A stretch of DNA of 64,000 nt, from positions 1 to 64,000 of the forward strand of contig PDSZ01000045.1 in assembly GCA_002748705.1 (NCBI GenBank). The letters are read 5' to 3'. The position numbers were made by a program, and so were the translations under genes. Shown here in pieces: positions 1 through 64,000 of the stretch. Below the pieces are notes generated by a model that was given only the letters and a program-made list of their open reading frames with translations, did no database searches and was not told the origin of the DNA. The number at the start of each line of letters is the position of its first letter. The first letter of the stretch is position 1. The DNA is from Candidatus Fermentibacterota bacterium. Its GTDB lineage: Bacteria; Fermentibacterota; Fermentibacteria; Fermentibacterales; Fermentibacteraceae.

Positions 1-384
1 CATTTTTCTTATCTTGATGCTAAAAAGCTATCTTGGACAGGCCTGAACATTAGTATCCATTACCTGGGTAAGCGGTTGTTATGCTGTCGTCAATACAGGC
101 AGGTGAGTTGTCACGAACAAAGATTCAAGCGGGACTATCAACCTTAATAAAAGACGACTATTTGCTGATTTAAAGCTTTTTATATTTATTAGATGCGAGT
201 CAGAAGATTTCTGTGTTCAGAGTGTTCCAGTGATTCCGGTTTTACGGAACTCCTGTCGTGTGAGTGGTACTTATGGATATCAGGACCGACATGCCTTACT
301 AACACCCTGGACAACCCTTCCGGCTGCGCAGTTGCTGAAAAGGGTAAGGTATTCTGATCAGCGGTGGCGCTACAACCATTATGT
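1..384. other. Gap downstream of mutS, no gene supported
   Basis: No convincing gene lies here. A minus-strand reading frame of 67 codons (189-392) starts with TTG inside the mutS stop region and has no recognisable domain or clear ribosome binding site. No tRNA or strong terminator was seen. The left edge may be cut from a larger intergenic region. Confidence 0.4.
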
Positions 385-2943
385 CTAATCAAGACGGTCT
401 TTCAGGGCGTATATGAGTTCCAGTGCTTTACGGGGAGTGAGGGCATCCGGTTCCATTCTGCGAATTTCTTCAAGTACCGGGTGTTCAGGGTTTGAGAGAG
501 GCAGGCTCATCTGCCCCTCTGAGAATGCACTTCCTGAGGGAAGCAGGTGTCTGCCCTTTTCAAGGTCTTCAAGAACCCTGCCGGCTCTTTTTACAACAGG
601 TGAAGGCACTCCTGCCATTGAGGCTACATGAATACCGTATGAACGGTCGGCGGAACCAGGTTCAACCTGGTAGAGAAACGAAATCTTTCTGCCGGTTTCA
701 CGGACAACTGTGTTGGCATTGCTGCACATAGGCAGTCGTGATGCCAGAGATGTTAATTCATGGTAGTGGGTCGCAAAGACAACAAGGGGGCAGTGTTCCT
801 GTGAATCATGGAGGTATTCAAGCATGGCCCAGGCTATTGAGAGACCGTCATAGGTGCTTGTTCCCCTTCCTATTTCATCAAGAATAGCAAGGCTTCTGCC
901 TGTGCTGCCGTTGAGAAGGGAAGCTGCTTCAGCCATCTCAACCAGGAATGTGGACTGGCCTCTGGTGAGTCGGTCTGCTGATCCTATTCTTGTGTAGATC
1001 CTGTCAACAGGGCTGAACTCCATTTTTGCTGCAGGAACGAAGGAACCGCTCTGCGCAAGAATAACAAGAAGTGCAGCCTGTCTCAGGAAGGTGGATTTAC
1101 CTGCCATGTTCGGTCCGGTAACCAGAAGTATTCTGTTTTCAGCAGTGAGTTCCATGCTGTTGGGAACACACTCTCCTGCAGGAAGCATTGCTTCAAGTAC
1201 AGGGTGCCTGCCGTCTGTTATCTTCAGGCAGCGGCTTTCTGAAAGTACCGGTTTTGTCCATCCTCTGCTCTGGGCAATGTAGGCCAGTGAGCAGATTACA
1301 TCGGTTACAGAAAGGGCTCTGCCGGCATTTCGAACCCTGTCCACAGACTGTGCAACCTGTTCAAGAATCTCTGAATAGAGTTCGGCCTCAAGGGCGGCTA
1401 TTCGTTCATCTGCACCTAGTATCTTCTGTTCCATTTCCTTCAGGTCGGGAGTTATGAACCTCTCCCCGCCAACAAGGGTCTGCTTTCTTATGTAGTGTTC
1501 AGGAACAAGGTGCAGGTTGGCTTTGGTGACCTCTATATAGTAGCCGAATACCCTATTGTACCCCAGGTTCATTTTCTGAATGCCGGTGGCCTCCTGCTCA
1601 GCTGCAAGCATTGATTCCATCCATTTTCTGCCGCCGGTCTTTACTTCACGAAGCTGGTCCAGTTCAGAAGAATAGCCTTCCCTTATCACACCGCCGTCTG
1701 TGAGCCTTACAGGAGGGTTTAACGAGACAGCTGAATCGATGATTGCAGCTATGTCTTCCAGTCTGTCGGTATCAACGGTCCGTTCCAGGTAGAGTGAACC
1801 GCTTTCAGCGGCCATCTGAAAGATTTTCGGAATAACCTCCGCAGTGGCGGAAATAGCCCTCAAATCCCTGGGAGAAGCCCTTCTTGTACCCAGTTTGCCT
1901 GCCTGTCTTTCAAGATCAGCAGTGCCTCTCAGGAGTTCGCGAATCTTCAGATGATTGCCTGTGTTAAGCAGATGTTCAACAGCCTGGTGTCTTCCTGCCG
2001 TTTCCTCAGGGTTGAAAGGAGGCGCTGTGAGCCAGCGGCGCCAGAGTCTGCCTCCTCCAGGGGTAACAGTTTCATCGGTTCGCTCTGCAAGTACAGCCTC
2101 CTCCTCCCCTGGAATTGAATCTGTGATGCCAAGAGCCCGTGAGCTGTTCCTGTCTATAAGAAGTGAATCTGACTGCATATAGAGACCGCGAAAGTTAAGG
2201 TGGGATACAGAACCGCACTTGGTGTGCCCTATGTACGAGAGCAATGCGCCGAAAGCGGAAAGGACAGCAGTGCGGTCTGATATGCCGAAACCTTCAGGAG
2301 CAGCAGAGCCGAAAACATGGCTGACCTCTTTCTCACCTGTGCCTGGATCGAACTTCCAGCTGTCCAGTGTGGTGGTTTCAATATCCGGAGGCAACACTGC
2401 GTCAAGTTCCTCGGAAACCAGAACTTCCCTGGGATTCATTCTTGCGAGCTCGGAAGTTCCTGAAGCACTGTCAACCTCAGTTGCTGTTATGTCCCCTGTT
2501 GAAAGGTCACAGAACACCATTCCAGCCCGGTTGCCGTGATGGGCATACGCTCCCAGAAGAACCTCTGTGCGCTGCTCCAGAGCAGAGCCTGCCACAAGGG
2601 TTCCAGGAGTGACTATCTCTACCACTTCCCTTTTCACAAGACCTTTTGCCTTTTTGGGATCTTCAGTCTGTTCGCAGACTGCGACCCGTAAGCCGGCCTT
2701 CAGAAGCCTTGTGAGATACCCGTCCAGTGCGTGATGGGGAAAGCCTGCAAGGGGAATGCCCTCTCCTCCGCCGCTCTTCTGCCGTGATGTAAGGGTGATA
2801 CCCAGTATTCCTGAAATCTTTTTTGCGTCATCAAGGAAGGTTTCATAGAAATCGCCCATTCGAAAGAGAAGAACCGCATCAGGATGCTCTCGCTTCATCT
2901 CCATGTACTGGCGCATCATAGGGGTGTTCATTGCATCAGCCAC
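385..2943 (-). CDS. mutS: DNA mismatch repair protein MutS
   Basis: MutS recognises base mismatches and small loops in newly replicated DNA and recruits MutL; it acts in the cytoplasm as a dimer. The 852-residue product has the normal MutS1 length. The N-terminal mismatch-recognition domain carries the Phe-x-Glu motif (Phe32, Glu34 in GDFYE). The C-terminal ABC-type ATPase has a Walker A GPNMAGKST near residue 611 and a Walker B with the signature DEIGRGTSTYDG near 686. The start is GTG, five bases after an AGGAGG ribosome binding site, and it overlaps the end of the upstream glycosyltransferase by 16 bases, so the two are probably translationally coupled. It is the last gene of an msbA-GT9-mutS run. 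No mutL is in the window. Function is certain from the motifs. Confidence 0.98.
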   Translation of the reverse strand: MADAMNTPMMRQYMEMKREHPDAVLLFRMGDFYETFLDDAKKISGILGITLTSRQKSGGGEGIPLAGFPHHALDGYLTRLLKAGLRVAVCEQTEDPKKAKGLVKREVVEIVTPGTLVAGSALEQRTEVLLGAYAHHGNRAGMVFCDLSTGDITATEVDSASGTSELARMNPREVLVSEELDAVLPPDIETTTLDSWKFDPGTGEKEVSHVFGSAAPEGFGISDRTAVLSAFGALLSYIGHTKCGSVSHLNFRGLYMQSDSLLIDRNSSRALGITDSIPGEEEAVLAERTDETVTPGGGRLWRRWLTAPPFNPEETAGRHQAVEHLLNTGNHLKIRELLRGTADLERQAGKLGTRRASPRDLRAISATAEVIPKIFQMAAESGSLYLERTVDTDRLEDIAAIIDSAVSLNPPVRLTDGGVIREGYSSELDQLREVKTGGRKWMESMLAAEQEATGIQKMNLGYNRVFGYYIEVTKANLHLVPEHYIRKQTLVGGERFITPDLKEMEQKILGADERIAALEAELYSEILEQVAQSVDRVRNAGRALSVTDVICSLAYIAQSRGWTKPVLSESRCLKITDGRHPVLEAMLPAGECVPNSMELTAENRILLVTGPNMAGKSTFLRQAALLVILAQSGSFVPAAKMEFSPVDRIYTRIGSADRLTRGQSTFLVEMAEAASLLNGSTGRSLAILDEIGRGTSTYDGLSIAWAMLEYLHDSQEHCPLVVFATHYHELTSLASRLPMCSNANTVVRETGRKISFLYQVEPGSADRSYGIHVASMAGVPSPVVKRAGRVLEDLEKGRHLLPSGSAFSEGQMSLPLSNPEHPVLEEIRRMEPDALTPRKALELIYALKDRLD

Positions 2944-3845
2944 TGGGCCCTCCTGAACATGTCTGACGGCACCAGACGGTTACTGCAGAGAGAATTGCCT
3001 TCAGAACACCTGGTTCCGCCGTGTCTGTGGCAGGGTCTGCACTGCAGTTCCTTGACCATATAAATGCCTTTGAAATCAGCAGGATAAAACCCCAGGGCCG
3101 GTGAAGTGGAAGTAAATACCACCTGAACAGGAACACCAAGCCCCATAGCAAGATGTGCAGGGCCGGAATCAGGTGATACAAGCAGGTCAAGAGACTCTAT
3201 GAGTTCAATAAGGTCTCCGGTTCCCCCTCGGCCTGCTGCAGATTCCACATTCCTGTATCCGCACTGTTCTGTAATAGCTTCTGCCCTCTCTCTGTCTGCC
3301 GCTCCCCCCATTATGAGTACTCTGGCATCCATTCTGTCACAGAAAAGCCTTGCCAGTTCAGCAACAACTCCGTCAGGAATGAATTTCATCTTCCATCTTC
3401 CGCCGGCGACTATACCTATTGTCCTGCTGCCTTTTTCAGGAAAAGACCTTCTTATAAGAACTGGAGAAGGGTCTCCCTGCAGACCGCAAACCTTACCGTA
3501 TTCCTCTGCTCGCCAGGGCAGCTGAACATTCTCTCCGGACAGAACTCTTTTTCTCAGTTTTCTGTTCGTTTTGAACCTTCGAGTACGGCTATCGGGCAAA
3601 CCAAGTCTGGTGGTCAGATTCCCCTGCAGGTCGAATATTTCCGAATAGCTCCGTGAAATGCTCCTCAGCTCAGGCCATCCTCCTGCAAGGGGAATTGTTT
3701 TCGCCTCTCCCGGAAATCTGTTTGCCACAGGAACATATTCAGGTCTCGTGATAAAGGCAGAAGCACCTGCAGCACAGGCAGAAGCAAGCACCACATCCCC
3801 GAGAGAGTGAAGCCTTACAACAAGCCTTCCGTTACTTTCCGGCAA
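2928..3845 (-). CDS. Glycosyltransferase family 9 (heptosyltransferase-like)
   Basis: Likely transfers a heptose or related sugar onto the lipopolysaccharide core at the cytoplasmic face of the inner membrane. The 305-residue protein has the two-domain GT-B layout of the WaaC/WaaF/RfaQ group: an N-terminal HSLGDVVLA motif at residues 13-21 and the nucleotide-sugar binding DSGPAHLAMGLGVP stretch at 226-239. Four cysteines near the C terminus (269, 272, 280, 287) match the Cys-Arg-Pro-Cys tail seen in many family members. The start is TTG, overlapping the msbA stop by 14 bases, and the end overlaps mutS. Placement directly behind an MsbA-type lipid A exporter supports a role in LPS assembly. 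The exact sugar and acceptor cannot be read from the sequence. Confidence 0.85.
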   Translation of the reverse strand: MPESNGRLVVRLHSLGDVVLASACAAGASAFITRPEYVPVANRFPGEAKTIPLAGGWPELRSISRSYSEIFDLQGNLTTRLGLPDSRTRRFKTNRKLRKRVLSGENVQLPWRAEEYGKVCGLQGDPSPVLIRRSFPEKGSRTIGIVAGGRWKMKFIPDGVVAELARLFCDRMDARVLIMGGAADRERAEAITEQCGYRNVESAAGRGGTGDLIELIESLDLLVSPDSGPAHLAMGLGVPVQVVFTSTSPALGFYPADFKGIYMVKELQCRPCHRHGGTRCSEGNSLCSNRLVPSDMFRRAQWLMQ

Positions 3846-5730
3846 ACTGCATCTCCCAGAGTGTTCTGTACCTGCCGTTCATGGCGAGCAGTGACTTGTG
3901 AGTTCCCTCCTCCAGTATTCTGCCGTTTTCAATATAGAGAACCCTGCAGGCTTTCATTACAGTGCTGAGTCTGTGGGCTATAACTATGGAGGTTCTTCCC
4001 TCCACCAGCTTGTCTATAGCCTGCTGAACCAGTTTCTCGCTCTTTGTATCCAGTGCGCTTGTTGCTTCATCGAAAATCAGTACAGGAGGGTTCTTCAAGA
4101 CTGCCCTTGCTATGGCCAGCCTTTGTCTCTGGCCGCCGGAAAGGGTAACTCCCCTCTCACCTATCACCGTATTGAAACCCATAGGCAACTTCTCAATGAA
4201 CTCAAGGGCGTTGGCCACTGCAGCAGCGTTCTTTACCTGTTCTGCGGGAATATTCGTGCAGCCGTAGGCAATGTTGTTGTATACAGTGTCGTTGAAGAGA
4301 ACGGTTTCCTGGGTTACAACTCCCATCATGGACCTCAGAGAAGAAATGCTCAGAGTTCTCAGATCATTACCGTCCAGAAGAATGCGTCCTTTATCAGGGT
4401 CGTAGAACCTTGGAATCATGTCTGCCAGCGTACTTTTGCCGCCACCGCTGGGGCCGACCAGAGCCACAATCTCCCCTGCTCGGATTTCAAGGTTTATATC
4501 CTTGAGCACAAGTCTGGAAGAATCGTAGCCGAATGAAACATTCTCAAAACGGATTGACTCATTCAGCCCTTTCGGCACCACCGGCTCCGCTGGTTCTTTT
4601 ATGGTTGGTTCTGTGTCCAGTATGCTGAAAACTCTCTCCCCTGCTGCGAGCCCTGCCATTATGGCGGTGTAAGCCTTGCTCAGCCCTTTTGCAGGGTCGA
4701 TCATGCTCAGCGCTGCAGCCAGAAAGACCATGAATTTTCCAGCAGACATGCTGTCTCCACTGAGAACAGCATTCCCTCCGAACCACAGAATAACTCCGGC
4801 GGCAACTGCGCCGAGAAACTCAGTTGCAGGGCCTGAGAGAGCTTTCATCCTTCTCAGGGAAATCTCGTAATCCCTGTGGGAGTTTACAGTATCAAGAAAG
4901 CGTTCCTCTTCGAACGATTCCATTGCGAATGCCTTTACTACCCGAATACCTGTGATTGTTTCAGTGAGAAAACTGGCAAAATCAGCCATTTTCTCCTGTG
5001 ATTTGTGGCTTCGTTTCCTGAGAGTTCTTCCCAGAGCCAGGATGATAAGTATGCTGGGCGGCATTACAGCAAGGGTTACAAGAGTGAGTTTCCAGGAGAC
5101 CCATAGAGTAAGACCGACATAGATTACAAGAAGAAAGAACTGCCTGAGAGCACTGACAAGTGATTGTGTAACTGTACCCTTTATTCTTACAACATCTGCT
5201 GTGAGTCTGCTGGTCAGCTCACCTGCCCTGCTCCTTGAAAAATACTTAAGGTCAAGCCTGAGAAGATGACGGTAAACACTGAACCTGAGATCCCTGAGCA
5301 TACCCTCTTCAACTGAAGCCACAAAGAATACCTGCAGAAACTGGGCAAGGTTCTTAACAAGAATTAGAAAAACGACAGTAACTATCACTGCCATGAGAGC
5401 CTGGGATGGTGATGCTGAGTGAATACCCTGCATGAAAGCGCCTGGAAGGGCTGTCATGGCACTTCCGGCATCATCAAGATTTCCGGAAGAGAAAGAAGCG
5501 TCTATTCTTGTCAATACCGGCGAAAGACTCTCTTCCATTGCTCTCTTCAGGTTCATCTCAGGTCTTCCCTCTTCTCTTTCACCAAGAACATCGTCAAAGA
5601 TGGGAAGTATCATTGCAAGTGTGGCACCGCTTGATGCGGCAAAGACTATTGCGAAGAGTATTGCCAATGCTGTACGACCCTTGTAAGGGCCTGCAAGAGC
5701 AAGGGTTCTGATAAACACACTTCTTTTCAT
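3832..5730 (-). CDS. msbA: ABC transporter, MsbA-like lipid A flippase
   Basis: A fused half-transporter of 632 residues, with a membrane domain followed by an ATPase; it works as a homodimer in the inner membrane. The first 340 or so residues hold six predicted membrane helices. They include an unusually long loop after helix 1 (about residues 50-105) rich in Glu, Ser and Ala, absent from the shorter E. coli MsbA. The nucleotide-binding domain shows Walker A GPSGGGKST near residue 430, the LSGGQRQR signature near 536, Walker B LIFDEATSALD near 555 and the switch His in IAHRLST. Members flip lipid A or export lipids and drugs; the neighbouring GT9 gene favours lipid A. The gene starts with ATG about 100 bases from the divergent sigma-factor gene, so the intervening region should carry promoters for both. 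Confidence 0.85.
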   Translation of the reverse strand: MKRSVFIRTLALAGPYKGRTALAILFAIVFAASSGATLAMILPIFDDVLGEREEGRPEMNLKRAMEESLSPVLTRIDASFSSGNLDDAGSAMTALPGAFMQGIHSASPSQALMAVIVTVVFLILVKNLAQFLQVFFVASVEEGMLRDLRFSVYRHLLRLDLKYFSRSRAGELTSRLTADVVRIKGTVTQSLVSALRQFFLLVIYVGLTLWVSWKLTLVTLAVMPPSILIILALGRTLRKRSHKSQEKMADFASFLTETITGIRVVKAFAMESFEEERFLDTVNSHRDYEISLRRMKALSGPATEFLGAVAAGVILWFGGNAVLSGDSMSAGKFMVFLAAALSMIDPAKGLSKAYTAIMAGLAAGERVFSILDTEPTIKEPAEPVVPKGLNESIRFENVSFGYDSSRLVLKDINLEIRAGEIVALVGPSGGGKSTLADMIPRFYDPDKGRILLDGNDLRTLSISSLRSMMGVVTQETVLFNDTVYNNIAYGCTNIPAEQVKNAAAVANALEFIEKLPMGFNTVIGERGVTLSGGQRQRLAIARAVLKNPPVLIFDEATSALDTKSEKLVQQAIDKLVEGRTSIVIAHRLSTVMKACRVLYIENGRILEEGTHKSLLAMNGRYRTLWEMQFAGK

Positions 5731-5832
5731 AGTCTCTATTCATGTGAAATCCAGAGCGGTACAGTCAAGTTTGGAACATATATGGTTTTCAGGGATAAAG
5801 GATTTAGAATAAGGAAACACGGAGGTTCACCA

Positions 5833-6426
5833 ATGCCGAGGATGAGCGCCTTGAAAAAAAGCTCCGGAAAAGATCCCAGAACTGATTCGCAGCTTATGAT
5901 TGACCTGTGTGCAGGTGATGAAGACGCATTTGCTGAAGTGGTAAAGCGTTTTGAGCGTCCGATCTTCTCTCATCTTATTCGGATGCTCGGCAGCGAGGAA
6001 GAAGCTGAGGAGCAGCTCCAGATGACTTTCTGCAGGGTTTACAGATACAGAAATAATTACGATCCATCCAGACCGCTTGTGACCTGGATTTTCACAATAG
6101 CAAGCAATCTGGCAAAGAAAGAGTGGCGCAGGCGTTCCAGATGGAACATGGTATCACTGGACAAAGTGGTACTCAAGGGTTCCTCCAACATGACACCTCA
6201 CTACAGAGAAGGCCGCAGGGAACTTGGCGCCAGTATTGAGGAAGCGGTAAACGAGCTTCCGGAACACTACCGTGAACCCTTCCTGCTCAGAGAAAAACAG
6301 GGTTTCACCTATGAGGAAATAGCAGAGGTGCTGGACATAAGAATCGGAACAGTGAAATCCCGTATAAACAGAGCCAGAGCAGCTCTCCGCGAGTCTCTGG
6401 CAGATGTATGGGAGATGTGGAAATGA
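5833..6426 (+). CDS. ECF-type RNA polymerase sigma factor
   Basis: A 197-residue sigma-70 family protein of the extracytoplasmic function class; it directs RNA polymerase to a small regulon and is held inactive by the anti-sigma factor encoded next. Region 2 spans the stretch from LMIDLCAGDEDAF to the basic WRRRSR. Region 4 near the C terminus contains the helix-turn-helix FTYEEIAEVLDIRIGTVKSRINRA. The frame is open 17 codons further upstream, but the ATG chosen here sits eight bases behind a GGAGG ribosome binding site (5821-5825). The stop overlaps the next start as ATGA. The downstream protein with a protease-like fold suggests an envelope-stress circuit. The regulon is unknown. Confidence 0.93.
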   Translation: MPRMSALKKSSGKDPRTDSQLMIDLCAGDEDAFAEVVKRFERPIFSHLIRMLGSEEEAEEQLQMTFCRVYRYRNNYDPSRPLVTWIFTIASNLAKKEWRRRSRWNMVSLDKVVLKGSSNMTPHYREGRRELGASIEEAVNELPEHYREPFLLREKQGFTYEEIAEVLDIRIGTVKSRINRARAALRESLADVWEMWK

Positions 6427-6878
6427 ACTGCACAGATGCCCTTAAACTAATTGACCTTGCAGTTGACGGCGAAGCAACAAAAGAACAGCGCAATGTGCTG
6501 GCATTCCATCTGAACGGATGCCCCTCATGCAGAAAAGCCATGACGGTCACAGAAGCAATCTCAAGAGAAACTGGTAATCTGGAAGAGCCATCTCCTCCTG
6601 AAAACCTCCTTGAACATGTGATGGCCCGTGTTGAGTCCGGCAATTACGACAAATCACCTCTCAGTAAAACCGCAATACCTCAGATTACCTGGAAAATTGC
6701 TGCTGCAATTCCTTTTGTCGCTGCAGCTGTTCTGATACTCGGTAATCTGAACGGCAGTACTCAGTCACCTGTCATTGCATCATCCAAAACCGTTAAAACT
6801 GAAAGTTACAATGAAGACATCTATACTCCTGCTCCTGTAGTTGCATACTCCAGACCCTCTTCAGTAACCACATTCTAA
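6423..6878 (+). CDS. Zinc-finger anti-sigma factor, single-pass membrane protein
   Basis: Probable partner that binds and inhibits the preceding sigma factor. About 151 residues. The cytoplasmic N terminus has the zf-HC2 (ZAS) signature His-x3-Cys-x2-Cys in FHLNGCPSCRKA. One membrane helix (about residues 91-112, KIAAAIPFVAAAVLILG) is followed by a short Ser/Thr/Pro-rich periplasmic tail of some 40 residues. The ATG start overlaps the sigma-factor stop as ATGA, with a GGAG eight bases upstream; an ATG 15 bases earlier in the same frame is less likely. Known ZAS anti-sigma factors release their sigma factor on redox change or regulated proteolysis. The exported tail and the neighbouring PDZ protein fit the second mode, but that is inference. 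Confidence 0.85.
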   Translation: MNCTDALKLIDLAVDGEATKEQRNVLAFHLNGCPSCRKAMTVTEAISRETGNLEEPSPPENLLEHVMARVESGNYDKSPLSKTAIPQITWKIAAAIPFVAAAVLILGNLNGSTQSPVIASSKTVKTESYNEDIYTPAPVVAYSRPSSVTTF

Positions 6879-6887
6879 GAGGCATTA

Positions 6888-7742
6888 ATGTCCTTCGTTC
6901 TCCTTTCATTACTGATGGCGTTTAATCTGATGAATGGAATGCTTGATTCCCCTGCGGTATCAGTAGGCAGGTTCCACGAAAACAACAATTATGTGGAGAT
7001 ATGCAGCGGTATAGCCGTTTCCCCCAGCCATGCAGTTACACTTCATGCCTTTACAAGAGGTAATGACCCGTTTCTGATTTTAAAGGGAAACAGAATCTAT
7101 CCTGATTCTGTAATCCCTTTCAGGGACATGGGGCTCTCTCTTCTGGTGTTTGCTGATTCTGTGTTCAATGCATATGAGCAGCCGCGAAACACATCTCCTC
7201 CCAATGGCGCAGCGCTGATGATTGTTGCCAACCACCCTACAGGTATATCTGTTGTGCAGACATTCCCGATGGAACAGCTTGATGACGGAGCTCTTCTTCT
7301 TGCAGCATCCCCATCATCTGAACTGATGGGCGCTCCAGTGTTCGATTCTTACAATGCACTTGCAGGAATAGTCGCAGGTTCATTTGATCCGCAAGACGGC
7401 AGAGGTGAACTTCTGGCTCTGGTGCCGAGCAGTCTGTGGTACTTCTGGATAGAAACCTTTCTTGCAGACGCAGGAATGAGCACTCCAGAGTTCGGCGTAA
7501 CAGCAATGCCTGCAACATCAGGGCTCTCTGAGGTACATGGTATTCTTATTCTTGATGTGCAGACAGGTTCAACTGCATGGGAATCAGGTCTCAGAGAGGG
7601 TGACATAGTCACAACCATAAACGGGGAACATGTATATCACCCTGAAGCACTGAAAGTAATGGTTCAAAATACCACTGAAGAACTTACTCTTCATGTGCAG
7701 CGGGATTCAGAGAAGGTACTTGTAGTGATACCAGGCCGCTGA
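6888..7742 (+). CDS. Exported trypsin-fold PDZ protein, catalytic Ser replaced (pseudoprotease)
   Basis: A 284-residue protein with an N-terminal signal or anchor segment, a chymotrypsin/HtrA-like domain (about residues 25-200) and one PDZ domain (about 210-284, with GSTAWESGLREGDIVTTING). His53 in VTLHAF and Asp80 in RDMGLSLLVF sit where the catalytic His and Asp of the HtrA family belong. Where active members have Gly-Asn-Ser-Gly-Gly-Pro this protein has ELMGAPVF, so Met147 occupies the nucleophile position. It is therefore predicted to be catalytically dead. It lies nine bases after the anti-sigma gene, in an apparent sigma/anti-sigma/PDZ operon. By analogy with DegS it may bind misfolded envelope peptides through PDZ and influence the anti-sigma factor; that role is inferred. 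The fold assignment is moderately sure, the missing Ser is seen directly. Confidence 0.72.
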   Translation: MSFVLLSLLMAFNLMNGMLDSPAVSVGRFHENNNYVEICSGIAVSPSHAVTLHAFTRGNDPFLILKGNRIYPDSVIPFRDMGLSLLVFADSVFNAYEQPRNTSPPNGAALMIVANHPTGISVVQTFPMEQLDDGALLLAASPSSELMGAPVFDSYNALAGIVAGSFDPQDGRGELLALVPSSLWYFWIETFLADAGMSTPEFGVTAMPATSGLSEVHGILILDVQTGSTAWESGLREGDIVTTINGEHVYHPEALKVMVQNTTEELTLHVQRDSEKVLVVIPGR

Positions 7743-7746
7743 ATTA

Positions 7747-8667
7747 CTATCGCAGCAGAATATCCACCCTGTTTCCTGAAGAAATCAGCGCAGTCTCCAG
7801 ATCATCAGCAAGGGTAACGAAAGAATCGCTTCCATAACCTTTACCCCGCCACTTTATCTCACCGCTTGCAGAACACACCTCTATTCCGTTATCAGGAAGA
7901 ACTGCAAAAACAAAAGATAGAGTACTGTCAGCATAGGCGTAACATGGTGTGACAGGGAATGTGAACATTACGCTTATTCTGAGATCCTGCGGAGAACACA
8001 CAGCCACCTCGTTCCACCGCTCTGAAGAAAACAGCAGATTGTTCTCACCTGCTCCGGTCATGAACTGTAACAGCCCGTTGACTTTTTCAGAGCACTTCAA
8101 ATCCAGAGAAGGTACAGAGCGGCTTTCCATGCTTCCATCCTCTCCGCCGATACAGAGCCAGGAGCTGAAACCGCAGAATGCGCAAACTGAAGAAATATCA
8201 GTGGTCGCGGCTGCTGTTACAGAAAGGTCTGCATGGGAGAGGAGGCATATACTGCTGTCTGCCAAGTAAACAACCGGATTGTCACCGCAAGCGGTAAGAA
8301 AGAGAATATCAGAATTCATCTGCTCAAACATAACAATATCAGCTCCCTGAACAAGATATACAGTGTTGCCGCCTGCAACGAAAATGTTTTTCCCTCCACC
8401 GGGCGCAAGGCCTGTTACAGGCCCGTCAAAGCCGGTTCTGTGGTGAATTCGTCCGTGCCTAAGTTCCATGTGATAGAGGGTGTCGCCTGACGCGACAAGA
8501 CCATAGTTTCCTGCACCGGATAACACCGGAGGCACTGTGATTTCCAAAGGGAACTGCCTGGTAGCCTGTATGTAAGTGGGAAAACTCAGAACTTCCTCTG
8601 CTCCTGTCATGCACGATGACAGGAGCAGAGCAAAAGCTGCAAGACCGACTGCCGCCCTAGCGTACAA
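7747..8667 (-). CDS. Lipoprotein, probable beta-propeller
   Basis: A putative outer-surface or periplasmic lipoprotein of about 306 residues. The N terminus is a hydrophobic signal peptide ending in a lipobox LLSSC. The rest is built from short beta-strand repeats separated by Gly/Asp turns (for example VASGDTLYHMELRHG, VAGGNTVYLVQG, IGGEDGSMESRSV), typical of WD40 or PQQ-type propellers. No catalytic residues stand out. The frame is open to an ATG at 8715, but that lies 59 bases inside the preceding C25 peptidase gene. A TTG at 8667 that nearly abuts the peptidase stop gives a normal signal peptide and is preferred. It follows the T9SS-exported peptidase in the same direction and is probably co-transcribed. 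Function unknown. Confidence 0.7.
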   Translation of the reverse strand: MYARAAVGLAAFALLLSSCMTGAEEVLSFPTYIQATRQFPLEITVPPVLSGAGNYGLVASGDTLYHMELRHGRIHHRTGFDGPVTGLAPGGGKNIFVAGGNTVYLVQGADIVMFEQMNSDILFLTACGDNPVVYLADSSICLLSHADLSVTAAATTDISSVCAFCGFSSWLCIGGEDGSMESRSVPSLDLKCSEKVNGLLQFMTGAGENNLLFSSERWNEVAVCSPQDLRISVMFTFPVTPCYAYADSTLSFVFAVLPDNGIEVCSASGEIKWRGKGYGSDSFVTLADDLETALISSGNRVDILLR

Positions 8668-10909
8668 CTGCCATCTTTCTTGTGACAGAGCTGCCCTCTG
8701 CCTGCATCCGTACAAAGTAAATGCCCGGGAGCAGGCTGGAAGCGTCGATATTCAGCTGATTCACACCTGAAACAGCAGGCATGTCATGAATTGTTGAAAC
8801 GGTTCTTCCTGCAAGATCAACAAGTGAAATGTTCACATGTGATCCTTCAGGTGCGGTGAACTCAATTGCAGCTGAAGAACGCACCGGTGAAGGCCTCACC
8901 TGAGAGAGGTAGAAAGACGGTTCGGTTCCACCCTGAATTCCCTGGGAATTAACTTCTATCTCACCGTATACCGAAGAGTAGTTGTGAAGTCTGACACCAT
9001 AGAAAAGATTGCCTTCACCTGTTGCTGTGAAGTTCAGGGTTACGGTTCCAGCTGCTGATGTTGTTTCCTGAACATAGAAGGTTTCGTTGTATTCCGGGTG
9101 ATTGCCGATACCGTCGGTTATGGTTACCACGGCATTCTCCACAGGAACACCTTCTGAGGTTACTGTAAGGGTAAGGCTGTTGTCTCCTGAATTTACAGAA
9201 GCAGGAACATCAATTGAGATTTCGAAAGGAGCGCCTTCCAGATCACTGTTCGGTATGTCCATTGAAGGATCGCCGAACCAGTGGTACATCCTTGAGTTGT
9301 TCACACCGCCGCCTGGCATCTGCTGAATAATGTATGCCTGTGAAGCAGCAAACATTTCTCCGGCACAGGTGTTGCCTGTATCGAATAATTCCTTGAAAAG
9401 CTGCTTCTGAAAGAGGTTGTTTACTGTGGTAAGTGAAGGCGCGCTTGCGCCTAAAGTTCCGCTTGCTCCTACAGAAGGAGCATCCAGCCAGCTTTCGCAG
9501 AGGCAGTTATAAGGCTTGTCGTGGGTACCATTGCTGCATGCCACATTGAAAGCAGGGGGATAAAAGGTGTTTGTGCAGTCGTATATGGCACCTGCGTTCC
9601 ATCCAGGGCTCCACTGCCATGTGGTAATCGAACCGTGCCCCCGGTAGTTGACTATGCCTACACCATTATTGATAGCAGTCTGCACCTGTTCAGCTGTACC
9701 TCCCTCTGGAGGATAGCATGTTTCGAAGACCACATCTGCAAGGGCATAGTCATAGTTTGCCACTGCATTGGAGTTGGCTGTGTACTTATTCGGATAGTTT
9801 TCCTCATGTGCACAGAGAATCACACTTGCAGGCAGCGACGGGACTCCGGGCTCACCTGTGTATGACACATAGGACATTGCCTTTTCAGTCTGGTTCTCCA
9901 GCTGTGAAGAGTCTCCGGGAAAACGACCTACAGCTATATCAGGTATGTTGTCAGAAGTCATGCATTCGTAGTAGTAATCACCGTAAAAGTTGCCATAGTT
10001 TCTACCCTCTATCTGCTGATGTCTGGCTGGAATAAGTGCAAACCTTGTGACACCTGCCTGATAGAGACCGGTAATAACCGCCCTTACACTGGCGCTTGAT
10101 GCGCCCTCGTCAATTATGTTTATACTTACTCTGTGCCCCAGTGAATTAACCATGGCAAGAAAAGGGGTAATTGTGTCCAGGTTATCTTCAGGCACCAGAA
10201 CAATGTATACCACATCATCAGTGGAGACCGGTGAGTCATTCAAAGGAATGTTCAGCGACTCGTAATTAACTATTCCGGCACTGTGCATGGCAGCTATCTC
10301 AGGCCGAACAGAACACTGATACTCTCTGCTGCCTGTGAAATCCACTCTGGCGATCACCCTGGTTGCCACACTGAACCTGCCTGTCTCAGAATTCCAGCTC
10401 ACCGGATTCACCTGCAGAACCACTGTGTTCACCCCTGCCCATACGCCAGGCTCGTGAAGGGACACTGTCGAAGCAGGATAAACGCCGGCAGTGGAAGCGG
10501 AAAGCTCAACAAAATGAAAGGGCTCAACTGCAGAGTCGTACTGAAGCGGCTGTGTTGGATAGGCTCTGCCGGTGCAGACAAACTCTCTGTTTTCATCAGC
10601 CAGGGAGACCTCCGGTGTCATTCCCATTGGAACACCGAGAACAACTGAAATCACAGGAATCTCAGGCTGTCCAGGTAACTCACCTGTATTCCATCCTGCA
10701 CCTGGAATGTGGAATCTGGTGTAGCCTGCTGTTTCCTCAACAGAGTAACCTGAAAGGTCAATCTGAATCAGTGCATGTTCTCCGTCTGATTCAAGAACTG
10801 TTATTTCAGGCGGAGTACCGTACCTGCCTCCTGCTGAAACCCAGTTTCCAGGAACAGCCATTGTTCCCCAGCTTCCAAGTAGGGCCAAAAGAACGATATT
10901 AGTAATCAT
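8657..10909 (-). CDS. C25 family (gingipain-like) peptidase with T9SS sorting domain
   Basis: A secreted cysteine peptidase of 750 residues. After a signal peptide come a gingipain-type propeptide-like beta region and a caspase-fold C25 domain. The catalytic His lies in NYRGHGSITTW (about residue 425) and the catalytic Cys in NVACSNGTHD (about residue 456). An Ig-like region (about 560-660, FEISIDVPASVNSGDNSL) follows, and the last 80 residues form a type A sorting domain of the type IX secretion system (SPVRSSAAIEF, LVDLAGRTV, LLPGIYFVRM). T9SS cargo is moved across the outer membrane and released or attached to the surface. The ATG start follows a GGAGG ribosome binding site. Substrate specificity cannot be predicted. 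A second C25-like gene begins at 63427. Confidence 0.92.
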   Translation of the reverse strand: MITNIVLLALLGSWGTMAVPGNWVSAGGRYGTPPEITVLESDGEHALIQIDLSGYSVEETAGYTRFHIPGAGWNTGELPGQPEIPVISVVLGVPMGMTPEVSLADENREFVCTGRAYPTQPLQYDSAVEPFHFVELSASTAGVYPASTVSLHEPGVWAGVNTVVLQVNPVSWNSETGRFSVATRVIARVDFTGSREYQCSVRPEIAAMHSAGIVNYESLNIPLNDSPVSTDDVVYIVLVPEDNLDTITPFLAMVNSLGHRVSINIIDEGASSASVRAVITGLYQAGVTRFALIPARHQQIEGRNYGNFYGDYYYECMTSDNIPDIAVGRFPGDSSQLENQTEKAMSYVSYTGEPGVPSLPASVILCAHEENYPNKYTANSNAVANYDYALADVVFETCYPPEGGTAEQVQTAINNGVGIVNYRGHGSITTWQWSPGWNAGAIYDCTNTFYPPAFNVACSNGTHDKPYNCLCESWLDAPSVGASGTLGASAPSLTTVNNLFQKQLFKELFDTGNTCAGEMFAASQAYIIQQMPGGGVNNSRMYHWFGDPSMDIPNSDLEGAPFEISIDVPASVNSGDNSLTLTVTSEGVPVENAVVTITDGIGNHPEYNETFYVQETTSAAGTVTLNFTATGEGNLFYGVRLHNYSSVYGEIEVNSQGIQGGTEPSFYLSQVRPSPVRSSAAIEFTAPEGSHVNISLVDLAGRTVSTIHDMPAVSGVNQLNIDASSLLPGIYFVRMQAEGSSVTRKMAVVR

Positions 10910-10963
10910 AAAGCCTCCATTAGTGCATGTTATAGCATAAAAAGCTCATTTATAAATAAATGC

Positions 10964-11509
10964 TCAGGGGCCGCCGTCACTCTCCATAACACCTGCAACC
11001 ATTTCTCTGAGCATAGCTGAACTGAACGGTTTTCGCATGAACTCTCCAGGCCCGAGGGATCCGTAGCGTTTTTTTATCTCCTCTTCTCCGTAGCCGCTTG
11101 TGAGAATAACACCTGTCCGGAGATGAGAAGAGTGAATAGTATCCGCTACTTTTATGCCATCCATACCAGGCATTACCAGATCCACAATCACGCAGCCTAT
11201 AGACTCTGCGTTCTTGTTGAAAAGCTCCATACCACTCCGGCCATCTGCAGCTGTAAGTACCGAATACCCTGAAGCTGAAAGCATTCTTGAAGCGATATTT
11301 CTTATGACATCTTCATCATCTATGAAGAGTATCGATTTTCCACCGTTAGGTACAATCTCAGGAGCAGAGAGCAGAGCCAGACACTCTTCCGTTTCCCTGA
11401 TGGCTTCGCTGAGCTCAGAGGCCACATCGCCATCACTCTTACTTACGGCAAATTCAAGTCTGCTGAGAATGGATCTGAGTAAGGCCTTCAGTTTTGTTTC
11501 AGGCAACAA
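10964..11509 (-). CDS. Response regulator, receiver domain only
   Basis: A 181-residue protein with about 55 N-terminal helical residues followed by one CheY-like receiver domain (ILFIDDEDVIRN to the end). The acidic pair is in FIDDED, the phosphoacceptor Asp in VIVDLVMPGMDG, the Thr/Ser switch in ILTSGYG and the conserved Lys in RKPF, so it should be phosphorylatable. There is no output domain. The start is TTG behind a GGGAG ribosome binding site. No histidine kinase gene is adjacent; the partner is unknown. Single-domain regulators usually act by protein contacts or in phosphorelays. Confidence 0.9.
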   Translation of the reverse strand: MLPETKLKALLRSILSRLEFAVSKSDGDVASELSEAIRETEECLALLSAPEIVPNGGKSILFIDDEDVIRNIASRMLSASGYSVLTAADGRSGMELFNKNAESIGCVIVDLVMPGMDGIKVADTIHSSHLRTGVILTSGYGEEEIKKRYGSLGPGEFMRKPFSSAMLREMVAGVMESDGGP

Positions 11510-11549
11510 TATCTCCCGTCAATTGTCAACTCTTCTATTATTCTAATCA

Positions 11550-12182
11550 TCAGGTTTTATTGCAAGCTCTTAAGAACGGATTGGTACGAAGCTCTTGTGA
11601 CATAACCGTTGAGGGACCATGTCCCGAATAAATTACTGTATCTTCAGGAATTTCTTCAGAAAGCCTGACCAGTGTTTTTCTCATTGCTGAACTGGAACTG
11701 CCGGGAAGGTCAGTGCGACCTATGGATCCTGCAAAGAGAGTATCACCTGCAATGAGAATTCCATGGCCGTAGAGACAGATTGATCCCGGTGAATGACCTG
11801 GAGTATGCATAACTGTGAAAGACATATGCCCTGCTCTGACCTCCAGTCCCTCATAGAGTTCAGCTGAGGGAGCAGGCGGCTTCTCTGCACGAAATCCCCA
11901 TTCAGCAGCAACTGCGTCTGCCATATTGAACATCTCCCTGTCAGCAGGATGAAGCATGGTTTCAGGTGAGTGTTCAGCAATAATGGAAGCGGCGCCTCCC
12001 ACATGATCAAAATGACCGTGTGTGTATACAATGCAGTGAACCTCAGGAACATCTCTGAGAAGAATCTCCGGATCACCTCCAGGGTCAATAAGTAAAACCT
12101 TTCCTGTATCGGAACACCTTACTGAATAACAGTTAGTCTGAATCGGACCGACAACATGAACGGCAACTTCCAGTTTACTCAC
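11550..12182 (-). CDS. Metallo-beta-lactamase-fold hydrolase (GloB-like)
   Basis: A 210-residue cytoplasmic hydrolase of the glyoxalase II-like branch. The metal-binding motif THGHFDH (residues 54-60) is intact, followed by the later His in HTPGHSPGS, Asp in IAGDTLF and the final His in IYSGHG. Proteins of this size are often annotated as hydroxyacylglutathione hydrolase or persulfide dioxygenase-like, but the substrate cannot be decided here. The GTG start overlaps the end of the upstream TPR lipoprotein gene by eight bases, indicating coupled translation. Confidence 0.88.
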   Translation of the reverse strand: MSKLEVAVHVVGPIQTNCYSVRCSDTGKVLLIDPGGDPEILLRDVPEVHCIVYTHGHFDHVGGAASIIAEHSPETMLHPADREMFNMADAVAAEWGFRAEKPPAPSAELYEGLEVRAGHMSFTVMHTPGHSPGSICLYGHGILIAGDTLFAGSIGRTDLPGSSSSAMRKTLVRLSEEIPEDTVIYSGHGPSTVMSQELRTNPFLRACNKT

Positions 12183-13149
12183 AAATCCCCTCCAGTAAGG
12201 CTATACGGTTTCGTATTGAAGCAGTTCCGGAAGTATCAGGAAGCATCAGCATGAAACTCTCGTACTCAACAAGGGCGGATTCCATGTCACCCATGCCCTG
12301 GTAGCATTCTGCCAGACCAAGGCGTACCATTGGATTATTCGGACAGTCCTGTATCATTCGTTCAAGAACCTCAATTGCCTCAGAAAACCGTCCCTGTTCC
12401 GAGTATGCCAGCGCCAGAAGTTCTCTGCCCTGTAAATCTCCAGGCCATGCTGCAATAATCACCAGAGCAGCTTCCTCAGCCTCCTGATGTCTTTCCAGCA
12501 TTCCCAGCGCCCTGGCTCTTCCTGTGGCAGCTCCGTAATGGTTCGGTGAAAGAGACAGCACCGATTCAAAGTATTGAAGGGCCTTCTCAGCATCTCCTGC
12601 CATCATGGAAATGTTTCCGCAGTTGTACAGTACTGACGGATTATTCGGAGAACGGCGAAGGGCTGTGTTGAAACATGAGGCAGCCTCACTGTAAGAACCT
12701 GTTTCAAGCAATGCCATTCCGTAGTGATTGAAAGCCATGCCGTCAGATGGGTTCAGTTCCACTGCCATGGCTCCTGTCTCAAGGGCTTCCTCAAGACGAC
12801 CGGCACCAACCAGGGCGCCTGCAAGGCCGGTAAGCGCATCAACACGGGAGGAATCCGCCTCAATCACCTGCCGGTAGGCCTGAACAGCACCATTATAATC
12901 ACCAACAGACATTCTGACTGTTCCAAGGTTGTACAAGGCGTTGGCATTTCCTGGTTCAAGAACAGTAACCTGAACCAGAAGAGATTCGGCAAGTGCCGGA
13001 TTACCTGCCTCAAAAGCCTCTCCTGCAGAATCAAAGACCGCATGAGGATCAGCCTCTTCAGCCCTGCATGAGCAGAGAAACAGCACAGCAAATACCATTG
13101 CTATATTAGAGGGGAATAAACGGAGGTCAAAAAAAGTGGTCTTTCTCAT
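12175..13149 (-). CDS. TPR-repeat lipoprotein
   Basis: A 324-residue exported protein. The signal segment ends in LFLCSC, a plausible but non-ideal lipobox. About seven or eight tetratricopeptide repeats follow (for example GNANALYNLGTVRMSVGDYN, LGLAECYQGMGDMESALVEY), from about residue 35 to the C terminus. TPR arrays mediate protein contacts, and such lipoproteins often scaffold outer-membrane machines, including PorW-type T9SS parts; that link is speculative. Its ATG start overlaps by 14 bases the GTG start of the divergent gene at 13136, so the two promoters must lie inside the opposite coding regions. Confidence 0.82.
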   Translation of the reverse strand: MRKTTFFDLRLFPSNIAMVFAVLFLCSCRAEEADPHAVFDSAGEAFEAGNPALAESLLVQVTVLEPGNANALYNLGTVRMSVGDYNGAVQAYRQVIEADSSRVDALTGLAGALVGAGRLEEALETGAMAVELNPSDGMAFNHYGMALLETGSYSEAASCFNTALRRSPNNPSVLYNCGNISMMAGDAEKALQYFESVLSLSPNHYGAATGRARALGMLERHQEAEEAALVIIAAWPGDLQGRELLALAYSEQGRFSEAIEVLERMIQDCPNNPMVRLGLAECYQGMGDMESALVEYESFMLMLPDTSGTASIRNRIALLEGICE

Positions 13150-14230
13150 CTCAGCTCTTCTTTTTCAGGCTGGCTATTCGCCGGACCCTTATCTTGTTTT
13201 CCTACAGTCAGATTCTGTTCTTGCAGGGATTGAAAGCGTGTCTTACGATTTCCATTTCAGAGGAACCGGTTCACTGGCAAACATAATACCGGAGGTAACA
13301 GGCAAAGCAATTCTGACTAAACCGGAGCAGAACTCGCATCCAGTAATGCAGCTGGACTTCATACAGCTTATTCACCCTGGCTCAATACCTGAGTTCAGAG
13401 TGCCTGTCACTTATATGGCAACAGAAGATTCTCTCTACAGAATAGATCACACAAGAGAAACCATAACAAAAGGTCCTGCTGAAGGCATATTCAATTACCC
13501 TCCTACTGCGGTTCTCATGGAATATGTGCTTCCCTCTCCTTTTCACGATGAGATCAACGCCGACTCTGTTGCAATTCTCTATCCGGAAACGATTAATGGA
13601 GTTCTCTGCCATGTGTTCCATGTCTACTACGCAGACAGAATGGGAGAGGCAGTGTGGTATATAGGAAAGAATGACTTTCTTCCTTATGCAGTGGAGAGAA
13701 TTGACTACTACGGCCCCAGGGGTACAGCAGGGGGACAGAGGCTTGAGACTGGATTTATTGATACTGATGCCGATTCTAATCTGGATCTGTCTCCATACTC
13801 CAATTACAGGAAACTTGGTTTCATGCACCTGGCTGCCCCTGGAGAACAGGCTGCAGATGTCTTCCTGGCAGACATGGATGGATTTGTAGAGAAAATTGTT
13901 TTTCCCAGAGAATCCCCTGTGCTTTTAAGTTTCTTCTCATCGTGGGATCCGGCATCTCTTGAGACACTCGGGCTCTTGAACCGTATCGCGGAAAGAAGCG
14001 ACCTGAATGCAACGGCGGTTTCCCTATGGGAATCCTCCGACCCGTCTTCAAGACTTGAGGGCCTTTCAATGAACTTCAAGGTGCTTATACACGGCGAAGA
14101 CACAGCTGAAGACTATGGTGTTGTTACAGTGCCTTCTATGGTTCTTGTAAGCGAAACAGGAGAGGTTCTTTTCTCAACAGATGTTTTCGAAGAAATGACA
14201 GAAGAAAACATTATGGAGAATCTCAGGTAA
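13136..14230 (+). CDS. Exported protein with C-terminal thioredoxin-like fold lacking Cys-x-x-Cys
   Basis: A 364-residue protein with a short signal peptide. Residues about 25-235 resemble the beta-rich DUF2092/outer-membrane-lipoprotein-sorting type (TETGF- and YIGKNDFLPYAVERIDYYG-like strands). Residues about 255-364 look like a TlpA/redoxin thioredoxin fold (SPVLLSFFSSWDPASLETL ... VTVPSMVLVSETGEVLFSTD, with the cis-Pro in VPSM). Where TlpA proteins have Trp-Cys-x-x-Cys this protein has SWDPAS, so it cannot do thiol chemistry. The GTG start lies nine bases behind GGAGG (13122-13126), overlapping the divergent TPR gene. Domain calls are by eye and moderately sure; the function is unknown. 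Confidence 0.68.
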   Translation: MVFLISALLFQAGYSPDPYLVFLQSDSVLAGIESVSYDFHFRGTGSLANIIPEVTGKAILTKPEQNSHPVMQLDFIQLIHPGSIPEFRVPVTYMATEDSLYRIDHTRETITKGPAEGIFNYPPTAVLMEYVLPSPFHDEINADSVAILYPETINGVLCHVFHVYYADRMGEAVWYIGKNDFLPYAVERIDYYGPRGTAGGQRLETGFIDTDADSNLDLSPYSNYRKLGFMHLAAPGEQAADVFLADMDGFVEKIVFPRESPVLLSFFSSWDPASLETLGLLNRIAERSDLNATAVSLWESSDPSSRLEGLSMNFKVLIHGEDTAEDYGVVTVPSMVLVSETGEVLFSTDVFEEMTEENIMENLR

Positions 14231-14237
14231 AGAAAAA

Positions 14238-14255
14238 GGGAGCCCGAAAGCTCCC
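14238..14255 (-). terminator. Intrinsic terminator of the secG / tRNA-Leu transcript
   Basis: GGGAGC and GCTCCC form a six-base-pair stem around a six-base loop. Read on the minus strand it is followed directly by TTTTTCTTT, a good U-tract, ending the transcript that carries secG and tRNA-Leu. On the plus strand it sits just after the stop at 14230 but has only a poor T-run. Confidence 0.82.
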
Positions 14256-14266
14256 TGATTTATACA

Positions 14267-14353
14267 TGGTACCGGGGGCGGGACTTGAACCCGCACAGGC
14301 TATTGCCCACCAGGTCCTTAACCTGGCGTGTCTGCCAATTCCACCACCCCGGC
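14267..14353 (-). tRNA. tRNA-Leu, anticodon AAG
   Basis: An 87-base class II tRNA with encoded CCA. The acceptor stem pairs GCCGGGG with CCCCGGT (one G-U), the D stem is GTG/CAC and the T arm is GCGGG-TTCAAGT-CCCGC. The long variable arm (GGC AATA GCC) is typical of tRNA-Leu. The anticodon stem CCAGG/CCTGG encloses the loop TTAAGGA, putting AAG at 14319-14317. A34 is unusual in bacteria outside tRNA-Arg(ACG); after deamination to inosine it would read CUU and CUC. It sits five bases after secG and before a shared terminator, so the tRNA is probably processed from the secG transcript. Confidence 0.95.
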
Positions 14354-14358
14354 ACTCA

Positions 14359-14586
14359 TCAGTTGAAGATTGCCAGAAGGAATGAAAGAACCATGAACAG
14401 TACTGCCAGCACAGTGGTTGCCTTACTGAGAAGGCTCACAGCACCTCTGCTGCCGAAGGAAGCAGTAAGCGCTCCACCTCCACCGAAGGCACCTGAAAGA
14501 CCATCGCCCTTGGACTTCTGAAGCAGCACAACAGCCACCAGAAGAACACATACCAGAACATGGACAAAAGTAAGTACAGCTATCAT
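14359..14586 (-). CDS. secG: Preprotein translocase subunit SecG
   Basis: A 75-residue inner-membrane protein with two membrane helices (about residues 3-21 and 51-73), separated by the conserved cytoplasmic segment LLQKSKGDGLSGAFGGGG that marks SecG. It stimulates SecYEG-dependent export. The ATG start follows GGGAG at a spacing of about nine bases. tRNA-Leu follows within five bases, a secG-tRNA-Leu linkage also known from other bacteria. Confidence 0.95.
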   Translation of the reverse strand: MIAVLTFVHVLVCVLLVAVVLLQKSKGDGLSGAFGGGGALTASFGSRGAVSLLSKATTVLAVLFMVLSFLLAIFN

Positions 14587-14662
14587 TCAGTGTTACTCCC
14601 TCATTTTCGAAGCCGATATATACAAAACGCATAACAAGGTGGCAAGGGTCTTATGCAACTGA

Positions 14663-15202
14663 CTACTTTTCAAGCAGTAACAGAATCTTCTCCAGAGTCA
14701 GGTTCTTTCCCGGACACTCTGTTGATGAGCCTTTCACCATTCGGTGCAGCGTAATTCCGTCAATACCTATGTTATAATTCTTCATCAGTCTTCTCAGCAG
14801 TGTTCTCAGCGACTCCAACTGAGAAGAGGTAGGCTCTGTATCATTGAAGTTTCCCACCAGACAGACACCAATAGAGTTCCTGTTGGCTCCTCTGGCATGA
14901 GCCCCCTGATAAGGCAGCTTTCTGCCCTCCTCCACACAACCATCAGGGCTCTCTGTTCCATTACCTATAACAAAGTGATAGCCCAGATCCTCCCACCTGT
15001 TCACAGCCCGGTGCAGAAGACGGAACAGCTCTGCATTTCCGGTAGATGTGGCAGAATGGTGCACAACTATCCTTGAGATATTATCCATCTTCGCTGTATC
15101 AGGTACATTTACCGGCTCTGAAAATTTAACTGCTTCAGACTCGGTAATGCGTTGAGCAACCTCATCATATCCAAGCTGTCTTAACCATTCAGTTTTTTTC
15201 AA
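14663..15202 (-). CDS. N-acetylmuramoyl-L-alanine amidase (Amidase_2/PGRP type)
   Basis: A 179-residue zinc amidase that cleaves the bond between muramic acid and L-Ala of peptidoglycan. Zinc ligands are His48 (in VVHHS), His153 (in LHRMV) and Cys163 (in STECPG). The substrate-groove motifs YHFVIGNG and YQGAHARGANRNSIGVCLVG are present. It is only an amidase domain plus a short N-terminal extension, without an evident signal peptide, so it is cytoplasmic, prophage-like or released by another route. The end near 14663 is 76 bases from secG. Catalytic assignment is secure; the location is not. Confidence 0.9.
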   Translation of the reverse strand: MKKTEWLRQLGYDEVAQRITESEAVKFSEPVNVPDTAKMDNISRIVVHHSATSTGNAELFRLLHRAVNRWEDLGYHFVIGNGTESPDGCVEEGRKLPYQGAHARGANRNSIGVCLVGNFNDTEPTSSQLESLRTLLRRLMKNYNIGIDGITLHRMVKGSSTECPGKNLTLEKILLLLEK

Positions 15203-15267
15203 GTATATTCCGCCCTGTCAGGTACGAATTTATTGTTTCGAAAGCCAGAACTCACAGGAGTAATACT

Positions 15268-16101
15268 ATGCCAGAAAGGTATCTTGGTACAAGAGTCGGT
15301 GTTTATGTTGATGTTTCCAATCTGACAATGAACGGCGGCTACGGTATGCGGTATGACATTTTGAGGGAGTTTGCATGCCGAAACGGCGCAAGGCCTGTAA
15401 GACTGAATGCTTATGTAAGCTATGACGAACAGCGAGCAAAAACAGACTACGATTACAGAGACGGTCAGAAAAGGTTCCATAGCGCCCTTCGCGATACAGG
15501 CTTCAAGGTAATCCGCAAGGTCATGAAATGGTACACAGACGATACAGGTGCCCGTTTCGGCAAAGCCAATGTTGATCTGGACATGGCAGTGGATGTTCTC
15601 ATGCAGTCAGATAAACTTGACAAGGTTCTGATAGCTTCAGGCGACGGCGACTTCACAAGGGTTGTGAGCACAGTTCAGAACAAAGGCTGCCGTGTTGAGG
15701 TAATAGGTTTTGATAATGTATCCAGAGAACTGAGAGACGAAGCAGACCTTTACATATCAGGTTTTCTTGTACCCAACCTCCTCCCCTTCAAAGGCCTTGA
15801 AGACTACTCAAAATGGGGCGATATGGGCTCATTCGTAAGAGGTGTATGCGTCAGCCACGAAAAGGGCTTCGGATTCCTTCGCTACATGAAGAAATTCTCC
15901 GGCGACCTGTGGAAGATAGACAACAGAGACCCTGAATCTCCCTACAGCAACATCTTCTTTCACGACTCAAACCTGCCGGGAAATGTGGACTATTTCAAGC
16001 TTCCCGACAGAGACCTTATTTTCGAGTTTGAGATTGCAGAAGGTACAGAGCCGGGAAAGACACAGGCAATCAACATTGGAGCACTCCGCGCCCTTACATA
16101 G
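15268..16101 (+). CDS. NYN (PIN-like) RNase domain fused to a cold-shock domain
   Basis: A 277-residue protein. Residues about 5-165 form a NYN/LabA-type nuclease domain: Asp in GVYVDVSNLTMNGGYG near the start, KANVDLDMAVDVL and IASGDGDFTRVV supply the acidic cluster typical of NYN metal sites. Residues about 190-275 form an OB-fold resembling a cold-shock domain, with GFGFLRY in place of the RNP1 motif and NIFFHDSNL in place of RNP2. The combination suggests an RNA-binding ribonuclease. The ATG start follows AGGAG at seven bases. It ends convergently with the DUF2249 gene across a hairpin. Target RNA is unknown. Confidence 0.84.
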   Translation: MPERYLGTRVGVYVDVSNLTMNGGYGMRYDILREFACRNGARPVRLNAYVSYDEQRAKTDYDYRDGQKRFHSALRDTGFKVIRKVMKWYTDDTGARFGKANVDLDMAVDVLMQSDKLDKVLIASGDGDFTRVVSTVQNKGCRVEVIGFDNVSRELRDEADLYISGFLVPNLLPFKGLEDYSKWGDMGSFVRGVCVSHEKGFGFLRYMKKFSGDLWKIDNRDPESPYSNIFFHDSNLPGNVDYFKLPDRDLIFEFEIAEGTEPGKTQAINIGALRALT

Positions 16102-16226
16102 AACCTGCTGTTCAACCTGAGCTATCGTCAGTATGCGGCAGGCTGAAAAGCCGGCCAACACCTGGCAGCAGCAAGCAATGTTAACAGAAAAATAACGAAA
16201 AGCTATTGAGTATCTGCACAGGGGCG

Positions 16227-16253
16227 AGTCCTGCCGGCTCAGCCGGCAGGACT
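16227..16253. terminator. Perfect hairpin between convergent genes
   Basis: Thirteen bases (AGTCCTGCCGGCT) and their exact complement flank a single C. It lies between the convergent NYN-CSD and DUF2249 genes. Neither side has a U-tract, so it is either a factor-dependent or bidirectional terminator, or a repeated palindromic element. No second copy was recognised in this window. Confidence 0.45.
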
Positions 16254-16264
16254 TGATGGCAGTA

Positions 16265-16957
16265 TTACTGGTTTACTTTAACCTCAGGATTACGGTTTCC
16301 GAACTTTTCAAGAAGTTCAGCCATGATGTCATTGCGGCTTTTGCCTGCACTGTCCATGGATTTTATCATTCGGTATGCACCGAATAGAGGTGACGGACCT
16401 ATCTCAGAAGCAAAGGTTCCAATACCGCCGTTCCAAACCAGAAGGGTAAAAAGCTCATCCAGTTCAGCGACAGTTACACCAGCTGACCATGCCTTTACCA
16501 GTTCTCTGGTTGCCTGACGGAACCTGCCGGCGCCTACACCGTTGGCCAATGAGAGAAGCAGTCTTGTCTTCATGTCGATTGCCGGTTCTTCACCGTTCCA
16601 GACCAGGTCCCAGAAGTTAACCACTATGTCAGCCAGTTTATCGTCAATGCTCTTGAAATTGAGAATAGCAGTGGGTTTCAGCGGCATATCGCCTCCCCCT
16701 GCATACTCAGGCTCCTTAACCTCAGTACGGTAGAAGTAAACCCTGTACTCAGTTTCACCGGCTTTTTCTGTTTCGTGCTGAAAACCCAGATCACTCATGG
16801 CAGAATAGAGCGGAACAGGCTCAAAACTCTGCACCACGCATATGCCTTCTCCGGAATTAATTGAAGCAGCCTTTCTGAGAAAGCCTGGAAGGAAATTTCC
16901 CACAGCCTTTCTCACATCAATCACTTCAAACCCGCTCTTCTTGTCACTCCAGTTCAT
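16265..16957 (-). CDS. DUF2249 domain protein with CMD/AhpD-like helical C-terminal part
   Basis: A 230-residue cytoplasmic protein. The first 75 residues match the TusA-like DUF2249 fold (EVIDVRKAVGNFLPGFLRKA ... ICVVQSFEPVPLYSAMSDLGF). The helical second half (about 115-215, RLLLSLANGVGAGRFRQATRELVKAWSAGVTVAELDELFTL in pieces) resembles carboxymuconolactone decarboxylase/AhpD-like helices, without a Cys-x-x-Cys pair. The ATG follows AGGAAA. DUF2249 proteins are often found with nitrogen-oxide or iron-sulfur genes, but none is adjacent, so function is open. The second domain call is tentative. Confidence 0.65.
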   Translation of the reverse strand: MNWSDKKSGFEVIDVRKAVGNFLPGFLRKAASINSGEGICVVQSFEPVPLYSAMSDLGFQHETEKAGETEYRVYFYRTEVKEPEYAGGGDMPLKPTAILNFKSIDDKLADIVVNFWDLVWNGEEPAIDMKTRLLLSLANGVGAGRFRQATRELVKAWSAGVTVAELDELFTLLVWNGGIGTFASEIGPSPLFGAYRMIKSMDSAGKSRNDIMAELLEKFGNRNPEVKVNQ

Positions 16958-17274
16958 GCGATTTCCTTTCTATCTTCCAGGTAAATTAACCATATCACAA
17001 AGCCTCTGAGCAGATAGCGCATCCTTTTTCCATCGGGATCAGATCAAATCCCATGGAGAGACCGCTATAACCCTCCGAACAAGTATAGATGCAGAACCGA
17101 TGAAGGAGGGCTGGAACGATGATTATTCAGCAATCGCCACTGCCGGCATTCTGAATGGCAGGCAAAACAGCCCTGACATCCTCCAGAAACACTTCTGTCA
17201 AACATATGGGAATACACACTGTCTGAATAACAGTTCCCGGCAGTTGGAACTCTCCGATTACAGAAATTCAGTAA
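16958..17274. other. Intergenic region, no gene supported
   Basis: About 317 bases between the DUF2249 and cupin genes. A plus-strand frame of 63 codons at 17100-17291 has no homology signal and no consistent codon usage, and overlaps the cupin 3-prime end. It should hold the DUF2249 promoter; no RNA gene was seen. Confidence 0.4.
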
Positions 17275-17592
17275 TCAGGACCTTACCATAACAAGAAGCA
17301 TCTTGAAAGGTTCTTCAGCTCTCAGGGCATGAGGTATATCAGCAGGCATTACAAGCATTTCCCCTGCCTTCACATGAAATACCTGTTCTGCAATGGTAAT
17401 CATTCCGGTTCCCTCAAGCACAGTTACCATGGCATCAAAGGGAGCAGTATGCTCACTGAGGCCCTGCTCCTTTGCAAAAGCGAAAAGAGTAACTGTGCCT
17501 GTTGGCCTGTCGATCAGAGTCCGGCTCACAACTGAACCTTCTCCATACTCCACCATTCCGGCAAGTTCCTCAGGAGGTCCGTATGTACCCAT
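17275..17592 (-). CDS. Small cupin-domain protein
   Basis: About 105 residues, a single beta-barrel cupin domain. Motif 1 is partial: EHTAPFDAMVTVLEGTGMITI carries one His and no clear second His or Glu. Motif 2 is GEMLVMPADIPHALRA with one His. Such single cupins may bind a metal or act as sensors; the ligand is unknown. The frame is open to GTG 17613, but the ATG at 17592 sits eight bases after a GGAG and is preferred. It stands alone, left of the mobile region. Confidence 0.8.
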   Translation of the reverse strand: MGTYGPPEELAGMVEYGEGSVVSRTLIDRPTGTVTLFAFAKEQGLSEHTAPFDAMVTVLEGTGMITIAEQVFHVKAGEMLVMPADIPHALRAEEPFKMLLVMVRS

Positions 17593-17982
17593 TCTTATTT
17601 CTCCATTCATCACTGTTTTGCCGGCAATAACAGAAAAGCCTCAGCTCTTGCGGTGCTCCTCACCGGCATTCTCAAGAATTCACTTCAAAAATGCATACCC
17701 TGTTATAACACATATTGCAGGAATGTGCCTTTCTGCTCACTCACGCTGCAGACTGCTCTGCAAATATTCGAATCCGTAATTTGTTCATGAACTTCAGGTT
17801 GATATGGTTGGACCAGTCAAGGGGAGATTAACCTGTTCTTTGCCTTTTCCCTTCTTCATAGGATCAGTAGCCAGCGTCAGTTCATCGATGGTCTGATCAT
17901 GCTGATATCCGCGGGTTGGTTACCGCATTTCATCTGTTCGTCTGGGGTTGCCTCACTCTAGTACATCAATTCACCATAAGCA
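17593..17982. other. Intergenic region between cupin and IS630 gene, probable remnant sequence
   Basis: About 390 bases with no intact gene. On the minus strand a short reading frame ends at a TGA near 17800 and encodes RGYQHDQTIDELTLATDPMK, followed by a Lys/Gly-rich stretch, without an upstream start. It could be the 3-prime remnant of a gene cut by transposition. The downstream end of the IS630 element should lie within about 100 bases of 17983, but its terminal repeat could not be identified. Confidence 0.35.
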
Positions 17983-19119
17983 TTACATATGCTCCTGAGC
18001 AAAATCGAAATTCCTCCATCTGTGAACAACCGGTTCAGCGTTTGTCTCCCTTATACCCTGCAGAATACGCTCCTTCAGCTCTTCCTTTGAGTTAACCCGG
18101 ATATGTTTCAGAAAAGTCCTTGCTATTTTTGAGAAGTAGGTTTCTACCAGGTTCAGCCATGAACCATGTTTCGGGGTATGAACATATATGAACCGATTTG
18201 GTCGGCTTTGCAGATAAGCCATTGTCTCCTTTGATATGTGGGAAGAGTGATTGTCGAGGATAATCCTGATTGTGCAATCTGCGGGATAATACTCGTCAAG
18301 CTCTTTCAGGAGCATAACGAACTCCCTGCTCCTGTGCCTCTCATGTACTTGACCAAAGATATGTCCCGTATGAAGATCCAGGGCTGCAAGAAGCGACAGT
18401 GTACCAAACCGCTTGTATTCGTAGTCCCTTGCCGGTCTCGGATATGTACCCGCAATGGGTTGACGGTCTGGGGCAACATTGCCGATAGCCTGTATACCGG
18501 GTTTCTCATCAACAGAAACAGTAATGATCTTGTTGTCATCATCACTACTGTCATTGATCGCATTCACCTCTTTGTAAACGATGAGAACTTCCTCCATCTT
18601 CCTTTTGAAATCTGGATCCCTTCGTTCAAGGTAATAACGTATCTTGTGAGGCTGAACAGGATGGGACTTCAGTATTCTCTGGATTGTCGATTTAGCTGCC
18701 TGGTTAAGACACTTGTGTCCAGCTGCAGGAGCGTAAAGCTTCGTATGCTTTGCAAGCTGAGACAGCGACCAGGTTTCTGCTGCGTAACCGTGGTCCGTTG
18801 GCTTAGTGCAGGCAAGGTTAACAACCCAGGCTTTCGCAGCATCAGTTATGACAGGCGGATGTGCTCTATGATACTTGTCTTTCAGCCCTGTTTCGATTCC
18901 TGCAGCCAGAGCTTTATCAATACACTTGTAGATAGTAGGTCTGCTGGTATGCAACTCCTTGCTTATGGATGAGATCGGTTCACCCTCAGAATATCTTAGA
19001 AGAATCTGCGCTCGTTGTACCTCCCGGACTGGGGCAGTTCTGGACTGGCTTATCTTGAGCAACTTACCTCGCTGCTCTTCGGTAAGTCTCAAATCTGCTC
19101 TGTTGCTCTTTCGTGCCAT
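17983..19119 (-). CDS. IS630-family transposase
   Basis: A 378-residue Tc1/mariner-like DDE transposase that cuts and pastes the element into TA dinucleotides. The N-terminal part has a helix-turn-helix (ISSISKELHTSRPTIYKCIDKA). The catalytic core shows the first Asp in VSVDEKPGIQ, the second in IILDNHSSH and the final Glu in SWLNLVETYFSKI, all intact. The start is the ATG at 19119 with GAGGTG eight bases upstream; an upstream extension of 35 codons in the same frame reaches into the left part of the element and is not needed. It lies directly left of the integron-type cassette array and may have inserted into a former cassette. It appears complete and possibly active. Confidence 0.95.
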   Translation of the reverse strand: MARKSNRADLRLTEEQRGKLLKISQSRTAPVREVQRAQILLRYSEGEPISSISKELHTSRPTIYKCIDKALAAGIETGLKDKYHRAHPPVITDAAKAWVVNLACTKPTDHGYAAETWSLSQLAKHTKLYAPAAGHKCLNQAAKSTIQRILKSHPVQPHKIRYYLERRDPDFKRKMEEVLIVYKEVNAINDSSDDDNKIITVSVDEKPGIQAIGNVAPDRQPIAGTYPRPARDYEYKRFGTLSLLAALDLHTGHIFGQVHERHRSREFVMLLKELDEYYPADCTIRIILDNHSSHISKETMAYLQSRPNRFIYVHTPKHGSWLNLVETYFSKIARTFLKHIRVNSKEELKERILQGIRETNAEPVVHRWRNFDFAQEHM

Positions 19120-19230
19120 AGCAGTCACCTCCATTGAGTAAGATGAAGATAGTATACTTGGGCGACTGATATATGTAAAGATTTTAGCGAAACGATATAC
19201 TGGTATTCCGGACAAGTCATCCAAGCAAAT
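17983..19230 (-). mobile_element. IS630-family insertion sequence, ends unresolved
   Basis: The element is inferred from an intact DDE transposase gene. Terminal inverted repeats and the TA duplication were searched by eye on both sides and not convincingly found, so only the coding part and its upstream leader are bounded here. One weak match pairs a TTGGA-containing stretch near 17807 with one near 19210. Confidence 0.5.
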
Positions 19231-19331
19231 AGTCTAATCCGGAATGATATGCTGATTCATCGTATTGTGCTGGAGAATTCCTGCCATTATGATTATTCAA
19301 TAGATCAGGTGGTTCATGTAAGGCAATGATC

Positions 19332-19414
19332 TCATAACCAACGCATGAACCAGATGTCTGTCAAGGAGTCGGGAAAAAGATTAACAGCGCTGCTGGTTAT
19401 GCGTATTGTTATGT
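19332..19414 (+). repeat. attC-like recombination site A
   Basis: An imperfect palindrome of 83 bases: the left arm, reading CATAACCAACGCATGAACCAG, and the right arm CTGGTTATGCGTATTGTTATG are nearly reverse complements, with single extra bases, as in folded bottom-strand integron attC sites. The outer core boxes are TCATAAC (19332-19338) and GTTATGT (19408-19414); crossover is expected after G19408. It shares the internal stretch ATGTCTGTCAAGGAGT with site C. The sequence to its left (19225-19331) would be the tail of an older cassette interrupted by the IS. Confidence 0.8.
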
Positions 19415-19449
19415 GCAAGAAAGTATATCCTAATGCAAAGGGGAAAGTA

Positions 19450-20265
19450 ATGAAAAAATTAGAAAAATTAAATTTCCCTAAAGATTTCATAGATAAATTT
19501 ATTTGTGGAAACGCTGTGGACATAATGAAGAAAATACCTGATGGTGCAGTTGACTTAGTAGTTACCTCACCACCATACAATCTAAAAAATTCAACAGGAA
19601 ACGGAATGAAAGACGGCAGAGGGGGAAAGTGGTCGAATGCAGCACTTATCGATGGATATTCCCATTATGATGATAATATGCCCCACGAAAAATATGTTGA
19701 ATGGCAGAGAGAATGTCTTTCCGAAATGCTCAGAATTATTCCAGATAATGGCGCTATTTTTTATAATCATAAATGGCGCGTTCAAGCTGGTTTGCTTCAA
19801 GATCGCCAAGATATTATCACAGGATTTCCTGTTAGGCAAATAATTATATGGAAGCGAAAAGGCGGCATAAACTTTAACCCTGGCTATTTTCTGCCAACTT
19901 ATGAAGTCATCTATCTGATAGCGAAATTAAAATTTAGATTATCCGATAAAGCAAATGCTCATGGTGATGTTTGGGAGTTTAGTCAAGAAAACAACAATAA
20001 ACATCCTGCGCCATTTCCAGAAATATTAATTGAAAGAATAATATCATCAACAAATGCAAATATTATTCTTGATCCCTTTATGGGGTCAGGAACTACAGCT
20101 GTTGTAGCAAAAAAATTGGATCGAAAATTTATAGGTATAGATATTTCTCCTGAATATTGTAAAATGGCAGAAAAGCGCCTTATTAACCCTAGTTCAATAG
20201 CAAAAAAAAATAATAAAACTCAAGCTAAACAACAATCATTATTTGATGTTGAGGAGAGTCAATGA
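19450..20265 (+). CDS. Site-specific DNA methyltransferase of a type II restriction-modification cassette
   Basis: A 271-residue adenine-N6 or cytosine-N4 methyltransferase; the motif order is that of the beta class. Motif IV TSPPYNLK is near the N terminus (about residue 40), and the SAM-binding motif I DPFMGSGTTAVVAKKL lies near the C terminus (about 215-230). The Ser-Pro-Pro-Tyr form is typical of N4-cytosine enzymes, which agrees with an MvaI/BcnI-type partner. It would protect host DNA against the nuclease encoded next. The ATG chosen follows GGGGAAAG; upstream codons in the frame lie inside attC site A and are not part of the gene. The stop overlaps the nuclease start as ATGA. The base composition is strikingly A+T rich compared with the chromosome. 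Recognition sequence unknown. Confidence 0.93.
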   Translation: MKKLEKLNFPKDFIDKFICGNAVDIMKKIPDGAVDLVVTSPPYNLKNSTGNGMKDGRGGKWSNAALIDGYSHYDDNMPHEKYVEWQRECLSEMLRIIPDNGAIFYNHKWRVQAGLLQDRQDIITGFPVRQIIIWKRKGGINFNPGYFLPTYEVIYLIAKLKFRLSDKANAHGDVWEFSQENNNKHPAPFPEILIERIISSTNANIILDPFMGSGTTAVVAKKLDRKFIGIDISPEYCKMAEKRLINPSSIAKKNNKTQAKQQSLFDVEESQ

Positions 20266-21035
20266 AAACATATACTAAAGAGAGCTTAATCGAGGCACTT
20301 AAAGATATTCGAGTACAAGGTTGGATTCCAACTGGAAGAAAAAATAATGATGGAGGTGTTGGCAACACTTTAGAGGACCTATTAAAGATTAAAGAAAATA
20401 ATTTACCTATACCCAATGCCTCGGAATGGGAACTTAAAGCCCAGAAAAAAAATACTAACTCATTGATCACCTTATTTCACATGGAGCCATCTCCTCGTGC
20501 TTTCAAATTTGTTCCCTCTATTCTTTTACCTGAATTTGGCTGGAAGCACAAAAAAGCGGGCAACCAGTATTCAAATGAGGAAAAAAGTTTTCGACAAACA
20601 ATAAATGCATTGAAATATAGCAGTAGAGGATTTATTGTCAGAGTAGATAGCAATAATAGAAAAATCTTTGTTGATTTTGATCCGAGCAAAATTAAAAATG
20701 ATAATCATCCTGAGTGGAAACGAGCAGTCGCACATAAAATATTAGATCCCAAACCGTATTGGGGTTTTGATGATTTGTATCATAAAGCAGGAACAAAATT
20801 ACATAACTGCTTTTTCGTATGGGCTGAGTCGAAAAGAATAAATAAAATTCTTCATTTTCATTATCAAGATATATTCATGCTAAAGAGATTAGATCTGAAT
20901 AAATTTATTGATGCTATAAAATTAGGGAATATTTATATCGACTTTGATGCTAGAACTGGACACAATCACGGGACAAAATTTCGACTAGAAAAAAAAGTCT
21001 TAATTGATTTATATGCAGAGGTTAAGAAATATTAA
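20262..21035 (+). CDS. Type II restriction endonuclease, MvaI/BcnI-like
   Basis: A 257-residue nuclease expected to cut unmethylated DNA at the site protected by the preceding methyltransferase. The N-terminal region GGVGNTLEDLLKIKENN followed by ASEWELKAQKK resembles the MvaI/BcnI family, in which an Asp plus Glu-x-Lys (here in the EDLL and WELK segments) form the metal-dependent PD-(D/E)xK-like active site. Members recognise CCWGG or CCSGG and cut as monomers that nick each strand in turn; whether this one shares that specificity cannot be told. It is translated from an ATGA overlap with the methyltransferase. Its stop lies seven bases before attC site B, the compact spacing typical of cassettes. 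Confidence 0.85.
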   Translation: MKTYTKESLIEALKDIRVQGWIPTGRKNNDGGVGNTLEDLLKIKENNLPIPNASEWELKAQKKNTNSLITLFHMEPSPRAFKFVPSILLPEFGWKHKKAGNQYSNEEKSFRQTINALKYSSRGFIVRVDSNNRKIFVDFDPSKIKNDNHPEWKRAVAHKILDPKPYWGFDDLYHKAGTKLHNCFFVWAESKRINKILHFHYQDIFMLKRLDLNKFIDAIKLGNIYIDFDARTGHNHGTKFRLEKKVLIDLYAEVKKY

Positions 21036-21041
21036 AAAATT

Positions 21042-21098
21042 ACATAACAAGTCGTTTCACCGAACTCGTTCTATTCGCCGGTGAACTCAGCGTTATCC
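21042..21098 (+). repeat. attC-like recombination site B
   Basis: The most canonical of the four sites, 57 bases. It begins ACATAACAAGTCGTTTCACC and ends GGTGAACTCAGCGTTATCC. This matches the widespread attC pattern TAACAA-TCG ... AACTCAGCGTTA, with L and R boxes and a short loop (TCTATTC region) at the tip. The left core ACATAAC complements the start junction GTTATGT of its own cassette exactly. Crossover is expected after G21092. Confidence 0.9.
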
Positions 21099-21113
21099 GG
21101 AAAGGAAAAGGTA

Positions 21114-21887
21114 TTGATCTCAAACCCATGGAGAAATAAGAAATTCGCATCTGAAAGCCTGGATGCCATTGACCTGAAATTTCTACCAGGGACTGAGCAA
21201 GAGGTTGATTTCATTATCAAAGAACTTGGGTCAGCTATCGGCTCAGCAATACTTGATATTGGTTGCGGTGCAGGGCGTCACGCAATCGGGTTAGCAAAAT
21301 CAGGATATGTGGTTACAGGTATTGATGTCTCTCCAACGATGCTTGCAGAGGCTGAGATAAGAGCAAAACAGAGCGATGTTAAGCTAACCCTTCTTGAAGG
21401 CGACATTCTGAAACTATCTGACTTCCTGCAAGGTCAAGCTGATACATTCAATGGAGCAATTTGCATCTGCGAATCTGGACTTGGATCTCTGGGTTGGGAA
21501 AAGGATCTATCTGTATTAAGGGTGATTCATAATTGCTTGAGCGGTGGAGCCAGGTTGATTCTTACCACATTCAATGGGGTTAAGAAATACAGAGGAGAAA
21601 GAATCAAGGCGAAGAGTTTTGATTTCCTGAACGGTCTGGTTCATTGGCAGTTACCGGATGACTGGGGCAGTACCGGAGAAAAACTTGAAGAATTCCAAAG
21701 AGTCTACATTCCATCTGAAATGATAATGCTGTGCGAAATGGCCGGCTTCATTGATATTGAGATTTTTGGATGCAAGCCCGGCGAATTCAAAAGGCAACCA
21801 CTTGAACCTGATGATACAGAGATGATGATTGTGTGTAAGAAATCAGCGGATAATCACAGCATGAACCGGATGTCTGTCAAGGAGTAA
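21114..21887 (+). CDS. Class I SAM-dependent methyltransferase (cassette-borne)
   Basis: About 257 residues with a Rossmann-fold methyltransferase domain: motif I ILDIGCGAGRHAIGLAKSG, the acidic ribose-binding GIDVSPTMLAEA and motif II GDILKLSDF. A C-terminal extension has YIPSEMIMLCEMAGF, common in small-molecule methyltransferases. The substrate is unknown; the family includes ubiquinone/menaquinone-type and antibiotic-modifying enzymes. The frame is open upstream to a GTG inside attC site B, but that belongs to the previous cassette; the first start within this cassette is the TTG at 21114, preceded by AAAGGA. The final residues (HSMNRMSVKE and stop) are encoded by attC site C itself. Confidence 0.85.
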   Translation: MISNPWRNKKFASESLDAIDLKFLPGTEQEVDFIIKELGSAIGSAILDIGCGAGRHAIGLAKSGYVVTGIDVSPTMLAEAEIRAKQSDVKLTLLEGDILKLSDFLQGQADTFNGAICICESGLGSLGWEKDLSVLRVIHNCLSGGARLILTTFNGVKKYRGERIKAKSFDFLNGLVHWQLPDDWGSTGEKLEEFQRVYIPSEMIMLCEMAGFIDIEIFGCKPGEFKRQPLEPDDTEMMIVCKKSADNHSMNRMSVKE

Positions 21888-21924
21888 GTTATTTTTACAG
21901 CTGTGGTTATGCGTATTGTTAGAG
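21848..21924 (+). repeat. attC-like recombination site C
   Basis: 77 bases, the same subfamily as site A: the central block GCATGAACCGGATGTCTGTC and right arm TGTGGTTATGCGTATTGTTA are shared with small changes. The left core is GGATAAT (six of seven to the complement of GTTATCC) and the right core GTTAGAG (21918-21924). It overlaps the end of the methyltransferase reading frame, whose stop TAA is inside the site. Confidence 0.85.
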
Positions 21925-21933
21925 AGGGGAGAC

Positions 21934-22881
21934 ATGAAGAACCAGCTAAAAGTGCCTCTTGCATTTAACTCAGATCGAGTAATTGTAAAACCGGCTGATG
22001 CCAGCAAAGATGAAACCTATTACTGCCCTGGCTGTGGTGATGTGTTAGTCCTTAGAAAAGGGACAAAGAAAATTCCACATTTTGCTCACAAAGCATCAGA
22101 CAGTTGTTCCAACGAAACGATTATTCATTCACTTGCTAAGAAAAGCATCGCTGAGGTGGTTGACCAATTCATCCGCAATAAGAGTGCTTCCCCCATAGTT
22201 AAACGGAGGTGTTCAGTTTGCGGTGATCTACATGAGCAGAAATTGCCGCAGACTGTTTCAGCTGTTTCCGTAGAGAGAAAACTAAACACAGGATTCATTG
22301 CTGATGTTGCGCTCTCAAGTAATGATGAGGTTCTTGCGGTTATTGAAGTTCTTGTAACACATGAAGTATCAAAGAATAAAGCTAAGTTGATAGGCATTCC
22401 TTTCATTGAAGTATCAGGAGAAGAGATTCTTAAGGATCCAATGAACTGGTATCCGCTCAAGGACTACTTCAAGCCGTTCTCTTGCACTAGATGTGAGTCG
22501 GCAAAGCGAGAGTTCTGGCATAAGCTTCAGGAAGTATCAAACTCAACAGGTATTACTCTACCAAGAGAGTATTACAGAACAACAACATATCGTTGTTGGA
22601 AATGCAAAAAGGAAATCCTGGTTTTTGATTGGCCTGGTAATCGAGATCGTAACGCAACGCCAAATGAACCAAGACCAAAATCCATACAGTATCGTTATTC
22701 GAGCACAGTGAAGCATAAATATTGGGCTAACACATGTCCGTATTGCCGTCAAATACAGGGTAACTTTTTCATGTTTAGCGAGCCAGATAGTAACTTTTTT
22801 GGATTCCAATCCGGCGAAGATACTGTTGAGGACTATCAGCATGATATGTTGGTTCTTGCGGTACGACATGATACATTCTGA
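21934..22881 (+). CDS. CoiA-like zinc-finger / nuclease-fold protein (cassette-borne)
   Basis: A 315-residue protein of unknown function. Residues about 28-55 form a CoiA-type zinc-binding N terminus (YYCPGCGDVLVLRKGTKK, then IPHFAHK). The middle has a PD-(D/E)xK-like pattern: Asp in GFIADVALSS and Glu in AVIEVLVTHEVS, followed by Lys, as in the CoiA nuclease domain. The last third adds Cys-x2-Cys pairs (FSCTRC, YRCWKCKK, NTCPYCRQ) that look like zinc ribbons. The start is the ATG eight bases after GAGAGGGG; an in-frame TTG six codons earlier lies within attC site C. Known CoiA acts in competence, and related zinc/nuclease proteins occur in mobile elements and defence islands, so a role in handling incoming DNA is plausible but unproven. 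Confidence 0.75.
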   Translation: MKNQLKVPLAFNSDRVIVKPADASKDETYYCPGCGDVLVLRKGTKKIPHFAHKASDSCSNETIIHSLAKKSIAEVVDQFIRNKSASPIVKRRCSVCGDLHEQKLPQTVSAVSVERKLNTGFIADVALSSNDEVLAVIEVLVTHEVSKNKAKLIGIPFIEVSGEEILKDPMNWYPLKDYFKPFSCTRCESAKREFWHKLQEVSNSTGITLPREYYRTTTYRCWKCKKEILVFDWPGNRDRNATPNEPRPKSIQYRYSSTVKHKYWANTCPYCRQIQGNFFMFSEPDSNFFGFQSGEDTVEDYQHDMLVLAVRHDTF

Positions 22882-22892
22882 AAAGAATGTAT

Positions 22893-22968
22893 CTCTAACT
22901 GCATAAACCAAAAGCCTGTAGGGGAACCGGACAGAGGTTAACTGATGTGGTTACGCAGATTGCTGGAG
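22893..22968 (+). repeat. attC-like recombination site D (degenerate)
   Basis: 76 bases. The left core CTCTAAC exactly complements the start junction GTTAGAG of its own cassette. The left arm TGCATAAACCA and right arm TGTGGTTACGCAGATT pair imperfectly, as in sites A and C. The right core is GCTGGAG, changed at the second base of GTT, so it may be inactive. It is the last site seen; no further attC was recognised downstream. Confidence 0.72.
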
Positions 22969-23685
22969 CTTCAGACTGTCAGACCTTCAGCTAAACAGAA
23001 AGATGAGAAACCCGAAAGCCAGGCTGATTGGTGGAAAACAGCCTGATCATGTTGACAGTCAGTCAATATTTCCGCAGTACAACAATTTCCAGGGTTACCG
23101 GAAAACAAGAGAATTTGACAGGGAGACGGATATTTCAGTAACAGGGGAACAAAGGATAATTCAGAGAATTTCAGTGCTTGGGTTTATTCATTTATTCTAA
23201 GAACAGTCAGGGATCAGCTTTTTCACAAGCCTGCAGAGTTTTCGAATCGGGACAGAAAAAGCAGGGTCTGATTGTCTCCTCTGCCCCAGGACTGGTGCTG
23301 AAGGTTATTCAGCAACGGAAGCCCGCCATATTCAAGTGTGATTGTCAGGGAGGTGTTTTACTTGCAGACATTCCATTCCCGCTCAATCGGAGAGATGATG
23401 TCACCCTCATACTCAACTGTTTCTGCAGGCATCTCTGCTTTATTCTGAACACAATGAACCGGCTCAGCTGCCGGCTCTCATCGTTTTGTGATGATCACAG
23501 GTTTTCAGACAGTGCCGGATTGCCGATAATCTCAAGCGCATATTTCATGAAAAGAGTAAAGTTTATTGCCTGCGCAGCTTTCTATTATTTCTGCTCAGGC
23601 AGAGAGGTTATTCAGAGTGCCTGTGTGGGTGAGGGACTGTTGACCCTGTTGTATCGTTAAGTATCATTTCATACAGGAGGACACA
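22969..23685. other. Long region without a supported gene, right of the cassette array
   Basis: About 700 bases. Plus-strand frames at 23003-23200 (65 codons) and 23178-23660 (160 codons) are open but have no recognisable domain, an amino-acid composition unlike the neighbours (many Cys, Phe, Ser) and no good ribosome binding site. They are probably non-coding or the eroded remains of a cassette or gene. The promoter and leader of the 23686 gene must lie at the right end. A short hairpin CCGGC-TCAGCT-GCCGG occurs near 23460. Confidence 0.45.
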
Positions 23686-26052
23686 TTGAATCTGCTGCTT
23701 GCTCTGGCTCTGTCTCTGCCGTGTCCGGTGACCGACGCAGCGAAAACTGCACTTGAGGGTGCCGGTATTACACCGGAAGAGATGAATTTCGACAGACACT
23801 GGGTTACAGGAGTTGAACTTGCCGACAGTCTTGTTGTGGGTTGTCTTCAGGACATCTGGCTTCTTCCGGAAGCAGCTGAGGCTGCTGCGGAGGAGGCTGT
23901 TTTCCTCTGTGGGCCAGAAGCGGTTTCAGGAGGGATGGATTCTCTGCTGACTCTTATGGAAGAAGTTAAACTTGATTACTCCAGAGCAATTGATACACTG
24001 GCCTGCGCAGATACCCTTGCCATGCTCTGTGCCGGTATGTGGGCAGATAGCGATTCAGCTGGAACTCCTGGAGAATGGGGGCTTCTTTACTCATCAAGAG
24101 GGGCGGAAATCCCCTTTGACAGTGAGGACATGGATATTGAGCTGGACAGGTTTACTGAACTTCTTGCCAGGTGGACTGAGCCTGAAAATCCCCGGCCTGA
24201 GCTTGTTATCGGTCTTGTTCAGGGAATGGAGATTGAACGGTCTTGCGGCACAATCAATGCTCCCGGTGTCACAGGCGGAGTAATTGACTTTGATGATACA
24301 GGAGAGGTAACCTGGGTCATAGGAGGGACAGGAAGAAATACCTATACAGAAGACTGTTCCTTTGACCTGATAATAGATGCAGGCGGCGACGATCTTTACC
24401 TTACCGGAGGCGAAGGCGTGGGCATACTTGAAAGCCCTGTCTCTGTGGTTGCTGATCTTGCAGGCAATGACAGCTACATTTCAGACCGGCCTGTTTCTCA
24501 GGGTTCAGGTTTTATGGGATACGGGGTTCTGGTTGATCTTTCAGGAGATGACACCTACAGAGGTTCATCGTTTTCACAGGGCTCCGCAATGATGGGCGGA
24601 GGGCTTTTTGCCGACCTGAACGGCTGTGACCACTGCCTGGGGGGCGTGCATTCACAGGGAGCTGCAACACTTGGCAGCTCATGGTTGATTGACCTTCAGG
24701 GAGACGATTTCAGAAAGGTCAGCGCTTATGGTCAGGGTTTTGCCGGTCCGGCAGGAAAGGGGCATCTGGTGGACTGCCAGGGCAGTGACACATATCTGGC
24801 GGGATTTACCTATTCACATGAGCCGCTTCTGCCACAGGATCACACAGCAATGTCCCAGGGATTTTCCACCGGTCTCAGACCCTTCTGTGCAGGTGGTGTG
24901 GGAACCCTTTGCGATCTGGGCGAAGGAAATGACACCTACCGTGCAGAGGTGTTCGGCCAGGGGGGAGCGTATTTCTATTCTCTGGGAATTCTGTATGACG
25001 CCGGCGGTCAGGATGTCTACTCCTCTGCGCAGTACAGCCAGGGTTCAGGTATTCATCTGGCTTCAGGGATTCTGATGGATGTTCAGGGAGATGATCAATA
25101 TGTAAGCAGGTTCGGCCCCTCTCAGGGAGCAGCCCATGATCTTTCCACAGGAATGCTTCTGGATATGGAAGGAGAAGACTGTTACGCAACAGACAGCGGA
25201 CAGGGGGCGGCAATGACCAACTCGGCGGCTGTGTTTGTTGACATGTCGGGAAGTGACCTCTATGCAGTGAGAAACATGGGGTACGGAGCATCCGGATGGG
25301 CAAGAGGCTCGGCAGGTTCAGGGCTGTTTCTGGACATGGCAGACAGGGACTTCTACATGACATCAGGCGCAGACGACTCCCTCTGGATCAGGGAATATTC
25401 AGCAGGTCTGGATCTGCCGGCGGAAACACCTGTTCCTGAAGAAGAAGTTGAGGAGACAGGAAACCCGTCTGAACTGGAGATGGACTCCCTGTTCAGTATA
25501 GCTTCCGAGTGGGGGGTATCAGGGAACAGGGAAAGGGTGCTTGCCCACAGGGAAGAGCTTGCTTCCAGAGGCGCAGGTGCTGTTGACTACATACTGGAAG
25601 AGCATCTTGATTCATGGAGCGGACTTGAGCACAGAGCGATAAGGGCGGTATTCAATGAAAACTCCAATTACGCCGCAGAGAGACTGTTTGAGCTTCTGGC
25701 GGATACCCTTGCTCCCAACGAAAAAGTCAACGCTGTCAGCTGGCTGGGAGAAACCGCAGGAGAAGAAGCAATGCCGGTTCTGAAAGCTATGCTTGCTGAT
25801 TCAATGTCCACAGGGCTGACTGTTTCAGTACTGAAAGCTTTGGGGAACATCGGGAACACAGAAGCGCTGCCGGCGGTATTACCTTTCGCAGAACATGAGA
25901 GCGAAAGGATAAGGAGGCAGACTGCTGTGACACTGGGAGAGATGGGAGAGGAAGCACTGGAGACGCTTGAGCGTCTTGCAGGCGACAGCTCCCTTGCAGT
26001 CAGGTCCGCAGCTCTTCGTTCAATGGATGGAATAAATGATGGGCAGGATTGA
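23686..26052 (+). CDS. Solenoid protein with Gln-Gly/Gly-Asp-Asp-Tyr repeats and C-terminal HEAT repeats
   Basis: A 788-residue protein with a short N-terminal hydrophobic segment (possible signal peptide). Residues about 205-590 contain roughly twelve degenerate repeats of about 30-38 residues. Each repeat has the pattern Ser-Gln-Gly, a Gly-rich turn, a Leu-x-Asp and then Gly-(Asn/Asp)-Asp-x-Tyr (for example FSQGSAMMGGGLFADLNG, LSGDDTYRGSSFSQG). The regular Asp/Gly turns suggest a beta-solenoid, perhaps calcium-binding, though not the canonical RTX nonapeptide. A linker rich in Glu and Pro (about 580-600) is followed by HEAT repeats (about 635-785, with ALGNIGNTEALPAV and AVTLGEMGEEALETLE). 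The start is TTG, five bases after AGGAGG. Function is unknown; a surface or scaffold role is a guess. Confidence 0.85.
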   Translation: MNLLLALALSLPCPVTDAAKTALEGAGITPEEMNFDRHWVTGVELADSLVVGCLQDIWLLPEAAEAAAEEAVFLCGPEAVSGGMDSLLTLMEEVKLDYSRAIDTLACADTLAMLCAGMWADSDSAGTPGEWGLLYSSRGAEIPFDSEDMDIELDRFTELLARWTEPENPRPELVIGLVQGMEIERSCGTINAPGVTGGVIDFDDTGEVTWVIGGTGRNTYTEDCSFDLIIDAGGDDLYLTGGEGVGILESPVSVVADLAGNDSYISDRPVSQGSGFMGYGVLVDLSGDDTYRGSSFSQGSAMMGGGLFADLNGCDHCLGGVHSQGAATLGSSWLIDLQGDDFRKVSAYGQGFAGPAGKGHLVDCQGSDTYLAGFTYSHEPLLPQDHTAMSQGFSTGLRPFCAGGVGTLCDLGEGNDTYRAEVFGQGGAYFYSLGILYDAGGQDVYSSAQYSQGSGIHLASGILMDVQGDDQYVSRFGPSQGAAHDLSTGMLLDMEGEDCYATDSGQGAAMTNSAAVFVDMSGSDLYAVRNMGYGASGWARGSAGSGLFLDMADRDFYMTSGADDSLWIREYSAGLDLPAETPVPEEEVEETGNPSELEMDSLFSIASEWGVSGNRERVLAHREELASRGAGAVDYILEEHLDSWSGLEHRAIRAVFNENSNYAAERLFELLADTLAPNEKVNAVSWLGETAGEEAMPVLKAMLADSMSTGLTVSVLKALGNIGNTEALPAVLPFAEHESERIRRQTAVTLGEMGEEALETLERLAGDSSLAVRSAALRSMDGINDGQD

Positions 26053-26144
26053 TATAAGAGCAAGAGGGTTTGACACCGAAGCCTTATATGGGTATTTTGC
26101 CCCGGCGGAGGGGTGACTCTTCGTTAAACAGAAGGAGAAATTAA

Positions 26145-26990
26145 ATGAAAAAACTTGCCATTATTTTCATGGCCGTAATGGTTGCAGCCATAGCAGGATG
26201 TGCCGGAGACGATGATCCCAGCGGAGCAGGCAGCCTTGCGGTAGTTACTGATCTTCAGCTTGACGCTTCAAGTGCAGGAACAAGCATTGTTCTTGTCTGG
26301 AGTGAAGTTGACGGCGTTGACGGTTACAAGGTTTATTTCCAGGAAGATGCCACAGGTAACTGGGAAGAGGTTGGAACTTCAAGCACCACCGGTTTCACCC
26401 ACGATGCAACTTCAGCCGGTCACTACAGTGTCAAGGCATACAAAGGTGATGACATGTCTTCAGATTTCGCCACACCTGTCAGCACCATGCCTAACATCAT
26501 AACCCAGACCTTCACGATCTATGATAACAACTCAGCGCTTGACAGTGGATTCTTCTTTGGTAAGAGCGCAGCCCAGAGTTCGACCGGCCAGGCTCAATCG
26601 ACTGATTTCAAGCAGGATATCTATGCCTATGATGACACAAAGGGTGACATGCAGGTTTCCCTCTACTCCGGTGCTTTCGGCGAGTTTGGAAACGGGTATG
26701 TAAGTTACTTCCAGGAGCCTGACCCCAGCGTCAGTTACTGCGATCTGACTCCCAGTCAGTGGAGTCCCAACAGTTATCCTCTTTACTCAGGCGACAGCGT
26801 AGTCTTCGTTGCTCTTACTGGAAGCCCACAGGCTGGGCCTGTTCAGTATATCGCGAAGATGCGCGGTATTACCATTGCCGAGGATGGAAATACTGAAAAC
26901 GGAACAATGGTTACATTCAGCTTTGAGATTCAGGGTCCTGAGCTTCACAACACAGGTCTGCTCTCTGTCTTCACAACAGCTCACAACTAG
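26145..26990 (+). CDS. FnIII-domain lipoprotein
   Basis: A 281-residue lipoprotein. The signal peptide ends in the lipobox AIAGC with Cys19; the following Gly-Asp-Asp-Asp could affect sorting. A fibronectin type III domain occupies about residues 33-115 (VLVWSEVDGVDGYKVYFQE, HYSVKAYKGDD). The rest is beta-rich, without recognisable catalytic residues. ATG follows AAGGAG. A terminator hairpin lies 17 bases after the stop, so the transcript probably ends there. A second FnIII lipoprotein of different sequence is at 28043. Confidence 0.82.
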   Translation: MKKLAIIFMAVMVAAIAGCAGDDDPSGAGSLAVVTDLQLDASSAGTSIVLVWSEVDGVDGYKVYFQEDATGNWEEVGTSSTTGFTHDATSAGHYSVKAYKGDDMSSDFATPVSTMPNIITQTFTIYDNNSALDSGFFFGKSAAQSSTGQAQSTDFKQDIYAYDDTKGDMQVSLYSGAFGEFGNGYVSYFQEPDPSVSYCDLTPSQWSPNSYPLYSGDSVVFVALTGSPQAGPVQYIAKMRGITIAEDGNTENGTMVTFSFEIQGPELHNTGLLSVFTTAHN

Positions 26991-27006
26991 TCTTACCTGA
27001 TATGTC

Positions 27007-27034
27007 AGAGGAGGAGGGGCTTCCCTCCTCCTCT
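27007..27034 (+). terminator. Hairpin terminator after the FnIII lipoprotein gene
   Basis: An 11-base-pair perfect stem (AGAGGAGGAGG with its complement) around a six-base loop, followed by a short TT run. It lies directly behind the stop at 26990 and before the next gene's ribosome binding site, so read-through to the 27062 gene would be reduced. Confidence 0.65.
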
Positions 27035-27061
27035 TTCCATATAGGCACAGGAGAAACACAC

Positions 27062-27868
27062 ATGACAGTTTTACTTATCAGTCTTCTTTTTCTGACACCT
27101 TCATCAGGTATGAAACAGGGCGGGGCACCTCCGATGCTTCTGGATCAGGAAGGTTATTCGGCTTCTCAGGCAGAGGGCCTTCCCTCAGGTCTCAGCGCAG
27201 CTCTCGATAATGCTTACAACCTTCCCGGAGGAAGCTTCGGAGTGGGAGTAATTGATCTGAACACCGGTGAGAGAATGACCAGAAACAGCTCAGAAAGCTT
27301 TATGATGGACACTCCTGACATTGTTGCTGCGGCATACAGTGTTTCGAGACACCTGTCAGGGGAGTTCAGGCTGGACAGTATTGTAAGAAGGGATACCCAG
27401 CTGTGGATGATGTTACGGAACGGTCAGCAGGGTTCCAGAGAACAGCTTGTTGCCGCTGTGTACCATTGCGATGGTTTTGAACCGCTGGCCCGGTGGCTGG
27501 AAAACAACCATTCAGGAACAGTTTTCAACAATGTTGCCAGAGACTGGGAAGGTGCGCCTGAATATGACCCCAACTATACCACAGCCGATGACTGTCTGGA
27601 CTTCATGGAAATTGTTTACAGCGCTCTTGATGACAGGGCAGTAAGAAGGATCACCACCAACCCTCCGCTTTCAGATGACCTGAACAATCTGATCCAGGAT
27701 GACAACATCGTTTACGGCTGGACAAGCGGTCGGGGAGACACCAGATGTATCAACCTGATTGTTTTCAAGCCCGACGGGTCCAGATACGGTGTTTGCGTTC
27801 TTGGCAATGACCTGTGCTGCCCTGCAAAGGCTGATCTTGCCTTCAGGCACCTCTGGTTAAGCCTCTAG
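27062..27868 (+). CDS. Exported beta-lactamase-fold protein with degenerate active site
   Basis: About 268 residues with a signal peptide (MTVLLISLLFLTPSSG). The sequence SFGVGVIDLNTGERMTRN and the following helix region resemble class A beta-lactamase/penicillin-binding domains. The Ser-x-x-Lys catalytic motif is absent: at its position the protein has SFMMDTPDIVAAAY, that is Thr-Pro-Asp-Ile. The later Lys-Thr-Gly strand appears as WTSGRGDTRCINLIVF. It is therefore predicted not to hydrolyse beta-lactams and may bind peptidoglycan or another ligand. The ATG is eight bases behind AGGAG; a longer frame from 27002 overlaps the terminator and is rejected. The fold call is moderate. Confidence 0.62.
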   Translation: MTVLLISLLFLTPSSGMKQGGAPPMLLDQEGYSASQAEGLPSGLSAALDNAYNLPGGSFGVGVIDLNTGERMTRNSSESFMMDTPDIVAAAYSVSRHLSGEFRLDSIVRRDTQLWMMLRNGQQGSREQLVAAVYHCDGFEPLARWLENNHSGTVFNNVARDWEGAPEYDPNYTTADDCLDFMEIVYSALDDRAVRRITTNPPLSDDLNNLIQDDNIVYGWTSGRGDTRCINLIVFKPDGSRYGVCVLGNDLCCPAKADLAFRHLWLSL

Positions 27869-27893
27869 AGTAATTTCTGACACAGTCTTCAGT

Positions 27894-27950
27894 GCCCGGC
27901 GGGAATGCCGGGCGTGTCAGCTAAGAAGCCACCGCTGCCGGTGGCTTCTT
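27894..27950. terminator. Two hairpins between convergent genes
   Basis: GCCCGGC-GGGAAT-GCCGGGC (27894-27913) is followed by a second 12-base-pair stem AAGAAGCCACCG/CGGTGGCTTCTT (27923-27950) with a four-base loop. The second has A-rich and T-rich flanks on its two sides, so it can end transcription in both directions, from the plus gene ending at 27868 and the minus gene ending at 28043. Confidence 0.68.
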
Positions 27951-28042
27951 AATGTCCTTTCCCGGGATGGGTAGAATCTCGCGTCTTTTCAGGCAGCTCA
28001 CTGTTTTCAGACTGTGGCGCTCAGAAAATGCGGAACAGAAGA

Positions 28043-28753
28043 TTAGTTCGGATAGGTGGTGAACTCGGTATCAATGTAATACCCTCCGTAGTAATCTTCA
28101 GAAGAAGCGACTACTGACCCGCTGCACAGGTTGGATGAAGTGAATGTGCCTGTGATCGTAATACTGTTCATTACTCCACCAGCTTCGTAGTTTCCTGACA
28201 TGGTCCAGGATCCGTTAATGTCGTAATCTATGTAGCCAGTGAATGTTGGAGTAAGATCCGGTGCCCCTGATATATCAAGGGTAACAGTACATTGGCCTAC
28301 TGTCATGTCCGTTGTCACATAGAAATAAATGGTCTTTCCCTGATCTGTTCTACCTTCCCAGTAACCGGCTATGGCTTCTACCGGTGTATCTACCTGAATT
28401 TCGTTACTCCATGAGCTGAGAGAATTTTCGTCAATGGTTTCAAGAGCGTAGTAGTAGGTCTCATCCTGCTGGACATCAGAGTCATTGTATGTCAGATCGC
28501 TGATGCTGCTGAAAGAGGCAAGGGGAGTTCCCGGGTTCTGAGAAACACCTGAGGCAGTGGAGCGATACAGTTTGTATTCCGCAAAGTCGTCGCTGGTGCA
28601 CTGATCCCAGGAAAGCTGTACCAGAGAGAAATCAACGGTAGACGAAATGACTGAAGGATCCGGCGGAGTAGTGTCTGTGTCTGATGGAGACGAACCGCAC
28701 CCGATGACTGCAGAAAGAAGGGAGAGTAATATTAGCGCAATACATTTTCTCAT
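28043..28753 (-). CDS. FnIII-domain lipoprotein
   Basis: A 236-residue lipoprotein with signal peptide and lipobox AVIGC (Cys19). A fibronectin type III domain spans about residues 30-120 (SLVQLSWDQCTSDDFAEYKLYRS, ETYYYALETIDENSLSSWSNE). The C-terminal 100 residues, about 130-236 (YWEGRTDQGKTIYFYV ... YDINGSWTMSGNYEAG), form a beta-rich domain resembling a lipocalin- or avidin-like barrel, unassigned. No catalytic residues were seen. It is transcribed alone toward the double hairpin. Role unknown, probably surface-exposed. Confidence 0.8.
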   Translation of the reverse strand: MRKCIALILLSLLSAVIGCGSSPSDTDTTPPDPSVISSTVDFSLVQLSWDQCTSDDFAEYKLYRSTASGVSQNPGTPLASFSSISDLTYNDSDVQQDETYYYALETIDENSLSSWSNEIQVDTPVEAIAGYWEGRTDQGKTIYFYVTTDMTVGQCTVTLDISGAPDLTPTFTGYIDYDINGSWTMSGNYEAGGVMNSITITGTFTSSNLCSGSVVASSEDYYGGYYIDTEFTTYPN

Positions 28754-29000
28754 GAAGACTACTTCCTTTATTAGTTAGTGAATTAAGAGCACATGTTACA
28801 CAAAAGAATCTCTGTACGCTGAGTAACGTAAATAGTATTTGAAACAGGTATGGTAATGTCAAGCAGGGAATCAATAGACTAAACCACACCAGATCGGCAG
28901 CCTGAAAATATTGCTGCCGGATCTGCTGCGGACATACGGTTTCTTTTCATGGCAGCTGTTCCAAGTGGCACAGAGAACACTTCTCTGTTATTTTGCTTCT

Positions 29001-29747
29001 ATGAAACTTTCACTTGCTGTTATTGCACTGAACGAAGAGGACAGGCTGGCCAGTTGTCTGGACAGTGTTCCTTTTGCGTCTGAGAAGGTGGTTGTTGATT
29101 CCGGCAGTACCGATTCCACCGCTTCAGTTGCAGAAAAGTGCGGAGCCAGAGTTCTCAAGAGAAAATTTACCACATTCAGCGAGCAGAAACAGTTCGCCCT
29201 TGATAATTGCACAGGTGACTGGGTGCTTGTGCTGGATGCGGATGAAGCCCTTTCCTCTGAACTTGCGTTGGAGATTCAGAAGCTTGTGAAGAAAAATTCA
29301 CAAATAGCTTACAGGCTTCACAGACGGGTCAGGTATATGGGTCGGCTTCTGAAATACGGGCCGTGGAAAGGTGAATCAGTCCTTCGGCTTTTTCCAGGAG
29401 GCAGCTCTGAATACGATTCTTCCTCTGTTCATGAAAGACTTGTTCCTTCCGTTCCTGTTGTTTTGGTCAGGAACGGCTGGATAGAACACAGAACATACCG
29501 GTCGCTTTCAGAGCAGTTTGAGACTACAGGCAGATACGCATCTCTATGGGCAGAGCAGAAGTCTGCTGCAGGTGTCCGGTCCAGTATTCTGAAGATCGCT
29601 TTAAGGGCCAAGTGGAGGTTTTTCAGCGCGTATTTTCTTCAGCTGGGTTTTCTTGAGGGATATTCCGGTTTCATGGCTTCTGTGATGGCTGCAGTATCGG
29701 TTTTCATCAAGTGGAGCATACTCAGGGAGAAGCAGTGCGGAAGGTAG
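29001..29747 (+). CDS. Glycosyltransferase family 2 (WaaE/KdtX-like)
   Basis: About 248 residues. The GT-A fold shows IALNEEDRLASCL at the N terminus, VVDSGSTDSTASVA and the metal-binding Asp-x-Asp in LVLDADEAL. The motif RYMGRLLKYGPWKGESVLRL with the following VHERL is typical of the WaaE/KdtX branch that adds glucose to LPS core heptose. A hydrophobic C-terminal segment (FMASVMAAVSVFIKW) may touch the membrane. The ATG at 29001 is used; a longer frame starts 30 codons upstream without support. It overlaps the next glycosyltransferase by 13 bases, forming a two-gene sugar-transfer operon. Confidence 0.85.
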   Translation: MKLSLAVIALNEEDRLASCLDSVPFASEKVVVDSGSTDSTASVAEKCGARVLKRKFTTFSEQKQFALDNCTGDWVLVLDADEALSSELALEIQKLVKKNSQIAYRLHRRVRYMGRLLKYGPWKGESVLRLFPGGSSEYDSSSVHERLVPSVPVVLVRNGWIEHRTYRSLSEQFETTGRYASLWAEQKSAAGVRSSILKIALRAKWRFFSAYFLQLGFLEGYSGFMASVMAAVSVFIKWSILREKQCGR

Positions 29748-30832
29748 TTCATGTTTCCACTGCATCATCCTGGCGAGGCGGTGAGAGGCAGGCGCTTTTT
29801 CTCGCTTCCGGCCTGGCAGATGAGGGATTCAGTTCCATTGCCGCTGTTCGCAGGGGAAGCGAGATGCACATACGGTGTGTAGAAAACGGTATTCCTGTTG
29901 AGCCACTTCCCTTTATGGGCGAGTTTGACGGGTTTTCGATGCTGAGGCTGGCAGCACTGCTGCGCAAGACCCAAGCAGATATTGTACATGCCCATGATGC
30001 CCACGGGGTATCGTTTGCCTCAATTGCAGGATGGCTTCAAAGGGTGCCTGCCGTTGCAACCAGAAGGGTGGATTTTCCTCTGCGGAGCGTATGGAAGTAC
30101 AAGGGTCTGGCAAGGCTTATATGTATCTCTGAGGCCATTCGCAGTATCTGCGCTTCTGCAGGGCTTTCCCCCTCTGAAATGCCTGTTGTGAGAAGTGGAA
30201 TAGATACTGAATGGACCAGAGGTATTGCAGATGACAGAAATGGTGTTCTGCAGGAGTTCTTTCCAGATGGCGGAGTATCATATCTGCTTCTGAACACAGC
30301 CAGTCTTGTTGACCACAAGGGTCAGAAGTACCTGCTTGAAGCAATGCCTGCCATCCTTGAACAATTTCCAGACGCCGGTCTTGTAATTGCAGGGGAGGGG
30401 CTTCTTCGGGATTCGCTTACAGCACAGGCTGAACATCTTGGTATTGGGAAGAGGGTGATACTTGCAGGTTTTCGCCTGGATGTGCCGAGATTGCTTGTGG
30501 CATGTGACATTTATATCATGTCCAGCCACATGGAAGGCCTTGGAACCTCGCTGATGGATGCCATGGCAGCGGAAAAACCTGTGATAGCAACAGATGCAGG
30601 TGGAATGAAGGAACTGCTGGAGGATGGTGTAACCGGCATACAGGTACCTGTCTGTGATTCTTCAGCTCTTGCCCATGGGGTTATCTCCCTTCTTTCTGAT
30701 ACGCAGAAACGGCAAACTCTTGCTAAGAAGGCCAGAGAAAAGGCTCTGGCAGAGTTTTCCATTGCCCGTATGGTCAGTGGAACTGCCTCTGTGTACAGGG
30801 ATATCCTTTCAGATATTGACGGAAAAGCATAA
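29735..30832 (+). CDS. Glycosyltransferase family 4 (GT-B)
   Basis: About 365 residues. The N-terminal domain starts KVVHVSTASSWRGGERQ, the Gly-Gly acceptor-side motif. The C-terminal domain has LNTASLVDHKGQKYLLEA, the Glu-containing SSHMEGLGTSLMDAMAAEKPVI segment and TDAGGMKELL, standard for GT4 enzymes using a nucleotide sugar. Activity is likely on LPS or another envelope glycan, given its partner at 29001. The GTG start follows GGAG by five bases and lies inside the end of the upstream gene. Sugar and acceptor are unknown. Confidence 0.87.
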   Translation: MRKVVHVSTASSWRGGERQALFLASGLADEGFSSIAAVRRGSEMHIRCVENGIPVEPLPFMGEFDGFSMLRLAALLRKTQADIVHAHDAHGVSFASIAGWLQRVPAVATRRVDFPLRSVWKYKGLARLICISEAIRSICASAGLSPSEMPVVRSGIDTEWTRGIADDRNGVLQEFFPDGGVSYLLLNTASLVDHKGQKYLLEAMPAILEQFPDAGLVIAGEGLLRDSLTAQAEHLGIGKRVILAGFRLDVPRLLVACDIYIMSSHMEGLGTSLMDAMAAEKPVIATDAGGMKELLEDGVTGIQVPVCDSSALAHGVISLLSDTQKRQTLAKKAREKALAEFSIARMVSGTASVYRDILSDIDGKA

Positions 30833-30887
30833 ACCGCTATTTTTCCGCAATCCCGATAATTCTTAAAACACACGAGAGGAGATAACA

Positions 30888-31829
30888 ATGGCAGTAAATC
30901 TCAGAGGCAGAAGTCTGCTTACCCTTCTTGATCTGAGCCCTTCAGAGCTTCGCTATCTGCTTGATCTTTCACATAACCTGAAGCAGGAGAGGCTTGGTTT
31001 CCAGACATTCCAGAGGTTCCAGGGCAAGACTCTGGCTATGCTCTTTGAGAAGCGCTCCACCAGAACCCGCTGTGCTTTCGAAACAGCATTCGGTGAAGAG
31101 GGCGGACATCCTGTGTTCCTCAGTTCCTCTGACATACAGCTGGGTTCAAAGGAATCCATTGAGGACACTGCAAGAGTTCTGGGCAGAATGTTTGACTGCA
31201 TCATGTTTCGCGGATTCAGCCAGGAGACTGTTGAAGCCCTTGAAGAATACTCAGGAGTTCCGGTTTTCAACGGACTTACCGACCTCTATCATCCAACCCA
31301 GATACTTGCAGATCTGATGACCATTGAGGAACATATCGGTGAGCTTAAGGGCGTGAATTTCGTCTACACCGGTGACGGCAGAAACAACATGGCAAACAGT
31401 CTGATGATAGGCGCTGCAATGGTTGGAATGAACTGCACCATAGCAGCTCCTGAAAGCCTGCAGCCTGAGGAAGAACTGGTAAACACAGTTCTTGATATTG
31501 CAGAGACCTCCGGTTCTGTAATTAAAGTTACTGCAGACATCAAGAAAGCTGTTGCAGATGCTGATGTTATCTACACAGATGTGTGGGCTTCAATGGGCGA
31601 AGAGGACAAGGCTGCAGAGCGTATTGCGCTTCTCAAGCCATACCAGGTGAACGCTGAACTCATGGAAGCCACCGGAAATCCTGAGTGTCTGTTCATGCAC
31701 TGCCTTCCGGCAGTAAAGGGTAACGAGGTTACCTTCGATGTAATCGAGGGTCCACAGTCTGTTGTATGGGACGAGGCTGAGAACCGCAAGCATACCATCA
31801 AGGCCCTTATGGTGGCTGCTGTCTGCTGA
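30888..31829 (+). CDS. argF: Ornithine carbamoyltransferase
   Basis: Transfers carbamoyl phosphate to ornithine, giving citrulline in arginine synthesis; a cytoplasmic trimer. The 313-residue length is normal. Carbamoyl-phosphate motif KRSTRTRCAFE is at about residues 45-55, the HPTQ motif in LYHPTQILADL and the ornithine-side HCLPA near residue 265. The ATG follows GAGAGGAG at a spacing of nine bases. It is a single gene here, 56 bases after the glycosyltransferase; no other arg genes are adjacent. Confidence 0.96.
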   Translation: MAVNLRGRSLLTLLDLSPSELRYLLDLSHNLKQERLGFQTFQRFQGKTLAMLFEKRSTRTRCAFETAFGEEGGHPVFLSSSDIQLGSKESIEDTARVLGRMFDCIMFRGFSQETVEALEEYSGVPVFNGLTDLYHPTQILADLMTIEEHIGELKGVNFVYTGDGRNNMANSLMIGAAMVGMNCTIAAPESLQPEEELVNTVLDIAETSGSVIKVTADIKKAVADADVIYTDVWASMGEEDKAAERIALLKPYQVNAELMEATGNPECLFMHCLPAVKGNEVTFDVIEGPQSVVWDEAENRKHTIKALMVAAVC

Positions 31830-31944
31830 GTGCTTCCGGCGCTTTAATTATCTCTGTTCTGTGGCGCTTCAGGCGTTGACAGACTGTCATGCGGTGTGCG
31901 ACTGATTTGACAGAATCATTTTCAGGGCATGACATACTGCATAA

Positions 31945-31975
31945 AAGGCTGCATGGCGATATGCTGTGCAGCCTT
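31945..31975 (+). terminator. Possible terminator after argF
   Basis: AAGGCTGCA and TGCAGCCTT form a nine-base-pair perfect stem with a 13-base loop, about 115 bases after the argF stop, followed by a weak T-run (TTGTCTG). Either a terminator or a longer RNA structure. Confidence 0.35.
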
Positions 31976-32082
31976 GTCTGCTCAACGCTCTGCAATGTAA
32001 TGACAAAATCTCGCGGGATATTCCAGCGATAAAAGGCGACTGTTTTGTATGCCGGAAGAGATTTTACCGGACTCCGGACAGT

Positions 32083-33066
32083 TTACTGGTTCTCTTCTCT
32101 GAGGAGCTTCAGGTAGGAGAGGTGTCTGGCCCTGTCAATCTCGCCGTTTTCCACTGCTTCCCTTACTGCGCAGCCAGGTTCCGTTTCATGAAGACAGTTT
32201 CTGAACCTGCAATTGGTATGGTTTCGAAATTCAGGGAAGCAGTCCTTCAGTTCATCTGTGGGGATGTGGTCCACCGAGAAGGCTCTCAGACCAGGGGTGT
32301 CCATAAGAAATGTATCTTTCCACAGTGGAACAAGCCTTGCTGAGACAGTTGTGTGCCTGCCCTTTGAGGTTTTTAGATTTACCGCTCCCACCTTCAGATC
32401 CAGATCAGGATTAACTGCCTGCACCAGTGATGTTTTTCCTGCAGCTGATATTCCTGCCAGTGCCACAGTTTTTCCTGTTATCAGTTCACGGAATTCATTA
32501 ATGCCCTGGCAGGTTACAGTGCTTGTAAGGATTACCTTGTAGCCAGCCCTTTGGCAGTAGACTCTTTGAAGCTCTTCAGTGTCAGCTGCGCCTTTTTCTT
32601 CTCTGAGATCAGTTTTGTTCAGCACCAGAACCGCCTGAATACGGTTCCATTCCGCTGAAGCAAGTGCCCTGTCAAGAAATCCCCTTTTCAGCGGAGGGCT
32701 GGTTATGGAGGCTACAACTGCCACAAGGTTGATATTTGCTGCAAGTATCTGCTTTTTTCCCAGCGGGGAAGTTCTTGTGAGGCAGCCTTCTCTTGGAAAA
32801 ACTTCCTCAATGTACCAGGTTTTCCCGTTCAGCTTTATGCGAACCCTGTCTCCGCATACCGGATTTCCTGTCTTTCTGAAAACATTGCTGGATACCCTGG
32901 CTACAGATGTGGTGCCATCGGAAAACAGTACAGTTGCACCCCGTCTTCCTGATGAGGCTATTCTGGCTTCACTGATGCTTCTGGAAATATTCCACCTCTG
33001 TATCTGTAAGACTTTGTATGAATTGCTCAGTATGTTCCGGATAATAAATACCGAATGGCACAACAA
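32083..33066 (-). CDS. rsgA: Ribosome small-subunit maturation GTPase RsgA
   Basis: A circularly permuted GTPase that checks the decoding centre of maturing 30S subunits. After an OB-fold come G4 NKTD, then G1 GISAAGKTSL, the switch region GRHTTVSA and G3 DTPGL. A C-terminal zinc site (Cys-x5-Cys-x-His-x5-Cys in NCRFRNCLHETEPGC) is complete. The start is unsure: the frame is open to ATG 33141, deep inside the upstream gene. TTG 33066/33063 are the nearest standard starts, and a rare ATT at 32988 would give a more normal overlap. Product identity is not affected. It is the distal gene of the FtsB-like/membrane protein/rsgA run. Confidence 0.9.
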   Translation of the reverse strand: MLCHSVFIIRNILSNSYKVLQIQRWNISRSISEARIASSGRRGATVLFSDGTTSVARVSSNVFRKTGNPVCGDRVRIKLNGKTWYIEEVFPREGCLTRTSPLGKKQILAANINLVAVVASITSPPLKRGFLDRALASAEWNRIQAVLVLNKTDLREEKGAADTEELQRVYCQRAGYKVILTSTVTCQGINEFRELITGKTVALAGISAAGKTSLVQAVNPDLDLKVGAVNLKTSKGRHTTVSARLVPLWKDTFLMDTPGLRAFSVDHIPTDELKDCFPEFRNHTNCRFRNCLHETEPGCAVREAVENGEIDRARHLSYLKLLREENQ

Positions 33067-34183
33067 CCACCTTTGAAACTCCCATCTCTTTGAGTTCTGC
33101 TTCAGTTGCGCCTTCCCATGCCGCTCTATCTGTTGACACATAATACAGCCCGGGGTTGCTTATTCCCCCTGCAAGGGCCATACCTGGAATAAGAAGCTCA
33201 TTGGCTGCTGTAATGCCCTGTGAAGGGAACTGAAATCGTGAGTAGAACTCTCTCAGGCTGAGAGAATTGGATATTTCTTCTGCTGTGTAAGTCCACTGAA
33301 AGGCAGGAAAGAGAAGAATGGCGCAGATGGCCATTTTCAGAGCTTTTCCGCTGTAGATTTTTCGCAGTTCGAAAAAAATAAGCGGAGCGGCCAGCAGAAA
33401 GAGCTGATCGATATACCTGGGCAATACCAGAGAGCCCATTGCAAGGGATATGGTGAGCAGAATAAAGTTAAGAGAAAATGGAGCAGCAAGTTTCCACTTT
33501 TTGAAACCGTAATAAAACAGGGCAGCGCCTGGAGCCCCAAGCACCATTATTGATCTGAGAAATGCCCAGGGCAGCAGAGTAAAAGAGTTCACTGTTGGAT
33601 ATGCCATTGCAGAGACCGAGTATCGGACTTCTTCAGATGCCCAGTTGAACGAATTGCATGACACTTTGTGGAATGTGAGCCATACTGCTGCAGAGAGAAA
33701 CAGAAGAGCTGTCAGTTTCCAGTTCTTTAATCCTTTCCATCCTCCGTAAATAAAACCTTCAGGCCTTGCCAGCGAAGCAATTACAGCGCCGGAAGTTTCA
33801 GCTTTTGCTGTCTGAGCCATAAACATTCCCAGCAGAAATGGAATAGCCGGATTTCCTTTGAGAGAGAGAAGGATGAATGCAGGATTGAAACCCAGAAAGA
33901 GCGCAGTTTCTTTTCCTGAAGGCCCTGCCGCTGCCTGGGCAGCGGCAAGGGTCAGTCCTGCGATTGTCATGGTTAGAAGCGAGTGAAAGAAAACGCTTCC
34001 AGGGAGCCTGAGAAAGCTGATAAGCATTTCCAGCGGTTTAGGCACTGTATTAGGGTAGTATAGTTTCCAGTCAGAGAACTCGCCGTTTTCAGATATGGTC
34101 AGAGAACCTGTTCTGACCAGCTGCGCCGCCCACATATCGTGAGCGTTCCGATCAGGATCAGGCAGATCTCCCTTCAGTATCAC
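32969..34183 (-). CDS. Polytopic membrane protein, possible GT39/ArnT-like glycosyltransferase
   Basis: At least 404 residues with about nine to ten hydrophobic segments from residue 55 to 320 and a soluble C-terminal 80 residues. The N-terminal loop LPDPDRNAHDMWAAQLV with an Asp-x-Asp resembles the first periplasmic loop of lipid-linked-sugar transferases (GT-C fold), but the match is weak. The standard start is GTG 34183, yet the frame continues upstream for 17 codons encoding a further hydrophobic helix (LRALSLAAALLPLTILLVIL) that begins at CTG 34234, overlapping the stop of the FtsB-like gene. A true start at that CTG would give a complete first helix. Substrate unknown. Confidence 0.72.
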   Translation of the reverse strand: MILKGDLPDPDRNAHDMWAAQLVRTGSLTISENGEFSDWKLYYPNTVPKPLEMLISFLRLPGSVFFHSLLTMTIAGLTLAAAQAAAGPSGKETALFLGFNPAFILLSLKGNPAIPFLLGMFMAQTAKAETSGAVIASLARPEGFIYGGWKGLKNWKLTALLFLSAAVWLTFHKVSCNSFNWASEEVRYSVSAMAYPTVNSFTLLPWAFLRSIMVLGAPGAALFYYGFKKWKLAAPFSLNFILLTISLAMGSLVLPRYIDQLFLLAAPLIFFELRKIYSGKALKMAICAILLFPAFQWTYTAEEISNSLSLREFYSRFQFPSQGITAANELLIPGMALAGGISNPGLYYVSTDRAAWEGATEAELKEMGVSKVVVVPFGIYYPEHTEQFIQSLTDTEVEYFQKHQ

Positions 34184-34230
34184 AAGCAGAATCGTCAGAG
34201 GAAGCAGCGCGGCTGCAAGGGAAAGCGCTC

Positions 34231-34548
34231 TCAGTTTTTCGGCTCCGTAAATCTGATTATAAGTTCGTTGTCCCTGCCCCAGCCCAGGATTTCCCTTACC
34301 CTTTTTTCCATGTAAGAGGAGTCTGATTCAAGGAGCAGAATGGTGTTTTCCAGGGAATCAATACGGGATTCCAGAGATTCATTTTCCCTTCTCAGTGAAT
34401 CAACCTGACTTTGTATTCTGGTGATTGCCACGAAGCCGTTTCGGTTAAAAAGCAGTATTGCCCCTACTATAAGGAAGACGGCGATAACCATAAGGGAGGT
34501 CAGCAGCCCTGAATGCCTGTTACGGTCATCGCCTGTTCTTCCGTACAT
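34231..34548 (-). CDS. FtsB/DivIC-like septum formation protein
   Basis: A 105-residue bitopic membrane protein. One helix (about residues 16-35, LTSLMVIAVFLIVGAILLF) is followed by a coiled coil (about 42-80, RIQSQVDSLRRENESLESRI) and a short C-terminal part with the conserved EKRVREILGWGRDNELII. Such proteins link the divisome with FtsL and FtsQ. It follows eno by five bases; an eno-ftsB order is known from E. coli and many bacteria, which supports the call. Confidence 0.88.
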   Translation of the reverse strand: MYGRTGDDRNRHSGLLTSLMVIAVFLIVGAILLFNRNGFVAITRIQSQVDSLRRENESLESRIDSLENTILLLESDSSYMEKRVREILGWGRDNELIIRFTEPKN

Positions 34549-34553
34549 CCGGT

Positions 34554-35834
34554 TCAGCCCTTGAGGACTGAGCGGCCTGCAAATACCGCTGTGCTTTCAA
34601 GAGCTTCTTCTATTCGCAGAAGCTGGTTGTACTTGCAGGTTCGGTCTGTTCTGCAGGCAGAGCCGGTTTTTATGAAACCTGTGTTTCTTGCCACTGCCAG
34701 GTCGGAGATGAAGGTGTCTTCAGTTTCTCCGCTGCGGTGGCTGATTACCGCCGCCATTCCGTTCCTGTGGGCAAGATCAATAGCTTCAAGGGTTTCTGAG
34801 ACAGTTCCTATCTGGTTGAGCTTGATGAGAATGGCATTTGCAGAGCTCTCTTCAATGCCCTTCCGCAGCCTTTCCACATTGGTGACGAAGAGGTCATCGC
34901 CTACGATGTGTATTTTGTCGCCCAGTCTCTCTGTCATGAGCTTCCAGCCAGCCCAGTCGTTCTCGGCAAGTCCGTCTTCAATACTGATTATGGGGAATTT
35001 TTCAACAAGGCCTGCCCAGTAGTCAACAATTGCCTCAGAGGTAAGACCATTCGGGTCTTCACCGTGCATGTAGTATCTGCCGTTTTCTCTGCAGAACTCG
35101 CTTGAGGCAGGGTCAAGAGCTATGAATACATCTTCCCCGGGGGTATATCCTGCCTCTGCAATTGTGTCTGCGATGAACTGCAGTGCAGACTCGTTGTCGG
35201 GAAGATCAGGTGCAAGCCCGCCTTCGTCGCCTACAGCTGTGGACATTCCCGCCTTTGCAGCCTTTTTCTTCAGAGTGTGGAATATCTCGGTACCGGCCTG
35301 AAGTGCTCTTCTGAAAGTGTCAAATCCTGCTGGAACCACCATGAATTCCTGAAGGTCGATGAGATTATTGGCATGCCTGCCGCCGTTGATGATGTTCATC
35401 ATAGGAACAGGCAGTACTCTGGCTGATGGCCCGCCCAGATAATTGTAGAGGGGAATCATCTGACTGTCGGCAGCCGCCCTTGCTGCTGCCATTGATACTG
35501 CCAGAATTGCATTTGCTCCAAGTGAACCCTTGTTGGAAGTGCCGTCAAGTTCTTTCATGACAGAGTCGATTTCGTACTGGCACGATGCTTCAAGCCCAAG
35601 TACTGCAGGGGCGATTTTTTCGTGAATGCTGGTTACAGCTCCGGTGACAGCTTTGCCCATGAAAGCATCTCCGCCGTCTCTGAGTTCAACTGCTTCGTGC
35701 TCTCCTGTTGAAGCTCCGCTTGGTACAGCGGCACGGCCGAAGCTGCCGTCTTCCAGTATTACATCAGCTTCAACTGTAGGGTTTCCCCTTGAGTCCAGTA
35801 TCTGCCGCGCTTTTACCTCTATTATCTCAGCCAT
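34554..35834 (-). CDS. eno: Enolase
   Basis: Converts 2-phosphoglycerate to phosphoenolpyruvate in glycolysis. 426 residues, normal length. Motifs: [17 protein letters not shown] at the N terminus, the catalytic Glu in GDEGGLAP, metal-binding Asp in [10 protein letters not shown] and [12 protein letters not shown], the catalytic Lys in [14 protein letters not shown] and SHRSGETED near the C terminus. ATG follows GGGAG. It begins a minus-strand run with the FtsB-like gene. Confidence 0.98.
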
Positions 35835-35955
35835 TGTATTCTCCCTTGTTCTATGGTTTTACAGGAAATATAACTGCTATGTGTCAGAAAGCAGATAAGC
35901 TAATGCTTTGCAACTGCTTAACTCTAAATGGCCCCTTCCGGCTGAGGCTATGCTG

Positions 35956-37296
35956 TCAGTCTATGTCCAGTTTCTTCATCTTTGCAAGGAGGGTGGTTCT
36001 TTTCAGACGGAGCATGTGTGCAGCATCTGTTCTGACGCCGTTGCATGAGTTCAGAGCCTTCCTGATATAGTATCGTTCAACTGAAGCGATAATTGATTTA
36101 AGGTCAATTATTCCACTCTCTGAAACACCTTCAGGAGTTTTTGGAACAGTTTCAGATATCCAGTCTGGAAGATGCTCCGCGCTTATCTCTTCCATTCCCG
36201 CAAGAATAACAGCTCTTTCCATTACATTTTCAAGCTCTCTCACATTCCCGGGCCATGAGTATGCAAGAAGAGCTGTTACTGCTTCATCGGAAAGAGTGCA
36301 GCTGCCGAAAGGCCCTTTCATTCGTTGAAGAAAGTGTTTTGCAAGGGGAATTATGTCTGCGCTTCTTTCCTTGAGAGAGGGTATGTGTATTTCAAAGACA
36401 TTGAGCCTGTAGTAGAGGTCCTGCCTGAATCGTCCCTCTGCCACATCACTGCGAATATTGCTGTTGGTTGCGGAAATCAGCCTTGCGTTTACAGGAACCG
36501 AAACAGTGGCTCCTACCGGGGTTACCTCTCTTTCCTGCAGTGCTCTGAGAAGTTTAACCTGCATAGGCATACCCATGTTACCTATCTCATCCATGAAGAG
36601 AGTGCCCCCTTCAGCAGCCTGAAAGTGACCTATAGTTGTTGAATGCGCACCTGTATAAGAACCCTTTGCGTGGCCGAAAAGCTCACTTTCCAAGAGCCCT
36701 TCCGGTATTCCGCCTGAGTTCACCGAAACGAAAGGCCCTCCTGATCTTCCGCTCATTCTGTGAAGGGCTCTGGCGATTATTTCTTTTCCGGTACCGCTCT
36801 CGCCGGTGAGCAGAACTGTACTGTCGGTTATGCTGACCTTTTCAACAAGCTCCATTACCCTTTTCATGGGGCTGCTCTGAATAACAAGGGATTTTCCCGA
36901 GGAACTCCTTTGAAGCCTCTGTTTTCTTATCACCGAATCAACAGCAGCTATGAGCCTTTCAGCGGAGAAAGGTTTGGGAATGTAGTCAACGGCTCCAAGG
37001 TCCATTGCTTCCTTGATGCCTTCTATGGAAGCAAAGCCGGTAATAACCATTGCAGCCATGTATGGGTGCTTTTCCCGTGCGATTCGAATAATGTTGATTC
37101 CCGAACCGTCTGGAAGCCTGATATCGCTGACCAGAAGATGATACTCTTCATCCCGCATCTTCCTGAGAGCTTCTTTGCTGCTTGTTGCAGTGGTGCAGAT
37201 AAAACCCCTGAAGGTAAGAACTTCAGAAATGAAATTTAGTATTTCAGGTTCATCATCAACTATGAGAACCCTGTATCCCTTTCTTGGGGTATCCAT
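35956..37296 (-). CDS. NtrC-family response regulator with sigma-54 activation domain
   Basis: 446 residues in three domains. The receiver (1-120) has the acidic pair IVDDEPE, phosphoacceptor Asp in LLVSDIRLPDGSG and Lys in YIPKPF. The AAA+ domain (about 145-385) has Walker A TGESGTGKE, the sigma-54 contact loop in the variant form GSYTGA, and Walker B TLFMDEIGNM. A Fis-type helix-turn-helix closes the protein (NGVRTDAAHMLRLKRTTLLAKM). It should activate sigma-54 promoters when phosphorylated. No histidine kinase gene is adjacent. The regulated genes are unknown; the divergent M23 gene is a candidate but no -24/-12 promoter was seen. Confidence 0.95.
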   Translation of the reverse strand: MDTPRKGYRVLIVDDEPEILNFISEVLTFRGFICTTATSSKEALRKMRDEEYHLLVSDIRLPDGSGINIIRIAREKHPYMAAMVITGFASIEGIKEAMDLGAVDYIPKPFSAERLIAAVDSVIRKQRLQRSSSGKSLVIQSSPMKRVMELVEKVSITDSTVLLTGESGTGKEIIARALHRMSGRSGGPFVSVNSGGIPEGLLESELFGHAKGSYTGAHSTTIGHFQAAEGGTLFMDEIGNMGMPMQVKLLRALQEREVTPVGATVSVPVNARLISATNSNIRSDVAEGRFRQDLYYRLNVFEIHIPSLKERSADIIPLAKHFLQRMKGPFGSCTLSDEAVTALLAYSWPGNVRELENVMERAVILAGMEEISAEHLPDWISETVPKTPEGVSESGIIDLKSIIASVERYYIRKALNSCNGVRTDAAHMLRLKRTTLLAKMKKLDID

Positions 37297-37349
37297 GTAT
37301 ATAGTATCCGTAATGTCCCAACTTTTGTCAACTTGATGACAGGAGCCAA

Positions 37350-38510
37350 TTGAAAAACCGCCACTTTTTTGTCGCCACTGCTGCAGTGCTTGTTCTGGTG
37401 GGATGCAGGAAACCTCCTGTTCCTCAGGATAGTTTTACTATCACTATAGATGACTACAACAGGGTATCAGTTGATTCTGTAGAAAGCCCTGTTCTGCCTG
37501 CTGATACAGTTGTTTCTTTTGTCGTTCAGCCTGATTCTTATTCTGACAGTATTCTTCCGGCTGACAGTCTGTTTCTTTCAGCAGATTCGCTGTTTACTGA
37601 TTCACTGGTCTCTGACTCCCTTTATGCCGATTCTCTGTGTGCTGATTCCATGGCTGCTGATTCTACCGATACCCTTGCAGCTGAAGATACCCTTGCAGCT
37701 CCTGAGTTGCCTTCTTCGTGGAGATTCATGGAGGTTGAGATACAGGGTTCTCTATACCGTTCACTCTCTTCAGCAGAAGGAGTTAATCCGGATATTCTTG
37801 GAGCCCATTGTGTGAGACATCTTGTGTGGGAGATGAATCCATGGAGCGGATTCATTGCAGGAGACACTGTGAGAATACTGTACGACCCCCAGGTTTCCGA
37901 CAGGGAGAACACAGTAATGGCAATAGAATATGTTCCTGTTTCAGGCTCTTCCAATACAGGCTTCAGTGCGTATACCTGGAAACGAACCGGAGACAACTGG
38001 CCTTCCATCTGGCTGGCTGACGGAACTGAACTGGTTAAGCTTCTCGATAGAATGCCGGTTAGAACATTTGAAGAAATAACAAGCGTTTATGGAGAACCCA
38101 GAGGAAACCACAGCCATGCAGGAATTGACTACAAGGCGCCTGAGGGAACACCGGTTTTTTCAGTTACAGGTGGAACTGTGTCAAGAACGAACTGGAATAC
38201 CCGCTACAACGGAAGTTGTGTAGAGATAGACTTCGGTGGGTATTCAGAGATGTTCCTGCATCTTAACACAATAGAAGCCGGCATCTCGCCGGGAGCCATA
38301 GTTTCCCCTGGTGACCAGATAGGAACTGTGGGGAATACAGGCATTTCTACTGCAGCCCATCTTCATTATCAGATAAATGATTCACAGGGATACTCCATAG
38401 ACCCTTACCTCTACTTCAGCAGCCACAGAAGGAGCCTGCCTGCTTCTGATCTTGAGGTGTTCGGCGCTATGGTGGAGATGTGCAGAGAGGCAATGGGCAG
38501 CAGCAGATGA
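37350..38510 (+). CDS. M23 (LytM) peptidase lipoprotein with Ser/Asp-rich linker
   Basis: A 386-residue peptidoglycan endopeptidase. Signal peptide with lipobox VLVGC (Cys19). A low-complexity linker (about residues 65-115) consists of repeated Ala-Asp-Ser-Leu units (LPADSLFLSADSLFTDSLVS and on). The C-terminal domain has the complete zinc site: His-x-Gly-Ile-Asp in NHSHAGIDYKAP and His-Leu-His in TAAHLHYQI. The TTG start lies five bases behind AGGAG. Its stop overlaps the next glycosyltransferase as ATGA. Activity in cell-wall remodelling is expected. Confidence 0.92.
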   Translation: MKNRHFFVATAAVLVLVGCRKPPVPQDSFTITIDDYNRVSVDSVESPVLPADTVVSFVVQPDSYSDSILPADSLFLSADSLFTDSLVSDSLYADSLCADSMAADSTDTLAAEDTLAAPELPSSWRFMEVEIQGSLYRSLSSAEGVNPDILGAHCVRHLVWEMNPWSGFIAGDTVRILYDPQVSDRENTVMAIEYVPVSGSSNTGFSAYTWKRTGDNWPSIWLADGTELVKLLDRMPVRTFEEITSVYGEPRGNHSHAGIDYKAPEGTPVFSVTGGTVSRTNWNTRYNGSCVEIDFGGYSEMFLHLNTIEAGISPGAIVSPGDQIGTVGNTGISTAAHLHYQINDSQGYSIDPYLYFSSHRRSLPASDLEVFGAMVEMCREAMGSSR

Positions 38511-39433
38511 AACCCTTCACAGTACTTACTCTGAACTGGAACGGCAAAGAAGTGCTTCAGCCTATGGTATCTTCACTGGCAGAGCCTGTGGAGCGTCTCG
38601 GCGGTGAACTTCTTGTTTTTGACAACGGTTCCTCAGATGGCTCCGACATTGAAGCTGAAAAAGAGTGGGGTGACAGAAGCTGGTTCCGTATGGTCAGATC
38701 TCCTGAGAACCTGGGTTTTGCCGCTGGAGCCAACAGGGCTGTACTTAAGGATATTGATTCCCGAATAGTGGTTCTTGCCAATTCTGATACAGCTTTCAGG
38801 CCAGGTTCTCTGGAAACTCTTCTTCGTAAAGCCGATGAACATCCTGAAGCAGGCATGCTGGGGCCCAGACTGTTGTGGCCTGACGGGACTCTGCAGAGGT
38901 CACTGAGGGATTTTCCCTTTCCTGGAAAACTGCTCAGGGAGAACATTCCTTTCTTAAAAGGCAAAGCTGCCATAAATGATCCACACTGCAGGGAAAGATA
39001 TGTCGACTGGTTTGTAGGCGCGGTAATGGTTTTCAGAAGGGATATTTTTTTATCTGCAGGCGGTTTTGATGAGGATTTCTTTTTCTACCATGAGGAAACA
39101 GAGCTTCAGTACAGGCTTTTCAGAAATGGTTACAGATCTCTCTTTGTTCCAGAGGCGGAAGTTATTCATGTTGAAGGCGCTTCTGCCAGAAAGAAGTTTG
39201 GTAGCGAAACTTACACCAAGTATATTCATGCCAAGGTGAAATTTCTTGAAAAGCACGGCTACAGGGGTTCCAGAACACTTTTCCGGTTATTTATGGGGCT
39301 GTTGCAGGTTTGCAGATTCACAGCGGGGCTTCTGGTTCCCCGTCTTGGCAGAAAAGATGTCAGGTTTACTGCATTCTACTGCCGGAGGGCTCTGGGAGAA
39401 CTGTGCAGGAGTAACGGACGGAAAAACAGATGA
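38507..39433 (+). CDS. Glycosyltransferase family 2 (rhamnosyltransferase-like)
   Basis: About 308 residues. GT-A motifs: TVLTLNWNGKEVL, FDNGSSDGSDIEA and SPENLGFAAGANRAV, the latter characteristic of the WbbL/RfbF-like branch that builds O-antigen or mycothiol-type glycans. Asp residues for metal are in LANSDTAFRPG, with the catalytic region GGFDEDFFFYHEETELQYRL. Start is the ATG overlapping the M23 stop, and the stop overlaps the carbamoyltransferase as ATGA. The three genes are thus translationally linked. Sugar unknown. Confidence 0.87.
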   Translation: MKPFTVLTLNWNGKEVLQPMVSSLAEPVERLGGELLVFDNGSSDGSDIEAEKEWGDRSWFRMVRSPENLGFAAGANRAVLKDIDSRIVVLANSDTAFRPGSLETLLRKADEHPEAGMLGPRLLWPDGTLQRSLRDFPFPGKLLRENIPFLKGKAAINDPHCRERYVDWFVGAVMVFRRDIFLSAGGFDEDFFFYHEETELQYRLFRNGYRSLFVPEAEVIHVEGASARKKFGSETYTKYIHAKVKFLEKHGYRGSRTLFRLFMGLLQVCRFTAGLLVPRLGRKDVRFTAFYCRRALGELCRSNGRKNR

Positions 39434-41127
39434 CAGCTATTCTTGGTTTGAATTGCTATAAACACGACGCAGCAGCGGCTCTTATTGTAGACGGAGTTCT
39501 CAGAGGAGCAGCAGAAGAGGAAAGATTCACCAGAAAAAAGCACGATGCAGATTATCCAGCCAAAGCTGTCAGGTTTCTGCTTAAATCTTCCGGACTTGAG
39601 CCTTCAGATATTGATCATGTGGCTTTCTATATGGTTCCAAGGCAGATAAGAAAAGAATCATTCAAAACCTGGCCAATGTACAGGGCACAAAAAGGCGCTC
39701 TCAGATTTCTGGCAGGACAGCTTGCCGGAGCAAAGAAAATGGCAGGAGTGCCTCAAATTATGAGAGAGCATCTCGGAAGCTCTTTTAATCCAGTGTTTCA
39801 TTTTGTGGATCATCACAGGGCGCATGCCTGGTCAGCATGGCTGGGGGCAGGCTGCAGGAATGCTGCGGTGCTTACCATGGACGGTGCAGGAGAGCGGCAT
39901 TCCAGTCTCACAGGGGATATAGGCTCCGGCGGCATAACAGAGTATTCACGAACTCCGCTTCCCCATTCTCCAGGGCTCTACTACTCTGCAGTAACAGCTT
40001 ATCTTGGTTTCACCCCTGATAACGATGAATACAAGGTGATGGGGCTTTCCAGCTATGGTCAGCCGGAGTTTCTTGACCTTTTCAGAGAGATTATTCAGGG
40101 AAAGAATGGAAAGTTTCTGGTCAATTTCAAACTGCTTGATGTTTCCAGAGGCGTTCACAATGCAAGGTTCAGCGGTCAGGTCAGGGATGTTATCGGTCCT
40201 CCACGCCTTCAGGTTGAAAAGGACCCGAATGAAAGGCATGCCAATATTGCATGCAGTGCCCAGAGAGCCCTTGAAGAAGCCGGTATGTCAGTTGCACGAT
40301 TTCTCAGAAAACGCTCTGAAAACGATCTTCTGGTAATAGCAGGCGGAACAGGTCTTAACTGTGTGATGAATGGTCTTTTTGAACGGGAGAGCGGTTTTGC
40401 AGAAGTTGCTCCCTTTCCTGCTTCCAACGATGCCGGCACCTCTGTGGGGGCAGCTGCTGCTGTACACCGTAAGGTGTGTTCAGGCATTCCCCTTGAACCA
40501 GTTCAGAGTATGTATCTTGGCCCGGGTTATACCGAAGCTGAGATAACTGCGGATATTGAGATGGCAAAGCTCAACCCTTCTAAACCTGATAACCTTGCAA
40601 GGCAGGTTGCCTCCATGATAGCAGAGGGCAAGGTTGTGGCTCTCTTTCAGGGCAGAATGGAGTTTGGTCCCCGAGCTCTTGGAAACCGGTCCATACTGGC
40701 TGATCCCAGACGGCCGGAGATGAAGGATATTGTTAACAGTGTAGTCAAGCATCGTGAGGGCTTCAGACCTTTTGCTCCTGTGTGTCTTGAAGAGGATGCA
40801 GGCAGATATTTTGAAGGATGCGCATCTTCACCTTACATGATAAAGACTTATCCTGTGGTGAAAGGGATGGGAGAAGTTATTCCAGCTGTTACCCATGTTG
40901 ATAACACAGCAAGGGTTCAGACTGTCTCCTGCAGGCAGAATCCTTTCTATTTCCATGTGATAGAGGAGTTCTCAGCCATAACAGGTGTAAGTGTTCTGCT
41001 GAATACCTCTTTCAACATCAGGGGTGAACCTGTTGTCAACACTCCTGTTGATGCGGTAAGATGCTTCTACGGCACTGGTATTGATGCCCTTGCAATGCCG
41101 CCGTACCTGTTTCTCAAGAAGGATTGA
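39430..41127 (+). CDS. Carbamoyltransferase, NodU/CmcH family
   Basis: A 565-residue enzyme that carbamoylates a hydroxyl group of a sugar or small molecule, using carbamoyl phosphate and ATP through a carbamoyl-adenylate. The N-terminal ASKHA-type domain starts ILGLNCYKHDAAAALIVDG and contains FVDHHRAHAWSAW with the His residues for metal and LTMDGAGERHSS. The C-terminal domain has the conserved GRMEFGPRALGNRSILADPR and a final VNTPVDAVRCFYG. It follows a glycosyltransferase with an ATGA overlap, so a carbamoylated surface glycan is the likely product; that is inference. Confidence 0.93.
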   Translation: MTAILGLNCYKHDAAAALIVDGVLRGAAEEERFTRKKHDADYPAKAVRFLLKSSGLEPSDIDHVAFYMVPRQIRKESFKTWPMYRAQKGALRFLAGQLAGAKKMAGVPQIMREHLGSSFNPVFHFVDHHRAHAWSAWLGAGCRNAAVLTMDGAGERHSSLTGDIGSGGITEYSRTPLPHSPGLYYSAVTAYLGFTPDNDEYKVMGLSSYGQPEFLDLFREIIQGKNGKFLVNFKLLDVSRGVHNARFSGQVRDVIGPPRLQVEKDPNERHANIACSAQRALEEAGMSVARFLRKRSENDLLVIAGGTGLNCVMNGLFERESGFAEVAPFPASNDAGTSVGAAAAVHRKVCSGIPLEPVQSMYLGPGYTEAEITADIEMAKLNPSKPDNLARQVASMIAEGKVVALFQGRMEFGPRALGNRSILADPRRPEMKDIVNSVVKHREGFRPFAPVCLEEDAGRYFEGCASSPYMIKTYPVVKGMGEVIPAVTHVDNTARVQTVSCRQNPFYFHVIEEFSAITGVSVLLNTSFNIRGEPVVNTPVDAVRCFYGTGIDALAMPPYLFLKKD

Positions 41128-41133
41128 CAATAA

Positions 41134-42501
41134 ATGAGCACCATACTTGGAAGAGGAACCGTCCTATTCGTTGATCAGGATTTGAAGAGAGCTTCCAGGC
41201 TCCGTGACAGCGCCTCTTCTCTGGGCTACAACTGTACTGTGGAGTACACAGCAAGAACTGCTCTCAGAAGGGTAAAATCCAGATCTGTAAATGTTATAGC
41301 GGCAAGTTCCGATCTTCCTGATCTGCATATGAATACTTTTCTTGAGTCTCTCTCAAGGGCTAATGTAGATTCCAGTGTGGTGATATATGGTAGAAACATA
41401 AGTGCATGTCAGGCAATCTCATGGATGCGTGCTGGCGTGGTGGACATTCTTCTTGATCCAGAGAACGGCGAAGACCTGAGAAACGCATTGCAGTCGGCAT
41501 TTGCCCGTTCCTCGCTGAAGATTGCCACAAGGTCAGCTTCAAAAAACTCCTCATCTGCACAGGGGCATGACGAAAGCGGAATGCTCTACCGCAGCAGGGT
41601 AATGACTGAACTGATGAAGAAGGCAGCAAGGGTTGCGCCGGTAAAGGCCACAGTGCTCCTTTCAGGAGAGAGCGGAACTGGAAAAGATGTGCTTGCCGGT
41701 GAGATTCACCGGCTGAGCAGAAGAGCCGGAAACTACATAGCCATCAACTGCGCTGCAATTCCTGAGACTCTCCTTGAAAGCGAGTTGTTCGGTTATGAGA
41801 GAGGGGCGTTTACTGGAGCAGACACACGAAGGCAGGGCAAATTTGAAGCTGCCGATGGCGGAACCCTTCTTCTGGACGAGATAGGAGATATGCCCCCTGG
41901 TATACAGGCCAAGCTCCTTCGGGTGCTGGAAGAGGAACAGATCACAAGGCTTGGAGGAAACACACCGGTACCTGTGGATGTAAGGGTTGTTGCAGCCACC
42001 AACCGTGACCTTTCGGAAATGGTTCAGGAGGGAACATTCAGGGAAGATCTTTTTTACAGACTGAAGGTCATTGAACTGGATATTCCGCCTCTCAGATCCA
42101 GAAAAAGCGATATTCCTCTGCTTGCAATGGCTCTTCTCAGACAGTCCGCAGAAAAGCATGGGCTGGCAATGCCTGAGGTCGATCCTGAGGTGGTGAAAAG
42201 GCTTAAGACATACAGATGGCCCGGCAATGTCAGGCAGCTCAAAAACATGATGGAAAGTCTTCTGATAACTTCAGGGAACAGAATAGAGCCTGATGACCTC
42301 CCTTCAGAGTTCGAGAGAATAAAGGAAGAAACCTGCAGTACACTTGAACTCTGTCTGCCTATGGAACTCTCCCAGGTGGAAGAAGAGGTAATCAGAAAGA
42401 CACTTGGCCTTGCAGGCGGGAACAGAACAAAAACCGCTTCCATGCTCGGTATAGGCAGAAGAACACTTCAAAGAAAGCTGGAATCATACGGAACAGAATA
42501 G
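41134..42501 (+). CDS. Sigma-54 activator with a degenerate receiver domain
   Basis: 455 residues. The first 125 have the CheY fold ([15 protein letters not shown]), but where the phosphoacceptor should be the sequence is [11 protein letters not shown], placing Ser rather than Asp at the usual position, and the conserved Lys near LLDPEN is missing. The AAA+ domain (about 150-390) has Walker [10 protein letters not shown], the canonical GAFTGA loop, Walker [11 protein letters not shown] and the R-finger region. A Fis-type helix-turn-helix ends it ([21 protein letters not shown]). It is therefore probably controlled by something other than phosphorylation. It lies six bases after the carbamoyltransferase, in the same operon. 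Confidence 0.92.
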
Positions 42502-42513
42502 AAGGGGAATACC

Positions 42514-43473
42514 ATGAGAGTTGTCACAAGACAGTTCGCAGGTTTTAAATCAATCCTCCTCGGTTTGCTTGTGGTAGTACTTGTTATCTGGCTTCTCATC
42601 GGCGGGCCGTTCTACATTGTAGGCCCGGAGGAACAGGGTGTTGTGCTCACATTCGGAAAGATGACCTCGGTGAGCGGCCCGGGGTTTCATTTCAAGCTGC
42701 CCTGGCCGGTTCAGACAGTCAGAAAGGCCCCTGTGAATGTTGTTCAGAGGGTGGAGATAGGGTTCAGGTCTGTTGAATCAGGAGGAACAACCAGTTATGT
42801 AGGGTTCACTGACCGGGATATGCTCAGGGAGGCCCAGATGCTCACAGGTGACGAGAACATCATCAACTGCTCGGTGATAGTTCAGTACAGAATCGGTGAC
42901 ATCAGCGCATACCTTTTCAATGTCCGCGAGCCTGATGAGACCCTGAGAGACATATCTGAAGCCTGCATCAGACAGGTCATAGGAGACAATGCTGTGGATG
43001 CTGTTCTCACAACTGGAAAGCTTGAGATTCAGAACAGAACAATGGAACAGGTTCAGGAGATGGCAGACAACTACGGCATGGGTATTAATGTGGTGGCAGT
43101 TCAGCTCAAGGATGTTCAGCCGCCGGCGCAGGTCTCTGATGCATTCAAGGATGTTGCCACAGCCAGGGAAGATATGCAGGCTTACATAAATGAAGCAGAG
43201 GGCTACAGGAATCAGGTTATACCTGAAGCAAGAGCCGATTCTGTTACCACTGTGAATGAAGCGCTTGGTTATGCTGCAGTCCGTATCAATACAGCCCGCG
43301 GCGCTGCCGGAAGGTTTGTCGCTGTGGCTGCAGAATACTCCAAGAGTCCCCAGGTAACCTCCGCCAGGCTTCACCTGGAAATGCTGGGGAGTGTGCTTGC
43401 CGGTTCCAGAATAACCGTTGTGGACCGCGACGCAGGCGCTCTGACACATTACAATCTTGAAGGAGGCATGTAA
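42514..43473 (+). CDS. hflK: HflK-like SPFH membrane protease modulator
   Basis: A 319-residue bitopic membrane protein. The helix at about residues 12-34 (ILLGLLVVVLVIWLLIGGPFYIV) precedes an SPFH/Band 7 domain with the typical EEQGVVLTFGKM and PGFHFKLPWPVQTV. HflK and HflC form a large inner-membrane cage around FtsH. The stop overlaps the start of hflC as TAATG. Some differences from E. coli HflK (no Gly/Pro-rich N-terminal tail) are normal in distant bacteria. Confidence 0.92.
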   Translation: MRVVTRQFAGFKSILLGLLVVVLVIWLLIGGPFYIVGPEEQGVVLTFGKMTSVSGPGFHFKLPWPVQTVRKAPVNVVQRVEIGFRSVESGGTTSYVGFTDRDMLREAQMLTGDENIINCSVIVQYRIGDISAYLFNVREPDETLRDISEACIRQVIGDNAVDAVLTTGKLEIQNRTMEQVQEMADNYGMGINVVAVQLKDVQPPAQVSDAFKDVATAREDMQAYINEAEGYRNQVIPEARADSVTTVNEALGYAAVRINTARGAAGRFVAVAAEYSKSPQVTSARLHLEMLGSVLAGSRITVVDRDAGALTHYNLEGGM

Positions 43474-44570
43474 TGAGATCTCCTTTGCATATAAAAGGCT
43501 GCATAACTGGAGTCCTTGTAATTCTGGGGCTGATGGTGTTCTTTGGTGCCTTTTTCACCATTGATGAAACTCAGCAGGCGGTAATTCTTCAGCTGGGCAA
43601 ACCGGTGAGGGTCATTGTAGGTGACAGAACGCCTGAGGAACTTGCCGAAATAGAGGCATGGATGGAAAGCAATGCTCCAGAGGTTGCTCTGAGTTCAGGA
43701 GCAGGCCTTTACTTCAAGGTTCCATTCCTGCAGCAGCTTCAGATCTTTGATGACAGGCTTCTGGAGTATGATGATGATCCCTCGGATGTTGTTACAAGGG
43801 ACAAGAAGCATCTTCAGGTAGACTGTTATGCAAGGTGGAGAATACAGAATCCTCTGCTTTTCCTTCAGAGTGTACAGTCAGTGAGCGCTGCAGGGTCCAG
43901 GCTTGACGATGTGATTTATTCTGTTCTCCGGCAGGAGATAGGCAGAAGCGATCTTATTCATATCGTCAGGAATACCAATGAACCTGTAGGCCTTGGGGAG
44001 TATGTGACACTTGTGGAAAATGTTGCCTACTCAGATACAACCGAAGAGAACATAATCATGACCGATGGTGAGATAGTCGAAGTAATCAGAATGATACGAG
44101 TCCCTTCAGGTCAGGGCAGAGAGAACCTTCTGGAAAGGGTTACCGAAGCCACAAGGATTATGACCGAGGAATACGGTATTCGCGTGGTTGATGTGCGAAT
44201 CAAACGAGCGGATCTGCCTGCGGCAAACCAGCAGGCTGTGTTCACCAGAATGCAGGCAGAGAGAAACAGGATTTCTACCAGATATCGTGCAGAGGGCAAC
44301 AGAATGGCCCAGACCATTCTGGCTGAGACCGATCTCAGGGTCGACAGCATAAGGTCACTTGCCGAACTGAATGCCCTGACCATTCGAGGCAGGGCAGACA
44401 GTACCGCAGCGGCTGTTTATGCTTCTGCCTACCGGTCCTATCCTGACTTCTATCGTTTCATGCAGTCCATGGAAACTCTGGAAGAGATCATCGGTGAAGA
44501 TGATGAGATAGTACTGAGTACAGAAGGTGTCTTTCAGTATTTCGCGCTTCCCCCGGGAGAGATGCGATAG
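43473..44570 (+). CDS. hflC: HflC-like SPFH membrane protease modulator
   Basis: A 365-residue partner of HflK. It has a helix at about residues 8-30 (ITGVLVILGLMVFFGAFFTI), the Band 7 start FTIDETQQAVILQLGKPV and the long Arg/Glu/Ala coiled-coil region RAEGNRMAQTILAETD. An insertion after the first strands (TPEELAEIEAWMESNAPEVA) matches other HflC. It is followed by an RmlD-like gene that overlaps its stop. Confidence 0.92.
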   Translation: MRSPLHIKGCITGVLVILGLMVFFGAFFTIDETQQAVILQLGKPVRVIVGDRTPEELAEIEAWMESNAPEVALSSGAGLYFKVPFLQQLQIFDDRLLEYDDDPSDVVTRDKKHLQVDCYARWRIQNPLLFLQSVQSVSAAGSRLDDVIYSVLRQEIGRSDLIHIVRNTNEPVGLGEYVTLVENVAYSDTTEENIIMTDGEIVEVIRMIRVPSGQGRENLLERVTEATRIMTEEYGIRVVDVRIKRADLPAANQQAVFTRMQAERNRISTRYRAEGNRMAQTILAETDLRVDSIRSLAELNALTIRGRADSTAAAVYASAYRSYPDFYRFMQSMETLEEIIGEDDEIVLSTEGVFQYFALPPGEMR

Positions 44571-45352
44571 ATAATTCAAAACGATTTTTTCTCACAGGAG
44601 CAACAGGGAGGCTGGGTACAGCAGTTGCTTCAAGACTGGGTGACAAATGGGAAATCAGTCTCTGCTCCAGAAGCAGAGGCTGTGATCTCTCTGTTTCCCA
44701 GGCAGATTCAGTTGTGTCTTCAGGTATTCGGAAGGTGCTTAACTGCGCCGCCCTCTCATCAAGGGCGGAGTGTTCTTCTGATCCCTTTACGGCTTTTGCG
44801 GTGAACAGCAGATGGCCTGCCCGACTGGCATACTGGTGCAGGGAAGAAGGAGTTCGTCTTATTCACATATCCACTGACCTTGTTTATGCAGGGGGGATAC
44901 CTCCCTACACCGAATCGTCTTCGTCTGTGCCCAAGTCGCTCTACGGCTGGACAAAACTATTGGGAGACAGGGCGGTTCTTCGGCTTAACCCTGATGCACT
45001 GGTAGCCAGAACTTCTGTTCTCACAGGAAAATCAGGGGCAAAAAAGCCCACTTTCTCAGAGGAAATTCTGTCAGGTAAAGCCAGATCATTCTTTGTGGAC
45101 AGCTTCAGAAACCATACTGATATTTTTCTGCTGGCAGAGTGGCTTGAAGAGATGCTCCTCTCAACCGCCTCAGGTCTTATTCTGGCTGCAGCGCCCTATT
45201 CTCAGTCAAGAATGGCCTATGCTTCTTTACTTCTGGGGCTTGACTGTCACCTTGAACAGGTTTCTGTTCCGGCTTCTCTTCCAGGGGACCTTACTCTGCG
45301 GCCTTCAGTAAGGTTAGAAGCCCTTCATTCGCAGGTGCATGCCTGTGTATGA
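44567..45352 (+). CDS. RmlD-like sugar-nucleotide reductase (SDR), no standard start codon
   Basis: About 261 residues of an extended short-chain dehydrogenase. The N terminus KRFFLTGATGRLGTAVASRL holds the Gly-x-x-Gly-x-x-Gly cofactor motif, which lies upstream of the first ATG/GTG/TTG (GTG 44714); that start would delete the cofactor site. The frame runs back to the hflC stop. A rare ATA at 44567, overlapping the TAG as ATAG and six bases after GGGAGA, gives the complete Rossmann fold and is taken here. Catalytic motifs: Ser/Thr in HISTDLVYAG and Tyr-x3-Lys in YGWTKLLGD. Resembles dTDP-4-dehydrorhamnose reductase. The end overlaps uvrA convergently by 39 bases. Confidence 0.75.
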   Translation: MDNSKRFFLTGATGRLGTAVASRLGDKWEISLCSRSRGCDLSVSQADSVVSSGIRKVLNCAALSSRAECSSDPFTAFAVNSRWPARLAYWCREEGVRLIHISTDLVYAGGIPPYTESSSSVPKSLYGWTKLLGDRAVLRLNPDALVARTSVLTGKSGAKKPTFSEEILSGKARSFFVDSFRNHTDIFLLAEWLEEMLLSTASGLILAAAPYSQSRMAYASLLLGLDCHLEQVSVPASLPGDLTLRPSVRLEALHSQVHACV

Positions 45353-48133
45353 CCTGCCGTTGGCTGCTATCTGCTCAGGAGTTCCTGCCGCGAGTATTTC
45401 TCCTCCTCCGTCTCCTCCGTCCGGCCCCAGGTCTATTACCCAGTCGGAGTTGACTATCACATCCAGGTTGTGTTCAATAACCACCACTGTGTTCCCTGCG
45501 CTGACAAGCCTGTCCAGAACCTGAAGGAGTTTGTTTACATCGTGTGGATGAAGGCCTGTGGTAGGTTCATCCAGAATGTAGAGGGTATGTGATGTGGAGG
45601 GTCTTGACAGCTCCCTGGCCAGTTTGACCCTCTGAGCTTCACCGCCTGACAGTGTCGGAGCAGGCTGCCCGAGCTGTATGTATCCCAGTCCTACCTCATC
45701 AATCACTTTCAGGGTAGAGTAGATGGAAGGCACCCGCTCAAAGAGTTCCATGGCCTTTTCGATGGTCAGTTCAAGAATGTCGGCGATGCTGTGTTCCCTG
45801 AATCTGACCTTCAGCGTTTCCCTGTTGAACCGCTGGCCGCCGCAGGTCTCGCATTCAATGAATACATCAGGCAGAAAGTGCATCTCTATTCTCTTTACGC
45901 CTGCGCCGTGACAGTCTTCACACCTGCCTCCCTTCACATTGAAACTGAATCTTCCCGGTTTGTAACCTCTTATTCTTGATTCAGGAAGCTCTGCAAAGAG
46001 GTTTCTTATGGAGTCAAAAACCTTGGTATAGGTTGCAGGGTTTGACCTTGGAGTGCGGCCTATAGGGTCCTGAGATATGCTGATAATCTTGTCCACATAC
46101 TGAAGGCCCTCTATCTTACTGTAAGGCCCCGGTCTCATTCGGGATGAGCCGCCTGTCAGTCTGGATACTGCCGGGTAGAGTGTCTGGCTTATAAGTGAAC
46201 TCTTACCTGAGCCGGAAACTCCTGTTACCGATACCAGCCTGCCCAGAGGAATATCGGCATCCACTGATTTCAGGTTATGCAGAGAGGCGCCTTTGAGTTT
46301 TATGAAAGGGGTTTTGCCTGTTCTGTGCTTTCCCAGCCTCTCTATGGTCATTCTTCCTGACAGGTAGGCTCCTGTAATGGATTCGGAATGCTCCATTATC
46401 TCCTCTGGAGAACCCTGGGCGACAACTTTGCCGCCGTGAACTCCGGCGCCGGGGCCGAAATCAACTATATGGTCTGCTTTGAGCAGAGTGTCTGTATCGT
46501 GTTCCACAACAACCACAGTGTTTCCGATGTCACGAAGATGCTCCAGAGTTTCCAGCAGCCGGGCATTGTCTCTTGGATGGAGCCCTACAGTGGGTTCATC
46601 AAGGACATAAAGAACCCCTGTGAGGCCGCTTCCTATCTGGCTTGCCAGCCTTATTCGCTGGGCTTCTCCGCCGGAGAGAGAGGGTGCTGCTCTGTCCAGT
46701 GTGAGGTAATGAAGGCCTACATTCTGCAGAAAACCAAGCCGAGCCCTTATTTCTTTCAGAAGCCTTTCTGCTATGCTTTTCTGATAGGAATTCAGTTCTA
46801 TTTCCTGAAAGAAACGGAAAATCTCACCTACCGGCATACTGGAAATGTCCTGTATCCCTTTTCCTCCAAGGGTAACTGCCCGGGCCTCTTCTCTTATTCT
46901 GGACCCCTGACATTTCTCGCAGACATACTTGCGGAAGAACTTCTCGTAATACTTCCGCATATCATCGCTTCCAGTCTGGTGGTAGAGCCGGTTGATTCTG
47001 TTGACCACCCCTTCAAAAGGACCGTTCCATGCACCTGAAGAGTGAGATGATTTCCAGTTTATTCGGTATTCCTTCTCTCCTGAGCCGTAAAGAATTGTAT
47101 TTCTTACCTCTTCTGAAAGCAGTTTCCATGGTGTACTGAGCTTGAAGCCCATCTCTTCAGACATTGTGCGGAGTGATGCGGCAACCCAGCCCTGCGGAAT
47201 GCCCCAGGGCACAACTGCTCCAGCCTTTATGGACATGGCAGGCTTTGGTACCAGCAGTTCCGGATCCACCTTCAGGGTATATCCAAGCCCTGAGCACTCA
47301 GGACACATGCCTACAGGATTGTTGAAACTGAAAAGCTGGGGAGAGAGTTCAGGGAGGCTGATCCCGCAGTGAACACAGGCATTGTGTTCGCTCATCAGAA
47401 GTTCTTTACCTGTGTCTGCATCTACAACACAAATAATTCCGTTGCCCAGCTTTACAGCGGTTTCTATTGAATCGTTCAGACGGCTCTCTATCTCCGGTCC
47501 TTGAACAAGCCTGTCAACCACCACCGAAAGGGAGTTTTTCTTTTTGGGATTCAGCCCTTTCAGTGCATCAAGTTCCATCATTTCACCGTTAAGAATTATT
47601 CTGACGAAGCCTTTTTCCCGTATCTCTTCCAGACGCTCCTCGTGGGAACCTTTCCTGTTGCTTATAACAGGTGCAGTGATGTAAAGTCTGGTGGACTCCG
47701 GCATACCCATAACCGTATCGGTCATCTGCTGGGTTGTCTGTGTTGTGACAGTTCTGCCGCAGGAGGGGCAGTGCGGAACTCCTGCCCTTGCCCAGAGCAC
47801 CCTGAGGTAGTCGGCTATTTCAGTAACCGTGCCCACAGTCGATCTTGGGTTGTGGCTTACTGTTTTCTGCTCAATGGAGATAGCAGGGGAAAGGCCGTCT
47901 ATGGAGTCGAAATCAGGCTTCTCCATCTGGCCCAGAAACTGGCGGGCATAGGAGGAAAGTGATTCTATGTAACGCCTCTGACCCTCTGCATAGAGAGTGT
48001 CAAACGCAAAGGAACTTTTACCGGAGCCTGAAACTCCGGCACAGACAACAAGGGCCTGCCTGGGCATTTCCAGGCTCACGCCTTTGAGGTTGTGCTCTCT
48101 GGCTCCCCGAACAGTGATTTTTTCTGAGGACAT
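45314..48133 (-). CDS. uvrA: Excinuclease ABC subunit A
   Basis: Damage-recognition ATPase of nucleotide excision repair. 939 residues, normal. Two ABC modules: first Walker A AGVSGSGKSSFAFD near the N terminus, second TGVSGSGKSSLI near residue 640. Signature LSGGEAQRIRLASQ and LSGGEAQRVKLARE are both present. Zinc-binding pairs are CPSCGRTV, CVHCGISLPE, and the long CEDCHGAGVKRIEMHF ... CETCGG. The ATG at 48133 follows GGGAG by five bases; another ATG five codons earlier has no ribosome binding site. No uvrB or uvrC in the window. Confidence 0.98.
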   Translation of the reverse strand: MSSEKITVRGAREHNLKGVSLEMPRQALVVCAGVSGSGKSSFAFDTLYAEGQRRYIESLSSYARQFLGQMEKPDFDSIDGLSPAISIEQKTVSHNPRSTVGTVTEIADYLRVLWARAGVPHCPSCGRTVTTQTTQQMTDTVMGMPESTRLYITAPVISNRKGSHEERLEEIREKGFVRIILNGEMMELDALKGLNPKKKNSLSVVVDRLVQGPEIESRLNDSIETAVKLGNGIICVVDADTGKELLMSEHNACVHCGISLPELSPQLFSFNNPVGMCPECSGLGYTLKVDPELLVPKPAMSIKAGAVVPWGIPQGWVAASLRTMSEEMGFKLSTPWKLLSEEVRNTILYGSGEKEYRINWKSSHSSGAWNGPFEGVVNRINRLYHQTGSDDMRKYYEKFFRKYVCEKCQGSRIREEARAVTLGGKGIQDISSMPVGEIFRFFQEIELNSYQKSIAERLLKEIRARLGFLQNVGLHYLTLDRAAPSLSGGEAQRIRLASQIGSGLTGVLYVLDEPTVGLHPRDNARLLETLEHLRDIGNTVVVVEHDTDTLLKADHIVDFGPGAGVHGGKVVAQGSPEEIMEHSESITGAYLSGRMTIERLGKHRTGKTPFIKLKGASLHNLKSVDADIPLGRLVSVTGVSGSGKSSLISQTLYPAVSRLTGGSSRMRPGPYSKIEGLQYVDKIISISQDPIGRTPRSNPATYTKVFDSIRNLFAELPESRIRGYKPGRFSFNVKGGRCEDCHGAGVKRIEMHFLPDVFIECETCGGQRFNRETLKVRFREHSIADILELTIEKAMELFERVPSIYSTLKVIDEVGLGYIQLGQPAPTLSGGEAQRVKLARELSRPSTSHTLYILDEPTTGLHPHDVNKLLQVLDRLVSAGNTVVVIEHNLDVIVNSDWVIDLGPDGGDGGGEILAAGTPEQIAANGRSYTGMHLRMKGF

Positions 48134-48391
48134 CTTACTCCCGAGCATTAAGTGAATCCTCTAATATACCTAAGCCTGCGGTTTTCATGCACTCGTGTGC
48201 CACATTTGCTCCATTCGCAGGCCACGGAAGAGCCATTCTTTTTCTGGTAACCTCTATAAATATGCAAGGCAGCAAGATATGACTGACGGGCATAGTGGCA
48301 AGGGTATTGCTTGATACAGTGTACAACAAAGGAGCCGAAAATCAGCGCTCAAAAGAATACTAATAAATAAATGCAATAAAGGAGGAATTGA

Positions 48392-50287
48392 ATGGGCAAG
48401 GTAATAGGAATAGATCTGGGAACGACTAATTCCTGTGTTGCTGTCATGGAAGGCGGCGAGCCGGTAGTAATACCCAATGCAGAAGGAACAAGAACCACTC
48501 CGTCTGTGGTGGCATTTAACGACACCGGAGAGAGGCACATCGGTGTTGTTGCCAGAAGGCAGGCTGTTGCAAACCCGGGAAAAACCATTTTCTCAATCAA
48601 ACGGTTCATGGGAATGCACTTCAGCGAAGCTGAGAAAGAGATCAATCGAGTACCTTTCAAGGTTGTTGAAGGAAAGAACAGCGATGCCTGGGTTGAGGTT
48701 TCAGGAAAGAAGTACTCTCCTCCTGAGATAAGCGCGATGATTCTTCAGAAGATGAAGAAAACCGCTGAAGATTATCTTGGCGAAAAGGTTACACAGGCTG
48801 TGATTACAGTCCCGGCCTACTTCAATGACAGTCAGAGACAGGCAACAAAGGATGCAGGACGAATCGCAGGTCTTGAGGTTCTCAGAATAGTCAATGAGCC
48901 TACTGCTGCTGCTCTGGCATACGGAATGGACAAGGAAAAGGGTAATTCCACCATTGCCGTCTACGACCTTGGAGGCGGAACCTTTGATGTGTCAGTGCTT
49001 GAGATAGGCGACGGTGTCTTCGAGGTTAAGTCCACCAACGGTGACACGCACCTTGGAGGCGACGACTTTGACCAGCTTATCATGGACTGGATGGTTGAGG
49101 AGTTCAAGAAGCAGCAGGGAATCGATCTTTCTCAGGATCCTATGGCTGTTCAGAGGCTCAAGGAGGCAGGTGAGAAGGCAAAGTGTGAGCTTTCCACCAC
49201 CATGAGCACAGATATCAGTCTTCCCTTCGTTACAGCTGACGCATCAGGCCCCAAGCATCTGAACATGACCCTCTCAAGGGCTAAGTTCGAGCAGCTGGCT
49301 GCTCCTCTGGTGGAGAGAACTGTTCAGCCGTGCCTCAATGCCCTGAAAGATGCCAGGATTCAGGCTTCAGATATCAGCGAAGTTATTCTGGTGGGCGGAA
49401 TGACAAGAATGCCGCTGGTTCAGCAGAAGGTCACAGAGATATTCAAACGGGAGCCCCACAAGGGCGTGAATCCTGATGAGGTTGTCGCAATCGGCGCAGC
49501 GATTCAGGCAGGAGTTCTCAGCGGTGACATAAAGGATGTTCTTCTCCTTGATGTTACTCCTCTTACCCTTGGTATAGAGACACTGGGTGCCGTGTTCACT
49601 CCTATCATTGAGAGAAACACCACTGTTCCAACAAAGAAAAGCCAGATATTCAGTACTGCCGCAGACAACCAGACAAGCGTGGAAATCCATGTGCTCCAGG
49701 GCGAGAGAAAAATGGCAGCAGGCAACAGGACTCTGGGCAGATTTAACCTTGAGGGTATACCGCCTGCCCCCAGAGGTCTTCCTCAGATTGAGGTTGAATT
49801 CGACATTGATGCCAACGGTATCGTTCATGTTTCCGCAAAGGACAAAGCCACAGGCAAGGAACAGAAGATAAGGATTGAGTCTTCCAGCGGCCTGTCCGAG
49901 AGCGATATTGAACAGATGGTCAAGGATGCTGAATCCCATGCAGCAGAGGATGAAAAACGCCGTGCAGCAGTCGAAGCCAGGAATAAAGGCGAGAATCTTG
50001 CCTATCAGGTGGAGAAGCAGATAGGTGAGATGGGAGAAAAGCTGGACACTGCGGACAAGGCGAAGCTTGAAGAGGCTGTGTCCAATATGCGTAAGGCCCT
50101 TGAAGGGGATAATGATGAAGAGGTTGCTGCAATGAGCTCAGAGCTGGAGAAGATATGGCAGGAAATCGGCGCCAGATTCTACCAGCAGCACGGTCAGCAG
50201 GAGGCGGGAACCGCTGGTCAGCAGAATGAAGCCGGTGCGGAATCTGCTGATGCAGTAGATGCCGACTTTGAAGTGGTGGATGACTGA
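48392..50287 (+). CDS. dnaK: Chaperone DnaK (Hsp70)
   Basis: 631 residues, the normal size. ATPase domain starts [21 protein letters not shown], with the phosphate motif [18 protein letters not shown] and linker [16 protein letters not shown]. The substrate domain and C-terminal lid end in the typical [13 protein letters not shown] follows AAAGGAGG. The 243 bases upstream (48149-48391) should hold the promoter; no CIRCE element and no clear heat-shock sigma-32 promoter was seen, so its stress control is unresolved. First gene of dnaK-grpE-dnaJ. Confidence 0.98.
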
Positions 50288-50928
50288 TGGCAGATCCCAG
50301 AAGAAAAGCCGGAACTGTGAAAAGGCGCAGTTCCGGCGGTCGCAGAACGGTTTCCGCAGATGAGGAAGCTGTGAAGATAGAGATAAGCAGTGAAGAGCCG
50401 GAAGCTGTCAGCGGTGAGCAGGCTGCTGAACCTGAGCAGAGCGCAGAAGCAGAGCAGAATGGAGAAGCTGAGAAGTCAGAGGAAAAGGACGAACTCCTTG
50501 AGAGGTACCAGCGTCTGGCTGCAGAGTTTGATAACTACAGAAAAAGACAGGCCAGAGACTTCAACAGGCTGATTGATCAGGGGCGAAAGAAACTGGTCTC
50601 TGAACTCCTTGTGGTTCTTGATAATTTTGACAGAGCCAGAACAACTGCTCAGGGCGATCATTCTGACAAAGAGATTGTTGACGGAATAATGCAGACCTCT
50701 GATCAGCTTGTGAGCATTCTGAGAAAAGAGGGGCTGGAAGAGATTGTTACTGAACCTGGTGATGCTTTCGATCCTAACCTGCATGAAGCAATGTTCGCCG
50801 AAGACCTTGAAGAGGGTGAAACAGACATAGTTCTTGAGGTTTATCAGAAGGCCTACAGATTCGGCCAGGACCTTCTGAGACCAGCCCGGGTCAAGGTAGG
50901 CAGGGCTGCTGCCAGGAATGGAGGTTGA
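50287..50928 (+). CDS. grpE: Nucleotide exchange factor GrpE
   Basis: 213 residues. An acidic, Glu/Ala-rich N-terminal tail (about residues 25-75) is followed by a coiled coil (LLERYQRLAAEFDNYRKRQ) and the GrpE head with VVLDNFDRARTT and LVSILRKEGLEEI. The GrpE signature is in FDPNLHEAMF. It releases ADP from DnaK. ATG overlaps the dnaK stop (TGATG). Translation is thus coupled. Confidence 0.96.
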   Translation: MADPRRKAGTVKRRSSGGRRTVSADEEAVKIEISSEEPEAVSGEQAAEPEQSAEAEQNGEAEKSEEKDELLERYQRLAAEFDNYRKRQARDFNRLIDQGRKKLVSELLVVLDNFDRARTTAQGDHSDKEIVDGIMQTSDQLVSILRKEGLEEIVTEPGDAFDPNLHEAMFAEDLEEGETDIVLEVYQKAYRFGQDLLRPARVKVGRAAARNGG

Positions 50929-50934
50929 TGCTGC

Positions 50935-51927
50935 TTGAGCAAGGACCTTTATCAGATACTGGGAGTTAAGGAAAACGCCACTGCGGAAGAACTCAGGAAG
51001 GCATACAGGGATCTGGCCAAGAAGTATCATCCTGATGCCAATCAGGGCGACAGGGAGGCAGAAGAGAAGTTCAAGGCTGTCTCTGACGCTTACGACATAC
51101 TGGGTAATCCTGAGAAGCGGGAAAATTACGATCAGATGCGCAGAGGCGGCCACGATCCATTTGCCGGTGCAGCAGGAACCGAAGGTTTTTCTGATCTGAG
51201 CGACATTCTGCGATCCATGTTCGGTGGAGCAGGTATGGGCATGGGAGGCATGGGCAGACCGCAGGAAACTGCTGCAGTTGAGGTAGAAGTTCCCTTTGTT
51301 ACTGCTGCCAGAGGTGGAGTGGTTGAGAGAACCGTTCAGCTTCCTGTTTCCTGCAGTGCCTGCAGTGGAGCAGGCGGCTCAGGCAGAGAAACCTGTGGAA
51401 GCTGCCAGGGTTCAGGAAGTTCTGTGGGCGGGGGTATATTTGCTTCCAGATTCCCCTGTGCCAACTGCGGCGGCAGAGGTTACACCTTCCAACGGAAGTG
51501 TACTGCCTGTGGCGGCAGCGGCAAGGTGAACGGTCTGGAGAAACTTTCACTGAGAATTCCTGCAGGAACTGCTGACGGATCAGCTGTGAGAACTACCATC
51601 GGAGGAACTCCGGTAACTGTTCACCTGCGGGTTAAACCGGACAGGTTCTTTTCCTCCCAGGGAAGGGATATACTCTGCAGCGTTTCTGTAACTGCTGCTC
51701 AGGCGGTTCTCGGCGCTTCTCTTATGGTTCGGACCCTGGATGGAAAGGTAAAGCTTAAAATCCCTGCGGGAACCCAGCCTGGTTCAGTTCTGAGAATGAG
51801 GGGTAAAGGTATAGAACTGAATGGAAGAACAGGCGATCAGCTTGTCACCGTTAACATTGTGCTGCCCAGAAAGCTTTCTCAGGAGCAGATCGAACTCTGG
51901 AAGAAAGTAAGGACAGACGCATCCTGA
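50935..51927 (+). CDS. dnaJ: Chaperone DnaJ
   Basis: 330 residues, somewhat short. The J domain holds the His-Pro-Asp motif in [12 protein letters not shown]; the Gly/Phe region is short ([12 protein letters not shown] and GMGMGGMG). The zinc domain has all four Cys-x2-Cys-x-Gly-x-Gly repeats: [24 protein letters not shown] and CTACGGSG. C-terminal substrate and dimer domain follow. The start is TTG, nine bases after GGAGG. It stimulates DnaK ATPase. Confidence 0.96.
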
Positions 51928-51943
51928 CAGTATGGAGGACCAA

Positions 51944-52123
51944 TTGAATTACTCATATCTGATTCTGGTGGCAGCAGGTCTGGCTCTCTCCGTTTTCGGA
52001 TTTATTCGCAATGGAAAATCCGGAGGAAGAAGCTTTTCTGCAGCACTGATGTTCCTTGCAGGAATGGTTGCTCTGGTGCTTGGTATACTGCTTACTTCTG
52101 TTCCAGGCTTTTTTGGCAGCTGA
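51944..52123 (+). CDS. Small membrane protein in the dnaK operon
   Basis: About 59 residues with two hydrophobic helices (YLILVAAGLALSVFGFI and FSAALMFLAGMVALVLGILL) separated by a short basic loop (RNGKSGGRS). A GGAGG at 51935-51939 precedes TTG 51944 by five bases; the in-frame ATG at 51932 is upstream of the ribosome binding site and is not favoured. It follows dnaJ by 16 bases and ends two bases before the convergent TPR gene. Function unknown. Confidence 0.65.
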   Translation: MNYSYLILVAAGLALSVFGFIRNGKSGGRSFSAALMFLAGMVALVLGILLTSVPGFFGS

Positions 52124-52125
52124 GA

Positions 52126-52923
52126 TCAGCTTATGAAGCCCAGCCTCTTAAGTTTGGTATAGAATGAGTTCAGAAGTGGATTGCCGGGGTGGTTTTCTAC
52201 TGCCTCGGCGACCATTTTTCCAGCGTCTTCAAACCTGTCTTCCTTTACAGCTGCTCGTATTCTGTCCACCCAGAGCATTGCTTCAGCTGAATGGGCGTTG
52301 CCGGAGTCATTAGGGTTTTCTCCTGCAGGTTCTGCTGCAGTTTTCTGAATACTCTCAGGTTCACAGCTGCCTTTTTCAATCCTTGCCCGAAGATTATCCA
52401 GACCGGGAGCATCAGGCATCAGCTCAAATGCTTTTTTTGATGCAGCTGCGGCTTTTGCAAAGTCTCCTTCATCCAGCTTTTTAATCCCTATAGCTACAAG
52501 ATTAGTTGCCTGTATTCTGGTTTTCATTTCAGCAAGTTTCGACTCTGCTTCGGTACTTTCAGGGAACAGGCTGGCAGCCTTCCTGAGGTATGCAAGGGCT
52601 TTAGCCTCATTTCCATTTGAATAGGCCTCATCAGACAGTTTGAAAGCTTTCAGCAATTTTGGGTCCATTGTCCCTTTTCGGTTCCTTTCAATAGAAGTAA
52701 CGGCAACACCGGAACTCGTGCGATAATTTTCATTTCTTTCCATGGAAAGAATAACTTCGGTAATAGTTATTTCTCCAGGGTCTTCCCTCAGGGCTTCCCT
52801 GATCATTTCAAGAGCTTCGTCCCTCTGGCCGGTTTCCGCATACTCCCTGGCCTGTGAGATAAGATATGCAACTTTGCTCTTGTTCAAACCAACGCCCCGC
52901 AATTCCCTGTTTTCTGGAAACAA
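52126..52923 (-). CDS. TPR-like protein
   Basis: 265 residues, helical. A repeat pattern SQAREYAETGQRDEALEMIREALREDP and SDEAYSNGNEAKALAYLRKAASLFPES is typical of tetratricopeptide repeats, with a second block at the C terminus (IRAAVKEDRFEDAGKMVAEAV). No signal peptide. No recognisable enzyme motif. Probably a protein-interaction scaffold, partner unknown. The ATG at 52923 is used; a TTG 12 codons later (LNKSKVAY) is also possible. Confidence 0.7.
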   Translation of the reverse strand: MFPENRELRGVGLNKSKVAYLISQAREYAETGQRDEALEMIREALREDPGEITITEVILSMERNENYRTSSGVAVTSIERNRKGTMDPKLLKAFKLSDEAYSNGNEAKALAYLRKAASLFPESTEAESKLAEMKTRIQATNLVAIGIKKLDEGDFAKAAAASKKAFELMPDAPGLDNLRARIEKGSCEPESIQKTAAEPAGENPNDSGNAHSAEAMLWVDRIRAAVKEDRFEDAGKMVAEAVENHPGNPLLNSFYTKLKRLGFIS

Positions 52924-53034
52924 TATGAAAACTTTCGCATAGGAAGTGGTAACACCCCACTACAGCAATTCAATATAATTCTCAGAATTAACCGGAGTAA
53001 CCCCTGGAAAACTGAACAACTGAAAAGAGATGCA

Positions 53035-54750
53035 ATGTCGCTGAAAGACCGCTTAAAGAGGATGAGACCAGCTCCCAGAATGGAAGCTGTCTCCCGAAAA
53101 AAGGTTGAGCTTGTTGACCTTACTCTCAGAGACGGTCAGCAGTCTCTTCTTGCAACCAGAATGTCAACTGCGCAGGTCATCGAACTTATGCCCATGATTC
53201 TTGATACAGGAGTTCGGCTTCTGGAGGTGTGGGGCGGAGCAACTTTAGACAGTGCAATGAGGTATCTCAGTGAGAATCCTTTTGACAGGCTCATGAAAAT
53301 GAGGGATATCGCGGCGCCGTACAAAGCAGGGCTCAGGGCTCTTTCCAGAGGACAGAACCTGTTTGGTTACGATCCCTATCCTGATGACATAGTCCGTGAT
53401 TTCAACAGGGAGGCGGTGAAAGCAGGAGTAACGGTTATGAGGATATTTGATGCCCTTAACTTTACTCCCAACTTCAGAGCTGCTCTTGACGGTGTGAATC
53501 AGGCCGGAGGCACCTTTGATGCTGCTGTCTGCTACACAACAGGAGATCCGTATGATACAGATCACTTTGTGAAGAAGGCTCTTGAGCTGGAGAAGCTCGG
53601 TGCCCACATGGTTAGCGACAAGGATATGGCAGGGCTGAAAACACCTGCAATGGCATGGGAATACTACAGGGCTCTCAAGGAAAACCTCAATGTCCCGGTG
53701 GTTTCCCATACTCACTGCACTCCGGGATTCGGCCACATCTGTGCGGTGATTGCGCTTCTCAGCGGAGTTGACAAAATTGATACAGCATTCCTGCCTCTGG
53801 CAGGAGGTTCTTCCCATCCTTCTATCGAAATAGTTTCTCTTTTTGCTGAGATTCTGGGAATAGATACAGGGCTTGACCTCTCCGATAGTATTCTTCAACC
53901 GCTTCACAGCAGAATGCGTCAGGTGGTGGAAGATGTGGAGAAGGAGTTTGGTCTTTCCATACACCGTTCAGTCTGGCCTGGAAGGGATACCCTGCTGCCC
54001 ATGGCTGAGCAGACCATTGATTGTTTGCGCAGAGGGAAAATCCATGAGGCCCTTGCTGAAATCCACAGGCTTGAGAGTTCCTGCGGTTTTCCGCCGCCTA
54101 ACGAGAAGGTTCTCAGTGCCCAGATTCCAGGAGGCATGTACTCAAACTTTGTCAATCAGCTTGCCAGAGACAACAAGTCGGAATACCTGGGCAGAGCCCT
54201 TGAGGCGGTTCAGGAGGTAAGGCAGAAAGCCGGCTGGTGCCCGCTGGTAACCCCTACTTCACAGATAGTGGGAGTAAAGGCTTACTTCACCGCCATGGGC
54301 AAGTCTGTCAACCCTGTTCAGTACTTCAACCTGATAGCAGGATTCTACGGAAAAACACCTTTCGAGATTGATCCGGATTACAGAGAAGAGGTTTGCGGCT
54401 TCAGAGATGAGCGGGAGTACGATTCCTCAGATTTCAACAGGGAAATACCATGTGCCGAGGGCACTGCTCTTCCCCTTGCATCCACGACCCATGAAAAACT
54501 GCTTTACTACCTCTTCCCTGACAGTTCAGGAAAGAGTTACCTGGAAGGGCTGAGAAAGAAGGAATGGCAGAAGGTTGAGGATGCAAGACAGGCTGAGCTG
54601 AAAAAGGATCTTCAGAAGAAACGGGAGAAACTCAGGAAGAACGCACTGGTTAACAGGTTTGCTGAGGACATGAATGGTCTTTCGGAGAACCTGTCCAAAG
54701 CTGTAGGTAACGGTACAGACACCTATAGTGAAGAGTCGGAACAAGGTTGA
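53035..54750 (+). CDS. Carboxyltransferase of the oxaloacetate decarboxylase alpha / PycB type
   Basis: 571 residues. The TIM-barrel carboxyltransferase has the catalytic start VDLTLRDGQQSLLATRM, the carboxylated Lys in MVSDKDMAGL and metal His pair in VVSHTHCTPGFGH. A conserved region DKIDTAFLPLAGGSSHPS follows. The C-terminal part is the PYC/OADA helical domain (PPPNEKVLSAQIPGGMYSN), but the biotinyl domain is missing; the last 70 residues are a charged coiled coil (KKREKLRKNALVNRF) instead. It must use a separate biotin carrier. Possible roles: oxaloacetate decarboxylase, pyruvate carboxylase subunit B or methylmalonyl-CoA transcarboxylase 5S. No sodium-pump beta subunit is adjacent. Confidence 0.87.
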   Translation: MSLKDRLKRMRPAPRMEAVSRKKVELVDLTLRDGQQSLLATRMSTAQVIELMPMILDTGVRLLEVWGGATLDSAMRYLSENPFDRLMKMRDIAAPYKAGLRALSRGQNLFGYDPYPDDIVRDFNREAVKAGVTVMRIFDALNFTPNFRAALDGVNQAGGTFDAAVCYTTGDPYDTDHFVKKALELEKLGAHMVSDKDMAGLKTPAMAWEYYRALKENLNVPVVSHTHCTPGFGHICAVIALLSGVDKIDTAFLPLAGGSSHPSIEIVSLFAEILGIDTGLDLSDSILQPLHSRMRQVVEDVEKEFGLSIHRSVWPGRDTLLPMAEQTIDCLRRGKIHEALAEIHRLESSCGFPPPNEKVLSAQIPGGMYSNFVNQLARDNKSEYLGRALEAVQEVRQKAGWCPLVTPTSQIVGVKAYFTAMGKSVNPVQYFNLIAGFYGKTPFEIDPDYREEVCGFRDEREYDSSDFNREIPCAEGTALPLASTTHEKLLYYLFPDSSGKSYLEGLRKKEWQKVEDARQAELKKDLQKKREKLRKNALVNRFAEDMNGLSENLSKAVGNGTDTYSEESEQG

Positions 54751-54780
54751 CGAAACGATTATCTGTCATGTTTCTCTGCC

Positions 54781-54808
54781 TTGCTCTTGAGAATAGTGTT
54801 ACTATATT
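54781..54808 (+). promoter_or_regulatory. Possible metK promoter
   Basis: TATATT (54803-54808) is a good -10 box, with TTGCTC (54781-54786) as a weak -35 at a spacing of 16. The predicted start near 54815 coincides with the first base pair of the riboswitch. Confidence 0.5.
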
Positions 54809-54813
54809 AAAGA

Positions 54814-54870
54814 AGTGTGGAATGATTTGAGGTGTATTGCAACCACTCTAAAAAAAGTGCTAAAAAGCCG
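54814..54870 (+). ncRNA. SAM-II riboswitch aptamer upstream of metK
   Basis: The conserved SAM-II core is present in order: TGATTT (54823-54828), GTATTGCAA (54834-54842) and GCTAAAAAG (54859-54867). Stem P1 pairs AGTGTGG (54814-54820) with CCACTCT (54843-54849), with one mismatch. GG in the loop (54831-54832) can pair with CC after the A-tract (54868-54869) for the pseudoknot; the known sequence has CC and GG at these positions, a compensatory change. SAM-II normally controls methionine/SAM genes in Alphaproteobacteria and Bacteroidetes. Here an intrinsic terminator follows directly, so SAM binding is expected to stop transcription before metK. Confidence 0.88.
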
Positions 54871-54885
54871 TCAGCCAGAAGCCTC

Positions 54886-54909
54886 AGGCCGTCGGTAGAC
54901 GGCCTTTTT
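54886..54909 (+). terminator. Riboswitch-linked intrinsic terminator
   Basis: AGGCCGTC and GACGGCCT make an eight-base-pair stem with a GGTA loop, followed by TTTTC (five T in all). It lies 16 bases after the aptamer and 31 before the metK start. GCCGTC at the aptamer 3-prime end (54867-54872) repeats the terminator left arm and could pair with the right arm instead, giving a mutually exclusive fold. Confidence 0.88.
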
Positions 54910-54939
54910 CTGTACTGCAATGAGGAAATGGAGAAACCA

Positions 54940-56100
54940 ATGAGAAAACTGTTCACAAGTGAATCAGTTTCAGAGGGACACCCTGATAAAGTCTGCGACC
55001 AGATATCAGATGCAGTTCTTGATGCGCACCTGAAGCTTGATCCTGATTCGCATGTTGCCTGTGAAACCCTTGTTACAACAAACTACTGCGTACTTGCAGG
55101 TGAGGTGCGCGGAAACGGTGAAGTTGACTATGAGTCAGTTGTCAGAGAAACCATTCGGGACATAGGCTACACTCTGCCTGAAATCGGGTTTCATTACAAG
55201 AATGCCGAGTTTGTAAACAGGGTACACTCCCAGTCCCAGGACATCAATGAGGGTGTAGTGAACAATGAAGGCGCTGGAGATCAGGGTATGATGTTCGGCT
55301 ATGCCTGCAACGATACCAGAGCTCTGATGCCCTATCCTGTGCACCTGTCCCACAGGCTTCTTGAGAAGCTCAGTGAGGTGAGAAGAGCTGGAAACCTCCA
55401 TTGGGCAAGACCTGATGCCAAGAGCCAGGTGACAGTAATCTACGAGAACGGTATTCCAGTGGGCATTCAGGACATCGTCATGTCAATTCACCACTCTGCT
55501 GATATTGATAACGAACTGATGGAAAAGGAAACCAGGGAGAAAATCCTGGCACCTGTTCTTGAAGGATTCGTTCCTCAGCTTCCGTGGAGTGGCCGATTCC
55601 TCTACAATCCTTCAGGCAGATTCGTTATCGGCGGCCCTGACGGAGACACTGGTGTTACAGGCCGTAAAATCATAGTTGATACTTACGGCGGCATGGGAAG
55701 ACACGGCGGAGGAGCATTCAGCGGCAAGGATTCCACAAAGGTGGACAGAAGTGCGGCTTACATGGCCAGATACATTGCAAAGAACATTGTTGCTGCAGGT
55801 ATTGCCTCCCGCTGCGAGATACAGCTTGCATACGCCATTGGCAAAGCCGAACCGGTCAGTGTTCGGGTTGACACCTTCGGAACAGAGAAAATTGCAGATA
55901 TTAGTGATATTGAAACCGCAGTCAGGGACATTTTTCCTCTGAGACCATATCAGATAATCAAGACTCTCGGCCTCAAGAAAAGTATTTTCAGAAAGACTGC
56001 AGCATTCGGCCACTTCGGCAGGATTCCCGGTGATGACGGAAGTTTCAGTTGGGAGAAGACCGCCAAGGCTGAAGAACTGGCTTCAAGACTACTGGGATAA
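54940..56100 (+). CDS. metK: S-adenosylmethionine synthetase
   Basis: Makes SAM from methionine and ATP. 386 residues, normal. Motifs: SEGHPDKVCDQISDAVLD near the N terminus, GAGDQGMMFGYA near 115 and the phosphate-binding GGGAFSGKDSTKVDRSAAY near 260. The ATG at 54940 follows GGAG by six bases. The frame is open 36 codons upstream, through the terminator and riboswitch, but that is leader RNA and not coding. Feedback control by SAM is expected from the SAM-II element. Confidence 0.97.
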   Translation: MRKLFTSESVSEGHPDKVCDQISDAVLDAHLKLDPDSHVACETLVTTNYCVLAGEVRGNGEVDYESVVRETIRDIGYTLPEIGFHYKNAEFVNRVHSQSQDINEGVVNNEGAGDQGMMFGYACNDTRALMPYPVHLSHRLLEKLSEVRRAGNLHWARPDAKSQVTVIYENGIPVGIQDIVMSIHHSADIDNELMEKETREKILAPVLEGFVPQLPWSGRFLYNPSGRFVIGGPDGDTGVTGRKIIVDTYGGMGRHGGGAFSGKDSTKVDRSAAYMARYIAKNIVAAGIASRCEIQLAYAIGKAEPVSVRVDTFGTEKIADISDIETAVRDIFPLRPYQIIKTLGLKKSIFRKTAAFGHFGRIPGDDGSFSWEKTAKAEELASRLLG

Positions 56101-56105
56101 TCCTG

Positions 56106-57221
56106 TTGTTCTGTTCTGTTCTGTGCCTTCTGATTATCGCCGGTAATGCCGGTTCAGAGGGGCTTGACGCAAGACTTGAACAGACCAGGCAGTATCTGGA
56201 AGAGCTGGAAAACAGAGAGGCTTCCAGCGAAGAGATTCTGGCAGGTATCCATGAGCACCTTCAGGCGGCAAGGGACTACTACAATGAACTTGCCGTCAGG
56301 GAGGCAGTACTTACCTCTGATATCAGAAGTATAGATCAGCGCTGGCTGGTTACCGATTCCTCCCGGGCAGCCTTGGAAGAAAGTGTAAACGGCTACATAA
56401 GGTTTCTGTACTCAAGGAGAAACATGGTAGGCCCTGCGGTGATATTTGCCCCTGGAGGCGTTTCAACATATCTGAGACGAATGGCTGTTGTTGATCACAT
56501 GGCCCGCATAGCCGCAGAGAGAATGTATCTGCTTCAGCTTTCCGGGGACTCTCTTTCAGGTTACAGGGATTCACTTGAGGAACTGGCTTCAACAGTCAGA
56601 GAACTCAGGCTGCAGATGGAAGATGTTCAGGAGCGAATATATCAGGAGGAGGAACGGCAGACCATACTCAGGCAGTCGCTGCAGAGCCAGATTGATGCAG
56701 CAAGGGATTCCGCAGCTGCAATGGAACAGAGAAGACAGCAGCTTTCCTCTTTTGTATCAACACTCAGCACAAGCAGCTCATCAGGTGCTCCTCCTGTGCA
56801 GGAAGTCAATTCCAATGCATACCTTTCGGTTAACAGAGGCAGCATAGACTGGCCGGTTAACGGAACAGTGGTAAGGTTCTTCGGTGTTTCTTCCGATCCG
56901 GTATATGGCACTGAGACTGTCAGTGACGGTATCTCAATCGCTGTTCAGGGAACAGGAGCGCAGGTGTCTGCCATCGGCCCCGGTATTATACTGTATGCCA
57001 GTGAGTTTCTGAACATGGGCAAAATGGTAGTAGTTGATCACAGTGACGGTTATTATTCGGTCTATGCCCATCTGGGAAATCTGCAGGTAAACCGTGATGA
57101 TATGGTATCAAACGGATCTGTTCTGGGTACAGCAGGAATACTTCCAGGGGGCAGAAACGGCTGCTACCTTGAGATACGAATGGCAGGGGATCCAGTTGAT
57201 CCCCTTGGATACCTGAGGTGA
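56106..57221 (+). CDS. EnvC-like LytM protein with incomplete zinc site
   Basis: 371 residues. Signal peptide (VLCLLIIAGNAGS), a coiled coil (about residues 20-230, with LEQTRQYLEELENRE and VRELRLQMEDVQERIYQEE) and a C-terminal M23/LytM domain (about 250-371). The usual His-x3-Asp is replaced (GTETVSDGISIAVQG) and His-x-His is replaced by GCYLEIRM, while a single His remains in YSVYAHLGNL. Like E. coli EnvC, it should not cleave by itself but activate amidases at division. TTG start, with no good ribosome binding site; six bases after metK. Which amidase it controls is unknown; the Amidase_2 gene at 14663 is a distant candidate. Confidence 0.85.
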   Translation: MFCSVLCLLIIAGNAGSEGLDARLEQTRQYLEELENREASSEEILAGIHEHLQAARDYYNELAVREAVLTSDIRSIDQRWLVTDSSRAALEESVNGYIRFLYSRRNMVGPAVIFAPGGVSTYLRRMAVVDHMARIAAERMYLLQLSGDSLSGYRDSLEELASTVRELRLQMEDVQERIYQEEERQTILRQSLQSQIDAARDSAAAMEQRRQQLSSFVSTLSTSSSSGAPPVQEVNSNAYLSVNRGSIDWPVNGTVVRFFGVSSDPVYGTETVSDGISIAVQGTGAQVSAIGPGIILYASEFLNMGKMVVVDHSDGYYSVYAHLGNLQVNRDDMVSNGSVLGTAGILPGGRNGCYLEIRMAGDPVDPLGYLR

Positions 57222-57225
57222 CTGA

Positions 57226-58284
57226 ATGAAACCTTTAGACTCTATCACAGGCCAGAATCAGGCCAGAAGGGTTCTTCTGGCAGCTGTTGAGAGCAGGCGG
57301 CTTGCCCACGCATACATCTTTGCAGGCCCTGAGGGCAGCGGGCGGCTTACATCTGCTCTGGATCTTGCCAGGGTGTTGATGTGCAGTGAGGAGGAAAACG
57401 GTTTCTGCGGACACTGCACTCAGTGCCGGCAGATTTCCGCATTCAGCCATCCTGATGTAAGGCTCACCATTCCTGTTCTAAAGTCAACATCACCTGATGA
57501 TATAATTGAAAAGCTCAATGCAAGGGCTGAAGATGGAATAACACCCATTCGCTTTTCCGGTAACACATACATATCCATTGAGCAGGTCAGGGCTCTTGAA
57601 GGCCGTCTTTCCAAAAAGTCCTACACAGGAAAAGGCTATGTGGAGATTATTCTTGACGCCCATCTTATGGGCAGGGAAGCTGCTAATGCAATGCTGAAGA
57701 CCCTTGAGGAACCACCTGCAGGAACTCTTCTTGTGCTTGTGACATCGCGGCTCAGGAACCTTCTGCCTACTGTACGGTCCAGAGCTCACACAGTTCGCTT
57801 CGGTCGTCTTCCTTCATGTTCAGTGAAAGAGGTTCTGCTTTCCAGAGGGGTGGAAATGGAGAAAGCTGAACAGCTTTCCATGGTTGCAGACGGCTGCCCT
57901 GGAAGGGCTCTTGAGCTGAGCAGAGAAGAAATACGGGGATCTGAAGAGTCAATGGAGCTGTTTTCGCATCTGGTTTCTGGAGAATCGGGAACAATGGAGC
58001 TGTCAGCTCTGGCTGCAGAGAAAGCAAGGGAGCACGGCAGGGAAGGTCTTCTCAAACTGTGTTCCGACATGATTTCCCTTGCCCACGATGTTAGAAGGGC
58101 CAGAGCAGGCTTGCTGCCGCTGATTAACTCCAGCTTGCCTTCAGCTGAGACTTGTGATGATATGATGCTCACATGTTTAATAGAGAGAATGGACAAGTGC
58201 ATGGTCAGGCTAAAGGCAAATGTGTCACCGGTAATGGCTTTTTCTGCTGCTTTGGCAGGGGCAGCTCCAGGGAACAGGAGATAA
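57226..58284 (+). CDS. holB: DNA polymerase III delta-prime subunit
   Basis: 352 residues of the clamp loader. N-terminal AAA+ domain: LAHAYIFAGPEGSGRLTSALD, where Arg replaces the Walker A Lys, as in delta-prime proteins that do not hydrolyse ATP. Zinc module CGHCTQC and the sensor region KTLEEPPAGTLLVLVTSRL are present. Four bases follow the EnvC-like gene. The end lies just before ricT. The order holB-ricT-metG is shared with Firmicutes. Confidence 0.9.
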   Translation: MKPLDSITGQNQARRVLLAAVESRRLAHAYIFAGPEGSGRLTSALDLARVLMCSEEENGFCGHCTQCRQISAFSHPDVRLTIPVLKSTSPDDIIEKLNARAEDGITPIRFSGNTYISIEQVRALEGRLSKKSYTGKGYVEIILDAHLMGREAANAMLKTLEEPPAGTLLVLVTSRLRNLLPTVRSRAHTVRFGRLPSCSVKEVLLSRGVEMEKAEQLSMVADGCPGRALELSREEIRGSEESMELFSHLVSGESGTMELSALAAEKAREHGREGLLKLCSDMISLAHDVRRARAGLLPLINSSLPSAETCDDMMLTCLIERMDKCMVRLKANVSPVMAFSAALAGAAPGNRR

Positions 58285-58289
58285 GCAGC

Positions 58290-59264
58290 GTGGAGCAGAA
58301 ACTGGAAATACTGCAGCTTGCTTTCAAGTCAAGAAGGCTTTCCTACCATGGGAACAGATCCGATGTTCCTGTGGAAACCGGTCTTTATGCAGTTGTATCC
58401 GTGGACAGAGGGGAGGATATGGGCAGAGTTGTTGCCAAGTTCACTCCGGATCAGGTCAAAACAGATATGGTTGAGGGGGACTTTCTCCGGCTTCCTGATG
58501 AAAATGATATGCAGAGATACCGCTCAAACACCAAATTTGAAAAGGAAGTTCTTGAATACTGTGCTCACAGGGTCAAGGTTCGTAATCTTGACATGAGGCT
58601 TACCGGAAGCGAAGTGCAGCTGGACAGGAACAGAATAAGAATATTCTTCACAGCAGACCAGAGAACCGATTTCAGAGGGCTGGTAAGGGATATGGCCTCC
58701 GCATTCAGAGCCAGAATAGAGATGCGCCAGATAGGTGTAAGAGACGATGCCAGACACAAGGACGGCGTGGGTATATGCGGAAGAAGGCTCTGCTGCGCCG
58801 GCTTCCTGAATGATTTCAAATCTGTTACACTGAAGTCTGTCAGAACCCAGGGGCTTTCTCCCAATCCTTCAAAGGTGTCCGGTGCGTGCAGTCGCCTTAT
58901 GTGCTGTCTGGAGTACGAGGCAGAGTTTTACAGAAAAGCCGCCAAAACCTTTCCAGGGGAAGGTCTGACTTTTAAGTTTGCAGGAAAACCTGTTACTGTA
59001 AGGAAGTCTGATATTTTCAGAGAGACTGTAACAGTTGTAGGAGAAGATGAAGCTGAAGAGATTCTGGATATAGAGGAGTTTCACAGAAGAAGAACGATTT
59101 CCGCTGCAGACAGGCCCAGGAAGGGAAAAGCTTCAGAGAGGCTCTCTGCTGCAGGGGAAGAAAAGAATCTGGAGAGAGGCGGTGAGAGCCCTTCAGAAAA
59201 AAGATACAGGGGACGCCGGCAATACAGGCGCAAAAAAGCCGGTAACAAAGAGGAGAAGAACTGA
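58290..59264 (+). CDS. ricT: PSP1-domain protein RicT (YaaT-like)
   Basis: About 324 residues. The PSP1 domain has the Cys motifs GICGRRLCCAGFL and SRLMCCLEYE, which in RicT help hold iron-sulfur clusters in the RicA-RicF-RicT complex that acts with RNase Y. Starting at GTG 58290, nine bases after AGGAG; a longer frame from 58173 overlaps holB and has no support. The C terminus is a basic, Arg/Lys-rich tail (KRYRGRRQYRRKK). RicA and RicF are not in this window. Stop overlaps metG as TGATG. Confidence 0.9.
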   Translation: MEQKLEILQLAFKSRRLSYHGNRSDVPVETGLYAVVSVDRGEDMGRVVAKFTPDQVKTDMVEGDFLRLPDENDMQRYRSNTKFEKEVLEYCAHRVKVRNLDMRLTGSEVQLDRNRIRIFFTADQRTDFRGLVRDMASAFRARIEMRQIGVRDDARHKDGVGICGRRLCCAGFLNDFKSVTLKSVRTQGLSPNPSKVSGACSRLMCCLEYEAEFYRKAAKTFPGEGLTFKFAGKPVTVRKSDIFRETVTVVGEDEAEEILDIEEFHRRRTISAADRPRKGKASERLSAAGEEKNLERGGESPSEKRYRGRRQYRRKKAGNKEEKN

Positions 59265-61273
59265 TGGCGCGATACATGGTCACAAGTGCATTGCCGTATG
59301 CTAACGGTCCGCTTCATCTGGGGCATCTGGCAGGTGCTTACCTGCCTGCCGACATTTTTGTCAGGTTCATGCGGCTCAGAGGACATGATGTGCTGTTCTG
59401 TTCAGGAACTGATGAACACGGCGTCCCTATTGCCATAACAGCTGAGAAACTGGGCATTACTCCCATAGAGGCAGTTGACAGGTTCCACAAGGTGATTGCC
59501 TGTGATTTCAGCCGGTTCGGTATTGATTTCGATAATTTCTCAAGGACCACCAGGCGGGAGCACATAGAGTTTGCCCAGAAGGTATTTCTTGAGATGCTTG
59601 AGGCAGGACACATTGTTCCCAGGGACATGAAACAGTTCTACTGCCCCTCCTGTGACAGGTATCTTCCTGACAGATATATAAGCGGAACCTGTCCCAAATG
59701 CGGTTCAGAAGAGGCTCGCGGCGACCAGTGCGAGAGCTGCGGAACATGGACTGAACCTTTTGAACTGAAAGAGCCAGGCTGCGGTATCTGCGGCACTTCT
59801 CCGGAAGTGAGGGAAACAAGACACTGGTTTCTTCAGCTCAATCATTTTCAGAAGTGGCTGGAGCAATGGATAGAGACCAGAGAAGGCTGGAAGCCAAATG
59901 TACTCAAATACTGCAGAAGCTGGCTTGAAGACGGGCTCAGGGAAAGGGCAATAACCAGAGACATCTCCTGGGGAGTGCCTGTTCCTCTTCCTGAGGCAGA
60001 GGGCAAGGTGCTTTATGTGTGGTTTGAAGCTCTTCTGGGCTACATCAGCAGCACAAGGGAATGCCTTGCTGCCAGAGGTTTGCCTGATGATGAATGGAAG
60101 AAATACTGGCAGTCCCCTGAATCCCGTCTGGTTCACTTCATAGGAAAGGACAACATTGTCTTTCACTGTGTTATAGAACCTTCCATTCTTCACGGTCTGG
60201 GCAATTTCGTAATGCCATGGAATGTTCCTGCCAACGAGTTTCTGAACATTTCAGGTGAGAAATTCTCCACAAGCAGAGGTACCGGAATATGGATGTGTGA
60301 CTATCTTGAGCACTTCAAGCCTGATCCTATGAGATATGCCCTTGCTGTTAATGCGCCGGAAACCAGAGATACAGATTTTTCCTGGCTTGAGTACCAGTCA
60401 AGAAACAATGAGCTGGCTGATGTTCTGGGAAACTTCATAAACAGAACACTTAAGTTCACCCAGTCCAGGTTTCAGGGAAAGGTGCCTGAAGCTGCCTGCG
60501 ACAGTGAGTTTATGAAGAAGGTATCTGCATCGGCAGATGAAATAGCTTCACTGATGGAGTCGTTCAGTTTCAAGAAGGCAGCCTGTGCGGCAATGGACCT
60601 TGCCCGTGAAGGCAACAGGTATTTTGATCAGGAGGAACCCTGGAAGACCCGAAAGACCGATCCTGAAAGATGTGCCTCAGCTGTTGCCACATGCCTGAAT
60701 CTATGCGCTGCTCTGCAGGTAGTGTTCAAACCGTTCGTCCCCTTCTCGGCAGAGAAACTTGCTGCAATGCTTGCGGTGGATGGGCTTACATGGGCAGACG
60801 CAGGCAGGGAAGTTCTTCAACCAGGTCATGAACTTGGTGAGCCGACTATTCTGTTCTCCAAACTAGAAGATGGATTTGAGAGAGTTATGATGAAGGAACC
60901 TGAAGAGAACAAGGCTGCGAATGAAAAGAAGCAGAGTTTACCTGAAGAGGAGACGGTAAGTTTTGAAGACTTTATGAAGATAAAGTTCAGAGTAGGCCGA
61001 ATCACCTCTGTTTCAGAGATAAAAAAATCGAAGAAACTCTACAGGCTGGAAGTGGACACCGGTGACAGGGTTCGTACAGTTGTTGCAGGGATGAAGGGCC
61101 ACTATTCGCCAGAGGAACTTCAGAACAGGCTTGTGGCAGTAGTGTGCAACCTTAAGCCTGCAAAGCTCTGCGGAGTGGTTAGCGAAGGTATGATAATGGC
61201 CAGTGACGGAGAAACCGGAGTCTTTGTTCTTGAGCCGGACAGCAGAGCTGTTCCCGGTGACCTGATCCGCTGA
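59264..61273 (+). CDS. metG: Methionyl-tRNA synthetase
   Basis: 669 residues, class I synthetase. The HIGH motif is HLGH in NGPLHLGHLAGAYL and the KMSKS motif is KFSTS in GEKFSTSRGTGI. The zinc domain has four Cys pairs (CPSC, CPKC, CESC, CGIC). A C-terminal tRNA-binding EMAP-like domain (about 560-669, DFMKIKFRVGRITSV) is attached. ATG overlaps the ricT stop. Coupled with holB-ricT. Charges tRNA-Met. Confidence 0.98.
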   Translation: MARYMVTSALPYANGPLHLGHLAGAYLPADIFVRFMRLRGHDVLFCSGTDEHGVPIAITAEKLGITPIEAVDRFHKVIACDFSRFGIDFDNFSRTTRREHIEFAQKVFLEMLEAGHIVPRDMKQFYCPSCDRYLPDRYISGTCPKCGSEEARGDQCESCGTWTEPFELKEPGCGICGTSPEVRETRHWFLQLNHFQKWLEQWIETREGWKPNVLKYCRSWLEDGLRERAITRDISWGVPVPLPEAEGKVLYVWFEALLGYISSTRECLAARGLPDDEWKKYWQSPESRLVHFIGKDNIVFHCVIEPSILHGLGNFVMPWNVPANEFLNISGEKFSTSRGTGIWMCDYLEHFKPDPMRYALAVNAPETRDTDFSWLEYQSRNNELADVLGNFINRTLKFTQSRFQGKVPEAACDSEFMKKVSASADEIASLMESFSFKKAACAAMDLAREGNRYFDQEEPWKTRKTDPERCASAVATCLNLCAALQVVFKPFVPFSAEKLAAMLAVDGLTWADAGREVLQPGHELGEPTILFSKLEDGFERVMMKEPEENKAANEKKQSLPEEETVSFEDFMKIKFRVGRITSVSEIKKSKKLYRLEVDTGDRVRTVVAGMKGHYSPEELQNRLVAVVCNLKPAKLCGVVSEGMIMASDGETGVFVLEPDSRAVPGDLIR

Positions 61274-61282
61274 TTTTCTGTT

Positions 61283-61999
61283 TTGTTGAACCGTAAGGCC
61301 ATAGTCTCGATACATGATGTTACTCCGATTATGGAGTACAGATCAAAAGAGATCGTTGATCTTGTAATGCATACAACAGGAACAGACCTTACCCTTCTTG
61401 TGGTTCCTGATTTCAACTCTCAGGGAAAGCTGTCAAACTTTCCCTTTTTCTGCTCATGGCTGCGGGATCTGAAGGATGCCGGTGTTGAGATAGCTCAGCA
61501 CGGGCTTACTCATACAGGCAGAAGCGATGAACGGACTTTTGGAGGCAGATACCTCACTGCAGGCGAAGGCGAGTTTGCCTCTGCCTGTGTTGAGAATGCC
61601 CTTGAACGAATACGAACAGGTTTTAAGATAATGAGCGATGTGATGGGTGAAGAGCCTTCAGGCTTTACTGCTCCTGCCTGGCTTTACAGCAGGGAGACAG
61701 TAGAAGTTCTGCAACAGTTTCCTTTTCAGTGGGTGGAGTACCGTACAGGAATCAGGTATCATAAAGGAAAAATGCTTTACGCTCCTGTAGTTATCTATGC
61801 TTCACGAACTCTCTGGAAAAGGTTTTGCAGCAGAGTCTGGGCCCGTTTTGCTCCTTCCCTTTTTTACGGATTTAACACTGTGAGATATGCGGCTCATGTG
61901 AGGGATCTCCCATCTCTTGAGACTGCTCTTTTTCGTTCGCTGATACATCTCTGTGCCGGAAGAAAGTGTCTGACAACAGCAGAAGGTGCGGTGAAATGA
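61283..61999 (+). CDS. DUF2334 / polysaccharide-deacetylase-like protein
   Basis: 238 residues, a NodB-like barrel of the DUF2334 group. Asp in VSIHDVTP and the His pair in IAQHGLTHTGR would bind the metal; GFTAPAWLYS gives a further catalytic strand. Likely removes acetyl groups from a glycan, but substrates of this group are mostly unknown. The start is TTG 61283 (or 61286) without a good ribosome binding site, ten bases after metG. No signal peptide. Confidence 0.8.
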   Translation: MLNRKAIVSIHDVTPIMEYRSKEIVDLVMHTTGTDLTLLVVPDFNSQGKLSNFPFFCSWLRDLKDAGVEIAQHGLTHTGRSDERTFGGRYLTAGEGEFASACVENALERIRTGFKIMSDVMGEEPSGFTAPAWLYSRETVEVLQQFPFQWVEYRTGIRYHKGKMLYAPVVIYASRTLWKRFCSRVWARFAPSLFYGFNTVRYAAHVRDLPSLETALFRSLIHLCAGRKCLTTAEGAVK

Positions 62000-62098
62000 C
62001 GCAGGTAAATGCCGAGCCACGGTTATGTTCATATTTCACAAGCGGTTGTAACTGGTAAGTCTGTTGCGTATTTTCTCCTGTGAAGAAAGGATGATGAT

Positions 62099-62791
62099 AT
62101 GCTCTTCCAGATGATGTACGATATCAATTCAGGTTTGTTGCTTATACTGGCAGCTTTTATTCTGGGGCTGGTGGCCAGGTCAATGGTCAACTCCACCTTC
62201 AACAGATACAGTCGTATCAGGAACAGTATGGGTATTACAGGTGCTTCCATGGCCAGGAGCATTCTGAATAACTACGGTTTGCATAACATAGATGTGGAAC
62301 AGGTTCAGGGAAGGCTCAGCGACCATTATGATCCCCGTTCAGGCAAACTGAGGCTTTCAAGAGATGTGTATGCAGGAAGCTCTGTGGCATCGGTTGGTAT
62401 TGCAGCCCATGAAGCCGGTCATGCTGTTCAGCACGCAATGGGATATTCACCTTTTAAGTTCAGAAACGCCCTTGTTCCTATTGCCAATCTTGGCAGCCGA
62501 ATGCTCTTTCCTCTTATTTTCGGCGGATTCCTGCTGAGAATGGGTAACATGATCACCATTGGAGCAGTTCTCTATGCAGGGGTTCTTCTCTTTCATCTGG
62601 TGACACTGCCTGTGGAGTTTAATGCAAGCGCCAGGGCTGTGAAGTGGCTTGAAACAGAGAGAGGATTTTCTTCCTCTGATGTGAGCGGTGTAAGAAAAAT
62701 TCTCAGAGCCGCGGCACTTACCTATGTTGCTTCTGCCCTTGCTGCTTTGGGGCAGATGGTCTGGCTGCTTCTGGCCGGGAGGAGAAGATAA
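62099..62791 (+). CDS. YugP-like zinc metallopeptidase, membrane-bound
   Basis: 230 residues. Membrane helix at about residues 12-30, then the zinc motif His-Glu-x-x-His in IAAHEAGHAVQHAMGY (about residue 105), two more helices (about 130-170) and the third ligand region EFNASARAVKWL. Belongs to the PF04298 group, including Bacillus YugP. Role unknown, perhaps membrane protein quality control. The stop and the next start are adjacent (TAAATG), so it is coupled with the M50 protease. Confidence 0.9.
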   Translation: MLFQMMYDINSGLLLILAAFILGLVARSMVNSTFNRYSRIRNSMGITGASMARSILNNYGLHNIDVEQVQGRLSDHYDPRSGKLRLSRDVYAGSSVASVGIAAHEAGHAVQHAMGYSPFKFRNALVPIANLGSRMLFPLIFGGFLLRMGNMITIGAVLYAGVLLFHLVTLPVEFNASARAVKWLETERGFSSSDVSGVRKILRAAALTYVASALAALGQMVWLLLAGRRR

Positions 62792-63415
62792 ATGATTCTT
62801 GAGATGCCTCTTGTGCTGGTGATAGTATTTTTCAGCGTGGTCTGTCATGAGATAGCTCATGGTTATGTAGCCTATCTTCTGGGAGATCCCACTGCCTGGA
62901 GAATGGGCAGGCTTTCCTTTAATCCTCTGGTGCACATTGACCTGTTCGGTACCATTATTCTTCCGGGACTTCTTCTTCTCACAGGAAGCAGATTCCTTTT
63001 TGCCTGGGCAAAGCCTGTTCCGGTGAACCCCCAGTTTTTCCGTAACAGGAAGAAAGGCATGATGCTGGTGGCTGTTGCAGGGCCTCTTACAAATCTGGGT
63101 ATAGCGCTCATACTGACTGTACTGGTTCATCTTGCAGGTTCATTTGTTCCAGAGTTCCTCAGCTCAGCACTGGCAGTTGCAGCACTGATAAACATTGTAC
63201 TCATGGTTTTCAACCTTCTTCCGATTCCTCCCCTTGACGGCAGCAGAATAGTTGCCCGTTTTCTGAAGGGGAAGACCCTCTGGCAGTACCAGCGTCTTGA
63301 GAGGTACGGGATGTTCATAGTCTTCGGGCTTCTCTTTATGGGAGTAATCTCCAGCATTCTTAATCCTGTTATGATAGAGACTGTTAGAATTCTGAATCTG
63401 AGCCGGTATCTATGA
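62792..63415 (+). CDS. Site-2 protease family protein (M50)
   Basis: 207 residues, an intramembrane metalloprotease of the short YwhC-like type. The His-Glu-x-x-His motif is in CHEIAHGYVAYLLGD near residue 22; the Asp ligand is in NLLPIPPLDGSRIV near 145. About five helices. It starts immediately behind the YugP-like gene. Substrate unknown; regulated intramembrane proteolysis of an anti-sigma factor such as the one at 6423 is possible but only a guess. Confidence 0.9.
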   Translation: MILEMPLVLVIVFFSVVCHEIAHGYVAYLLGDPTAWRMGRLSFNPLVHIDLFGTIILPGLLLLTGSRFLFAWAKPVPVNPQFFRNRKKGMMLVAVAGPLTNLGIALILTVLVHLAGSFVPEFLSSALAVAALINIVLMVFNLLPIPPLDGSRIVARFLKGKTLWQYQRLERYGMFIVFGLLFMGVISSILNPVMIETVRILNLSRYL

Positions 63416-63426
63416 AAGGAGACCTA

Positions 63427-64000
63427 ATGAGCTATCTTCTTCTTGCGCTTTTAGCCAGTGTTTATGACGACACTCCTCTTACAGTTAATCCTGATCCTTA
63501 CTGGCAGCCTGGGACCTATCAGGAGTATCTTGCAGATCAGCCGAAGTTTCAGAGTCTTCAGGTGCGGCAGATCACCGGAGAAACAAGAGGCTCTGACTTT
63601 CTGGTGCTGATGGAAGAGAACATGTCAGACAGTCTGGATTCAGATATTGTGAACCAGTGGCTTGCGGATATAGCTTCCGAGGGCAATACAGTATCACTGG
63701 CAGAGATAACCTACGCTGAACCTGTGGAGATACGGACATGGCTTCAGGGTCTTCATGCTGAAGGTCTCAAGGGTGTTGTTTTTGTAGGAGATATTCCTGC
63801 TCCCTGGTCATGTATTGAAGACAACACCACCAGAAGCAACGAAACTTTTCCAAGTGATTACTTCTATATGGACCTTGACGGTGACTGGCAGGACAACTGG
63901 ATTGGCTATCCTTCACAGGGAGTTTCCGGTCAGGATGATATCTACGACGGCTGGAGCGGCGACCTGGACCCGGAGATATACACAGCGCGAATACTCACCA
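63427..64000 (+). CDS. C25-like (gingipain-type) exported peptidase, 5-prime part only
   Basis: The first 191 codons of a gene that runs off the window. ATG follows AAAGGAG. A short signal peptide (MSYLLLALLASV) leads into KGVVFVGDIPAPWSCIEDN and FPSDYFYMDLDGDWQDNW, then DDIYDGWSGDLDPEIYTARI. The pattern Asp-Tyr-(Phe/Tyr) with Asp-Leu-Asp-Gly-Asp and a following GRI-type strand is seen in C25 and related caspase-fold secreted peptidases. The catalytic His and Cys would be beyond the end. Whether it ends in a T9SS sorting domain cannot be seen. It lies 11 bases after the M50 gene. Confidence 0.72.
   Translation, partial: MSYLLLALLASVYDDTPLTVNPDPYWQPGTYQEYLADQPKFQSLQVRQITGETRGSDFLVLMEENMSDSLDSDIVNQWLADIASEGNTVSLAEITYAEPVEIRTWLQGLHAEGLKGVVFVGDIPAPWSCIEDNTTRSNETFPSDYFYMDLDGDWQDNWIGYPSQGVSGQDDIYDGWSGDLDPEIYTARILT

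Follow-up and report, generated by a model that had tools for sequence, protein, structure and literature searches.

The window, the whole 64-kb stretch of DNA that was analysed, contained four attC-like palindromic sites (A to D), which bounded three plus-strand cassettes at the positions given in an earlier note on this DNA. The features are listed in Table 1. Successive sites were separated by 1.6, 0.75, and 0.97 kb. The array started with site A, and an IS630-family transposase gene was located on its left. This element was accompanied by weak end repeats (17960–17990 and 19171–19201, 74% over 31 nt), and both the IS630 and an IS110-type end were found at the left border of the array. The only Rfam hit in the window at the gathering threshold was a tRNA.

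Table 1. Features of the cassette array and its left border.
Feature	Positions	Strand	Details
IS630-family transposase	17983–19143	-	NF033545, 8.1e-67; left of the array
attC site A	19332–19414	+	R'' TCATAAC, R' GTTATGT
Cassette 1	19409–21092	+	from TT of site A R' to G of site B R'
Type II DNA methyltransferase, N6/N4 family	19450–20265	+	PF01555, 2e-44; PADLOC MTase_II, 5e-123
MvaI/BcnI-family type II restriction endonuclease	20262–21035	+	PF15515, 3.1e-61
attC site B	21042–21098	+	short type, 57 bp; R'' ACATAAC, R' GTTATCC
Class I SAM-dependent methyltransferase	21081–21887	+	PF13649, 2.3e-14; cassette 2
Cassette 2	21093–21918	+	own R'' GGATAAT, own start GTTATCC, 6/7
attC site C	21848–21924	+	R'' GGATAAT, R' GTTAGAG; the cassette 2 ORF ends within it
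Cassette 3	21919–22962	+	own R'' CTCTAAC, exact reverse complement of own start GTTAGAG
CoiA-like protein, CoiA N-terminal domain	21934–22881	+	PF25164, 1.4e-14; cassette 3
attC site D	22893–22968	+	degenerate; R' GCTGGAG, GCT replacing GTT

An attC site is defined by RYYYAAC and GTTRRRY cores, an inner stem, and an extrahelical base. The AAC and GTT triplets of the cores were retained in sites A and B; site C had AAT and site D had GCT, and the outer core letters of the sites partly deviated from the two motifs. The inner stem contained one unpaired base in sites A, C, and D. A 45-base stretch of site C was 82% identical to its counterpart in site A. Site A probably represents the attC of a preceding cassette, now lost or truncated, rather than an attI site.

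In each cassette, the R'' core of its own attC was complementary to the sequence at its own start. The R'' core of cassette 1 (ACATAAC) paired with the start (GTTATGT) at all seven positions, and the recount over cassettes 1, 2, and 3 gave 7, 6, and 7 of 7, in agreement with the cassette-specific cores claimed earlier. The arrays of relatives obeyed the same rule, exactly in 34 of 45 cases and at six or more of the seven positions in 40 of 45. In this comparison, neighbouring sites at least 4 kb apart were left unpaired, and two matches cut by a contig end, one of 31 and one of 33 in the two attC sets, were omitted. When the real R'' and R' cores of the relatives were paired at random, seven matches were obtained in 3.0% and at least six in 15.2% of the pairs. 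The trio of matches is therefore expected about once in 7000 as a product of these rates, with the conservation of the cores allowed for.

Cassette 1 was predicted from its sequence to encode a type II restriction-modification system of the MvaI/BcnI family. The best solved relative of its methyltransferase was 8s9n, a cytosine-N4 methyltransferase (8.2e-39). The start of the endonuclease gene overlapped the stop of the methyltransferase gene (ATGA), and both profiles were covered over their full length (PF15515, 1–227 of 227; PF01555, 1–221 of 221). The endonuclease matched R.MvaI (1.5e-16) and R.BcnI (6.1e-9), and the closest other protein was 82% identical. In the alignment with MvaI, one Glu and the ExK motif were retained and the intervening aspartate aligned with Asn; the Glu, aspartate, and ExK of MvaI are taken here to be the catalytic residues. 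The GC content of the cassette was 33.7%, compared with 49% in the flanking blocks. Its endonuclease had no homologue in the 25 of 42 phylum genomes that were searched, although this empty outcome, obtained without a positive control, carries no weight. In cassette 2, the likelier start of the ORF is the in-frame TTG at 21114, which follows GGAAAGGAAAAGG, since the listed GTG start falls within site B. For the CoiA-like protein of cassette 3, 106 proteins including itself were found, the closest other being 86% identical. The expectation of defence-type genes held for the restriction-modification cassette and not for the other two.

In place of the attC covariance model named in the earlier note, two models built from the phylum were used. 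Model R1 was based on 23 attC sites of relatives, with no window site included, and model R2 on 33 attC sites of phylum relatives, all from other genomes. Outside the training of R1 were 8 of the 31 matches of relatives in one set and all 33 in the other. With R1, and with E-values that the tool itself describes as rough, site A scored 42.2 bits (E 2.5e-7; 15.0 bits on the opposite strand), site B 24.7 bits (E 0.0025), and site C 20.5 bits (E 0.023), while site D, at 12.0 bits (E 2), did not rise above background, the best non-site place reaching 11.9 bits. The corresponding scores with R2, subject to the same roughness of E, were 50.9 bits (E 3.1e-11), 18.3 bits (E 0.026), 21.6 bits (E 0.0032), and 23.1 bits (E 0.0013) for sites A, B, C, and D, respectively. 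The four sites ranked top in the 64 kb with R2, and the next place scored 10.0 bits. Sites A, B, and C were therefore found by both models and site D by R2, which supports the earlier reading of the locus as an array of the integron type that has four attC sites.

Pairing and folding were less specific. In a plain scan for paired R'' and R' cores, whose rules exclude detection of sites B, C, and D, site A was the best place in the window with a score of 16.5 (best of six shuffles, 14.5). Two unrelated places in the window reached 16 and 15, and pairing by itself is therefore no proof of an attC site. In single-strand folding, site A gave z values of −2.65 and −3.41 for the two strands, and sites B, C, and D folded no better than shuffles (z −1.31 to +0.28). 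Since only site A beat the shuffles, plain folding was rejected as proof of attC. A count of covarying pairs is biased toward structure, the sites having been chosen by a scan that demanded pairing.

The integrase was searched for in the window and in the phylum. When ten phylum IntI proteins were compared with the 64 kb by tblastn, nothing better than E 0.2 was obtained. The window thus lacked IntI, as had been stated before, and also the intI gene that marks a complete integron. Relatives possess IntI, so this statement is valid for the window only. IntI above the NCBI cut-off was detected in 21 of 42 Fermentibacterota genomes. Matches to attC occurred in 36 of the 42 phylum genomes, compared with 1 of 17 other genomes, a control for which 17 of 18 loci belonging to other organisms were used. 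Among the 21 intI-bearing stretches, 10 contained attC matches, and 34 of these 36 sites were located on the 5' side of intI. The IntI tree was calculated from 37 chosen rows, namely 17 of 18 translated IntI, 19 of at least 120 proteins, and a single Xer-like outgroup whose branch was very long. The nearest named relative of the phylum IntI from outside the phylum, among the matches listed, was an archaeal (Hadarchaeum) integrase.

The host was placed in Candidatus Fermentibacterota, a phylum of the FCB group, with Ca. Sabulitectum silens closest to it, as fits the candidate-phylum FCB host that had been suspected. Relatives of the window were reached via MetG. At the DNA level, site A was 76–78% identical to three attC sites of an S. 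silens array. Over the stem and part of the loop, sites A, C, and D aligned with attC sites that are linked to intI or come from S. silens, and site B resembled short sites in the arrays of relatives, where long and short types are mixed. An origin of site B from Proteobacteria was considered and is not needed, as the relatives' arrays combine both types. Site B had no match among plasmids, so nothing points to a recent origin on a plasmid, and the exact pattern of the A and C sites was absent from viral contigs and from genome contigs. The host blocks flanking the array were conserved in relatives, yet non-adjacent there, which placed the array at a synteny break.

Taken together, the occurrence of IntI and attC throughout the phylum, the lack of IntI in the window, and the similarity of site A to S. 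silens sites indicate that the locus is almost certainly a CALIN, a cluster of attC sites without an integrase, in the chromosome of a Ca. Fermentibacterota bacterium, derived from a phylum-wide integron lineage. The recombinase would have been the IntI of a related integron in the same cell, or one formerly adjacent. IntI would recognise the bottom strand of every attC in its folded form and cut R' at G/TT, and the cassettes would have been integrated singly, one after another. Rearrangement, deletion, or the activity of an IS may then have separated the segment from intI. Cassettes 1 and 2 would still be excisable if IntI were supplied in trans, and cassette 3 less so because the R' of site D is altered. 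The restriction-modification system of cassette 1 would protect against foreign DNA and, through the usual addiction effect, promote its own maintenance.

Other origins were weighed against this one. That the palindromes are ordinary repeats, such as REP elements, terminators, or miniature transposon ends, is extremely improbable. The IS630 adjoins the array and two unrelated palindromes scored near site A in plain pairing, but the cassette-specific cores, the unpaired base, the intI-linked homologues, and the model scores argue against such repeats, and REP or IS ends were rejected on the cores and the covariance models. It is also doubtful that an IntI encoded elsewhere in the genome inserted the cassettes at a secondary chromosomal site that never carried intI. 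Such an event would agree with the absence of an intI remnant from the window and of attC matches close to the one or the other host block in those stretches of relatives that were examined, and the end of the last site, G/CTGGAG, is possibly target sequence instead of a mutated core. However, the completeness of site A as an attC implies that another cassette formerly lay to its left, and because the flanking blocks lie apart in relatives, plain insertion at one site fails to explain the locus. Furthermore, the secondary-site motif of integrons is GWT, from which GCT differs.

The chances are about even that the array is a rearranged piece of a larger integron whose intI lies elsewhere on the same chromosome. 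In S. silens, 13 attC matches were located at a contig end and IntI on another contig, and other relatives combine IntI with arrays. The position of the array at a synteny break also points to this origin.

Knowledge of integrons comes chiefly from Proteobacteria, with a number of further phyla on record. The spread of the system through Fermentibacterota is more interesting than the array itself, which is a new case of a known kind. With IntI in 21 and attC matches in 36 of the 42 genomes, this uncultured phylum is likely to be a large source of cassettes. We lean slightly towards the view that Fermentibacterota have an old resident chromosomal integron with its own IntI clade and attC families, and with cassettes dispersed across the chromosome as CALINs that can still be mobilised in trans by IntI. 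If so, these uncultured bacteria would form a reservoir, so far unreported, of cassettes for defence and other functions. The locus offers a concrete case, a predicted complete restriction-modification system borne as a single cassette, and makes it testable whether integrase-less clusters remain mobile. The extension of host range anticipated earlier was new in part: integron integrases from Fermentibacterota are already named in public records, but no description of integrons in this phylum was found in the open-access papers searched. The list of integron phyla in the portion available of a 2021 review (PMC8618304) does not include it.

When compared with known systems, the locus matched a CALIN in the usage of IntegronFinder, with at least two attC sites within 4 kb, accessory genes between them, and no IntI beside them. 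Passages of two papers give two or more attC sites (PMC9024848) and a distance of less than 4 kb (PMC9668308) as criteria. It differed in its degenerate last site and in a host phylum outside the available part of the review's list. Fermentibacterota chromosomal integrons (for example, G014:C169, G010:C72, and G029:C19) shared its attC types, core rule, and mixture of long and short sites, whereas IntI headed their arrays. The S. silens array (L158) was similar in the three sites related to site A, but contained no match to the cassette proteins of the window within the 16 kb examined. MvaI/BcnI systems likewise have a methyltransferase beside an endonuclease, both full length by profile here, whereas in the window the two genes share one attC-bounded cassette.

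The four attC-like sites that an earlier note had proposed were all found at the coordinates in the table, with three cassettes between them on the plus strand. In a scan for complementary cores and an inner stem, site A ranked first in the window with a score of 16.5, compared with no more than 14.5 in six shuffles, while the scan was blind to sites B, C, and D by its own rules. Pairing alone was not decisive for attC identity, since two unrelated palindromes in the window reached 16 and 15 in the same scan and folding alone singled out only site A. Two covariance models were built from relatives' sites. For R1, attC-like sites were sought around intI, the integron integrase gene, in 20 stretches and 23 were aligned, with no window site included; R2 was built from 33 further sites of Candidatus Sabulitectum silens and five other genomes. 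Besides the four sites, the top non-site place in the window reached 11.9 bits with R1 (15.0 bits on the opposite strand of site A), and the next place with R2 reached 10.0 bits. The right core (R') of site D carried GCT in place of GTT, which is either a mutated core or the target border.

Features of the array and its surroundings, with covariance-model scores (R1: whole window, filters off)
Feature	Position	R1 (bits)	R2 (bits)	Basis
PorU (type IX secretion sortase)-like protein	8657-10909			partial-length resemblance, under curated cut-off
Last gene of left conserved block	15268-16101
Junction of left and right blocks	16102-23685
DUF2249 gene	within 16102-23685			profile match
Cupin-like gene	within 16102-23685			author's reading
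IS110-type end	within 16102-23685			author's reading of repeat alignment
IS630	within 16102-23685			profile match
Three cassettes	within 16102-23685
Dispersed repeat, ~165 bases	17798-17964
Site A	19332-19414	42.2	50.9
Site B	21042-21098	24.7	18.3
Site C	21848-21924	20.5	21.6
Site D	22893-22968	12.0	23.1
Right conserved block	23686 onward			kept in relatives

In integrons generally, circularization joins the left core (R'') of a cassette's attC to that cassette's own start. The complementarity between these two sequences, as claimed in the earlier note, held for cassettes 1–3 with 7, 6, and 7 of 7 matches, respectively, against 3.0% exact matches (15.2% at 6 or 7 of 7) when real cores were paired at random. 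In relatives' arrays, 34 of 45 cassettes had an R'' exactly complementary to their own start, and 40 matched at 6 or 7 of 7 positions; the remaining five had 5, 5, 5, 3, and 2 matches. Pairing of R'' with R' within sites B, C, and D was poorer than the cassette-start pairing, at only 5, 3, and 5.

Similar palindromes, whose absence from related genomes the note had named among its refuting conditions, were found there. Three attC sites of the S. silens array showed 76–78% identity to site A over 75–77 aligned positions, and sites A, C, and D could be aligned with attC sites from S. silens and from arrays headed by intI; these alignments covered the stem, the unpaired base, and a portion of the loop. 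Site B was of a short type, which was also present inside relatives' arrays. R1 matches at E ≤0.01 (covariance-model E-values are rough) occurred in 36 of 42 genomes of the phylum, Candidatus Fermentibacterota, with a maximum of 44 in one genome and at least two in 32 of the 42 drafts by our own count from the survey table; among genomes of other organisms, 1 of 17 was positive, with a single match of 41.2 bits. In S. silens (L158, G001:C12), 13 attC matches lay at a contig end, and its integrase (IntI) was encoded on a different contig, 461 bases from the edge.

No integrase was found in the window, in line with the note: ten IntI proteins of the phylum used as queries gave nothing better than an E-value of 0.2. 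The NCBI integron integrase model TIGR02249 scored above its curated cut-off in 21 of 42 phylum genomes (302.9 bits in S. silens) and in none of 14 control genomes; weak tyrosine-recombinase matches to it were seen in every phylum genome and in 4 controls. Sixteen phylum genomes, all drafts, had R1 matches yet no IntI above the cut-off. The ten translated phylum IntI proteins contained the IntI-specific insert, as judged by its motif. Among the best 120 of 7586 matches, the name "integron integrase" was already in public use for Candidatus Sabulitectum, Aegiribacteria, and Fermentibacteria, and 22 of 37 rows of the IntI tree, including these three, formed one clade with 100/100 support. Four phylum IntI fell outside this clade, one from each of genomes G013, G017, and G025 plus the G033 copy on contig C126, which suggests that the phylum acquired intI more than once. 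Among the 120 matches listed, the closest named IntI from outside the phylum came from the archaeal bin Candidatus Hadarchaeum (P0093, 49%), a lead towards cross-domain exchange.

Matches to attC were found in 10 of 21 intI-bearing stretches, and 34 of these 36 sites were 5' of intI, as in the classic layout. In 10 of the 21 stretches, no more than 700 bases separated the 5' end of intI from a contig edge, so relatives' arrays were under-counted. Stretches L095 (G030:C113) and L096 (G033:C126) carried another IntI lineage, which scored 474 and 476 bits and had a stop in one of the copies; here attC lay 3' of intI, the reverse of the layout elsewhere.

The window was of chromosomal origin, with mutS, enolase, dnaK, metK, and metG among its genes and one tRNA; two cassette proteins have database entries on contigs as long as 112,263 bases. 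The host had rightly been placed in a candidate phylum of the FCB group. In a scan of MetG loci, S. silens, which belongs to Candidatus Fermentibacterota of that group, was closest, with 77% identity over the full length, and the remaining 18 loci showed at most 54%.

The last gene of the left block was present in 8 of 10 genomes searched, and in relatives this block sits elsewhere, apart from the right block. In 8 of 10 relatives' stretches, the right block was preceded by one or both genes of a conserved pair that is missing from the window. The junction of the two blocks was a rearrangement point occupied by accessory genes. The dispersed repeat was 78–87% identical to seven aligned relatives' copies (more copies were listed), three of which adjoined an ORF resembling an IS110 transposase; the window copy stood alone and was abutted by IS630. 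No attC matches were found around either block in the relatives' stretches examined; G029 has a contig that carries an array ~216 kb away from the left block. The array occupies a synteny break with mobile elements, and its separation from intI by rearrangement is therefore favoured. Alternatively, the cassettes may have been inserted off-target at the present locus. PMC8618304 includes both routes among those it names.

Judged by sequence, the reading of the cargo as defence-type genes applied only to cassette 1, a restriction-modification pair. In cassette 1, the stop of an N4/N6 methyltransferase gene overlapped the start of an MvaI/BcnI endonuclease gene, and the GC content was 33.7% against 49% in the flanking blocks. 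Of 6828 endonuclease homologues, the top 120, self excluded, were 61–82% identical, and their few named sources included Proteobacteria, Bacteroidales, Anaerolineales, and a cyanobacterium, among others; in a search without a positive control, the endonuclease was found in 0 of 25 phylum genomes. These findings fit a travelling module. Cassette 2 encoded a SAM-dependent methyltransferase; the shared methyltransferase fold probably explains its PADLOC match to mad2 (7e-18). Phylum stretches L098 and L117 carried distantly related proteins (27% and 29%), the one in L098 flanked by two attC sites. Cassette 3 encoded a CoiA-like protein with named relatives in several phyla and no PADLOC match. 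Integron cassettes can reportedly carry phage defence, according to work from 2025, and six open papers bring up integrons, attC, restriction-modification, phage defence, and cassettes jointly.

No account of integrons in Fermentibacter, Fermentibacterota, Aegiribacteria, or Hyd24-12 was found in the open-access papers searched; one paper, on wastewater resistance, mentioned the group a single time. CALINs, which are attC clusters lacking an integron-integrase, are described in PMC9024848, PMC9668308, and PMC8618304 as frequent and as having a wider distribution than integrons that carry intI. The host phylum is thus one for which the open papers searched gave no integron description, and the array itself is real, a CALIN of known type.
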